A stretch of 40,363 nt of DNA from Alphaproteobacteria bacterium (GTDB lineage Bacteria; Pseudomonadota; Alphaproteobacteria; UBA9219): contig JABDAH010000012.1 of assembly GCA_013289265.1 (NCBI GenBank), forward strand, positions 1 to 40,363. Reading direction: 5' to 3'. The notes beneath the pieces are model-generated. The model saw only the letters and a list, made by a program, of their open reading frames with translations, ran no database searches and had not been told where the DNA came from. Made by a program: the position numbers and the translations under genes. Numbering within the stretch: position 1 is the stretch's first letter; every line of letters starts with the position of its first letter. Below are positions 1-40,363 of the stretch, one piece after another.

Positions 1-303
1 CAGCGGCAACGCATTGCCATCGCGCGCGCTATTTTACGCAACCCGTCTTTATTGCTGCTGGATGAAGCGACATCGGCACTCGATGCCGAGAGCGAACATC
101 TGGTGCAAGACGCCCTTAACAGCCTAATGAAGGATCGCACCACGCTTATTATCGCACATCGCCTTGCGACGGTTATGAATGCCGACCGCATAGTAGTGAT
201 GGATCAAGGGCGCATAATCGCCAGCGGCACACATGACAGTTTGGTATCAGAGGGTGGGCTTTATGCAAGACTAGCCTCACTGCAATTTAAAACCGCAGCT
301 TAA
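1..303 (+). CDS. ABC transporter ATP-binding domain, C-terminal fragment (gene enters from the left edge)
   Basis: The reading frame is open from base 1, so the start lies outside the window and 100 residues are visible. These are the end of an ABC nucleotide-binding domain: the helix after the signature motif ([11 protein letters not shown]), Walker B with D-loop ([12 protein letters not shown]) and the switch histidine (IIAHRLATV). The tail [12 protein letters not shown]...GLYARL is typical of ABCB/MsbA-like exporters in which the ATPase follows a six-helix membrane domain. The family couples ATP hydrolysis to export of lipids, peptides or drugs. The substrate cannot be told from this piece, and the membrane part is not visible. 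Confidence 0.93.
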
Positions 304-413
304 CTGACTGTAATATAAGCTATTTTACGAAACTATTGGGCATTCGCCGCTTACATCCTATAACAATCGGATAATTCAAATAATCATTACTTAGTTTATA
401 TTGGAGCTTTGAA

Positions 414-812
414 GTGTTTGACGAATATTCATATTGCATTGTCATTAAACAAGACCGCACTGCGCCATCCCCCATTAAATATGTAGAAATAAGCACCGAT
501 GCCTCGGGCCAAGAAACTGGTCGAGTTTATGTGGAAGGGATGAGCTATAAAAACGCGTGGAACATAATTGGCTTTGCACTTCGCAGTCATGGATTAGGCA
601 TTAGCAAAGAAGAATCTTGCGTTGTGCTAACTTGCCGAAAGCACAAAGCAACATATGGCGATATTTTTGATAAGCTCAAAAGCATTGGTCAACTTACCCA
701 AGATCAATATGATGATGCCAAAAGACAACTGCAAGAGCGACGGGAGTCCCGCGAAGCCGCACGACATAAATTGCAACGCAGGATACTATCTTTTAGTGGC
801 GCACGCTTGTAA
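414..812 (+). CDS. Hypothetical protein with SHOCT-like C-terminal segment
   Basis: This 132-residue protein starts at GTG, preceded by GGAG at 403-406 with 7 nt spacing. I do not recognise the N-terminal 80 residues, which look like a small soluble alpha/beta domain and have no signal peptide. Residues about 84-110 (DIFDKLKSIGQLTQDQYD...) resemble a SHOCT short C-terminal domain: a helix, a turn of the type G-x-L-T, then a second helix. A basic, helical tail follows. SHOCT segments are thought to mediate oligomerisation or protein contacts and do not fix a function. The gene stands alone between the ABC transporter and a strong terminator, and is AT-richer than the core genes around it. Confidence 0.72.
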   Translation: MFDEYSYCIVIKQDRTAPSPIKYVEISTDASGQETGRVYVEGMSYKNAWNIIGFALRSHGLGISKEESCVVLTCRKHKATYGDIFDKLKSIGQLTQDQYDDAKRQLQERRESREAARHKLQRRILSFSGARL

Positions 813-840
813 CGAATAAATCTGCATTACACTTCAACAA

Positions 841-871
841 AAAAGGGCATCCGTTTGGCGGATGCCCTTTT
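841..871 (+). terminator. Rho-independent terminator
   Basis: A perfect 13-bp stem (AAAAGGGCATCCG at 841-853 with CGGATGCCCTTTT at 859-871) encloses the 5-nt loop TTTGG, and the T-run ends the stem. It lies 28 nt after the stop of the unknown gene. The A-run on the 5' side could let it act in both directions and so also close the minus-strand rhlE unit. Confidence 0.88.
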
Positions 872-882
872 CTCTTACCGCA

Positions 883-967
883 GCGTCATGCCCGCGAAGG
901 CGGGCATCTATCTTTTTTAAATAAAATGGATTCCCGACAGCCGCTAAAGCGGCTTCGGGAATGACGC
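883..967. repeat. Family A palindromic intergenic repeat, copy 1
   Basis: The 85-bp element is bounded by perfect inverted ends GCGTCAT (883-889) and ATGACGC (961-967). Inside are two hairpins, GCCCGCgaaGGCGGGC and a CCCGA...TCGGG palindrome. It lies between convergent units, just beyond the terminator and the end of rhlE. Related copies lie near 2313, 7151, 31464 and 34317. Confidence 0.85.
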
Positions 968-993
968 CATTATTGGACTAAATTCTACTTACC

Positions 994-2277
994 TTAAGCT
1001 GCTGTTGAACGTTCGCTGCGAGGTTTGAAAGAACGACGCTTGCCGGCATAACCGCCACCGCCGCCTTCTTTGCCGTCACGCTTGCCGCCGAAGCCGCCGG
1101 ACTTGCCAGCATAGCCACCAGGCTTGCCACCACCACCGAAACCACGGCGATGATTAGGGCGTTGCTCGCTGCGCGGCTCATGAACCACGGGAGCGCCGGG
1201 GTTCATCAAACGATGAATGGCGTTCCATTTTTGACGGTCAGCAGGTGTCAGGAAGTTGATCGCCTTGCCCGAAGCACCGGCACGGGCCGTACGGCCAATG
1301 CGATGAATGTAATCTTCGGGGCACTGCGGCAGATCATAATTGATGACCAGTTCGATATGCGGAACATCAAGGCCGCGGGCGGCGAGATCAGTCGCCACAA
1401 GGACGCGGAACTTCTTGTCACGGAAGCCCTGAATAACCTTGTCACGGCGCGACTGGCGCAAATCGCCGTGAATCGCGTCAGAGACGTGGTTCTGTTTCGA
1501 GAGCTTATCCGCCAGTTTTTCGGTGCCATATTTCGTTTTCACGAAAATGATTGCCGAACCTTTATGCGCGGCCAACTGTTCCAGAAGCTTGGCGTATTTC
1601 TCGCTATCGCTGGTGTGGATCAGTTCCTGTTTAATATTCGGCGCAGCTTCGGTAGTTGAGCCGGCGCTGATACGCTTCGGATTATTCAGGTATTTCGATG
1701 ACAGCTTGACGATGCCTGCTGGCAAAGTTGCTGAGAACAGCATTGTCTGCCGTTCTTTCGGAATATGGTTCACGATGCGTTCGATCTGAATGCCAAAACC
1801 CATGTCCAGCATGCGGTCGGTTTCATCCAGAACCAGAAAGCGCGTATTCGCCAGTTTTAGGCTGCCGCGTTGCAAATGGTCATTGATACGACCAGGCGTG
1901 CCGACAATCAGGCGCGGATACTGTTGCAATTGACGGAACTGCTTTGGCATCGGCTCACCGCCGATCAACAAAGCGGCTTTCAGGCCGGGGATTGCAATCA
2001 TCTGCTGCAAGGCCGCCATAACCTGCGAAGCCAGTTCGCGTGTCGGGGTCATAATCAGGGCAGAAGCTTGGGGATTGTCCATCAGCTTGGCGATTATAGG
2101 AATGCCAAAAGCGCCGGTCTTACCGGTTCCGGTCTGGGCAGAACCCAGAATGTCATGTCCGGCCAAGGCTTCGGGAATTGCGTCTCTTTGAATTGGCGTT
2201 GGCGTTGTGAACTTCATACGCTCAAGCGCTTGCAGTAACTTTGGCGGCAAGCCAAAGCCGTTAAAATCTGTAGTCAT
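994..2277 (-). CDS. rhlE: DEAD-box ATP-dependent RNA helicase, RhlE type
   Basis: The protein (427 aa) unwinds short RNA duplexes, with likely roles in ribosome assembly or RNA decay. All helicase motifs are present in order: Q motif (FTTPTPIQ), motif I AQTGTGKT (K53), PTRELASQ, TPGR, motif II at 151-154, SAT at 182-184, ATDLAARGLDV and HRIGRTARAG at 325-334. A Gly/Arg/Lys-rich tail of about 45 residues, typical of RhlE-like RNA contacts, ends the protein. Motif II reads DETD instead of DEAD. I chose the ATG at 2277 (MTTDFNGFG), where family similarity begins; an in-frame codon upstream would add 16 unlikely residues. It lies downstream of the csp gene on the same strand, and the two may be cold-induced together. 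Confidence 0.93.
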   Translation of the reverse strand: MTTDFNGFGLPPKLLQALERMKFTTPTPIQRDAIPEALAGHDILGSAQTGTGKTGAFGIPIIAKLMDNPQASALIMTPTRELASQVMAALQQMIAIPGLKAALLIGGEPMPKQFRQLQQYPRLIVGTPGRINDHLQRGSLKLANTRFLVLDETDRMLDMGFGIQIERIVNHIPKERQTMLFSATLPAGIVKLSSKYLNNPKRISAGSTTEAAPNIKQELIHTSDSEKYAKLLEQLAAHKGSAIIFVKTKYGTEKLADKLSKQNHVSDAIHGDLRQSRRDKVIQGFRDKKFRVLVATDLAARGLDVPHIELVINYDLPQCPEDYIHRIGRTARAGASGKAINFLTPADRQKWNAIHRLMNPGAPVVHEPRSEQRPNHRRGFGGGGKPGGYAGKSGGFGGKRDGKEGGGGGYAGKRRSFKPRSERSTAA

Positions 2278-2312
2278 GTTATTTCTCTTTTCATTAAGCA
2301 AGGTAAAAATTA

Positions 2313-2409
2313 ACGTCATGCCCACGGCTGCGCACTGGCAGCCCTGATGGGATCCATAGTCAAGCGTTCACTTGCAGGAAATGGACTCCCGCTTGCGCGG
2401 GAGTGACGT
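2313..2409. repeat. Family A palindromic repeat, copy 2 (between csp and rhlE)
   Basis: Ends ACGTCAT (2313-2319) and GTGACGT (2403-2409) form an imperfect inverted pair around a 97-bp element. Its right part is a strong hairpin, ACTCCCGCttgcGCGGGAGT. It sits in the 169-bp gap between two same-strand genes, where it could act as a partial terminator or RNA-stability element between csp and rhlE. Confidence 0.72.
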
Positions 2410-2446
2410 CAAGATTAAACGCTGTCTTAAAGTAGCTAGTCGCTGA

Positions 2447-2662
2447 TTAAGCGGCTTCGCCGATCAGCTTCAGATTTGCTGCCGAAGTCTTGCCCTTGTT
2501 CGTGGCAAGTTCGTAGCTGATAGACTGACCTTCTTTGAGGTCATTCAGGCCAGCGCGTTCCAAAGCGCTGATATGGACGAATACGTCCGCGCCGCCTTCT
2601 GAAGGCTGAATGAAACCGAAACCTTTATTGGTGTTGAACCACTTAACTTTGCCGTTTGCCAT
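2447..2662 (-). CDS. csp: Cold-shock domain protein (CspA family)
   Basis: This 71-residue protein is a single OB-fold cold-shock domain that binds single-stranded RNA or DNA and melts secondary structure. Both RNA-binding motifs are present, KGFGFI (RNP1) and VFVHIS (RNP2), and the start [10 protein letters not shown] is typical. The ATG at 2662 is preceded by AAGGAAAAG at good spacing; an upstream in-frame codon would add 16 residues foreign to the family. The gene follows a non-coding stretch of roughly 270 bp that may form a long 5' leader, as is common for cold-shock genes, though I could not define a promoter there. An rhlE-type helicase follows. Confidence 0.95.
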
Positions 2663-2930
2663 AGTACTTTTCCTTGTATCAGTTATCCGGCTTCGACATG
2701 AAACCGGCATTGAGCGTAGCGACTTTAAGGGTGTCCCATCATTGGAACATCCTTTTCAAAACTCATCACAAACGCAGGAAAGGTAGGCTTTAGGCCGTTC
2801 TTTCAATAATGCAGTCAGAAACGGCATAGCAAAAGCGAGAGTTATGTCTAAACTCAGGGCGTAACATACAGGTTATTGAAAAATAAGCAAGAAAATTAAT
2901 GGTTGCGGGGGTTGTGTCTAGATAAAGGCA
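2663..2930. other. Non-coding region upstream of csp
   Basis: No convincing gene was found on either strand. The stretch is AT-rich and lies upstream of the minus-strand csp gene, so it probably carries its promoter and leader. I found no hairpin strong enough to name. Confidence 0.4.
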
Positions 2931-3113
2931 CTATTTTTGCTGGGCTAGACCGTCAACAGTACGTTTGAGTTCGTCGATCTCATCCTGCTGTTTTGAAACA
3001 GTTTCCTGTAGTTTTGCTACAGTTTCGTGATCCCCATCGAATAAGGCTTTAAATTCTTGCATCGCCTTAACCAGAACAGGCGTTATTTTTGTATAACAAT
3101 CAGGACAATTATC
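2931..3113 (-). pseudogene. Possible C-terminal remnant of a tail-fibre / S74-chaperone-like protein
   Basis: The minus strand has an open frame of 60 codons ending at TAG (2931-2933), with no good start at its 5' end; a TGA precedes it at 3114-3116. The peptide runs YTKITPVLVKAMQEFKALF... and ends in a heptad-like coiled coil (QDEIDELKRTVDGLAQQ). This pattern, a short 'P-V-L-V-K-A-x-Q-E' helix then a terminal coiled coil, is common at the C-terminus of phage tail fibres and other proteins with an S74 intramolecular chaperone domain. The upstream domain is missing, so a decayed fragment is the simplest reading. An internal ATG at 3062 would give a 43-residue coiled-coil peptide as an alternative. 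Confidence 0.35.
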
Positions 3114-3987
3114 TCAATATATAACGAAAATGACTTCTGTTTTTATCGGCTTTATCGAAGTCGCGCATAGGCTCACTGATCATGTATGAATCTATATCCC
3201 CGGAAAGAAGCATTTTGTTATCGTAATAGCCAAATTCAATAAGCCGATTTTGAAAATTTCTAAAATAGCGCGGAGCCCTTGTTCGATTAAGCAACCCAAT
3301 ATGCCCGAACGGTTCATCAGCCTCATCGAGCGCATTCGGAGTGGTCATGCAAACCATCCCATCGTTTTTAACAAGAGACATGCATTTTTCTGTGAAATCG
3401 ACATGTAAGTCAGCTGGCAGATGCTCAAGAATATCGACGGCAAAAACGACATCCACCTTAGATGCCTCCAATTTAAAGGCATCTCCGCATGCAAACTTTA
3501 CATTCCTTAATGCATTAAATTTATTGGCATAAAGTATTGAATTCGGATCTAAGTCTACCCCAACAATTTGCGACTGAGGAAATACCAAGCCCAGATTGTA
3601 CGTTGCGTAACCCATACCGCAGCCCACATCAAGAATAAGGCTTTCCGATTTTTTCAACGACGGATAGAACCCATAATACATGGCCCAATGTGCAAGCGCC
3701 CATTCCGCAAAAGGCTTAAATTTCTCCAAACTAGTCTGAGGTACACCTGCACCTGGCCATCCTGCCCTAATATCGCCCCCTCCATAACAAACCCTTCGCG
3801 TTAACTCGAGAATAGGTTCGTTGTCGCAAAGAGAACCAATGGGCAACCCAAGTTTAGGAAGCTCGGGTGATGATTCAGAAACTGCGACCACCGAATGAAT
3901 GGAATCAGTTTCGGCTAGCGCCTGTTGAATGGATAAGTTGTCTGCCGAAAAGCGGTTATACTTGGTTCGATCACGCGTTGATGGCAT
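3109..3987 (-). CDS. Class I SAM-dependent methyltransferase
   Basis: The protein has a Rossmann-type methyltransferase core in its middle: motif I ILDVGCGMGYATYN, the acidic ribose-binding strand (IVGVDLDP), CGDAF, and post-I/IV strand VVFAVDILEHL. Such proteins move a methyl group from S-adenosylmethionine to a small molecule, lipid, sugar or protein; the substrate is unknown. About 110 N-terminal residues precede the core and resemble nothing I recognise. The start is uncertain: I prefer the ATG at 3987 (MPSTRDRTKYN), but the frame stays open to 4119 and neither start has a strong ribosome-binding site. The gene is AT-richer than purC next to it, has no operon partner, and may have been acquired. 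Confidence 0.75.
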   Translation of the reverse strand: MPSTRDRTKYNRFSADNLSIQQALAETDSIHSVVAVSESSPELPKLGLPIGSLCDNEPILELTRRVCYGGGDIRAGWPGAGVPQTSLEKFKPFAEWALAHWAMYYGFYPSLKKSESLILDVGCGMGYATYNLGLVFPQSQIVGVDLDPNSILYANKFNALRNVKFACGDAFKLEASKVDVVFAVDILEHLPADLHVDFTEKCMSLVKNDGMVCMTTPNALDEADEPFGHIGLLNRTRAPRYFRNFQNRLIEFGYYDNKMLLSGDIDSYMISEPMRDFDKADKNRSHFRYILR

Positions 3988-4340
3988 TGCGAAGGCTTTC
4001 AAAAAAATGTAATTCGTACCCGGCAAATGCGCCCGACAGAGCCAAGGAACCACCCCCATCGAGTGGTCAGGAGTTAATGCTAGTGCATGTGTAGCCTTGG
4101 GTAAGAACTTCGAATGCAACGATGTTAACCATCCCTAACTCTTTTAGCCATAGAAATTCAGAACAGCTCCTCCTAAAATCTAAAGCTGAGTCGGCGTTTT
4201 CTATAGATTTGGCCCGAATTCCTTCAACATACACCTCGATTTTCAATGTAGCTTCACGTCCCCACCCTTGCTATACGTTTAAGGGAACCGCAGCCACCCA
4301 CAGCAAGCAATAGGGACTGCAACCTGAAACGGTTAACACA
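3988..4340. other. Non-coding region between methyltransferase and purC
   Basis: This divergent intergenic region must hold the promoters for the methyltransferase (minus) and the purine genes (plus). Short frames are present but lack ribosome-binding sites and family resemblance. Part of it, up to 4119, could be methyltransferase N-terminus if the upstream start is used. No riboswitch was recognised ahead of purC. Confidence 0.35.
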
Positions 4341-5126
4341 ATGAATTTTCGCATGAATCGTCGCCGCCGCCTTTATGAAGGCAAAGCCAAGGTTTTATTT
4401 GAAGGGCCGGAGCCCGGCACCCTTGTGCAATATTTCAAGGACGACGCCACCGCCTTCAATAATCAGAAAAAAGGCACCATTACCGGTAAAGGTGTTCTGA
4501 ACAACCGTATTTCCGAATACCTGATGACCAAGCTGGGCGAGATCGGCGTGCCGACGCATTTCATGCGCCGCCTGAATATGCGGGAGCAGCTGATACGCAA
4601 AGTTGAGATTATCCCTATCGAAGTTGTGGTGCGCAATATCGTGGCGGGTTCTCTCGCCAAGCGCCTCGGCATCGAAGAAGGTACCGTTCTGCCGCGCTCG
4701 ATCGTCGAGTTTTACTATAAGAAAGACGAGCTCGGTGATCCGATGGTGTCGGACGAGCACATCACCGCTTTCGGCTGGGCCAGCCCGCATGAGCTGGAAG
4801 AAATCATGTCGCTGGCTCTGCGTATCAATGATTATCTATCCGGTCTGTTTCTCGGCATCGGCCTGAAACTGATCGATTTCAAGCTGGAATTCGGCCGCCT
4901 GTGGGACAATGACGAAATGCGCATTGTTCTGGCCGACGAAATCAGCCCTGACGGCTGCCGCCTATGGGACGTTCGCACCAACGAGAAAATGGACAAGGAC
5001 CGTTTCCGCCAGGATCTCGGCAAGGTCGAGGAAGCCTATCAGGAAGTCGCCAAACGCCTCGGCATTCTGCCTGAAGGCATCATTCCCCAGGAAATCCGCC
5101 CCGAAGCAAGTGAGAAAGACGAATGA
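4341..5126 (+). CDS. purC: Phosphoribosylaminoimidazole-succinocarboxamide synthase (SAICAR synthetase)
   Basis: PurC joins CAIR and aspartate with ATP hydrolysis to give SAICAR in de novo purine synthesis, in the cytoplasm. The 261-residue length fits the single-domain bacterial enzyme. The start of the fold ([17 protein letters not shown]), the first signature ([14 protein letters not shown]) and the second ([14 protein letters not shown]) are all present. A second ATG at 4353 ([11 protein letters not shown]) matches the usual family N-terminus better than 4341; neither has a clear ribosome-binding site. The stop overlaps the purS start (ATGA at 5123-5126), implying translational coupling. 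Confidence 0.96.
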
Positions 5127-5362
5127 AAATCCGCGTTGATGTAATGTTGAAAGACGGTGTTCTGGACCCGCAGGGCAAAGCTATCGGCCACGCGCTTGAT
5201 ACGCTTGGTTTCAAGGGCGTGCAGGATGTGCGCGTCGGCAAAACGATTGAACTGGATATCGCCGAAACCAATGCCGAAAAAGCATCCGCTACGGCAAAAA
5301 GCATGGCGGAAAAATTGCTCGCCAACCAAGTGATCGAAGATTTCCGCGTTAGCGTCCTGTAA
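5123..5362 (+). CDS. purS: Phosphoribosylformylglycinamidine synthase subunit PurS
   Basis: PurS (79 aa) is the small dimeric subunit that holds PurL and PurQ together in the three-part FGAM synthase, allowing ammonia transfer from glutamine. The sequence shows the family start [20 protein letters not shown], the glycine turn [13 protein letters not shown], and the C-terminal strand [10 protein letters not shown]. It overlaps purC by 4 bp. In many alphaproteobacteria purQ and purL follow directly; here an unrelated lipoprotein gene follows after 26 bp, so the large subunits must be encoded elsewhere. Confidence 0.95.
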
Positions 5363-5388
5363 CTGTCCTCCATTTTTGTATTCCCGCC

Positions 5389-5742
5389 ATGCTTAAAATC
5401 AAAACCATTCCATCACTTTCCACAGTCGGCGCATTTGCGCTGATCCTTGTCCTGCTTGCTGGTTGCGGATGCTTCCCCTGCAATGATGACAGTTTTGGCG
5501 GCAAGACCTATTTGCAACTGGCGCCACTGTCGCCGCCACCGGATATGTACGAAGCCGTACCTCAAGGCGCCAATTCCCGCACTACGACGTGGCGTCCCGG
5601 CTACTGGGATTTTGGCAGCGGCAATTTCACATGGGTTTCGGGTGAGATCATCGCGCGTCCTTCGGCAACAGCCGTCTGGTCGCCAGATCACTGGAACCGC
5701 CACACTTTTGGCTGGGGCTTTGTTCCAGGCCATTGGCAATAA
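5389..5742 (+). CDS. Small lipoprotein with YxWxPGYW-type aromatic repeats
   Basis: This 117-residue protein has a lipoprotein signal: a hydrophobic stretch (AFALILVLL) ending in the lipobox LLAGC, with the acylated Cys near residue 26. The mature part is rich in Trp, Tyr, Pro and Gly and carries two copies of a W-x-P-G-[YH]-W motif (WRPGYWDF near 68 and FVPGHWQ at the end), like the YXWGXW-repeat lipoproteins of Proteobacteria. Their function is not known. It is probably anchored to the outer membrane. It lies 26 bp after purS and 6 bp before the YceI gene, so it may share a transcript with both. Confidence 0.82.
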   Translation: MLKIKTIPSLSTVGAFALILVLLAGCGCFPCNDDSFGGKTYLQLAPLSPPPDMYEAVPQGANSRTTTWRPGYWDFGSGNFTWVSGEIIARPSATAVWSPDHWNRHTFGWGFVPGHWQ

Positions 5743-5748
5743 GACATC

Positions 5749-6351
5749 ATGCGGCGGCTGCTTTGTCTGCTGCTTGCTTTGACGTTATTTCCGGCCGGGC
5801 TACATGCTGCGGATAACTCCACCACCTATTACATCCCCCCACCGCAATTTAATGCGTCGCTGCAGATTATGGATGGCGGCTTTGTCAATCTGACGGCCCT
5901 GTTCCGCAACGCCACCGGCAGCTTCACTTTTGATGATACCGCTAAGGCGATTAGCAACTTACGTCTGGCGATTGATGCGACCAGCCTGCTTGCCAGTAAC
6001 GATGCTAACCAGCGCGATATCGCCAATTTGTTAGACGCTTTCAAATATTCTGAGATCCGCATCACGGCACCCGATGCCGTTACATTCAAAGATGACAAAG
6101 CCGAGATCAAGGCTACGCTCTCGTTTCACGGCAGCAATAAGCCGGTGACACTGGAAGCAACCCTTAACCGTATCGGCAAAACACCGATCAGCAGCAGCAT
6201 GTGGGGCGGCGAAGGTCAGGCAATCGGCCTCACGCTACACACCACGATCAAACGCGCAGATTTCGGCATGGCTGACGAAGCAGCAGCAGTCCCTGCCCGC
6301 TTCGGCGATACGATCACGCTGGCGTTGGATGTGCAGGCGATAAAACAGTGA
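5749..6351 (+). CDS. YceI family periplasmic protein
   Basis: The 200-residue protein starts with a clear Sec signal peptide (MRRLLCLLLALTLFPAGLHA, cleaved after AxA). The mature part follows the YceI lipocalin-like fold: the G-S-F-T-F-D strand (TGSFTFDD), paired hydrophobic strands, the F-K-Y-S/P segment (DAFKYSEIRI), the F-H-G motif (LSFHGSNKPVTLEATL) and the closing R-A-D-F-G-M turn. YceI-like proteins bind isoprenoid-type lipids in the periplasm; the ligand here is unknown. Its stop overlaps the next gene's GTG start (GTGA), which suggests coupling with the deacetylase. Confidence 0.9.
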   Translation: MRRLLCLLLALTLFPAGLHAADNSTTYYIPPPQFNASLQIMDGGFVNLTALFRNATGSFTFDDTAKAISNLRLAIDATSLLASNDANQRDIANLLDAFKYSEIRITAPDAVTFKDDKAEIKATLSFHGSNKPVTLEATLNRIGKTPISSSMWGGEGQAIGLTLHTTIKRADFGMADEAAAVPARFGDTITLALDVQAIKQ

Positions 6352-7145
6352 TTACCTTCACCGTCGATCTGGAAGACCCGACCGAGCGTTACGAACCCGA
6401 CGGTCGCCATGTCATCATGACGCGGCGCATTCTGGACATGTGCAAAAAGATGCAGCGCCGTGCGACATTTTTTATTGTCGGTCGGGTGGCAGCGAGCGCG
6501 CCGCGGTTGCTGCAGGAAATTATCGCGGGCGGACACGAAGTCGCCTATCACTCCCATAATCATGTGCCGCTGACGGAAGAAAAGCCGGCGCGATTCAGGC
6601 GCGAAAGCGCCGAAGACAAAGACCGGTTCGAACAAATAACCGGCCATGCCGTTTGGGGCTTTCGCGCGCCGCGTTTTTCCCTGACACCCCAAAGCCTATG
6701 GGCGATTGATATTTTGGGAGAACTTGGCTTTCGTTATTCGTCCAGCGTTATGCCAACAAATATTTCTCTGTTCGGATTACCTAATGCGGCAAGGACACCA
6801 AGCATCTGGCCTAACGGGCTTATCGAACTTCCGCTACCGGTGGCCAATATTGGGCCGCTACGCATTCCTTATCTGGGTGGGATTTATTTATACGCTTTGC
6901 CGGATTTCCTCACCCGCTACTGGGTCAGCAAGGCGAGCCCGCAGGAAATGCTGTGGACCTATACACATCCCTATGATTTCGACCGAGAGAATAAATTTGC
7001 ACCAATGCCGCATACGCCGCGTTGGGTTAGTTTAGTGCTCGGTGCCTCGCGCTATGTCGCTGAAGATAAAATCCGCCGTATTTTGAGGGGGGCAAACGCA
7101 CCGCCACTGGCTGAGCGGGTGGCAAAACATATCATCAAAGAATAA
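6348..7145 (+). CDS. Polysaccharide deacetylase (NodB homology, XrtA-system-like)
   Basis: The 265-residue enzyme probably removes acetyl groups from a polysaccharide or a lipid-linked sugar. It begins at GTG within the YceI stop. NodB motifs are in order: TVDLED (D7, D10), ATFFIVG (40-45), the metal-binding H-x3-H (H68 and H72 in YHSHNH), RAPRFS (106-111) and the late strand PLP. The sequence resembles the deacetylases found with exosortase/exopolysaccharide loci (WAIDILGELGFRYSSSV). No signal peptide is seen, so it may act in the cytoplasm. It shares an apparent transcript with envelope proteins, which fits a cell-surface role. Confidence 0.88.
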   Translation: MITFTVDLEDPTERYEPDGRHVIMTRRILDMCKKMQRRATFFIVGRVAASAPRLLQEIIAGGHEVAYHSHNHVPLTEEKPARFRRESAEDKDRFEQITGHAVWGFRAPRFSLTPQSLWAIDILGELGFRYSSSVMPTNISLFGLPNAARTPSIWPNGLIELPLPVANIGPLRIPYLGGIYLYALPDFLTRYWVSKASPQEMLWTYTHPYDFDRENKFAPMPHTPRWVSLVLGASRYVAEDKIRRILRGANAPPLAERVAKHIIKE

Positions 7146-7150
7146 CTAAT

Positions 7151-7186
7151 GCGTCATGCCCGCGAAAGCGGCTTCGCGAATGACGC
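7151..7186. repeat. Family A palindromic repeat, copy 3 (short form), likely bidirectional terminator
   Basis: Ends GCGTCAT (7151-7157) and ATGACGC (7180-7186) are perfect inverted repeats around CCGCGAAAGCGGCTTCGCG. This short copy lies in the 52-bp gap between two convergent genes, so it could stop or protect both transcripts. It lacks a T-run, so intrinsic termination is uncertain. Confidence 0.75.
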
Positions 7187-7197
7187 TGAGAGGTGAT

Positions 7198-8856
7198 TTA
7201 ACTCTCCCTATACTTATTCGTAATGGGGTAGCGGCGGTCTTTACCGAGGTTGCGGCGGGTAATTTTGACACCAGGCGGCGCCTGGCGACGTTTATATTCG
7301 GCCTTGTCCAGCATCGACCACACGCGCTTGATCGTCGCAATATCGTGGTTGCGACCGACAATTTCCTGAATCCCCATATCCTTTTCGATCAGACATTCCA
7401 GAATATCATCCAGCACTTCATAGGGTGGTAGATTGTCCTGATCTTTTTGGTCAGGTTTTAATTCTGCCGTCGGCGCTTTGGTCAGAATATTTTCCGGGAT
7501 GATAATGCCTTCCGGCCCCAGCACCGATACCAGTTTATTTTTATTGCGCCACTTCGCGACTTTATAGACTTGGGTTTTATAGAGGTCTTTCAGAACCGCG
7601 AATCCGCCGCAAAGATCGCCATACAATGTCGTGTAGCCGACGGACATTTCCGACTTATTGCCTGTCGATAAAACCATCGGTCCGAATTTATTCGACAATG
7701 CCATCAGGATCATGCCGCGGCAGCGCGACTGTAAATTTTCTTCGGTCGTATCAGCAACGCGCCCGACGAATGGCGTGGCAAGCGTCTGTGAGAAAGCCGC
7801 CATAACCGTGGTGATTGGGATAGTTTCAAATCGACATTTCAGATTACGGGCAACTGTCTCCGCATCTTCCAGACTTTCGGTTGATGTATAGGGTGACGGC
7901 ATCATCACGGCCCAAACCCTGTCAGCGCCGAGAGCGTCTACTGCGACAGCTGCGACCAGCGCGCTATCAATCCCGCCGGAAAGACCCAAAATCACGCCAG
8001 GAAAACCATTTTTGTTCACATAATCGCGCAAACCAAGCACCAGAGCGTTATAAATGGCTGATTCGCCCTGCGGGATTGGTTTCATAACCCCTGCCTCAGG
8101 ACGACAACCTTCCGAGCCTATTGTCCAATGGGTTAGGATAAAATCCTCATCCCAAGATGCAGCCTGAACGGCGCATTTGCCCTCAGCATCCAGAACGAAG
8201 GAAGCGCCGTCAAATACCAGCTCATCCTGCCCGCCGACCTGATGCACATAAACCAAAGGCAATCCGCTTTCCTTGATGCGCGCTTCGGCCAACATTCGGC
8301 GGCTGTCCATTTTGCCGATCTCGAACGGACTGCCATTCGGCACCAGCAACATCTGCGCACCGCGATCCTTCAGGATGCGTGTGACTGTGGGGATCCACAT
8401 ATCTTCGCAAATCATAACGCCGAGCCTTAGGCCGCGAAAGCTGATCGGCTCCGGCATTTGCCACGAAGTGAAAACCCGCTTTTCATCAAATGGGCCGTAA
8501 TTTGGCAATTCGCGTTTATATGTTTTTCCGGCGATGCGCCCTTCGCTGAGCAGCAACATCGCATTGTAAAGTTTGTCTTCTTCTCGCCACGGCGTGCCGA
8601 GTAATATCGCGGGCCCTCCGTCTGAAGTTTCGCGGGCCAGCGCCTCAACCGCTTTATGAATGGCATTCTGAAAACTGGGCTTTAGGATCAGGTCTTCCGG
8701 CGGATAGCCGCAAATATAAAGCTCCGACGTCATCAGCAAATTGGCACCCTGAGCGGCCGCCTGTTTGCGGATTGTGCGCAGCTTGTTCAGATTGCCCGAA
8801 ATGTCGCCAAGCGTAGGGTTCAGTTGCGCCAAGGCAAGCGTCAGCTTTTCCGGCAT
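7198..8856 (-). CDS. nadE: Glutamine-dependent NAD+ synthetase
   Basis: The enzyme (552 aa) makes NAD+ from nicotinate adenine dinucleotide, ATP and glutamine-derived ammonia. Residues 1 to about 255 form a nitrilase-type glutaminase with the triad E45 (SELYICGYPPEDL), K114 (YKRELPNYGPFDE) and C150 (ICEDMW). The second half is the synthetase, with the ATP pyrophosphatase loop SGGIDS at 293-298 and the motif STGNKSE. Length and domain order are normal for the bacterial two-domain type. The gene converges on the deacetylase across a short palindromic repeat and lies 26 bp after a small exported-protein gene. Confidence 0.96.
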   Translation of the reverse strand: MPEKLTLALAQLNPTLGDISGNLNKLRTIRKQAAAQGANLLMTSELYICGYPPEDLILKPSFQNAIHKAVEALARETSDGGPAILLGTPWREEDKLYNAMLLLSEGRIAGKTYKRELPNYGPFDEKRVFTSWQMPEPISFRGLRLGVMICEDMWIPTVTRILKDRGAQMLLVPNGSPFEIGKMDSRRMLAEARIKESGLPLVYVHQVGGQDELVFDGASFVLDAEGKCAVQAASWDEDFILTHWTIGSEGCRPEAGVMKPIPQGESAIYNALVLGLRDYVNKNGFPGVILGLSGGIDSALVAAVAVDALGADRVWAVMMPSPYTSTESLEDAETVARNLKCRFETIPITTVMAAFSQTLATPFVGRVADTTEENLQSRCRGMILMALSNKFGPMVLSTGNKSEMSVGYTTLYGDLCGGFAVLKDLYKTQVYKVAKWRNKNKLVSVLGPEGIIIPENILTKAPTAELKPDQKDQDNLPPYEVLDDILECLIEKDMGIQEIVGRNHDIATIKRVWSMLDKAEYKRRQAPPGVKITRRNLGKDRRYPITNKYRES

Positions 8857-8882
8857 TCAGTGAACTCCCGATCCGTAACTGA

Positions 8883-9236
8883 TTATTTCTTGAGCGATGC
8901 GCCGAGGGCATCAGCCCGTAGCTTGGCGCCTGTGATCTGTTCTTGCGCTGCGCTGATAATCATAGCCGAAGCCTGATTGGCGTCAGCCTGCGCTTCGCCA
9001 CTCATGCAATTCATATAGGCCTGAACCTGGGTGATATAGACGTTGTATTGCACGACGCGGCTATTCACATCGCTGGCTGCATCTTCGCTACCCACGCCGC
9101 TAAGCAAGGGTGGTATGGCGGGGGCCGCGCATTGCGTCGATTTCCATACGGCCTGATTATTGGTGATACTGACTTCCCCGGCAAAGGCTGGGGCGGCGCA
9201 TAACAGGGTCAGAAGAGCAACGGCGTATTTGATCAT
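8883..9236 (-). CDS. Small exported protein of unknown function
   Basis: The 117-residue protein starts with a clear Sec signal peptide (MIKYAVALLTLLCAAPAFA, cleavage after residue 19). The mature part of about 98 residues has two cysteines (C36 and C77), which could form a disulfide in the periplasm. A long Ala/Gln-rich helix fills its C-terminal half. I do not recognise a family, though small alphaproteobacterial secreted proteins with one Cys-x-A-P near the N-terminus are common. It lies immediately upstream of nadE on the same strand and may share its promoter. Confidence 0.75.
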   Translation of the reverse strand: MIKYAVALLTLLCAAPAFAGEVSITNNQAVWKSTQCAAPAIPPLLSGVGSEDAASDVNSRVVQYNVYITQVQAYMNCMSGEAQADANQASAMIISAAQEQITGAKLRADALGASLKK

Positions 9237-9356
9237 GATTTTTCCCTCAGATGAGAAGGTTTGGAACAGTTATCAAGGATAGTAGTCGCATCAAAGAAAG
9301 GATGCTAGAGAGTATCCTACTCTATTTTAACTCCAGCTTCTTAGGATTATTTACCA

Positions 9357-10670
9357 ATGATTCCGCGTTATTCCCGCCCTGAAATGGCCAAAATATGGGA
9401 TCCCGAAAACAGGATGCGCATCTGGTTCGAGATCGAAGCCCACGCTTGTGATGCTTTGGCGCAATTGGGTGTTATCCCTAAATCCGCTGCCAAAAATATC
9501 TGGAAAAAGGGTAAATGGGAACTCGCCCGCATTGACGAGATCGAAAAAGAAACCCGCCATGACGTCCTGGCGTTCCTAACCAACCTTGCCGAATATATCG
9601 GCCCCGATGCCCGCTTTGTTCATCAGGGCATGACATCAAGCGATGTGCTGGACACGGCCCTTGCGGTACAGCTAAAGCAAGCAGCCGAATTGCTTTTAAA
9701 AGATATCGACGGCGTTCTGGCTGCGCTGAAAAAACGTGTGGAAGAAAATCTCGACGTCCTCACCATTGGCCGCAGTCACGGCATTCATGCGGAGCCGACC
9801 AGCTTTGGTCTGAAGCTCGCGACACATTATGCCGCCTTTGCCCGCGCCAAAAAACGCCTGCAGATTGCGCATGATGATATTGCGACCTGCGCTATCTCCG
9901 GCCCTGTCGGCACTTTCGCCACGATTGATCCGCGCGTCGAAACGCATGTCGCCAAGAAACTAGGCTTGTCGGTTGAGCCGATCTCCACCCAGATCATTCC
10001 GCGCGACCGTCATGCGATGTTCTTTGCGACGTTGGGCGTGATTGCCAGCTCGATCGAAAATCTGGCCATCGAAGTGCGTCATCTGCAGCGTAGCGAAGTA
10101 CGAGAAGCGGAAGAACCTTTCGCCAAAGGCCAAAAAGGCTCGTCGGCCATGCCACACAAACGTAATCCCGTTTTGGCAGAAAACCTGACGGGGTTAGCCC
10201 GCATCGTACGCGCGTCCGTTACCCCTGCCCTTGAAAATGTCGCTTTGTGGCATGAACGCGATATTTCGCATTCCGCGGTGGAGCGTGTTTTTGGGCCGGA
10301 TGCTACCATTGCTTTGGACTTTGCCCTGACACGCCTCACCGGCTTGATTGACGGCATGGTTATTTACCGGGAACGTATCGAGGAAAACCTGAACTCTCTC
10401 GGCGGCTTGCATTTCTCGCAACGTGTTCTGTTGGCTTTAACGCAAGCGGGTGTCAGCCGTGAAGATTCATATAGAATTGTACAATCTAATGCGATGGCTG
10501 TGTGGGCCGATTTGCAAAAAGGAAAATCAGCCAGTTTTGTTGACCGCCTGAAAACCGACAAAACCATACGCGAGCATGTAAAGCCTAAGGACCTGGCTGC
10601 CTGCTTTGATGTAAAGTTTTATATCCGCCATGCGCGAACGATCTGGAAACGGGTGCTGAAGGAAGGGTAA
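9357..10670 (+). CDS. purB: Adenylosuccinate lyase
   Basis: PurB (437 aa) cleaves SAICAR to AICAR plus fumarate and adenylosuccinate to AMP plus fumarate, so it works directly after PurC, encoded 4 kb upstream. It has the fumarase/aspartase superfamily fold: MTSSDVLDTALA, the histidine segment TIGRSHGIHAEP, and the signature loop GSSAMPHKRNP, with the catalytic Ser near 263. The start MIPRYSRPEMAKIW is the family's usual one. The gene is monocistronic: a minus-strand gene ends 3 bp after its stop. Confidence 0.96.
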   Translation: MIPRYSRPEMAKIWDPENRMRIWFEIEAHACDALAQLGVIPKSAAKNIWKKGKWELARIDEIEKETRHDVLAFLTNLAEYIGPDARFVHQGMTSSDVLDTALAVQLKQAAELLLKDIDGVLAALKKRVEENLDVLTIGRSHGIHAEPTSFGLKLATHYAAFARAKKRLQIAHDDIATCAISGPVGTFATIDPRVETHVAKKLGLSVEPISTQIIPRDRHAMFFATLGVIASSIENLAIEVRHLQRSEVREAEEPFAKGQKGSSAMPHKRNPVLAENLTGLARIVRASVTPALENVALWHERDISHSAVERVFGPDATIALDFALTRLTGLIDGMVIYRERIEENLNSLGGLHFSQRVLLALTQAGVSREDSYRIVQSNAMAVWADLQKGKSASFVDRLKTDKTIREHVKPKDLAACFDVKFYIRHARTIWKRVLKEG

Positions 10671-10673
10671 GGG

Positions 10674-10994
10674 TTACTTTCCGCCAGCTATAGCGCGACG
10701 GGTTGTAGCGCCGACATCGTCAGCAATACTGATAAGGTAAGCTAAATCTTCGGCTTCGCGCCAGTTGCGGTATAGCGTATCCACACGCTCGGTGTGTCCC
10801 GTGCCGCGTTCCACCTTGGCGAAAGGATTGTCATGATGGATTTGATATTCTTTGTGCGCCGCTTCAGCGCGGGTATCAAGATAGGCTGACAATTCTTCGA
10901 TATCGACTTGTTTAAATTCGGAAACGCTTAACTCAACCTGCACGCGTTTTGCAACATGTGTTCCATAACGTTGATGGAGTTCTTCGTACAACAT
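10674..10994 (-). CDS. Hypothetical protein (106 aa)
   Basis: I do not recognise this protein. It is soluble, mainly helical and strongly charged, with a dense acidic/basic N-terminal half and an R-x-N-W-R-E-A-E-D-L-A-Y segment near residues 75-87. There is no signal peptide, membrane segment or metal motif. The ATG at 10994 is 10 nt after the stop of the upstream minus-strand gene, so both probably share a transcript. It ends 3 bp from the purB stop, with no room for a separate terminator. Confidence 0.68.
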   Translation of the reverse strand: MLYEELHQRYGTHVAKRVQVELSVSEFKQVDIEELSAYLDTRAEAAHKEYQIHHDNPFAKVERGTGHTERVDTLYRNWREAEDLAYLISIADDVGATTRRAIAGGK

Positions 10995-11004
10995 GACAAA
11001 CCTG

Positions 11005-11214
11005 TTAGTGGCGGGTCTGGTAACGCATGTTTTCCTTCATCAGGCGGAAAACGTTTTTCATGCGTTCTTCGGGAGGTAACTTTGATACACGTACTTCCAA
11101 CACACCTTCGAACTGTTCCAACATCGACAAAATGGCCAACGCATTATCCCGGCCGAAACGGGATTCGAGATCAATAAAATCGAGTGAACCTGAAATCAGA
11201 TTAATGTCGCTCAT
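11005..11214 (-). CDS. Hypothetical small protein (69 aa)
   Basis: I chose the ATG at 11214 (MSDINLISG) because GGAAG sits 7 nt upstream; an in-frame ATG at 11226 lies across that site. The product is a small soluble helical protein with an amphipathic stretch (DNALAILSMLEQFEGVLEV) and a basic C-terminus. No family is recognised. It is first in a two-gene unit with the 106-residue protein downstream. Together the two might be an antitoxin/toxin-like or regulator/partner pair, but nothing in the sequence shows such a function. Confidence 0.62.
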   Translation of the reverse strand: MSDINLISGSLDFIDLESRFGRDNALAILSMLEQFEGVLEVRVSKLPPEERMKNVFRLMKENMRYQTRH

Positions 11215-11495
11215 GAACACTTCCATCTATCCAATTGGCATTTATAGTTAATTTTTTCCGCCATATACTACCTATTTTGGAGCATAACTTACCAATTACA
11301 GGTGGTCAAGCGCGAATCTCTACACGTTTTAGTTTCATACGGGTTCCCGATTATTAAGCTTTCTGATTTTGTTTTGGTAACCCTATTTTTGAAGACACCA
11401 TAAAAATGCGTCGACCTTTTTACTCTCCTGACTGTGCCAAGACTTCTACGATATCATTGCCCTATCGATATGAAACCATTCCCACGCCGCAATCC
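11215..11495. other. Divergent intergenic region, distal part
   Basis: No gene is supported. The region is AT-rich near 11240-11300, which probably holds the promoter of the two-gene minus-strand unit. A 33-codon plus-strand frame (11406-11504) lacks a ribosome-binding site and lies upstream of the likely mgtA promoter. Confidence 0.45.
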
Positions 11496-11523
11496 TTGAC
11501 ATAGCAAATGTCAAAGGTGTACT
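11496..11523 (+). promoter_or_regulatory. Probable mgtA promoter with overlapping palindromic operator
   Basis: TTGACA (11496-11501) and TGTACT (11518-11523) are separated by 16 bp, a good sigma-70-type pair. The -35 box is also the left arm of a perfect inverted repeat, TTGACAT-AGCAA-ATGTCAA (11496-11514), placed so that a dimeric regulator bound there would cover the spacer. Transcription would start near 11530. Confidence 0.55.
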
Positions 11524-11529
11524 TGGCGG

Positions 11530-11729
11530 CAAGCGTTAGGCGGGTCCGTCTGACAGAGATCAACTTATGAGAGAACAATGGACGGCGACAGTAGTTGCGG
11601 CTGGGCACAATATTCTCAGACCGTACATACAATGTCTCCAGCATTCCCTGCCCGTTGCAGTGTGAAGAGCGGTAGCTAAAGCCAGCTCTTTTCACCTCTG
11701 GTCGCGGGATTGTCCGGGAGGTGATAGAT
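11530..11729 (+). promoter_or_regulatory. Structured mgtA 5' leader, candidate Mg2+ riboswitch with SD-masking hairpin
   Basis: From the predicted transcript start to the ATG lie about 200 nt without a gene. The 5' end, GTTAGGCGGGTCC (11535-11547), and the late segment GCTAAAGCC (11674-11682) resemble conserved parts of the M-box (ykoK) Mg2+ aptamer, though I cannot fold the full structure by eye. Near the end, AAGAGC (11665-11670) pairs with GCTCTT (11685-11690). TCACCTC (11692-11698) is the perfect complement of GAGGTGA (11718-11724), which contains the mgtA Shine-Dalgarno GGGAGG. The two hairpins abut and may compete, giving a plausible translational switch. The M-box identity is inference; the SD-masking pair is directly visible. 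Confidence 0.45.
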
Positions 11730-14462
11730 ATGACGAACACTCCATCTGAAAACAATGGATCTTTCATGCAAAGATCCGTGTCTCTGGTCACAAATCTTTT
11801 TGCGCCACGCAAAGATATCATCGTTCAAACACGCGCATCGGAAATCTACGGCGTAGTCGCCCGCATGGAACCCGACATTGCTTTGCAGCATATGAATAGC
11901 CGCAACGAAGGCTTGTCGGAAGAAGAAGCTTCAGAACGTCTGGAAAAATTCGGCAAAAATCAGGTTGTCAGCGAAGAACATAAGAGCGTTATCAAACAGC
12001 TGCTGCAGCTTATTATTAATCCACTCAACATAATGCTGATTGCGCTGGCGATCCTGAATTTCTTTTTTCTGGATGATATGGAATCCGGCACCGTCGTTTT
12101 GACGATGGTCGTTCTCAGTGTCTCGCTTTCCTTCTTTCAGGAACGCCGTTCCAATAATGCCGCCGAGAAGTTGCGCGACATGGTCAGCACCACGGCTTCG
12201 GTCATGCGACGCATACAGTCCGAAGGCGGCCAGCTGGAAGACAGCGAATCCACCAATACCCGCAAATCCATGCGTCTTGAATTACCGGTAGATGAGCTGG
12301 TGCCCGGCGATGTGCTTTGGCTTTCGGCCGGGGATATGATCCCGGCGGATGTGCGCATTCTTTCCGCGCGCGATTTGTTCATCAACCAGTCAGCTTTGAC
12401 CGGCGAATCCATGCCAGTCGAAAAATTCCCGGCGCTGACGGATACCACAGCCAAGAATTTTCTCGATTACAGCAATATCGCCTTTATGGGCAGCCATGTT
12501 GTCAGCGGGACCGCGAAGGCTGTGATTATCACGACGGGGACCAGCACTTATTTCGGTGCACTGGCCCGCACTATCGTTGGCCGTCGTGCCCAGACCAGCT
12601 TTGAAAAAGGCATCAATCGTTTTACCTGGCTGATGATCAAATTCATGCTGGTAATGGTACCGCTGGTTTTCCTCGTCAACGGCTTTACCAAGCATAACTG
12701 GATGGAAGCCTTTATTTTTGCGATGTCCGTAGCCGTAGGCCTGACACCGGAAATGCTGCCAATGATTGTCACGGTCAATCTCAGCAAAGGCGCTCTGGCC
12801 ATGTCGCGCAAAAAAGTCATCGTCAAGCGCCTGAATTCGATTCAGAATTTCGGCGCGATGGATGTCCTCTGCACTGATAAAACCGGCACGCTGACACAAG
12901 ACAAAGTCATTATGAAACGCCACATTGATTTACGCGGCGAAGATTGCGATTCCGTCCTGCATTACGCCTATCTGAATAGCTTTTATCAATCCGGCCTAAA
13001 AAACCTGCTTGATGTCGCCGTGCTCGACCATGTCGATATCAGGCAGGATCTGCATATCGACGATCAGGCTTACGGTAAGATAGATGAAATTCCGTTCGAT
13101 TTCGTACGCCGGCGTATGTCGGTTGTCGTGTCGAAGGCCGAGACCCAGCAACATATTTTGATTTGCAAAGGCGCTGTCGAAGAAATCATCAGCATTTGCA
13201 CCAAAGGTGAAATCAACGGCGAACCGTTTGATATGACACTTACGCATCGCGACGAAATGCTGAAACTCGCACGCGACCTGAACGAAGATGGTTTCCGCGT
13301 TATTGCTGTCGCCCATAAAGATATGCCGGCAGCCCAGAGCGTCTACGGCGTGAAGGATGAGAGCGACCTGACACTCATTGGCTATATCGCCTTCCTTGAC
13401 CCGCCGAAAGACAGTGCCGCAGCTGCTATCGCCGCCCTTGGACGTCACGGGGTTGCTGTTAAAATTTTGACTGGCGACGGCGATATCGTCACGCGCCGCG
13501 TTTGCAAGGATGTTGGACTGAAAATCGAAGCACTTCTACTTGGTAGCGCTATCGAAAACATGACTGATGATGAACTTGCAAAGCAGGTTAACGGTACAAC
13601 TGTATTCGCCAAACTATCACCCGCACAGAAAGCCCGCGTGATTGCAGCGCTTCACACTAACGGACATGTGGTCGGTTTCCTCGGTGACGGCATTAATGAC
13701 GGCCCCGCCCTGAAAGCCGCCGATGTTGGCATTTCAGTTGATACAGGCGCGGATATCGCCAAGGAATCCGCCGACATCATTCTGCTGGAAAAAAGCCTTA
13801 TGGTGCTGGAAGAAGGTGTTCTGGAAGGCCGCAAGGTTTTCGGCAACATCACCAAATATATTAAAATGGGTGCGAGCTCTAACTTCGGCAATATGTTCAG
13901 CGTGCTGGGCGCCAGCGCATGGCTACCATTCCTGCCGATGCTGCCGATTCAGATTCTAACCAACAATCTGCTTTATGATTTCTCGCAAACGGCGATACCG
14001 ACCGATCATGTTGACGATGAATACCTGACGGCCCCGCGCAAGTGGGATATCAGCTACATCGCCAAATTCATGGTATGCCTCGGGCCGATTAGCTCGATTT
14101 TCGATTATGCGACTTTTGCGATTATGTATTATGGGTTTGGCGCGAACACAGTCGCCAATGCGCATCTGTTTCAGACTGCATGGTTTATAGAATCCATCCT
14201 GACGCAGACACTCATCATCCACATCATTCGTACGAATAAAATTCCGTTTATTCAGAGCCGCGCCAGCTGGCCGTTAATTATTACAACCCTTAGTATATGT
14301 GCGATTGGCATCTGGCTGCCCTACTCGCTATTCTCGCGCAGCCTGGGTTTTGTCCAGTTGCCCTGGGTGTTCTGGCCTATCGTCGGCGCGATTATTATCT
14401 GCTACCTGATGCTGGCACACATCGTGAAGAATAAATTCATTCGCCGGTTTGGATGGAATTGA
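11730..14462 (+). CDS. mgtA: Magnesium-transporting P-type ATPase (P3B, MgtA/MgtB type)
   Basis: The protein (910 aa) imports Mg2+ across the inner membrane at the cost of ATP. Core motifs are present: TGES in the actuator domain, the phosphorylated Asp in CTDKTGTLT (D383), the hinge GDGINDGPALKAADVG, and MgtA-like membrane segments (MSVAVGLTPEMLPMIV; SSNFGNMFSVLGASAWLPFLPMLPIQ). I use the ATG at 11730, 8 nt after GGGAGG; a GTG at 11721 would lie on the Shine-Dalgarno itself. The N-terminal about 90 residues are the usual cytoplasmic extension. The gene is monocistronic, behind a structured leader, and a palindromic repeat follows the stop. Confidence 0.95.
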   Translation: MTNTPSENNGSFMQRSVSLVTNLFAPRKDIIVQTRASEIYGVVARMEPDIALQHMNSRNEGLSEEEASERLEKFGKNQVVSEEHKSVIKQLLQLIINPLNIMLIALAILNFFFLDDMESGTVVLTMVVLSVSLSFFQERRSNNAAEKLRDMVSTTASVMRRIQSEGGQLEDSESTNTRKSMRLELPVDELVPGDVLWLSAGDMIPADVRILSARDLFINQSALTGESMPVEKFPALTDTTAKNFLDYSNIAFMGSHVVSGTAKAVIITTGTSTYFGALARTIVGRRAQTSFEKGINRFTWLMIKFMLVMVPLVFLVNGFTKHNWMEAFIFAMSVAVGLTPEMLPMIVTVNLSKGALAMSRKKVIVKRLNSIQNFGAMDVLCTDKTGTLTQDKVIMKRHIDLRGEDCDSVLHYAYLNSFYQSGLKNLLDVAVLDHVDIRQDLHIDDQAYGKIDEIPFDFVRRRMSVVVSKAETQQHILICKGAVEEIISICTKGEINGEPFDMTLTHRDEMLKLARDLNEDGFRVIAVAHKDMPAAQSVYGVKDESDLTLIGYIAFLDPPKDSAAAAIAALGRHGVAVKILTGDGDIVTRRVCKDVGLKIEALLLGSAIENMTDDELAKQVNGTTVFAKLSPAQKARVIAALHTNGHVVGFLGDGINDGPALKAADVGISVDTGADIAKESADIILLEKSLMVLEEGVLEGRKVFGNITKYIKMGASSNFGNMFSVLGASAWLPFLPMLPIQILTNNLLYDFSQTAIPTDHVDDEYLTAPRKWDISYIAKFMVCLGPISSIFDYATFAIMYYGFGANTVANAHLFQTAWFIESILTQTLIIHIIRTNKIPFIQSRASWPLIITTLSICAIGIWLPYSLFSRSLGFVQLPWVFWPIVGAIIICYLMLAHIVKNKFIRRFGWN

Positions 14463-14465
14463 AGC

Positions 14466-14592
14466 TCCTCTCCCCTTGAGGGAGAGGAAGCAAAAACTTG
14501 GGTTTAGCTTTAGCTAAGCCCTTAGTTTTTGCAGGTGAGGGGTTCTCTTACAGCTACCATCTTGGCCCTCCCCTACCCCGCAAGGGGAGGGT
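14466..14592. repeat. Family B composite palindromic repeat between mgtA and the ferredoxin gene
   Basis: Three hairpins are stacked here: CTCTCCCcttgAGGGAGAG at the left; a long stem from GCAAAAACT (14490-14498) to AGTTTTTGC (14524-14532) that continues through GGG/CCC and TTAG/CTAA; and CCCTCCCC (14566-14573) with GGGGAGGG (14584-14591) at the right. The genes on both sides converge, so the element may serve as a two-way terminator. The right half resembles the copies at 26672 and inside recG. Confidence 0.8.
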
Positions 14593-14619
14593 GACGCCAC
14601 CGCTCTTAGGGCTATTATA

Positions 14620-14934
14620 TTACACCGAACCCGCAGCCAACTTTACCTTCAAACCATCCAATTGCTTGGTGAAGATCAGTTGGCAGGCAAGGCGAGAATC
14701 TTCAGTCACGTCAAACGCACCGTCCAGCATGCCGACTTCTTCTTCATTCGGCTCAGGTAATTTGGCTTTCCATGCCGGATCGACATAAACATGGCAGGTT
14801 GCGCAAGCGCATGAACCGCCGCATTGCGCCAGAATGGGGATGCCGCCTTCACGGATAATTTCCATGATGCTCCATTCCTCGGTCGCCAGAAGTTCGTGAT
14901 CCTTACCTTCCATATCAGTGCAAATAACGTGCAT
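14620..14934 (-). CDS. [2Fe-2S] ferredoxin, adrenodoxin type
   Basis: The 104-residue protein is a small electron carrier. The cluster ligands follow the adrenodoxin/putidaredoxin spacing C-x5-C-x2-C...C at C38, C44, C47 (CGGSCACATC) and C84 (LACQL). The acidic helix EPNEEEVGMLDGAFDV, used for docking to reductase and partner, is present. Partners could include cytochromes P450, ubiquinone hydroxylases or Fe-S assembly; none lies next door except the reductase gene directly upstream. It is 33 bp downstream of that gene and likely co-transcribed. Confidence 0.94.
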   Translation of the reverse strand: MHVICTDMEGKDHELLATEEWSIMEIIREGGIPILAQCGGSCACATCHVYVDPAWKAKLPEPNEEEVGMLDGAFDVTEDSRLACQLIFTKQLDGLKVKLAAGSV

Positions 14935-14967
14935 AATTCAGTCTCGTCAGATGTTAGTGGTTAGAAT

Positions 14968-16035
<1,068 letters not shown>

Positions 16036-16108
16036 TTAAAGGAAGCGTCTTAGCGGAGTTGCCGCCCCGGTTCAAGTGTTCCTCTATCCTTGTGGACAGG
16101 TGCTAAAT

Positions 16109-16777
16109 TTACGCCTTTTTCAACTTTCCCTTTATCATTTCGACAATTTCCGCCGGCTTCCATTCCTTCAGTAAACTGATGCTTTTGCCCAATTTCATGA
16201 TATCGGCAATACGGCGGTCAAGGAATTCCCAGCTCGCGGCGCAATTCGGTGTTTCATCATCCAGCCAGAATAAAATCGTGGCTTTCAGGACACCTGCTAA
16301 TAACGTGCGTTTGGTATAAAAATTAAAGTCGGTGGAGGTATCTCCCCCCGCACGCCACATCAAATCAACCGTTTTATAAAGACGTTTGACGCCCAAAGGC
16401 AAATGCAGCGGCAACGCATACCAATACATCATGCGGCGTACAGCCTCACGGTGCGGTTGCCAGACTTCCAGCCGCGTCCGAACTGCAAAAGTAATCTTGT
16501 CGCGCGTGCGCAATCGCGCAAAACCGGGTTCTTCGGCTATTTTCTGCTGCATCGCCTCATCGGCAATAGCGCCAAACAGTTCAATGACATCGCGAATCCC
16601 TTGCGGAAAAAGCAGATCAGCTTCACCGCGGCTTAATCCGGCAGCCGTGATTGCCCGTTCGAAAGCGACATTCGTCCAGCCATCGAAAGGAATTTGAGGC
16701 AGAATCGCCTCCAGAATTTGATGACATTTGCGATTTTTCGTGGCTTCTGCCGTGGTGGCTGTGGTTTTCTTTTTCAT
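16109..16777 (-). CDS. COQ9 family protein (ubiquinone biosynthesis factor)
   Basis: The 222-residue protein matches bacterial COQ9 homologues, which share a TetR-like fold, bind lipid and assist the hydroxylation steps of ubiquinone synthesis. Visible features are a lysine-rich N-terminus, the segment VAFERAITAAGLSRGEADLLFP, the RVRTRLEVWQPH-type helix, and the W-R-A-G-G-D-T-S-T-D-F-N-F-Y-T-K-R segment diagnostic of the family. I use the ATG at 16777, preceded by AAGGA; the open frame upstream to 16984 would cover the rpsU promoter and looks unlike the family. The gene is divergent from rpsU. Confidence 0.92.
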   Translation of the reverse strand: MKKKTTATTAEATKNRKCHQILEAILPQIPFDGWTNVAFERAITAAGLSRGEADLLFPQGIRDVIELFGAIADEAMQQKIAEEPGFARLRTRDKITFAVRTRLEVWQPHREAVRRMMYWYALPLHLPLGVKRLYKTVDLMWRAGGDTSTDFNFYTKRTLLAGVLKATILFWLDDETPNCAASWEFLDRRIADIMKLGKSISLLKEWKPAEIVEMIKGKLKKA

Positions 16778-16958
16778 AGAATCCTTATACTTCATAGGTT
16801 TAGCCGAGCATACCCCCGAGGCAGGGTTAAAATAAACCCTTTTCCCTAAGCTATTGATCGTGTTATAGCAGCGCGTCTCGAGAGCCCTGAAGTAGGCACT
16901 CGAAAGGGGCTTCTTTTCGCCCGTGTTACAATTTTCGCCCTTAAGGAGGGATTGGTTC

Positions 16959-17162
16959 GTGCAGGTTCTCGTCCGTGATAACAATGTCGATCAGGCGCTT
17001 CGCGCCCTCAAAAAGAAAATGCAACGTGAAGGCATTTTCCGTGAAATGAAACTCCGCAAGAGCTATGAAAAGCCATCGGAAAGAAAAGCCCGTGAGAAAG
17101 CCGAATCCGTTCGCCGTCAACGTAAAGTTGAACGCAAGCGTAAGGAACGCGAAGGTTTCTGA
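16959..17162 (+). CDS. rpsU: 30S ribosomal protein S21
   Basis: S21 (67 aa) is a small, very basic protein of the 30S platform involved in mRNA recruitment. The sequence [20 protein letters not shown], then [18 protein letters not shown] and a Lys/Arg-rich tail, is standard. The start is GTG at 16959 with a perfect AAGGAGGG just upstream (16943-16950); a further in-frame codon at 16923 would overlap that site and is rejected. The strong Shine-Dalgarno fits high expression. Confidence 0.97.
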
Positions 17163-17172
17163 TTGGGGATCG

Positions 17173-17266
17173 GCATTCGGACTCAGCATTCAGGGATATT
17201 CTGAAACTGAGTTTTAAGGATTGTGAGCTATTTTTCCCTGAATGCCGAACACTGACCCCCGAATGC
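17173..17266. repeat. Nested inverted repeat ending just before the GT2 start codon
   Basis: Outer arms GCATTCGG (17173-17180) and CCGAATGC (17259-17266) are perfect complements, and so are the inner arms GCATTCAGGGA (17186-17196) and TCCCTGAATGC (17235-17245). The element fills nearly the whole rpsU-GT2 gap and ends 4 nt before the ATG of the glycosyltransferase. No Shine-Dalgarno is visible between them. A similarly placed but different repeat is seen at 31189-31273. Confidence 0.8.
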
Positions 17267-17270
17267 TCTC

Positions 17271-18203
17271 ATGCTTGACCTCTCCATTATTCTCCCCTTC
17301 CATAACGAAGCCGACGGCGTGCGACATTTGTTCCACCGTCTTTATCCGGTTCTGCATAGCCTAGATGTTACCTATGAAATCATCTGCATAGATGATGGCA
17401 GTAGCGACGCGACATTTACCGCCCTTCAATATGAGCGAGAAAAAGACCAGCGCCTGAAAATTGTTCGTATGGCGCGGAACTTCGGCAAGGAAGCCGCTCT
17501 CACCTGCGGCTTGCATCTGGCGCAAGGCAGGGCCGCCATTACGATGGACAGCGATCTGCAACATCCGCCGGAAGTCATTCCCGACCTCATCAAGGAATGG
17601 CGTAAGGGCGGAGAGATGATTTTTGCCATTCGCAACAACCGCAATACTGACGGCCAGTTACGTCGTCTACTCTCGCGTGCTTTTTACGCGATCTTTCGCA
17701 CCATCGCCGATATCAAAATGCCGGAAGGCGCTGGCGATTTTTGTTTGCTCGACCGCAAAGTAATTGATGCCGTTAACACGCTGCAGGAACGCAATCGTTT
17801 TATGAAGGGCCTCGTCAGTTGGGTTGGATTTCGTCGTGGCGTCGTGCCTTTTGATGTCGAGCCTCGTTTGGGTGGCCGGTCGAGCTGGAATTTTTTTCGC
17901 CTTGTGCGCTTTGCCTTTGACGGCCTCGCTGGCTTCAGCACGCTGCCTCTACGCATCTGGACATGGAGTGGTGCGATTGTTTCCCTCATGGCCATTGGCT
18001 ACGGTATTTATCTAATCATCGATACCCTGGTTTCCGGCGTTGATGTCCCCGGTTACGCCTCCATGATGGTTGGCATCTTGCTGCTGGGCGGCTTGCAATT
18101 GCTCAGCCTCGGTATGATCGGCGAATATCTGGCCCGTGTTTTTACCGAAGTTAAAGCCCGCCCCATTTATTTTATTGCCGATCGAATTGGCTTCACGGAG
18201 TAA
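17271..18203 (+). CDS. Family 2 glycosyltransferase, membrane-bound, GtrB/ArnC/DPM1-like
   Basis: The 310-residue protein has an N-terminal GT-A domain (LSIILPFHNEADGV; DDGSSD; metal-binding MDSDLQHPPE near residue 100) and two C-terminal membrane helices (about 230-255 and 265-290). This layout is that of polyprenyl-phosphate sugar transferases such as GtrB or ArnC, which load a sugar from a nucleotide donor onto undecaprenyl phosphate on the inner face of the membrane. The substrate is not predictable. No flippase or second transferase is adjacent. The ATG follows a nested inverted repeat with no clear Shine-Dalgarno. Confidence 0.9.
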   Translation: MLDLSIILPFHNEADGVRHLFHRLYPVLHSLDVTYEIICIDDGSSDATFTALQYEREKDQRLKIVRMARNFGKEAALTCGLHLAQGRAAITMDSDLQHPPEVIPDLIKEWRKGGEMIFAIRNNRNTDGQLRRLLSRAFYAIFRTIADIKMPEGAGDFCLLDRKVIDAVNTLQERNRFMKGLVSWVGFRRGVVPFDVEPRLGGRSSWNFFRLVRFAFDGLAGFSTLPLRIWTWSGAIVSLMAIGYGIYLIIDTLVSGVDVPGYASMMVGILLLGGLQLLSLGMIGEYLARVFTEVKARPIYFIADRIGFTE

Positions 18204-18282
18204 GTATCCGCTTATTTACAAAAGCCCTTATTATGATAGCGTCGAAGGCATTCTTTAACGCCTTCAGAGACTGTTATTGCTC

Positions 18283-19086
18283 ATGAAATCCCCTCTGCGC
18301 TTACCCCGCCTTCTCCTCACTAACGATGACGGCTTTGATGCGCCCGGGCTTGGCATATTGATTGAAGTCGCCAAGGAATTTGCTGACGAAATCTGGGTTG
18401 TAGCGCCGGAGCATGACCAAAGCGGCACCGGGCAAAGCCTGTCGATCCATAACCCTCTGCGTATTTGGCCGCGCGGTGAGCGCCGCTGGGCCGTTACAGG
18501 AACGCCCGGTGATTGCGTTGCCATGGCGGTTGCGCATTTGATGCAGGATAAAAAACCGTCACTCATTCTATCCGGCGTTAACGCCGGCGCCAATATCGGC
18601 GACGAAGTTGGATTATCAGGCACGCTGGGTGCCGCCTTTACCGGATTGATGCTCGGCATTCCCTCAATTGCAATCAGTCAGGATTGCGAAACGCGGCAAA
18701 CGGCGCGGTGGGATACCACACGCGTTATTTTGCCGAAAATGCTTAATCACTTTTTGGTGCATGGCTGGCGGAAAGAAACCTGCCTTTCCATCAACATTCC
18801 GGATTTACCGCATGATAAAATCAGTGGCTTCTCTTGGGCGCGGCAAAGCCACAAGAACATTACCGGTTTTCATATGGATAAACGCGAAGATCACCGCCAG
18901 CACAATTACTTCTGGTTGACGATTATCGAGCGCATGCCCGCAAAGAAGGAAACGCAGGACTATACCATTCTGGAACGCGGGGAAGTTTCCGTTACCGTTC
19001 TGGGACAGGACCGTAGTCATGACGTCATGGAGCCTTCAGTCAGTTTTGATGAAGCCGCAGATATCGACGCTGATCACAACGCATGA
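18283..19086 (+). CDS. surE: 5'/3'-nucleotidase SurE
   Basis: SurE (267 aa) is a metal-dependent phosphatase acting on nucleoside monophosphates, linked to stationary-phase survival. The metal site is complete: D15 and D16 (TNDDGFDAPG), S47 (DQSGTGQS) and N100 (SGVNAGANIG), with the GTPGDCV loop between. I use the ATG at 18283 (MKSPLRLPR); a TTG two codons upstream is less likely. Its last bases overlap the DUF1491 start (ATGA at 19083-19086). Many Proteobacteria place pcm or nlpD after surE; that is not the case here. Confidence 0.95.
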   Translation: MKSPLRLPRLLLTNDDGFDAPGLGILIEVAKEFADEIWVVAPEHDQSGTGQSLSIHNPLRIWPRGERRWAVTGTPGDCVAMAVAHLMQDKKPSLILSGVNAGANIGDEVGLSGTLGAAFTGLMLGIPSIAISQDCETRQTARWDTTRVILPKMLNHFLVHGWRKETCLSINIPDLPHDKISGFSWARQSHKNITGFHMDKREDHRQHNYFWLTIIERMPAKKETQDYTILERGEVSVTVLGQDRSHDVMEPSVSFDEAADIDADHNA

Positions 19087-19424
19087 GCGACGCGCCCCTG
19101 CCCACCGACTTTATGATCTCCGCGCAAATTCGCATTGCAGCGCGTGAAGGTGTTCCTATTGTTGTCAGACAACGGGGCGATAACAACCTCGGCACTATCA
19201 CGCTCAAAATCAATCTGCTGAATGGTTTGGCGCGGGTTTTAACGCAGGCGCGGTTAGATGATGAAATTGTCTGGAACCCCGTCAGCCGCACCGACCCCAT
19301 GAATGATGCCGATGCTGAAATTTATCTTGAACGGCAATCTAAATTTGACCCCGATAGCTGGGTGATCGAGATCGAAGACAAGCAAGGACGGCACTGGTTT
19401 CCGGGCCGCATTGTTACGTTTTAG
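19083..19424 (+). CDS. DUF1491 family protein
   Basis: This 113-residue protein matches the alphaproteobacterial DUF1491 family: an N-terminal IRIAAREGVPIVVRQRGDNNLG segment, KINLLNGLARVL, and the closing motif IYLERQSKFDPDSWVIEIED. The function is unknown. It overlaps surE by 4 bp, so the two are probably translated together. There is no signal peptide or membrane helix. Confidence 0.88.
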   Translation: MSDAPLPTDFMISAQIRIAAREGVPIVVRQRGDNNLGTITLKINLLNGLARVLTQARLDDEIVWNPVSRTDPMNDADAEIYLERQSKFDPDSWVIEIEDKQGRHWFPGRIVTF

Positions 19425-19486
19425 CATACTGGATTTTTAGCACCGATCCTGATACTTATCAGGACGACATTTCATACGGAGTTCCA

Positions 19487-20239
19487 ATGCCGGATACGAC
19501 ACAGCAAACCGCCCCAGCCGAAAATGCACTGCCGATGTTTTATACATCGCCACGCCCCCTCGACCGTTCCAAGGATGGCAATCTGCGCCTGTCGCGCCCG
19601 ACCCATTTCAATTTTACGGCCAAGACGAATGCCATCCCCCTGCTGGTTGATGAATTCCCGATGGCCGCCGCCTACTACCCGATCGTATTCGCGGCGGGAC
19701 CGATGCCTATTCCTGCCGCCGTTGTTGGCCTGAAGAATGATAACAATTTATTCCTCGATAGTCAGGGACGCTGGCAGAACGGCGCTTACCTTCCGGCCTA
19801 TGTCCGCCGCTACCCTTTCATATTGATGGATGACCCCGAACAAAAACAGTTTGTTCTTTGCATTGATGAAAAAAGCGACATGTTTTCCGACAAAGGCGAA
19901 TATCCTTTATTCGAAGGCGACGAGCCAAGCGGCTTTACCAAGAGCGCCATGGAATTCTGCGCCGCCCTGCGTCAGCAAGGTGATGCGACCGATGAATTCG
20001 TCAAGGCACTCAAAGAATACAATCTGTTGATGCCAAACGATGCGCAGATTGACACTCGCGATGGCAGCAAACTGCAGCTCAGCGGCTTTCTGGTTATCGA
20101 TCCCAAGAAATTCGATGAATTGCCCGATAATGTTCTGCTGGAATGGAAACGCAAAGGCTGGCTCGGCCTTGTCTATGCGCAACTTTTGTCATCGCATCGC
20201 TGGCAAAACCTGGTTGATCTGCTGCAGGTAAAGAAGTGA
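19487..20239 (+). CDS. SapC family protein
   Basis: The 250-residue protein matches the SapC family, named for a gene of the Campylobacter S-layer locus and widespread in Proteobacteria. Typical features are an N-terminal F-Y-x-x-P-x-P-L-D start, the block PLLVDEFPMAAAYYPIVF, R-R-Y-P-F near 108 and a C-terminal half that ends in a W-x-G-L-x-Y helix. The biochemical role is unknown; no S-layer gene is visible nearby. Its stop overlaps the GTG start of the downstream solute-binding protein, so the two are probably co-translated. Confidence 0.88.
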   Translation: MPDTTQQTAPAENALPMFYTSPRPLDRSKDGNLRLSRPTHFNFTAKTNAIPLLVDEFPMAAAYYPIVFAAGPMPIPAAVVGLKNDNNLFLDSQGRWQNGAYLPAYVRRYPFILMDDPEQKQFVLCIDEKSDMFSDKGEYPLFEGDEPSGFTKSAMEFCAALRQQGDATDEFVKALKEYNLLMPNDAQIDTRDGSKLQLSGFLVIDPKKFDELPDNVLLEWKRKGWLGLVYAQLLSSHRWQNLVDLLQVKK

Positions 20240-22116
20240 TTGTGGGAAATACAGCTTACCATTCTCCTCCCCGCCAGGGGGAGGGAATCCTTGCGTACTT
20301 CCTGCAAATATCACTTTCAATTCTACTTATCTTTTTTGCGCTCCCCGCCCTCGCGCAGCAAGCATCGCACGGCGTGGCCCTGCACGGTGCTCCGAAATAT
20401 CCGGCCAATTTTACACATTTTGAGTATACCAATCCTGATGCTCCCAAAGGCGGAGAGTTTCGCCTGTCTGCCATCGGCACTTACGACACGCTTAATCCCT
20501 ATACGTTGAAAGGCATGGCCGCAGACGGCGCCGGAATGGTTTTCGAAACACTCATGGCTGGCTCAATGGATGAGCCCTTTAGCCAATATGGTTGGGTGGC
20601 GGAAAGTGTAGCTGTTGCGCCGGACCGCAGCTGGGTTTCATACAAATTACGCCCCGAAGCCAAATTTCAGGATGGTAGTGCCATAACACCTGAAGATATT
20701 ATTTTTTCATTTGAGACTTTGCGCGACAAGGGTCATCCTTTCTATCGCAGCTACTATAAGGACGTGATTAAGGCCGAGAAAATCGGCGCGCACGATGTGA
20801 AGTTCACTTTCCGCGACACAACCAACACTGAATTACCCCTTATCATGGGGCAGTTGCCGGTGCTCTCAAAAAAATTCTGGCAGGGCAAGGATTTTGCGGC
20901 CACGACATTGGAACCTATTTTGGGGAGCGGCCCCTATAAAGTTGATAATATCCAGCAGGGCCGTAGCATTTCTTTTGTGCGCGTGAAGGATTGGTGGGCG
21001 AAAGATTTGCCAGTGAACAAAGGCCGCTATAATTTCGACAGCATCCGTTACGACTACTACCGCGACGCGACAGTGGCACTCGAAGCATTTTTTGCAGGAC
21101 GTTATGATTTCCGTTCAGAAAATATCGCCAAACATTGGGCACTAGATTACAACACACCGGCTATCCAGCAAGGCCTGATTAAAAAACAGGAAATCAAAAA
21201 CGAGCTACCTGCAGGCATGCAGGCTTTTATCTTCAATACGCGCCGGGATATTTTCAAGGACCAGCGCGTGCGCGAAGCATTGGGCTATGCATTCGATTTT
21301 GAATGGTCGAACAAGAATTTTGCCTATGGTTCCTACAAACGCACGGCCAGTTATTTCGAAAATTCAGAACTGGCAGCCCAAGGCTTGCCCTCGCCGGACG
21401 AGCTCAAAATTCTGGAGCCATATCGCGGTAAAATAGCGGATGAAGTTTTTACCAAGGAATTCAAACTGCCAATGACCGATGGCAGCGGTGACAATCGTGA
21501 TAATATGCGTAAAGCGACAGAGTTACTGCGCAATGCCGGTTGGACGCTGAAAAACGGCAATCTCGTTAACGCCGAAGGCAAGCCTTTTACCTTTGAAATT
21601 ATCGACGCCGAACCCATGTTCGAGCGCTGGATACAGCCCTTCCTGCGCAATCTGGAACGGCTAGGCATTCACGCGACTTTCCGTATCGTTGATACGTCGC
21701 AGATGCAAAATCGCCTCGATAATTTTGACTTCGACATGACGATTAGCGTCTATAGCCAGTCACTGTCCCCCGGCAATGAACAATATGATCTGTGGTCCTC
21801 GACCAAGGCGGATGTCAAAGGCAGCCGCAACCTGATCGGTGTCAATGACCCTGTGGTTGATGCACTGGTCGATAAACTGGTTCACGCCGACAGCCGCGAA
21901 GAACTGGTCACTATCTGCCGCGCCCTCGACCGCGTTCTGCTCTGGCATTATTATGTCATCCCGCAATGGCATATCGGCAGTTTCCGTATCGCCTATTGGG
22001 ATATGTTCAGCCAGCCGAGCATTGCACCGAAATATGGCCTCGCCGTCAATGACAGCTGGTGGATCGATAGCGTCAAAGCGCAAAAAATTATGGATGGTCA
22101 GCGGCGGAATAGGTAG
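20236..22116 (+). CDS. Periplasmic oligopeptide-binding protein (SBP family 5, YejA-like)
   Basis: This 626-residue protein belongs to the family-5 solute-binding proteins that deliver peptides to ABC importers. Characteristic are GVALHGAPKYPANFTHFEYTNPDAPKGG, a YejA-like N-terminal block, then the DGSAITPEDIIFSFE motif. A signal peptide (about residues 20-41, ending ALPALA) comes only after about 17 residues that include SPPRQGEG, encoded by a palindromic repeat. The start is uncertain: GTG at 20236 overlaps the sapC stop, and GTG at 20242 is an alternative. The ABC permease and ATPase genes are not adjacent; unrelated acetyltransferase genes follow. Confidence 0.9.
   Translation: MIVGNTAYHSPPRQGEGILAYFLQISLSILLIFFALPALAQQASHGVALHGAPKYPANFTHFEYTNPDAPKGGEFRLSAIGTYDTLNPYTLKGMAADGAGMVFETLMAGSMDEPFSQYGWVAESVAVAPDRSWVSYKLRPEAKFQDGSAITPEDIIFSFETLRDKGHPFYRSYYKDVIKAEKIGAHDVKFTFRDTTNTELPLIMGQLPVLSKKFWQGKDFAATTLEPILGSGPYKVDNIQQGRSISFVRVKDWWAKDLPVNKGRYNFDSIRYDYYRDATVALEAFFAGRYDFRSENIAKHWALDYNTPAIQQGLIKKQEIKNELPAGMQAFIFNTRRDIFKDQRVREALGYAFDFEWSNKNFAYGSYKRTASYFENSELAAQGLPSPDELKILEPYRGKIADEVFTKEFKLPMTDGSGDNRDNMRKATELLRNAGWTLKNGNLVNAEGKPFTFEIIDAEPMFERWIQPFLRNLERLGIHATFRIVDTSQMQNRLDNFDFDMTISVYSQSLSPGNEQYDLWSSTKADVKGSRNLIGVNDPVVDALVDKLVHADSREELVTICRALDRVLLWHYYVIPQWHIGSFRIAYWDMFSQPSIAPKYGLAVNDSWWIDSVKAQKIMDGQRRNR
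20261..20288. repeat. Family B half-element inside the start of the solute-binding protein gene
   Basis: ATTCTCCTCCCC (20261-20272) and GGGGGAGGGAAT (20277-20288) form an imperfect hairpin with a short GCCA loop. This is the same core as the family B repeats elsewhere. Translated in the gene's frame it gives SPPRQGEG. Confidence 0.78.
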
Positions 22117-22121
22117 CTTGA

Positions 22122-22577
22122 TTATAAAGTAAGATCTGAGCGAAACAGCATAACGCGCTCCGTCTCGACATAACCTCTGCGTTGATACATGCCATAGGCG
22201 GGAATATCTCGATTGGTATCAACTACCATCTGTGTCGCGTGCTGCTGAAAGGCAGCTTTCGTTAAACGATTTAGTAAAGCGCTACCTACACCTTGCCCTC
22301 GATGACCACTACACACAGCTAATTCTTTAATATAACATTGGTCAAGAACATCCCACGATTCAATTACGCCAAACGTAAATCCAACAATAGCTCCTTGATC
22401 GTCGACTGCGACAAACCCCATGGAGTCCGGCGTACCAATCACCTGCTGTAGTCGTTTCTCGGCTCTTTCTTGAGTCCACCTTTCGTTCCATTCGGAACCG
22501 TTAAAAATGGCCACATATGCTTCAGCTACTTGTGACAACAAGTCAGGACGATAAGGCAGAATATCAAAGGCGCTCAT
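22122..22577 (-). CDS. GNAT family N-acetyltransferase
   Basis: The 151-residue protein has the GCN5-type fold: a substrate region (AYVAIFNGSEWNERWT), a beta strand IVGFTFGVIES, the acetyl-CoA motif A around RGQGVGSALLNRL, and the closing Y-Q-R-R-G-Y. It would move acetyl from acetyl-CoA to an amine; the substrate is unknown. I use the ATG at 22577 (MSAFDILPY) with AGGGAAAG upstream; a longer frame up to 22664 would enter the divergent promoter region. The next gene, divergent, is a related acetyltransferase. Confidence 0.86.
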   Translation of the reverse strand: MSAFDILPYRPDLLSQVAEAYVAIFNGSEWNERWTQERAEKRLQQVIGTPDSMGFVAVDDQGAIVGFTFGVIESWDVLDQCYIKELAVCSGHRGQGVGSALLNRLTKAAFQQHATQMVVDTNRDIPAYGMYQRRGYVETERVMLFRSDLTL

Positions 22578-22680
22578 AATACTTTCCCTATATATTAGAC
22601 GGCTTAGCCTATCAAAAACACGGTGTGTATGGTGATATTTAATAGTTGCAGATAACGGATTCAATCGTTAACCATAAAAC

Positions 22681-23148
22681 ATGCTTTATTTACCGCCAGA
22701 ATTAAAATTCACATATCTTGCAAAAAATAGCATGGATTTAGCCGCCGATACCTATGTGCATGTTTTTGGCATGCCCCCATGGAATGAAAGTTGGTCACAC
22801 GACCTAGCAAAAAATCGCCTCTTAGAAATTTTAAATATTCCAAATTCCATTAATATTATTATCCAAGACATCAAAGAACTAAAGGTCGTCGGTTTGGTAA
22901 TGGGCACATGCGAAAGTTGGCACCATGGCCGCCAATTTCAAATAAGAGAGTTTCTTATTCATTATGAGTGGCGAAAAAGAGGCTTGGCGAAAATACTTCT
23001 TCATAAATTACAAGAAGAAGTGAAAAGCAAAGGCGTTGTCGAACTGTATTTATCAACTAGCCGTAAAAGCGAAGCTTACGGATTTTATACACACCATGGC
23101 TTTCTAGAAAGCCCGGAGGATGCTCTGCTTCGTATGCAATTAGTTTAG
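22681..23148 (+). CDS. GNAT family N-acetyltransferase, related to the neighbour
   Basis: The 155-residue protein again has the acetyltransferase fold with motif A (RKRGLAKILLHKL) and a final G-F-Y-T-H-H-G-F. Its N-terminal half resembles the divergent neighbour: TYVHVFGMPPWNESW here against AYVAIFNGSEWNERW there, and GLVMGTCESW against GFTFGVIESW. The two are probably paralogues or a pair acquired together. The gene is clearly AT-richer than mfd, and its stop overlaps the mfd stop on the other strand (TTAG at 23145-23148). The substrate is unknown. Confidence 0.86.
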   Translation: MLYLPPELKFTYLAKNSMDLAADTYVHVFGMPPWNESWSHDLAKNRLLEILNIPNSINIIIQDIKELKVVGLVMGTCESWHHGRQFQIREFLIHYEWRKRGLAKILLHKLQEEVKSKGVVELYLSTSRKSEAYGFYTHHGFLESPEDALLRMQLV

Positions 23149-26100
23149 GCCGCCAGCGCAGCCAACTCCGTCAGCGTTTTCTTCATGCCGGTAAGGCGTT
23201 GGGCAGCATCACCCCAAGTGCGCATCAGCACCAGTTTCTGATCGGGCCGCACAATAACGGTGCCGCCCTGTTTGGTGATCCAGTGAATAAGACGTTCTGG
23301 TTGAGCAAAACGATCTTTATAGAAGGCAACAACAGCCCCTTTGGGACCGGCATCGATTTTGGCGATACCTGCTTTGCGGCATAGAACTTTTACCGCCACG
23401 GTTTGCATCAGATTCTCGACCTCCTCCGGCAGCGGGCCGAAACGGTCAATCATCTCAGCAGCAATTGTTTCAATCTCGCCTTCATCCGTAACATCGGACA
23501 GGCGGCGATAAAGGCCAAGGCGTACGTTCAAATCGGCAACATAGGTTTCGGGTATCAGCACCGACATGCCGAGATTGATTTGCGGTGTCCAACGGCCGTC
23601 TTCCGCCCCGCCTATACCGCCAGCCTTGGCGGCTGCAACGGCATCTTCCAGCATTTGCTGGTAAAGCTCGACACCGACTTCGCGGATATGGCCGGACTGC
23701 TCTTCGCCCAGCAAGTTACCCGCGCCGCGAATATCCATATCGTGACTGGCGAGCTGGAACCCTGCCCCCAGTTGATCCAAAGTCTGAATAACTTCCAACC
23801 GTTGCTGCGCGGTCTGCGATAATGCCGCCGTCGGCGAATAAGTCAGATAGGCGTAGCCGCGCAACTTGCCGCGCCCTACCCGCCCGCGCAATTGGTAAAG
23901 CTGCGCAAGGCCGAACATATCGGCACGATGCAGGAAAATGGTATTGGCGTTGGGAATGTCGAGGCCGGATTCAATAATGTTGGTCGCCAGCAGTAAATCA
24001 TATTGTTTGGCGTCAAACGCCGTCATGATGTCGTCAAGCTGCGTCGGCGTCATGCGACCATGGGCGGTCACCAGTTTGACTTCCGGAACCAACTTGCGCA
24101 ACTCCTCAGTAACGCCGTCGAGATCTTCGATACGTGGACATACATAGAAACTTTGCCCGCCGCGGAAATGCTCACGCATTATGGCATCGCGGATAACCAT
24201 CGGGTCGTAAGGCAGCACAAATGTGCGCACCGCAAGCCGGTCAAGTGGCGGCGTGGTGATAAGGCTCAGTTCCCGCACACCCGACAGAGCCAATTGCAAA
24301 GTCCGCGGAATTGGCGTGGCGGTCAGGGTTAGCACATGCACTTCGGAACGCATTTCTTTCATGCGTTCTTTCTGTTTCACACCGAAATGCTGTTCTTCAT
24401 CGATAATCAGCAGGCCGAGGTCGCGAAAGCCAACATCTTTGCTGAGCAATGCGTGCGTACCGACAACAATATCGACATTACCGGCTTTCAAATCTTCCTT
24501 GGTTTGCTTTGCCTCATTTACAGGCACCATACGTGACAGCTGCCCGATGCGGAACGGAAAGCCCTTAAAACGCGTCGTGAAATTGTTATAATGCTGACGC
24601 GCCAGCAATGTAGTCGGCACGACAATAGCGACCTGCAACCCAGCCTGCACGGCGGCAAAGGCAGCACGCAACGCTACCTCAGTTTTGCCGAAACCGACAT
24701 CACCGCAAACAAGGCGGTCCATTGCTTTGCCCGTCGCCAAATCAACCAGAACATCATCAATCGCACGCGCCTGATCTTCCGTTTCAGGGTACGGAAACCG
24801 CGCGGCAAATTCCTGATACGTGCCTTCGGGCACCGTTATGACTGGACCTTTTTTAAGTTCACGCTCCGCCGCAATTTTCATCAATGCTTCGGCCATATCT
24901 TTCAGGCGCTTTTTGACGCGCGCCTTGCGGTTCTGCCATCCGGCGCCGCCAAGCTTATCCAGCACCGCGCCGCTCTCAGCCGAGGCGTAACGCGTGAGCA
25001 TGTCAAGATTTTCGACCGGTACGAACAGTTTGTCGCCACCGTCATAAATCAGCTTCACGCAATCATGGGAGGTGTTGAAAACGGTGACTGTTTCCAATCC
25101 CTCGTAGCGGCCGATACCATGTTCAGCATGCACAACAAAATCGCCGGGATTAAGCGAACCCAGTTCCAGTTGGAATTGTGAAGCCGCGCGGCGCTTGCGG
25201 GTAAGACGCACAAGCCTGTCGCCCAGAATATCCTGCTCCGAAATCAGCGCAAGATCGGGCGAAACAAAGCCGTGCTCCAACCCCAGAATAACCAGCGCGA
25301 TTAGCTTAGGGTCCAGCTTGCGGAGATCATCCCAGCCCTTAACTGCGCTGATCGCTGACATACCATGCGTGCGCAGCAAAGCCGACAGCCTGTCGGCGGA
25401 GCCTTGGCTGTAACAGGCAATCGCCACCCGTTTGTTGGTGGCCTGATGTTCAGCCGCATAAGCATTCAGCGCTGCATATAAATCTGTTTCCTGTTGTCGC
25501 GCGCGTGCGTCTGCGAAATCTCGGCCGCGACGACCATGGGCATCAATAATATGAGGAGATTCTGGAGCATTAAACGGCGAAAATGTTCCTACAGTCCTTG
25601 GCTCCAACGCTTTATCAAGCGCCCCTACATCCAAATATAATTTGGCGACTGGCATGGGTTTATAAGCGGTGACCGACTCTTCCTTATTTTTGCTGCGCTT
25701 GGCGGCTTGATAAAGCGACGACCTCGCCTGATAGAAATCCTCGATCTGCTGCAGGCGCGATTTGATCGCTTCATCTGCCTGATGGTCGAAAAGAACTGCC
25801 GATTGCGGCAGGTAATCAAACAGGCTGTAAAGTTGCGGGTAAAACAGCCCCAGCCAATGCTCTACACCAGGAAATTTACGAGCTGCCGTGACAGATTCAT
25901 ACAACGGGTCGCTACCCGTCATCGCACCGAATAATTCGCGGTAGCCGCTGCGGAACTGCGCGATCGATTTATCATCCAGCAATACTTCCGTAATGGGGCC
26001 AAGATGGAAGTTCTCAATCTTGTCGGTCGTGGTCTGCGTCAACGGATCGAACTGACGAATAGATTCAATCTCGTCACCAAAGAAATCCAGCCGCAGCGGC

Positions 26101-26636
26101 GCATTGTAACCGGGCGGATATAAATCGACGATGCCACCCCGCACGGCAAATTCGCCGGCTTCCCGCACTGTGCTTGCCGACATATAACCGTTGGCTGCCA
26201 AAAAGTTACGAATTTTCTCGACGCTTAATTCGTCACCTACAGAAGCCGTCAGGCTCGCCTGCTGCAATACATCCGGTGGCAGTGTTTTCTGTACGATGGC
26301 ATTTACAGTAGTGAGAATAATGCAGGGTTGTTTGAAGGGCCGCGACAGGCGGCTGAGTGTCGAAATACGTTCAGCGATAATATCGGTGTGCGGAGAAATG
26401 CGGTCATAAGGCAAACAATCCCATGCCGGGAATGACAGCACCTCGCAATTCGGTGCGAAGAACGCCAGCGTATCCGCAATGACCGCGGCACGCACATCAT
26501 CAAGCGCGACATGAATAACAGGCTTCCCCTGCGCACGAACTGCCAATTCCGCCAGTACGCGCGCGTCGTGTCCCGTCGGTGCTCCGGCGATTGTGACGCG
26601 GGATTTTTCTGATGGATTAAATGAAGACGCGAACAT
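23145..26636 (-). CDS. mfd: Transcription-repair coupling factor
   Basis: Mfd (1163 aa) removes RNA polymerase stalled at DNA lesions and recruits UvrA. Visible parts are the N-terminal UvrB-like region, the RNA-polymerase-interacting domain ([20 protein letters not shown]), the translocase with Walker A [9 protein letters not shown] (Lys near 651), DEEQ near 746, LTATPIPRT, and the TRG/R motif region [26 protein letters not shown], followed by the C-terminal domain that folds back on the UvrB-like region. Full length is normal. It is downstream of sdhE on the same strand. Confidence 0.97.
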   Translation of the reverse strand: [1163 protein letters not shown]

Positions 26637-26671
26637 TTAAGGATTCCACCAAGCAGTTATAAGCGGTACAG

Positions 26672-26778
26672 TTCCCTCCCCCTTGCGGGGAGGGTTAGGG
26701 AGGGGGGAGCTCCGCAAACCTAGCACTTGGATTAATGGATGGCCCCCACCCCTAACCCCTCCCGCGAGGGGAGGGGAA
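26672..26778. repeat. Family B palindromic repeat between sdhE and mfd
   Basis: The element runs from TTCCCTCCCCC to GGGGAGGGGAA and holds two hairpins, one in each half, built from CCCTCCCC/GGGGAGGG arms. The middle third is not symmetric. It lies in the 186-bp gap between same-strand sdhE and mfd. Arms and layout match the copy inside recG, about 2 kb away. Confidence 0.85.
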
Positions 26779-26822
26779 TTAGTGCGCTCTTGCTGCAGTA
26801 TTGCTCTGTTCAACAACATAAT

Positions 26823-27092
26823 TTACACAACCTGTTGCTTCGCATAGCGGTGAGCGCATAATTTGCGCATGACTTCGCTGCCATGCTCGGCTGGCACAGA
26901 TTCGATGCCGGTAATCCAGTTGTACAGGTCCGGATCGCTTTGCTCCAAAATCGCTTCGTACTGAGTGACTTCAGCTTCCGAAAACACATAGATATACGCA
27001 TCGGCGAAGGAGCCGAGCAACAAATCCATTTCCCTTGTCCCCCGGTGCCAGCTGCGAAAACGCAGCCGATCCCGGCGTTTATCTTCACTCAC
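26823..27092 (-). CDS. sdhE: FAD assembly factor SdhE (succinate dehydrogenase assembly factor 2)
   Basis: SdhE (89 aa) promotes covalent attachment of FAD to the flavoprotein subunit of succinate dehydrogenase. The hallmark RSWHRGTREMDLLLGSFAD, including the R-G-x-x-E motif, is present, as is the helix Y-x-x-I-L-E-Q-S-D-P-D-L-Y-N-W. Position between recG and mfd is the common alphaproteobacterial arrangement. It lies back-to-back with recG (67-bp gap). It connects functionally to sdhB 11.5 kb away. Confidence 0.95.
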   Translation of the reverse strand: MSEDKRRDRLRFRSWHRGTREMDLLLGSFADAYIYVFSEAEVTQYEAILEQSDPDLYNWITGIESVPAEHGSEVMRKLCAHRYAKQQVV

Positions 27093-27158
27093 AATTAGTT
27101 CTCCGCAAATACAGGGCTATTCTCTATAATAAACGCGCCCGTAACACCAGATATTGCT

Positions 27159-29372
27159 ATGCGCCCCAGCCTGCTCTTTCCTCTTTTTGTTCCTATAACC
27201 AGCTTGCGCGGGATTGGGCCGCGCTTGGCCCCTCTTTATAAGAAGCTTTGTGGCGAACATGTGGTTAATTTGCTGTGGCATTTGCCCACAGGTGTAATAG
27301 ACCGCAGCTATACACCCGACCTGAAATATGCCGACCGCGACCGGGTTGCTACCCTTACGCTGACGATTATGGAACATGCGCCGCCGAAGCGGCCCAAACT
27401 CCCCTACCGCATTACCGGTGTGGTGGGTGATGAGCAGGTTATCATCAGTTATTTTAATGCCAAGGGCGATTATCTCAGCAAGCTCTATCCCACCAACGAG
27501 CAAGTGGTCGTGAGCGGCTCGCTGGAACGCTATCACGGCAACTGGAGCATGAACCATCCGGATTATGTCGTGACGCCGGATCGCATCAATGAAATTCCGA
27601 AGTTTGAACCAGTCTACCCATTGACCGAAGGTCTCACCAGTAAGATGCTGCGTAAGACGGTAGAGCAAGCCCTCAGTAAAGTGCCGGAGCTGCCCGAATG
27701 GAATGATCCCGCATTATTAAAACGCGAGGGTTGGTCAGGCTGGAAACAGGCGCTGCTAACCCTTCATACCCCATCTGCCGCTCTGAGCGATGAAGGTAAT
27801 GGCAAATTGCCAGCACGTCGGCGCTTAGCTTACGATGAGTTACTGGCCGATCAACTGGCACTGGCTGTTATTCGCCGTCATCACCGTCAGGGCGGCGGTC
27901 GCGCTTTGCCCGGTACACGTAATTTGCAAGATAAACTTATATCCTCCCTGCCCTTTAAGCTAACGACAGGACAGATGCAGGCGATATCGGAAATCAGCGC
28001 AGATATGGCGGCGCCTAAACGCATGCTGCGATTGCTGCAGGGTGATGTTGGTTCCGGCAAAACAATCGTCGCACTTATGGCAATGTTGCAGGCAGTCGAG
28101 TCCGGAACGCAAGCCACCTTGATGGCCCCTACAGAAATTTTGGCCAAGCAACATCACGCCAAACTGAACGAATTTCTAAAGCCTTTAGGCGGCGAGATTG
28201 CTCTTCTGGTTGGCCGTGGCCGCGGTGGTAACAGACAGACAACTATCGACGGGCTCGCCGACGGCAGCATTAAGATGGTCGTTGGCACGCACGCCTTATT
28301 TCAAGAGGATGTGAAGTTCAAAGATCTGGGCCTCGCCGTCGTCGATGAACAGCATCGGTTCGGCGTCAATCAACGCCTGCAGCTTTCCGACAAGGGCAAA
28401 GGCGTTGATATTCTGGTGATGACTGCAACGCCAATACCACGCACGCTGACACTTACCGCTTACGGCGATATGGATGTATCGCGCCTGGCGGATAAACCCG
28501 CGGGACGATTGCCGATTGATACGCGCCTGATAGATATGGGGCGACTGGACGAAGTGATCGAAGGCGTGAAGCGTCAGATCGGCAAAGGTGCGCAGGCCTA
28601 CTGGGTCTGTCCTTTGGTGGAGGAATTGGAAACCAGCGATCTCGCCGCCGTGACGGAACGCGCGACTTTGTTGGCGAAACAAATAGATTCCCTCCCCCTC
28701 GCGGGGAGGGTTAGGGAGGGGGGAGTAAATTCAAGGGATGTATTTCAAAATTCTGAAACACCGTACCAAGCTTCACCCCCCCTCCCCCGACCCCTCCCGC
28801 AAGGGGAGGGGAGAAGTTTAGTCGGCCTCGTCCATGGCCGCATGGCAACAGATGCCAAGGATCAGGTTATGGCGGCCTTTGCGGCTGGCGAGATCAAAGT
28901 TCTGGTAGCCACCACAGTCATAGAAGTTGGTGTTGATGTGCCGCAGGCGACCTTAATGGTTATTGAACATGCCGAACGTTTTGGCCTGGCGCAATTACAC
29001 CAGTTACGTGGCCGCGTCGGACGCAACGCTGAACAATCTAACTGCCTACTGATGTATCAATCGCCACTCGGCCAAATGGCCAAGGCACGCCTTCAGATGA
29101 TGCGCGAAACAAATGATGGCTTTCGTCTTGCCGAAGAAGATTTGCGCTTGCGTGGCTCCGGTGAGTTACTCGGCACCAAACAAAGCGGGTTGCCGGAATT
29201 CAAACTGGCCGACTTAAACCTGCATCAGGATCTGCTGCATATCGCCCATGACGACGCTAAGCTTATCCTCACCCGCGACCCGAAACTGGATAGCGAGCGC
29301 GGCCAAGCCCTGAGAACCTTGCTGTATCTATTTGAGAAGGATGCAGCGGTGCCATTATTCAGATCGGGTTAA
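27159..29372 (+). CDS. recG: ATP-dependent DNA helicase RecG, with an in-frame palindrome-derived insert
   Basis: RecG (737 aa) remodels stalled replication forks and R-loops. The N-terminal wedge domain (residues about 1-200) precedes helicase domain 1 with GDVGSGKT (K301), [11 protein letters not shown], DEQH at 396-399 and TATPIPRT, then helicase domain 2 with [21 protein letters not shown] and QLRGRVGR, ending in the TRG-like motif [24 protein letters not shown]. Residues about 511-553 (starting [12 protein letters not shown] and ending PLPQGEGRS) do not belong to the family; they are the translation of a family B repeat. Without them the length is the usual about 693. The frame is intact, so activity is likely kept. 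Confidence 0.96.
   Translation: [737 protein letters not shown]
28688..28815. repeat. Family B palindromic repeat inserted in frame within recG
   Basis: The 128-bp element begins TTCCCTCCCC (28688-28697) and ends GGGGAGGGGAGAA (28803-28815). Hairpins CCCTCCCC/GGGGAGGG (28690-28710) and CCCTCCC/GGGAGGG in the right half mark the two ends, and a non-symmetric middle of about 70 bp separates them. It is open in the recG frame and encodes a Pro/Gly/Arg-rich stretch. Confidence 0.9.
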
Positions 29373-29374
29373 CT

Positions 29375-29388
29375 CTCCCTCAAGGGAG
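29375..29388. repeat. Small palindrome between recG and trcR, family B core
   Basis: CTCCCT (29375-29380) and AGGGAG (29383-29388) flank CA, two bases after the recG stop and 7 bp before the end of trcR. It may be a trimmed family B copy; there is no T-run, so a terminator role is uncertain. Confidence 0.5.
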
Positions 29389-29395
29389 GAGAACC

Positions 29396-30082
29396 TTACC
29401 CCATGTTCCGGAACATAGTATCCGGATCGATATCAGGCTGATCTTGCGAGCCTAAATCTTCCGAAGGATCGCGCGGTTTAAACAAGGGCTCATCAGTCGG
29501 AGCTTCCAGATGCGGCTGTTCTTCAGGAACGATGCCAGCCTTCTTGTTCTCACGCGCAACACGGCGTTGCGCACGTTTCAGTGCTGCGTCCAGATCGGCC
29601 TGCTTGCAAAGACCGGACAGAACCGGATTGCTCGGCTTAATGTTGCTGGAATTCCAATGCGTGCGGTCACGAACCTTGGCAATGGTATCTTTCGTGGTAC
29701 CGAGGAGACTCGCAATCTGCGCATCCATAAGTTCCGGATACATTTTGACGAGGTAGGCGATTGCGTCCGGCTTGTCGGCACGTTTGGAAACCGGCGTATA
29801 GCGCGGACCCTTGCTGCGTGTGACAGGTTGCGGCAAATCACTCTTGATCATTTTCAGGCGAGCGCGCGGATCTTCTTCGCAACGTTTGATTTCTTCTGGC
29901 GTTAGCTGGCCGCTGAGGATCGGGTCCATGCCGTTGATGCCGATAGCCACTTCACCGTCGGCAATTGCCTGAATTTCCAGCTTGTGCAAGCCAACGAATT
30001 CCGCGATCTGGTCAAAGCTCAGCGTGGTTTTATCAACCAGCCATACAGCGGTTGCTTTCGGCATCAAAGGTATAGCGGCCAT
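29396..30082 (-). CDS. trcR: Cell-cycle transcriptional regulator TrcR (DUF1013)
   Basis: This 228-residue protein matches the alphaproteobacterial DUF1013 family, named TrcR from Caulobacter-type cell-cycle work. Typical features are the start PLMPKATAVWLVDNT-like (here LVDKTTLSFDQIA), the first HTH-like segment IAEFVGLHKLEIQAIADGEVA, and a second, DAQIASLLGTTKDTIAKVRDRTHWNS. The C-terminal tail is charged and acidic. I use the ATG at 30082, placed 6 nt after GAGGAG; an ATG at 30088 touches that site. The gene has no operon partner. Direct DNA binding is inferred from the family. Confidence 0.92.
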   Translation of the reverse strand: MAAIPLMPKATAVWLVDKTTLSFDQIAEFVGLHKLEIQAIADGEVAIGINGMDPILSGQLTPEEIKRCEEDPRARLKMIKSDLPQPVTRSKGPRYTPVSKRADKPDAIAYLVKMYPELMDAQIASLLGTTKDTIAKVRDRTHWNSSNIKPSNPVLSGLCKQADLDAALKRAQRRVARENKKAGIVPEEQPHLEAPTDEPLFKPRDPSEDLGSQDQPDIDPDTMFRNMG

Positions 30083-30195
30083 AGTCATCTCCTCAATCAA
30101 TTGCCACAATAGGCAAAACTCTCTTGTCGCCGGACGCGCTAGGCCTCCGGACGATCCACAGACAAGATTTTCAGGGGATCGGTTAAAGCACTACC

Positions 30196-31179
30196 CTAAG
30201 TAGCAACTTCGAGGATGATCTTACCAATATGTGCGCTGGATTCCATCACTTTATGTGCCTCCGACGCATTTTTTATGGGGACAACTTGATAAATCAATGA
30301 CTTAAAGCGTTTTTCTTCCACCAAAGGCCAGATATTTTGCTCCACCTCCCGCACTAAACGGGCTTTTTCTTCGCCCGGACGGGCCCGTAATGTAGAGCCT
30401 GTAAGAGTCAAACGCTTTTGCATTATCTGCCGCATATCGACGGTGACACTGCTACCCTTCTGGGTTGCGATGCTGACATGCCGTCCAAACGGCGCAAGAA
30501 CGGACAGGTTACGCGTTACATAATCACCGCCGATCATATCCAGCACAACATCGACACCGCGTTTGTTTGTCGCCGTCATAATCGCGCTGACGAAATCTTC
30601 ATCGTGGTAATTAATGGCCAGATCGGCACCCAGACTTTGGCAGGCAAAACATTTTTCATCATTGCCTGCCGTCACAAAAATTTTTGCGCCAAAAATCTTG
30701 GCAAGCTGAATGGCGGTGATGCCAATGCCGCTACTGCCGCCATGCACAAGAATTGTTTCATCTTTTCTCAAGCCCGCCGTTTCAAATACATTCGCCCAGA
30801 CCGTGACTATCGTTTCCATCAAAGACGCGGCTTCAATCATAGATATGTTTTGCGGCAAAGGCAGGCACTGCCCTTCGGGGGCGGCGACATATTCGGCATA
30901 ACCACCACCAGACAATAGCGCACAAACTTTGTCTCCCACTTTCCAGCGCTGCACATCGGGTGCTGTAGCCACAACTTCGCCAGATACTTCCATACCCATA
31001 ATATGGCTGGCGCCTTCTGGCGGTGGATACTTTCCCTGGCGTTGTAATATGTCAGCGCGGTTTACACCGGCAGCTGCAACCTTGATCAGCACCTCGCCCA
31101 CACCCATGATCGGCATAGGGCTCTCTACCCATGCCAGAACTTCCGGCCCGCCGTAACCGCGGCATAAGATTGCGTACAT
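30196..31179 (-). CDS. NAD(P)H:quinone oxidoreductase, PIG3-like (zinc-free MDR family)
   Basis: The 327-residue enzyme is a medium-chain dehydrogenase/reductase without catalytic zinc. The N-terminal fold shows AAGVNRADILQRQGKYPPPEGAS, as in the human PIG3 / bacterial quinone reductase group, and the Rossmann part has VHGGSSGIGITAIQLAK. It would reduce quinones with NADPH and may guard against oxidative stress. It stands alone; an inverted repeat separates it from the divergent DUF1192 gene. Confidence 0.93.
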   Translation of the reverse strand: MYAILCRGYGGPEVLAWVESPMPIMGVGEVLIKVAAAGVNRADILQRQGKYPPPEGASHIMGMEVSGEVVATAPDVQRWKVGDKVCALLSGGGYAEYVAAPEGQCLPLPQNISMIEAASLMETIVTVWANVFETAGLRKDETILVHGGSSGIGITAIQLAKIFGAKIFVTAGNDEKCFACQSLGADLAINYHDEDFVSAIMTATNKRGVDVVLDMIGGDYVTRNLSVLAPFGRHVSIATQKGSSVTVDMRQIMQKRLTLTGSTLRARPGEEKARLVREVEQNIWPLVEEKRFKSLIYQVVPIKNASEAHKVMESSAHIGKIILEVAT

Positions 31180-31188
31180 TATAAAACA

Positions 31189-31273
31189 AGTGGTCAGAGA
31201 TTAGTGGTCAGAGATTGATTATCAGATAAATCTTTGCGATGCTAGATTCTCTGACCACTGGCCACTGATCTCT
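31189..31273. repeat. Inverted repeat of GTGGTCAGAGA words between divergent genes
   Basis: AGTGGTCAGAGA occurs twice in direct order (31189-31200 and 31203-31214). The right side carries TCTCTGACCACT (about 31248-31259), the perfect complement of the second copy, followed by a degenerate second arm GGCCACTGATCTCT. The right end abuts the ATG of the DUF1192 gene, as the repeat at 17173-17266 does for the GT2 gene. Confidence 0.85.
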
Positions 31274-31274
31274 A

Positions 31275-31466
31275 ATGAACCCGGACGAATTAGAACCTAC
31301 CCGCCCTGCCCTGAAACCACTCGACCTGCAGCAAATGTCAGTGGCTGAACTGCAGGAATATATTCTGGCGCTGGAAACGGAAATCAACCGCGCCGACGCC
31401 ATGATCGTCAAAAAAAACGCACACAAGAGCGGCGTCGAGGCATTGTTTGGTGGCACTAAATCTTAA
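31275..31466 (+). CDS. DUF1192 family protein
   Basis: The 63-residue protein matches the small alphaproteobacterial DUF1192 family: a Pro-rich start, then a coiled-coil-like core MSVAELQEYILALETEINRADAMIVKKNAHKSG with the family's L-x-x-R/Y-I-x-x-L-E-x-E-I-x-R-A pattern. Function unknown. No clear Shine-Dalgarno lies before the ATG because an inverted repeat fills that place. Its stop codon TAA (31464-31466) is also the first three bases of the downstream palindromic element. Confidence 0.82.
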   Translation: MNPDELEPTRPALKPLDLQQMSVAELQEYILALETEINRADAMIVKKNAHKSGVEALFGGTKS

Positions 31467-31655
31467 CGTCATTCCGGAAAAATCGCTTTTTACTGCACTA
31501 GCAGCAAAATGCGATTTTATCCGGAACCCAGTGATTGGTGACGCTAGCTCTCAAGAACTTCTTGATCCCTTACTGACAGCCTGACTAGGTTCCGGATAAA
31601 CTTTCTTTCGCCTTGCTAAAGCAAGTCGAAAAGAAAGCTTTCCGGAATGACGTTA
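31464..31655. repeat. 192-bp MITE-like element with perfect 15-bp terminal inverted repeats
   Basis: TAACGTCATTCCGGA (31464-31478) and TCCGGAATGACGTTA (31641-31655) are exact inverted complements. Inside are further hairpins, such as AAATCGC (about 31484) with GCGATTT (about 31509), and a stem of CTTTCTTTCG against CGAAAAGAAAG near the right end. The core shares CGTCAT...ATGACG ends with family A. No protein is encoded. The terminal TAA of each end is the stop codon of the flanking convergent gene. Confidence 0.88.
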
Positions 31656-31862
31656 TTTTATATTCTTCAAATCCTGCAACACATACAGCCGCAGCGCACT
31701 CGACAGATTACCGCCACGCCCAGAATCGACTTTGGCAACCAGCTGATTGAGCGAGAGCTTCTCCGCTTTCGCGATACGCTTAAGCTCAGTCCAAAACTCA
31801 GCCTCAAGCGTAATGCTGGTATTATGCCGCGCGATGCGGATGGAGTGTTTTCTAAGCGCCAT
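31653..31862 (-). CDS. Ribbon-helix-helix protein (RHH_4 type)
   Basis: The 69-residue protein is a small Arc/MetJ-like regulator or adaptor: an N-terminal basic strand (RKHSIRIARHNTSITLE), then two helices (EFWTELKRIAKAEKLSLNQLVAKVD), then RGGNLSSALRLYVLQDL. The family is typical of alphaproteobacteria, often near fumC. The gene overlaps the end of the SET-domain gene by 11 bp and closes the fumC operon. The DNA target is unknown. The TAA stop is supplied by the terminal repeat of the element beside it. Confidence 0.9.
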   Translation of the reverse strand: MALRKHSIRIARHNTSITLEAEFWTELKRIAKAEKLSLNQLVAKVDSGRGGNLSSALRLYVLQDLKNIK

Positions 31863-32385
31863 AACTGATTTTTGATTTCAAATAGGGCGAATAATAACAC
31901 CCATATTTTTTCTGTATATCTTCTCGCTGCCAATCGTTGGATGCAATCGTTTTTCGGCAACCAACGCGGCCACAACGACAGGTAAACCCCTTGTATGCCG
32001 TTTCACAAAAAGCATAATCAAAAACACATTCCACGGTGACTTCGATATCTTTGATCGCCACCAAGGTTATGGAGTTAATAAAACCCACATTAGGTTCACA
32101 GGAATGATTAAAGACACCAAACTCTTCCAATTCATTCCGGGTTGCAGGGACGATAAAGAATCCGACATCAGCCTGTATGCCGACCTGCCCCATTATTTTA
32201 CGGTAGTCCTCAATTTCAGATGTTGGAACAATCAAGCCGCCTAAAACCCCCACAACCTCGCCTTTCAAAATTCGATCTTTGGCGAATACACCCATCCCTT
32301 CAATTGCGGAAGCTCCAGCTTTGGCTTTTGGATTGAGCCATCTATGATGCCAACGCTCTAAAATAGTGGAACTCATGTGATTCAT
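31852..32385 (-). CDS. SET-domain protein (putative protein-lysine methyltransferase)
   Basis: The 177-residue protein has the elements of a SET domain: G-M-G-V-F-A-K near residue 30, the substrate/SAM knot N-H-S-C-E-P-N-V near 92-99 and a post-SET C-R-C-G-R-V-G-C that could bind zinc. Such enzymes methylate lysines with SAM; bacterial targets are little known. The ATG at 32385 overlaps the fumC stop (TAATG), suggesting translational coupling; another ATG lies at 32376. It is AT-richer than fumC. The conserved SET tyrosine may lie in the VFDYAF segment, but this cannot be proven by eye. Confidence 0.8.
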   Translation of the reverse strand: MNHMSSTILERWHHRWLNPKAKAGASAIEGMGVFAKDRILKGEVVGVLGGLIVPTSEIEDYRKIMGQVGIQADVGFFIVPATRNELEEFGVFNHSCEPNVGFINSITLVAIKDIEVTVECVFDYAFCETAYKGFTCRCGRVGCRKTIASNDWQREDIQKKYGCYYSPYLKSKISYGA

Positions 32386-33806
32386 TAATCAAGCGGATGC
32401 GTCATATCTTCTGGCTTGATCAGGCGGTCGAAATCTTCGGCTTTTAAAATACCGAGTTCAACGGCAGCCTGTTTTAGCGTTTTGTTTTCTGCATGCGCCT
32501 TCTTGGCTATCTTCGCAGCATTGTCGTAACCGACATGCGGGTTCAGTGCCGTAACTAGCATCAGCGAGGCATCGACCAGCATTTTGATCCGTTCGTTGTT
32601 TGGCTTGATGCCGCTGACACAATTATCGGTAAAGCTGCGTGCGGCATCACCTAGCAAACGAATGGATTGCAGCACATTGTGAATAATAACCGGCTTGAAT
32701 ACATTCAGTTCGAAATGCCCGTTAGAGCCTGCAATCGTTACGGCAACATGATTACCCATTACCTGACAGGCGACCATTGTCATTGCTTCTGACTGCGTGG
32801 GATTGACTTTACCCGGCATGATGGAGGAGCCCGGCTCATTTTCCGGCAGACTGATTTCACCGATGCCGCAACGCGGACCGGAGCCCAACAAGCGAATATC
32901 ATTCGCGATTTTCATAAAGCTGACAGCAAGTGTATTCAGCGCACCAGAGACATCAACCAATGCATCATGCGTCGCAAGCGCGGCAAACTTATTGCGCGCT
33001 GTTACAAACGGCATGCCGGTCAAGCCAGCAACTTGTTTTGCGAAATCTTCGGCAAAACCTTTCTTGGCATTCAGGCCGGTGCCAACTGCCGTGCCACCCT
33101 GCGCCAGTTCCATCAATTCGTGCAAAACCCCTTTGGGGCCGAGGCGCATGATATTATCTTCAATCTGTTGTGCGTAACCGGAGAATTCCTGCCCCAGCGT
33201 CATCGGCACGGCATCCTGCAAATGGGTGCGGCCGATTTTGACGATGCTGCTAAATTCTTCTGACTTCTTGGCCAGCGCTGCATGAAAATGGCTCAATGCT
33301 GGGATGAGGAAATTCTGAATCTCCATAGCGGCGGCGATATGCATCGCCGTCGGGAAACTGTCGTTCGAACTCTGCCCCATATTGACATGGTCATTCGGGT
33401 GAACCGGCTTCTTGCTGCCTTTCTCGCCACCCAGAAGTTCAATCGCGCGGTTGGATATGACCTCATTCACATTCATATTGGTTTGCGTGCCGGAACCCGT
33501 TTGCCAAACCACCAGCGGAAATTCGCTGTCCATCTTGCCTTCGACGACTTCATCGGCCGCCTTGACGATAGCATCGGCGATTTTGGCATCCAGAATGCCG
33601 AATTTCATGTTCACCTGCGCGGCAGCTTTTTTCAGGATGCCGTAAGCATGGATGAGGGGCAGCGGCATTGTCTGTCCGCCAATGCGGAAATTTTTCAGGC
33701 TGCGCTGCGTCTGCGCACCCCAGTAATGATCGGCTGCAACCTCAATCGGGCCGAAAGAATCGGTCTCAACACGGACATTGGCGGGTTTGGCTGCAACTTG
33801 TGACAT
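32385..33806 (-). CDS. fumC: Fumarate hydratase, class II
   Basis: FumC (473 aa) hydrates fumarate to malate in the TCA cycle, as a tetramer without iron. It shows the start [12 protein letters not shown], the [12 protein letters not shown] block, [13 protein letters not shown] and the signature [12 protein letters not shown] use the ATG at 33806 with AGAGGAAA upstream. It leads an apparent operon with the SET-domain and RHH genes. The HIT gene diverges from it over about 90 bp, where both promoters must lie. Confidence 0.96.
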
Positions 33807-33895
33807 AAGATTTCCTCTTGGCAATGGGGTCGGTTTCTGGTGGGTTTATAGCAATGTCGGCTTTATTAAACAAACCCTCCTCCCAGATCAACCAA

Positions 33896-34315
33896 ATGTC
33901 TACTTTTACTCTCCATCCCCAGCTTGAATCTGATAGTTTTTTCATCCGGGATTTGCCGTTGTCGCAGCTCCGCCTCAGCAACCAGAAAAATGCGCCGTGG
34001 CTGGTACTGGTGCCACGCCGCCCGGATATTCAGGAAATTTTTCAGCTAACGGCTGACGACCGGGCGCAATTGATGGAAGAAATCACGCAGGTATCTCAGG
34101 CGCTCATGACGCTATACGCGCCGGACAAAATTAATGTCGGCGCTTTAGGCAATATCGTGCCGCAGCTGCATGTTCATGTTATCGCCCGTTTCAAAACCGA
34201 CGAGGCATGGCCGCATGCGATTTGGGGTAAGCTTGAACCTGCGCCTTATACGGCCAACGCCGTAAAGGCGATTAAAGATAGGTTGAATGACGAGAAGCTG
34301 CGGCTTTTTTCATAA
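33896..34315 (+). CDS. HIT domain protein
   Basis: The 139-residue protein fits the alphaproteobacterial HIT-like group starting F-x-L-H-P-Q-L (here FTLHPQLESD) with WLVLVPRRP near residue 35. The histidine triad appears as Q90-L-H92-V-H94-V-I, so the first histidine of H-x-H-x-H is replaced by Gln. The family hydrolyses or transfers nucleotide phosphoramidates and similar substrates. I chose the ATG at 33896 from family similarity; ATGs upstream (33818, 33854) would run into the fumC promoter. No strong Shine-Dalgarno is seen. Confidence 0.85.
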   Translation: MSTFTLHPQLESDSFFIRDLPLSQLRLSNQKNAPWLVLVPRRPDIQEIFQLTADDRAQLMEEITQVSQALMTLYAPDKINVGALGNIVPQLHVHVIARFKTDEAWPHAIWGKLEPAPYTANAVKAIKDRLNDEKLRLFS

Positions 34316-34316
34316 G

Positions 34317-34384
34317 GCGTCATGCTCGCGAAAGCGAGCATCCATCTTATGAAAAATGAATTCCCGCTTTCGCGGGAATGACGC
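34317..34384. repeat. Family A palindromic repeat, copy 5 (between HIT and dipZ)
   Basis: GCGTCAT (34317-34323) and ATGACGC (34378-34384) are perfect inverted ends of this 68-bp element. It contains hairpins GCTCGCgaaaGCGAGC and TTCCCGCtttcGCGGGAA. It lies between convergent genes, which fits a termination or transcript-end role. Confidence 0.85.
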
Positions 34385-34398
34385 TGAGGGTATACTCT

Positions 34399-36066
34399 TC
34401 AACCCCCGAACGTAAAAGCATAGGCCAGTAAGCCCGGCCTGTCGGGGCGCAATTCCAGAATGCCGTTCTTACTTTCTTTCTGGTCGATGAGTTCGTAGAG
34501 CCGCTCGCCGTCGACAGTCATCGTGCCGTTTTTAGCATCCACATCTGCACCGCCCATTTTGCCCGCAGGACTATCATTCAGCAAAACATGAACCTGAATG
34601 GGCTTACCGTCCTTGGTTCCCATAACCAAAAACACTTTGCGCGAAATGAAATTCAGTCGCAGTGCATCGCCGGTTTTTTCCGAGGCGATATTTTCTGGCC
34701 CAATGATCCAGTCGCCACTAAGCCCCCACATGTTCAACAGTATGACCTTTGGAAAAGTATAAGTCGCTGCAGCATCACGGCCAATATGATCCTTAGTGGC
34801 AAAATTCTGCATGCGCGAATATCCCAGGTACGTTTCCTGAGTCTGTAATTTCGATGTCGGCAGATTGTTATCCATAGGCGCGGCAACAGGCGCATCATTC
34901 ATGCCCAGCAAGACACGAATATTATTTTCGGTATCGTCGTAACGGCCTTCGCCAAAATGGGTGTAGACAACATTACCTTCCTTATCGATCAGGTAATGCG
35001 CAGGCCAATAGCGATTTTTGAAATTACTCCAGGTCTCAAGGTTACTATCTAGTGCGACAGGATATTTGATGCCAAATTTCTCCGTCGCGGCGCGGACGTT
35101 ATCCAGTTTTTTCTCAAATTCGAATTCAGGTGAATGCACACCGATGATGACAAGCCCTTTGTCGCGGTACTTCGCATCCCAATCCGTGAGATGCGGCAAA
35201 GTACGCACGCAATTGATACAGGAATAAGTCCAGAAATCTATCAACACGACCTTGCCTTTGAGGTCCGCAATTTTTAGGGGTTTGGAATTGATCCAGTCAT
35301 TGATGCCGCCAATTTCCGGCGCGGGATATGAATTATCTAGCGCCATGTGAAGCTTGTTATCAATTTGCGCTGCCTCACTTTTGCCGGATGCCGCCAGCAA
35401 TCGCACGTCGGCACCTTCATAAATTAGAATAGCGGCAATGATGATAACGACACCCATCACACACCTCACAGCATAACTATGCTTCTTTAGAAATCCGAGA
35501 CGACCCATAACCTGCCGCCCCAGCAAGGCGATGCATAACATCGGCACACCGGCGCCTGTCGCAAACATGATGACCGTTAACGTCGCTTCCAGATTGGTTT
35601 TAGACTGAATGATTTGCACGATCGCTGCCGCCATAATCGGCCCGGCGCAGGGCGCCCAGATCAGACCAATCAACGCGCCTATCGCAACGCCACTGAAATA
35701 GCCGCCCTGCTGGCCCCAATTCTGGCTGATATTTTGCCCGAAATTCGCAAGCCCCTGCGTTGCGCCTAATAATTTGTCGGACAGTTTTTTGGACAACATG
35801 ATCAAGCCAAACAGGACCAGCATACCAAGCGCTACGTCACGCACTGTTTCCGGATCAGCATGTAGCCAATTCAGCAATTGCCTTGAGAGCAACGCGAACA
35901 AAGTAAAGGCAGCGATGAAACCAGTGATGATGCCGAGGGGACGCTTCTTCCCGCCATCCAGCGATGCCGCCAGCATGATTGGCAAAATGGGCAGAATGCA
36001 GGGCGATAAAATCAATCCCACCCCTTCGACAAAAGCGAGGCCAATTTGCAGAAAATTAAGTTGCAT
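34399..36066 (-). CDS. dipZ: DipZ-like CcdA/thioredoxin fusion (periplasmic reductant transporter)
   Basis: The 555-residue protein passes electrons from cytoplasmic thioredoxin to the periplasm. Residues about 1-220 form the CcdA/DsbD-type membrane domain, with the redox cysteines C23 (SPCILPILPI) and C140 (WAPCAGPIM). The thioredoxin-like domain begins near 240 and carries CINC at 283-286 (DFWTYSCINCVRTLP). The last 150 residues are the beta-rich C-terminal domain known from Mycobacterium DipZ. The gene follows msrB by 8 bp on the same strand; the obvious client is that protein. Confidence 0.92.
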   Translation of the reverse strand: MQLNFLQIGLAFVEGVGLILSPCILPILPIMLAASLDGGKKRPLGIITGFIAAFTLFALLSRQLLNWLHADPETVRDVALGMLVLFGLIMLSKKLSDKLLGATQGLANFGQNISQNWGQQGGYFSGVAIGALIGLIWAPCAGPIMAAAIVQIIQSKTNLEATLTVIMFATGAGVPMLCIALLGRQVMGRLGFLKKHSYAVRCVMGVVIIIAAILIYEGADVRLLAASGKSEAAQIDNKLHMALDNSYPAPEIGGINDWINSKPLKIADLKGKVVLIDFWTYSCINCVRTLPHLTDWDAKYRDKGLVIIGVHSPEFEFEKKLDNVRAATEKFGIKYPVALDSNLETWSNFKNRYWPAHYLIDKEGNVVYTHFGEGRYDDTENNIRVLLGMNDAPVAAPMDNNLPTSKLQTQETYLGYSRMQNFATKDHIGRDAAATYTFPKVILLNMWGLSGDWIIGPENIASEKTGDALRLNFISRKVFLVMGTKDGKPIQVHVLLNDSPAGKMGGADVDAKNGTMTVDGERLYELIDQKESKNGILELRPDRPGLLAYAFTFGG

Positions 36067-36074
36067 GATGTGTC

Positions 36075-36563
36075 CTAGGCGGGAATGAATTTAAGAGCGA
36101 CACCGTTATTGCAGTAACGCAAACCCGTCGGCTGCGGACCATCATTGAAAATATGGCCCTGATGACCGCCGCAACGGGCGCAATGGTATTCCGTACGCTC
36201 CATGAACAGAGCATGATCGCTTTTGGTCTCGACATGGCCGGGTATGACATCAAAGAAACTCGGCCAGCCGGTACCACTGTTAAATTTATATTTCGACGGA
36301 AACAATTCCAGATCACACCCGGCACAGACGAACACACCCTCGCGATGTTCGTCATTTAGCGGGCTGGTGAAAGGCCGCTCCGTCCCTTCTTCGCGCAGCA
36401 CGTCATATTCCTGCGGCGGCAGAATCTTTTTCCATTCATCTTTTGATTTAGTTATTTTCATTATGGATTCCGCAAAAGCATCCGTTGATTTACCTAAGAG
36501 GATTGCCACAGTCGGTGCAGCAAGAACCCATGTCATGAAAGTGCGGCGAGAAAGCATATTCAT
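36075..36563 (-). CDS. msrB: Exported peptide-methionine (R)-S-oxide reductase
   Basis: MsrB (162 aa) repairs the R form of methionine sulfoxide in proteins. The N-terminus is a twin-arginine-type signal (MLSRRTFMTW, cleaved near AFA), so the enzyme should act in the periplasm. The zinc site is C80, C83, C128 and C131, and the catalytic Cys is C151 (GLRYCNNG). The usual resolving cysteine in SGCGWPSF is replaced by Thr (SGTGWPSF, residue 98), as in one-cysteine MsrBs. A thioredoxin-like donor is then needed directly; dipZ is 8 bp downstream. The start ATG at 36563 has AAGGA upstream. Confidence 0.94.
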   Translation of the reverse strand: MNMLSRRTFMTWVLAAPTVAILLGKSTDAFAESIMKITKSKDEWKKILPPQEYDVLREEGTERPFTSPLNDEHREGVFVCAGCDLELFPSKYKFNSGTGWPSFFDVIPGHVETKSDHALFMERTEYHCARCGGHQGHIFNDGPQPTGLRYCNNGVALKFIPA

Positions 36564-36677
36564 GTAATCCTTTCAGGTTTGCGGCCTAAGATTAGCCAAA
36601 CAAAGGGGGTATAAATAGTATTATTATTAATTCCACCTTTACCCTGATGGCTTAAACTTCGCCCAAAGCGAGGATTT

Positions 36678-37181
36678 ATGTCCATCAAAGCCGACCGCAA
36701 CCGTATTGACTGGTTATCCGCCAGCCTCAGCACCCAGAAACAGCGGGTTGTGAACCTGCTGCGCCGGGTGGCTGATCTCGGCATCGTGCAGGCCATGAAG
36801 CCCGCCCTTTTCGGTAAATTTATCAAATTGATGGATCAGGTTGCTGTCATACGCGATGAAGAAATGCGTATCCTCAATGAAATTGAAGCCATTGAAAATA
36901 AGCATCGTTTTCAACGTAAAACCGGGCGTTTGCATCATCCCAAGCCTAAAGCCGCCTTTAACGACAATTATGAGCGCGAAAAAGAGTGCGACGACGAATG
37001 GGATCGCGATTACGAAAAAAATGCCGACATAGACGATGGTCTGCCAAATGGAATGTATGCTTATGGTAATGGAGCTGTTCCTAACCGTCCGAAACACACG
37101 CTTTTGTGGTTTGTTGCCTTCTGGTATTTAATGACGCGCGGCGGATTAAGCAATAAAAGTCAAAAGCTTACCGCTGATTAA
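36678..37181 (+). CDS. Hypothetical protein with a C-terminal hydrophobic segment
   Basis: I do not recognise this 167-residue protein. Residues 1-80 are helical and basic (QKQRVVNLLRRVADLG; LMDQVAVIRDEEMRILNEIEAIENK), suggesting a coiled-coil or nucleic-acid-related region. An acidic middle (about 95-120, KECDDEWDRDYEKNADIDDG) follows, and a short hydrophobic segment (TLLWFVAFWYLM, about 141-152) sits near the end and could be a membrane anchor. It begins with ATG at 36678, with only a weak GAGGA-like site upstream. It is transcribed away from msrB. Confidence 0.65.
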   Translation: MSIKADRNRIDWLSASLSTQKQRVVNLLRRVADLGIVQAMKPALFGKFIKLMDQVAVIRDEEMRILNEIEAIENKHRFQRKTGRLHHPKPKAAFNDNYEREKECDDEWDRDYEKNADIDDGLPNGMYAYGNGAVPNRPKHTLLWFVAFWYLMTRGGLSNKSQKLTAD

Positions 37182-37226
37182 GCCTATATTTACACCTAAT
37201 CTTTACCATAATCTTATGGCATTTTT

Positions 37227-37246
37227 TTATTGCATCGCAGCAATAA
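37227..37246. promoter_or_regulatory. Perfect inverted repeat upstream of phaZ, candidate PhaR operator
   Basis: TTATTGC (37227-37233) and GCAATAA (37240-37246) are exact inverted arms around ATCGCA. Within it, TTGC-ATC-GCAG differs by one base from the CTGC-N3-GCAG site reported for the alphaproteobacterial PHA regulator PhaR. It lies 65 bp before the depolymerase start, so repression of that gene is a plausible role. No phaR gene is in the window. Confidence 0.4.
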
Positions 37247-37310
37247 GGTTTGTCGTGGGCCCGCGCAGCAAGCGTGTGTCCTATAAGTCCAGGAAGGAAT
37301 TCAATTCGCT

Positions 37311-38561
37311 ATGATGCTCTATCATTTCCACGATTGGCAAAAAGCCACGATGGCCCCCCTCCGCATGATGGCCGAAGCCACACATGCCGCCTTTAAAAAT
37401 CCATTCTTTCCCGCAGCCCACACTCATTTCGGCCGTACGATGGCCGCGGGCGCGGAGTTATTTGAACGCACCACGCGCAAATTTGCAAAACCGATTTTTG
37501 GACTGAATACCACTCGCGTTGCTGGCGATATAGTTGCCGTGACCGAGGAATATGTCCTCCAAAAATCTTTCTGTAATCTGCTGCATTTCAAACGCGCGAC
37601 GACTTCGAATGATCCGCGCGTACTGATCGTGGCACCCATGTCCGGACATCACGCGACACTGCTGCGTGGCACGGTCGAAGCGATGTTGCCGGATCACGAT
37701 GTCTACATCACTGACTGGATCGATGCGAAATTGGTTCCGCTGTCAAAAGGCAGATTCGATCTGGAAGATTACATCAGTTATGTGATGGAATTTATCCGTT
37801 TCCTGGGTCCGGACGTACATCTGCTGGCTATTTGTCAGCCTGCGCCGCCCGTGCTTTGTGCTGTATCACTGCTTGCGGCGATGGATGACCCGGTGCAACC
37901 ACGCTCGATGACCTTGATGGGTGGGCCGATTGATATTAAAGCGGCCAAGACATCTGTTACTGAAGTCGCCGCCAAGCATTCGATGGATTGGTTTCGTCGC
38001 ACCGTTATTCAATCGCTGCCCTTTTACTATCCCGGCGCGCACCGATTGGTATATCCCGGCTTTATTCAGTTGAACGGCTTCGTTTCGATGAATGTCGAGC
38101 GTCATATCGGCGAGCATTTCAAATTGTTCCAAAATCTGGTCAAAGGCGATCAGGAACCCGCCACCCTGCATCGGAAATTCTATGATGAATATCTGTCGGT
38201 GATGGATGTGACGGCGGAATTCTATCTGCAGACTATCGAGCGTATCTTTAAGAATAACGACCTCGCTGAAGGTCGTTTTACATGGCACGGCCAGCTGGTT
38301 AAACCGCAGGCTATCAAGAAGACTGCTTTGCTGACGATCGAGGGTGAGCTTGATGATATCTCCGCCCCCGGCCAAACAAGGGTCGCATTGCAGCTTTGCA
38401 GCGGTTTGCCCGACAACATGAAGAAGGCGCATCTACAGATCGGCGTTGGCCATTACGGCATCTTTAATGGCCGCAAATGGCGCGAATCCGTTCTGCCTGT
38501 CCTGCGTAAGTTCATACGTGAACATAGCGCAGCGCCTGTGGCAAAAAAGGAATTTGCCTAA
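37311..38561 (+). CDS. phaZ: Intracellular polyhydroxyalkanoate depolymerase
   Basis: The 416-residue enzyme breaks down stored PHA granules in the cytoplasm. It resembles Ralstonia PhaZ1-type depolymerases with a cysteine nucleophile in the lipase-like box, here C175 in AICQPAPPVL. Other family landmarks are the N-terminal MMLYHFHDWQ, the TDWIDAKLVPLSKGRFDLEDYISYV block, the acidic residue in TIEGELDDISAPGQT and the His in VGHYGIFNGRKWR. There is no signal peptide, in line with the intracellular type. PHA synthase and phasin genes are not in the window. Confidence 0.94.
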   Translation: MMLYHFHDWQKATMAPLRMMAEATHAAFKNPFFPAAHTHFGRTMAAGAELFERTTRKFAKPIFGLNTTRVAGDIVAVTEEYVLQKSFCNLLHFKRATTSNDPRVLIVAPMSGHHATLLRGTVEAMLPDHDVYITDWIDAKLVPLSKGRFDLEDYISYVMEFIRFLGPDVHLLAICQPAPPVLCAVSLLAAMDDPVQPRSMTLMGGPIDIKAAKTSVTEVAAKHSMDWFRRTVIQSLPFYYPGAHRLVYPGFIQLNGFVSMNVERHIGEHFKLFQNLVKGDQEPATLHRKFYDEYLSVMDVTAEFYLQTIERIFKNNDLAEGRFTWHGQLVKPQAIKKTALLTIEGELDDISAPGQTRVALQLCSGLPDNMKKAHLQIGVGHYGIFNGRKWRESVLPVLRKFIREHSAAPVAKKEFA

Positions 38562-38632
38562 GCGCTTTACCTCCACGTCTATCCAGCCTAAAATGAGGAC
38601 CTTGATTCCTGCGTCCTGAAGGTCTTCACGCC

Positions 38633-39415
38633 ATGGTTGAATTTGCGCTGCCCAAAAATTCAAAAATCCAGAAGGGTCATAGCTACCCTGCTCCGGCTGG
38701 CGCCACGCGTACCAAGACATTCAAAGTTTACCGCTGGTCGCCTGATGATGGCGAAAATCCGCGCACGGATGAATATACTATCGACCTCGATAAATGCGGG
38801 CCGATGGTTCTGGACGCCATCATCCATATCAAGAATGATATCGACAGCACGCTGACTTTCCGCCGTTCCTGCCGCGAGGGTATTTGCGGGTCTTGCGCCA
38901 TGAATATCGATGGCACCAATACGCTCGCCTGTCTGAAGCCGATTGAAGATATCAAAGGCGACGCCAAAATTTATCCGCTACCACATATGGAAGTGGTGAA
39001 AGATCTGGTTCCCGACCTCACCCACGCCTACGCGCAATATGCATCCGTGGAACCATGGATCAAAAGCGAGGAACTGCCTCCGCCCGACAAAGAACGGCTA
39101 CAAACACCGGAAGAACGGGCCAAGCTCGACGGTCTTTATGAATGCATTCTGTGTTTCTGCTGCACAACCAGTTGCCCAAGCTATTGGTGGAACAGCGATC
39201 GTTACCTGGGTCCCGCGACATTACTGCAGGCTTATCGTTGGATTGCCGACAGCCGCGATGATGCGAAAGGTGAGCGTCTCGATGATCTGGAAGATCCCTT
39301 CCGGCTGTACCGCTGCCACACCATTATGAATTGCACGAATACCTGCCCCAAGGGCCTGAACCCCGCCAAGGCTATTGCCGAAACCAAGAAACTGATGGTC
39401 GAGCGGCAAGGGTAA
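38633..39415 (+). CDS. sdhB: Succinate dehydrogenase iron-sulfur subunit
   Basis: SdhB (260 aa) carries electrons from FAD to ubiquinone in complex II at the inner membrane. The [2Fe-2S] ligands are C80, C85, C88 and C100 (CREGICGSC...LAC). The C-terminal ferredoxin domain has C-x2-C-x2-C-x3-C ([11 protein letters not shown]) and a second cluster motif [14 protein letters not shown], for the [4Fe-4S] and [3Fe-4S] clusters. sdhC, sdhD and sdhA are not upstream; phaZ is instead. A small inverted repeat (GACCTT 38598-38603 with AAGGTC 38619-38624) covers its Shine-Dalgarno. Its stop overlaps the next start (TAATG). Confidence 0.96.
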
Positions 39416-40317
39416 TGCAGCCGAAACCCAAAGTTATTGTGATCTCCGGCGCTGATGCGCCCTATTTTGCATTGGCGCAGGATTTTTTTAATTCGCTCGG
39501 TAATCACAAATATAAATATGACTTTGATCTGGGGCTGCTGGATATCGGCCTGATCGAAGAACAAAAAGACTGGTTCAAGGCCAAGAATATCCGCATCGAA
39601 CAAGTGCAAAGCGATATTGAATATCCCGCGCGCGAAGTATGGGAAAAGCTGCAGCCGTCGTATCGCACACTCACGGCGCGCCCCTTTTTGCGGCGCTACT
39701 TTCCCGGTTATGACGTCTATGTCTGGATCGATGCTGATGTCTGGGTACAAACACCGGAAGCTATCGACGTAATGATCGAAGGGGCAGCGAGCAGCGACGC
39801 CATCCATATGGCGATGGAATTCGACCGCAGCTATAAGATTTTCTTTGACCGACCGACCATGTGGAACGTCTATCACGAATGGTATCAGGCCTGTTACAAC
39901 GACGAAAACGTCACCGTCAATATGACGCTGAAGCCTATGCTGAATGCCGGTGTATGGTCGATATCAAAATCATCGCCTGTGTGGGATGCGTGGCTGAAAA
40001 TTTATGCTGACGCCCTGCAGCGCATACCGCAGTTGAATAGCAAAACAATTATGACGGATCAGTTGGCGCTGAATTTGGTAGCCTATATGGTGAAAGCGCC
40101 GCATGTCATTCTGCCGGCGGCCTATAACTGGCTAACGTTCTTTGCGGCGCCGATGCTTGATAAAGAAACAGGGCTTTATGTCGAGCCCGCGCCACCCTAC
40201 AAACCAATCTCGATGTTCCATTTAACACAAAAACCAAAAACGCAAATTGAGAAAATTTTCTCGCGTGACGGGACTTTTGTAGAACGACCACTGACTTATA
40301 GTGCAAGAAATGGATAA
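39415..40317 (+). CDS. Putative GT-A fold glycosyltransferase (GT8-like)
   Basis: The 300-residue protein resembles GT8-type transferases: an N-terminal alpha/beta half (VIVISGADAPYFALAQDF), the metal/nucleotide-binding D-A-D at 106-108 in VYVWIDADVW, N-A-G-V-W-S-I near 180, a M-T-D-Q-L-A-L helix, and a late F-H-L-T. Sugar donor and acceptor are unknown. I place the start at the ATG overlapping the sdhB stop (TAATG); the longer frame from 39331 lies inside sdhB in another reading frame. No signal peptide is seen, so it should act in the cytoplasm. Confidence 0.78.
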   Translation: MQPKPKVIVISGADAPYFALAQDFFNSLGNHKYKYDFDLGLLDIGLIEEQKDWFKAKNIRIEQVQSDIEYPAREVWEKLQPSYRTLTARPFLRRYFPGYDVYVWIDADVWVQTPEAIDVMIEGAASSDAIHMAMEFDRSYKIFFDRPTMWNVYHEWYQACYNDENVTVNMTLKPMLNAGVWSISKSSPVWDAWLKIYADALQRIPQLNSKTIMTDQLALNLVAYMVKAPHVILPAAYNWLTFFAAPMLDKETGLYVEPAPPYKPISMFHLTQKPKTQIEKIFSRDGTFVERPLTYSARNG

Positions 40318-40363
40318 AGTTTGTTAGGCTATGTTCAGAATTTGCAGCAATGAACCACGCAAA

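Follow-up and report, generated by a model that had tools for sequence, protein, structure and literature searches.

A candidate leader-peptide Mg2+ switch with translational output upstream of mgtA in Alphaproteobacteria

The mgtA locus and its upstream ORF

The stretch of DNA analysed here (the window; 40,363 nucleotides, contig JABDAH010000012.1 of an Alphaproteobacteria bacterium) carries a gene for a true MgtA, a Mg2+-importing P-type ATPase, recognised by TIGR01524 with E = 0 and 1198.7 bits against a cut-off of 610.75. mgtA is the first large gene behind the promoter of its own leader and does not occupy an mgtC–mgtB intergenic position (Table 1). An earlier note on this DNA had credited the leader with a good promoter. 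TTGAC is indeed conserved in 14/14 leaders of the family described below, 72–99 nt upstream of the ATG of an upstream ORF (uORF), with GTGTAC 15–17 nt further on in most; the TTGACA promoter was absent, however, from the output of a plain consensus sigma-70 scan because its -10 element is off consensus. The transcript of the mgtA leader would start near 11531.

Table 1. Coordinates of features at the mgtA locus of the window, several of them predicted.
Feature	Position	Strand	Elements	Basis
Promoter	11496..11524	+	TTGACA 11496-11501, spacer about 17 nt, GTACTT 11519-11524	Conserved across family leaders
Shine-Dalgarno (SD) region of uORF	11569..11577	+	GAGAGAACA	GAGA in 13/13 aligned leaders
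uORF	11578..11679	+	33 codons (2 and 4 acidic), MDGDSSCGWAQYSQTVHTMSPAFPARCSVKSGS, TAA stop at 11677-11679	Acidic-start uORF at 14/14 family sites
Stem P1, at uORF start	11584..11639	+	11584-11590 with 11633-11639	RNAalifold and folds of 13 sequences
Hairpin P2, directly after the acidic codons	11596..11625	+	11596-11605 with 11615-11625	Swapped-arm test
Candidate anti-sequestor	11656..11702	+	Arm 2 (uORF 3' half, core AAGAGC 11665-11670) with arm 3 (GCTCTT 11685-11690, then TCACCTC); uORF stop in loop	Family-wide pairing
Sequestor hairpin, predicted to mask the mgtA SD	11692..11724	+	TCACCTC 11692-11698 with GAGGTGA 11718-11724	14/14 leaders, covariation
mgtA	11730..14462	+	ATG at 11730	ORF and TIGR01524

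The same note had taken the leader to be non-coding, which does not stand: its conserved core, GAGAGAACA-ATGGACGGCGACAGTAG, is the opening of an ORF. In the window the encoded peptide opens MDGDSSCGW..., and the stop codon, which falls inside 'GCTAAAGCC', lies 12 nt upstream of the SD-masking arm. It had also proposed that the leader might be an M-box (ykoK) riboswitch, here with a translational platform, and had pointed to a 5' segment, GTTAGGCGGGTCC, as M-box-like; this segment lies outside the conserved core. The mgtA context would suit an M-box, and PMC12810186 describes an M-box of M. tuberculosis that acts on translation and precedes a small uORF. Nevertheless, the RF00380 covariance model found no match in the window or in the genome draft (about 64% complete), while it gave matches in both control genomes, B. 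subtilis and L. lactis. The M-box was rejected at covariance-model sensitivity and its probability is, in our estimation, close to nil. No Rfam family reached its gathering score in the window, and at E values up to 5 there was just one unrelated 12-bit match. The enterobacterial mgtA leader constitutes the Rfam family Mg_sensor, and this model likewise had no gathering-level match in the window.

BLASTN searches with 361 nt of leader against 59 relatives gave matches in 12 genomes (its own included), and the best stretch always covered about 11569-11591 and not the SD hairpin. A covariance model (R1) built from the leader core identified 14 sites in 13 of the 24 genomes of the same family, none in the nine same-order genomes outside that family and, with stricter filters, matches in two of 385 genomes of the class, both from its own family. 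A core-pattern search of 84,980 named species returned 43 stretches, 12 of which were family members by R1 at 59–95 bits, the next scoring 26.8 bits or less. Eight of the remaining 31, chosen by score or taxon, were read together with L026, and 23 were judged by score alone. From the lower-scoring stretches we retained L060 (Pseudochrobactrum, 26.8 bits, before mgtA) and L026, which scores merely 25.3 bits and, lying directly before mgtA, is the fourteenth site. Eight core-pattern stretches in viral contigs were rejected, none of them exceeding 21 bits. When the Pseudochrobactrum leader was searched as DNA against 347 genomes from its order, it found itself and two weak matches. Ten of 33 genomes of the window's order have an mgtA-like gene, six of these with a uORF. 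No such uORF precedes the mgtA of G011 (close family, 73% identity), the mgtA-like genes of G002 and G004 (54% identity) lack a uORF, and in G001 the contig begins inside the mgtA-like gene.

At the first 13 family sites the uORF frame is open for 22–37 codons and starts MDGDS, MDDDS, MDGDR or MDGDT, and at L026 it has 21 codons (MDGDRC...). Openness of the frame is in itself weak evidence, because the +1 frame is also often long. The position of the stop codon is more telling: the distance from the uORF stop to the main start codon is 39–60 nt at 14/14 family sites, with a standard deviation of 4.9, as against 108–168 nt (standard deviation 18.4) from the uORF ATG, which correlates with uORF length at 0.97 over the 14 sites, and stops in the +1 frame are scattered (standard deviation 33.9; one of 14 sites without any). 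Judged by these comparisons, the uORF is real. Codons 1–6 are highly conserved at the nucleotide level across the family, which is consistent with a direct role of the RNA too, and no proline occurs in codons 2–6 of the window uORF or the other family peptides.

Codons 5 and 6 (11590-11595 in the window) have a pattern of their own. Serine is AGT in almost all lineages, usually with AG- next, while the aspartate codons vary; exceptions are L009 and L026 (AGG TG-) and L010 (ACT AGT). The comparison points to a constraint on the serine AGT at the codon or RNA level.

Genes downstream of the leader family

The leader precedes mgtA at six of the 14 sites, directly in L001, L005, L006 and L026, with a short ORF in between in L009, and with both a short ORF and a DUF736 gene in between in L004. 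An Nramp-family gene is the target at five sites (L002, L003, L008, L010 and L012), a DUF736 gene at two (L007 and L011), and one site (L013) has no recognisable transporter downstream. The four Nramp proteins that were scanned fell far under the MntH cut-off. When two were compared with the PDB, 7qia was by far the best match (E = 2.6e-40 and 1.9e-67), an accession named in the paper on the magnesium transporter EleNRMT (PMC8806188). In L010 the Nramp-related gene is followed by a gene with MgtE_N and CBS domains, a neighbourhood given for NrmT in PMC4072509; according to the same paper, not every NrmT moves mainly Mg2+. The Nramp-related targets thus appear to be Mg-transporter-like, and the leader family is linked to Mg2+ importers.

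DUF736 genes stand behind the leader in L004, L007 and L011, in the first of these between the leader and mgtA, and they may have a role in Mg2+ limitation. L013 (G016:C5) and L164 contain a complete leader copy with a weak FkbM match and a GNAT gene 3' of it; since the L013 leader has no transporter, its target may have been lost. At L009, L013, L004 and L011 a second short ORF lies behind the sequestered SD and has a C-terminal acidic-Pro-Pro pattern (SDKPPS, TDKPPS, SDEPPP and EAEPPS). This ORF, which is absent from the window, possibly encodes a Pro-Pro pausing leader peptide, making the uORFs tandem.

Alternative pairings of the leader RNA

TCACCTC and GAGGTGA are exactly complementary, and GAGGTGA overlaps the mgtA SD; this hairpin and all its coordinates are exactly as the earlier note had described them. 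When the stretch 3' of the uORF stop was folded, an SD-sequestering hairpin was found at the equivalent place in 14/14 homologous leaders. Three columns of the stem show double-sided changes, with G-C replaced by A-U in L006, L009 and L013 and separately in L005, and A-U by G-C in L010; at least one position is unpaired in L004, L006, L008, L011, L012, L013 and L026. The two arms of one leader also pair better with each other than arms exchanged among leaders do (p = 0.0014 by permutation). These results favour the original proposal of an mgtA leader RNA with translational control by SD masking: the stem that holds the mgtA ribosome binding site (RBS) is conserved, and it is predicted to inhibit translation. 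The leader of the window as a whole was no more stable than its shuffles (z = -0.45; 71/200 shuffles at least as stable).

It had further been noticed that the stem AAGAGC/GCTCTT ends one base (T11691) before the TCACCTC arm, which is correct, and that the two stems could be mutually exclusive. Over the family set this second claim is well supported. Pairing of arm 2 with arm 3 exceeded that of swapped arms (p = 5e-5, 14 sequences), although the duplex is weak in L004, L005 and L011, and opening the SD cost a mean of 7.1 kcal/mol when the uORF was free or had only its start masked, compared with 12.8 kcal/mol when it was masked to its stop. The resulting gain of 5.76 kcal/mol fell to 1.81 ± 0.44 when the 3' part of the uORF was shuffled, the best of 60 shuffles reaching 2.81. 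For the window leader alone the claim is weak, the effect being matched by 22/60 shuffles and so not above chance, and it is also individually weak in L004 (5/60), L005 (7/60), L006 (10/60) and L010 (10/60). The rule that a finished uORF leaves mgtA closed and a uORF abandoned early leaves it open is therefore supported by the predicted folds of the family, and for the window we infer it.

The sign of the response could in principle be the opposite. A ribosome finishing the uORF would then adjoin arm 3 and melt the SD hairpin, turning mgtA on, with the acidic start merely tuning uORF output. The proximity of the uORF stop to the 5' side of arm 3 (12 nt in the window) would allow this, and masking to 12 nt past the stop lowered the opening cost in L009, L010 and L011. 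The mean cost under this masking was nonetheless 10.6 kcal/mol, still above the 7.1 with a free uORF, and over the family set a free 3' half of the uORF opened the SD beyond what shuffled sequences did. We consider this arrangement quite improbable, while noting that in leaders with a short gap (L009 and L011) the hairpin could be opened by a ribosome that waits at the stop and partly occludes arm 3.

Two further pairings lie within the uORF. P1 is imperfect in several of the 13 sequences, and its 3' arm is missing in L026. The MAFFT-based consensus fold of the family core contained merely five pairs because P2 varies in length, and P2 was therefore tested by swapping arms; its own arms paired far better than swapped ones, with 0/20000 permutations (13 sequences) equalling them. 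Covariation among related mgtA leaders had been suggested as a check, and both the sequestor hairpin and this upstream hairpin covary; the lack of covariance support that had been named as refuting was not seen.

The covariation of P2, together with the very high nucleotide conservation of the core and the recurrence of TGTCTCC in frames that differ with respect to the ATG, would also be expected of a new Mg2+ (or Mn2+) riboswitch, in which P1, P2 and the near-invariant AUGGACGGCGACAGUAG formed an aptamer for the metal and so controlled the SD hairpin, the ORF being incidental. An incidental ORF fits poorly, however, with a stop whose distance to the main start is fixed, or with an acidic peptide start that recurs without the 3' arm of P1 (L026) and, in other orders, with different aspartate codons; there was no Rfam match either. 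A riboswitch is in our judgement unlikely. The suggestion that this might be a new Mg2+ leader thus holds in outline, with the qualification that the conserved core looks like the beginning of a leader peptide more than an aptamer on its own.

The reading that we think the leader probably, though by no means certainly, represents is a leader-peptide Mg2+ switch with translational output. Ribosomes would initiate on the MDGDSS... uORF and, when Mg2+ is adequate, read it to its stop and cover arm 2, so that arm 3 (the anti-SD) would pair with arm 4 (the mgtA SD) and close mgtA. At low Mg2+ the Asp-x-Asp nascent chain would destabilise the ribosomes, with P2 in their path, and cause them to leave early; arm 2 would then capture arm 3, exposing the SD and allowing mgtA to be translated. 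Comparison of the leaders supports the uORF, its fixed position with respect to the hairpin, the covariation of the SD hairpin, the opening of the SD over the family set and the link to Mg2+ importers. Translation of the uORF, its Mg2+-dependent abortion at the acidic codons and the sign of the response are steps that we infer. Observations that speak against the switch are the weak effect in the window leader alone and its ordinary overall stability, the weak arm 2–arm 3 duplex of three leaders, the nucleotide conservation of codons 1–6, the covariation of P2, which an aptamer hairpin would show too, the absence from MDGD of the prolines of the MgtL EPDP motif, and the mgtA genes in G011 and several other groups that have no such uORF.

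Acidic leader peptides in other groups and in known systems

R1 detects only the family form, and the wider class was found by reading mgtA leaders instead. The uORF of the Pseudochrobactrum leader (L089) is MDDDSSRWLCAV, a uORF being present in the cultivable species Pseudochrobactrum asaccharolyticum, and in other groups uORFs begin MDDYPSR... (L096), MDDDPSR... (L097 and L098), MDDPDSIDADD... (L099 and L100) and MPDGSDSII... (L151), or, with a GTG start codon, MSDGDSSR... (L123), MSDGYSSH... (L150) and MPDEDDSSP... (L149). In these leaders, fetched because MgtA follows, aspartate codons switch between GAC and GAT while the aspartate stays.

Acidic starts were counted as ATG-started ORFs with two acidic residues in codons 2–5, against an expectation from dinucleotide shuffles. 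Such an ORF occurred in 7/15 high-scoring MgtA leaders (1.1 expected), a figure that includes the window and partly non-independent leaders (the pairs L097/L098 and L099/L100), and in 5/37 leaders of a low-scoring ATPase control (3.3 expected). A phylum-wide sample gave 11/26 mgtA leaders (1.4 expected), some of which, such as L187 and L191, are probably due to chance. The same scan recovered MDPDP and MEPDP peptides, which match the MgtL EPDP motif and therefore serve as its positive control. One leader outside the Alphaproteobacteria encodes MDEASSR with the same AGTAGTCGG as Pseudochrobactrum. A start codon followed 9–21 nt on by AGTAG(T/G) was present in 10/50 mgtA leaders (0.87 expected), a count that leaves out L128 and includes L151, a hit with a TTG start that is probably spurious. 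No acidic-start uORF was seen in the mgtA leaders of several other groups, and none that was convincing in L101, L122, L124, L125, L127, L129, L152–L157, L162 and many further loci of the phylum sample.

By eye, SD-masking hairpins lie directly behind the uORF in L099/L100 (AACTCC with GGAGTT) and L151 (TTTCCTT with AAGGAAA). Behind the uORFs of L123 and L150 there is instead a strong hairpin with an A/T-rich tail, and the output may therefore differ; in these leaders a peptide of the same type may act through termination of transcription. Related ORFs lie upstream of two P-type ATPase genes with lower scores (L107 and L110).

As a tentative proposal, which we regard as possible though somewhat doubtful, acidic leader peptides would be an old, Pseudomonadota-wide form of ribosome-based Mg2+ sensing. 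One class of peptide would approximate M-(S/P)-D-(G/D/E)-(D)-(P)-S-(S/R), its serine codon being invariably AGU with AG after it, and would precede mgtA both in several groups of Alphaproteobacteria and in at least one genome from elsewhere. Its outputs would differ (SD masking in the window, L099/L100 and L151; terminator-like hairpins in L123 and L150), it would also have been recruited by Nramp-related Mg2+ transporter genes, and the AGU codon, together with the hairpin that follows it, may serve specifically to make the ribosome pause.

In the literature that we found, Mg2+ sensing through ribosome loss on acidic leader peptides is an enterobacterial story; no report of such leaders in Alphaproteobacteria was found in searches of the open-access literature. 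The present set suggests that the same principle operates in Alphaproteobacteria, where the peptide differs, the output is SD masking at the 5' end and a further transporter family, the Nramp-related one, is involved. The switch may explain the control of mgtA in such bacteria without an M-box, and leaders spread across groups make it possible to ask how much depends on the acidic residues, how much on the AGU codon and how much on the hairpin that the ribosome meets.

Among known systems, the M-box (RF00380) controls Mg2+ importers, NrmT among them (PMC4072509), but is a direct Mg2+ aptamer without a sensing leader peptide. The tandem attenuators of Salmonella mgtCBR (PMC3641672), in which Mg2+ genes are preceded by two short ORFs, resemble those family loci that have a second short ORF, but the peptides differ and the window has one ORF only.

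MgtL, upstream of mgtA in E. coli and Salmonella, is also a short ORF with acidic codons 2 and 4 (EPDP versus DGD); ribosomes are lost there at low Mg2+ on account of Glu2 and Asp4 in EPDP (PMC11282234), a description that MDGD and MDDD fit. Early ribosome loss turns mgtA on at low Mg2+ in the case of MgtL and would do so in the window leader. MgtL differs in that it uses Rho-dependent transcription termination, whereas the window leader is predicted to act by SD masking and has no proline at codons 3 and 5.

mgtQ of the Salmonella mgtCBRU operon (PMC8092293) is likewise short, has acidic codons near its start and precedes the gene of a Mg2+ P-type ATPase. Two alternative folds, 1:2/3:4 and 2:3, decide whether the anti-RBS arm is captured or free. 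With translation of mgtQ lowered by Asp2 and Glu5, stem 2:3 arises and the RBS of mgtB becomes accessible, the output being translation of the transporter. Capture of the anti-RBS arm by an alternative stem is a feature that the predicted folds share over the family set. mgtQ itself, in the same source, has eight codons and an mgtC–mgtB intergenic position in Enterobacterales, whereas the family uORFs have 21–37 codons and stand at the 5' end behind their own promoter; their start is of the MD(G/D)DS type, their AGU codon is conserved, P2 covaries within the ORF, and Nramp-related genes are among their targets. By analogy with both systems, we hold it reasonably probable that the switch proposed here would work as mgtQ and MgtL do.
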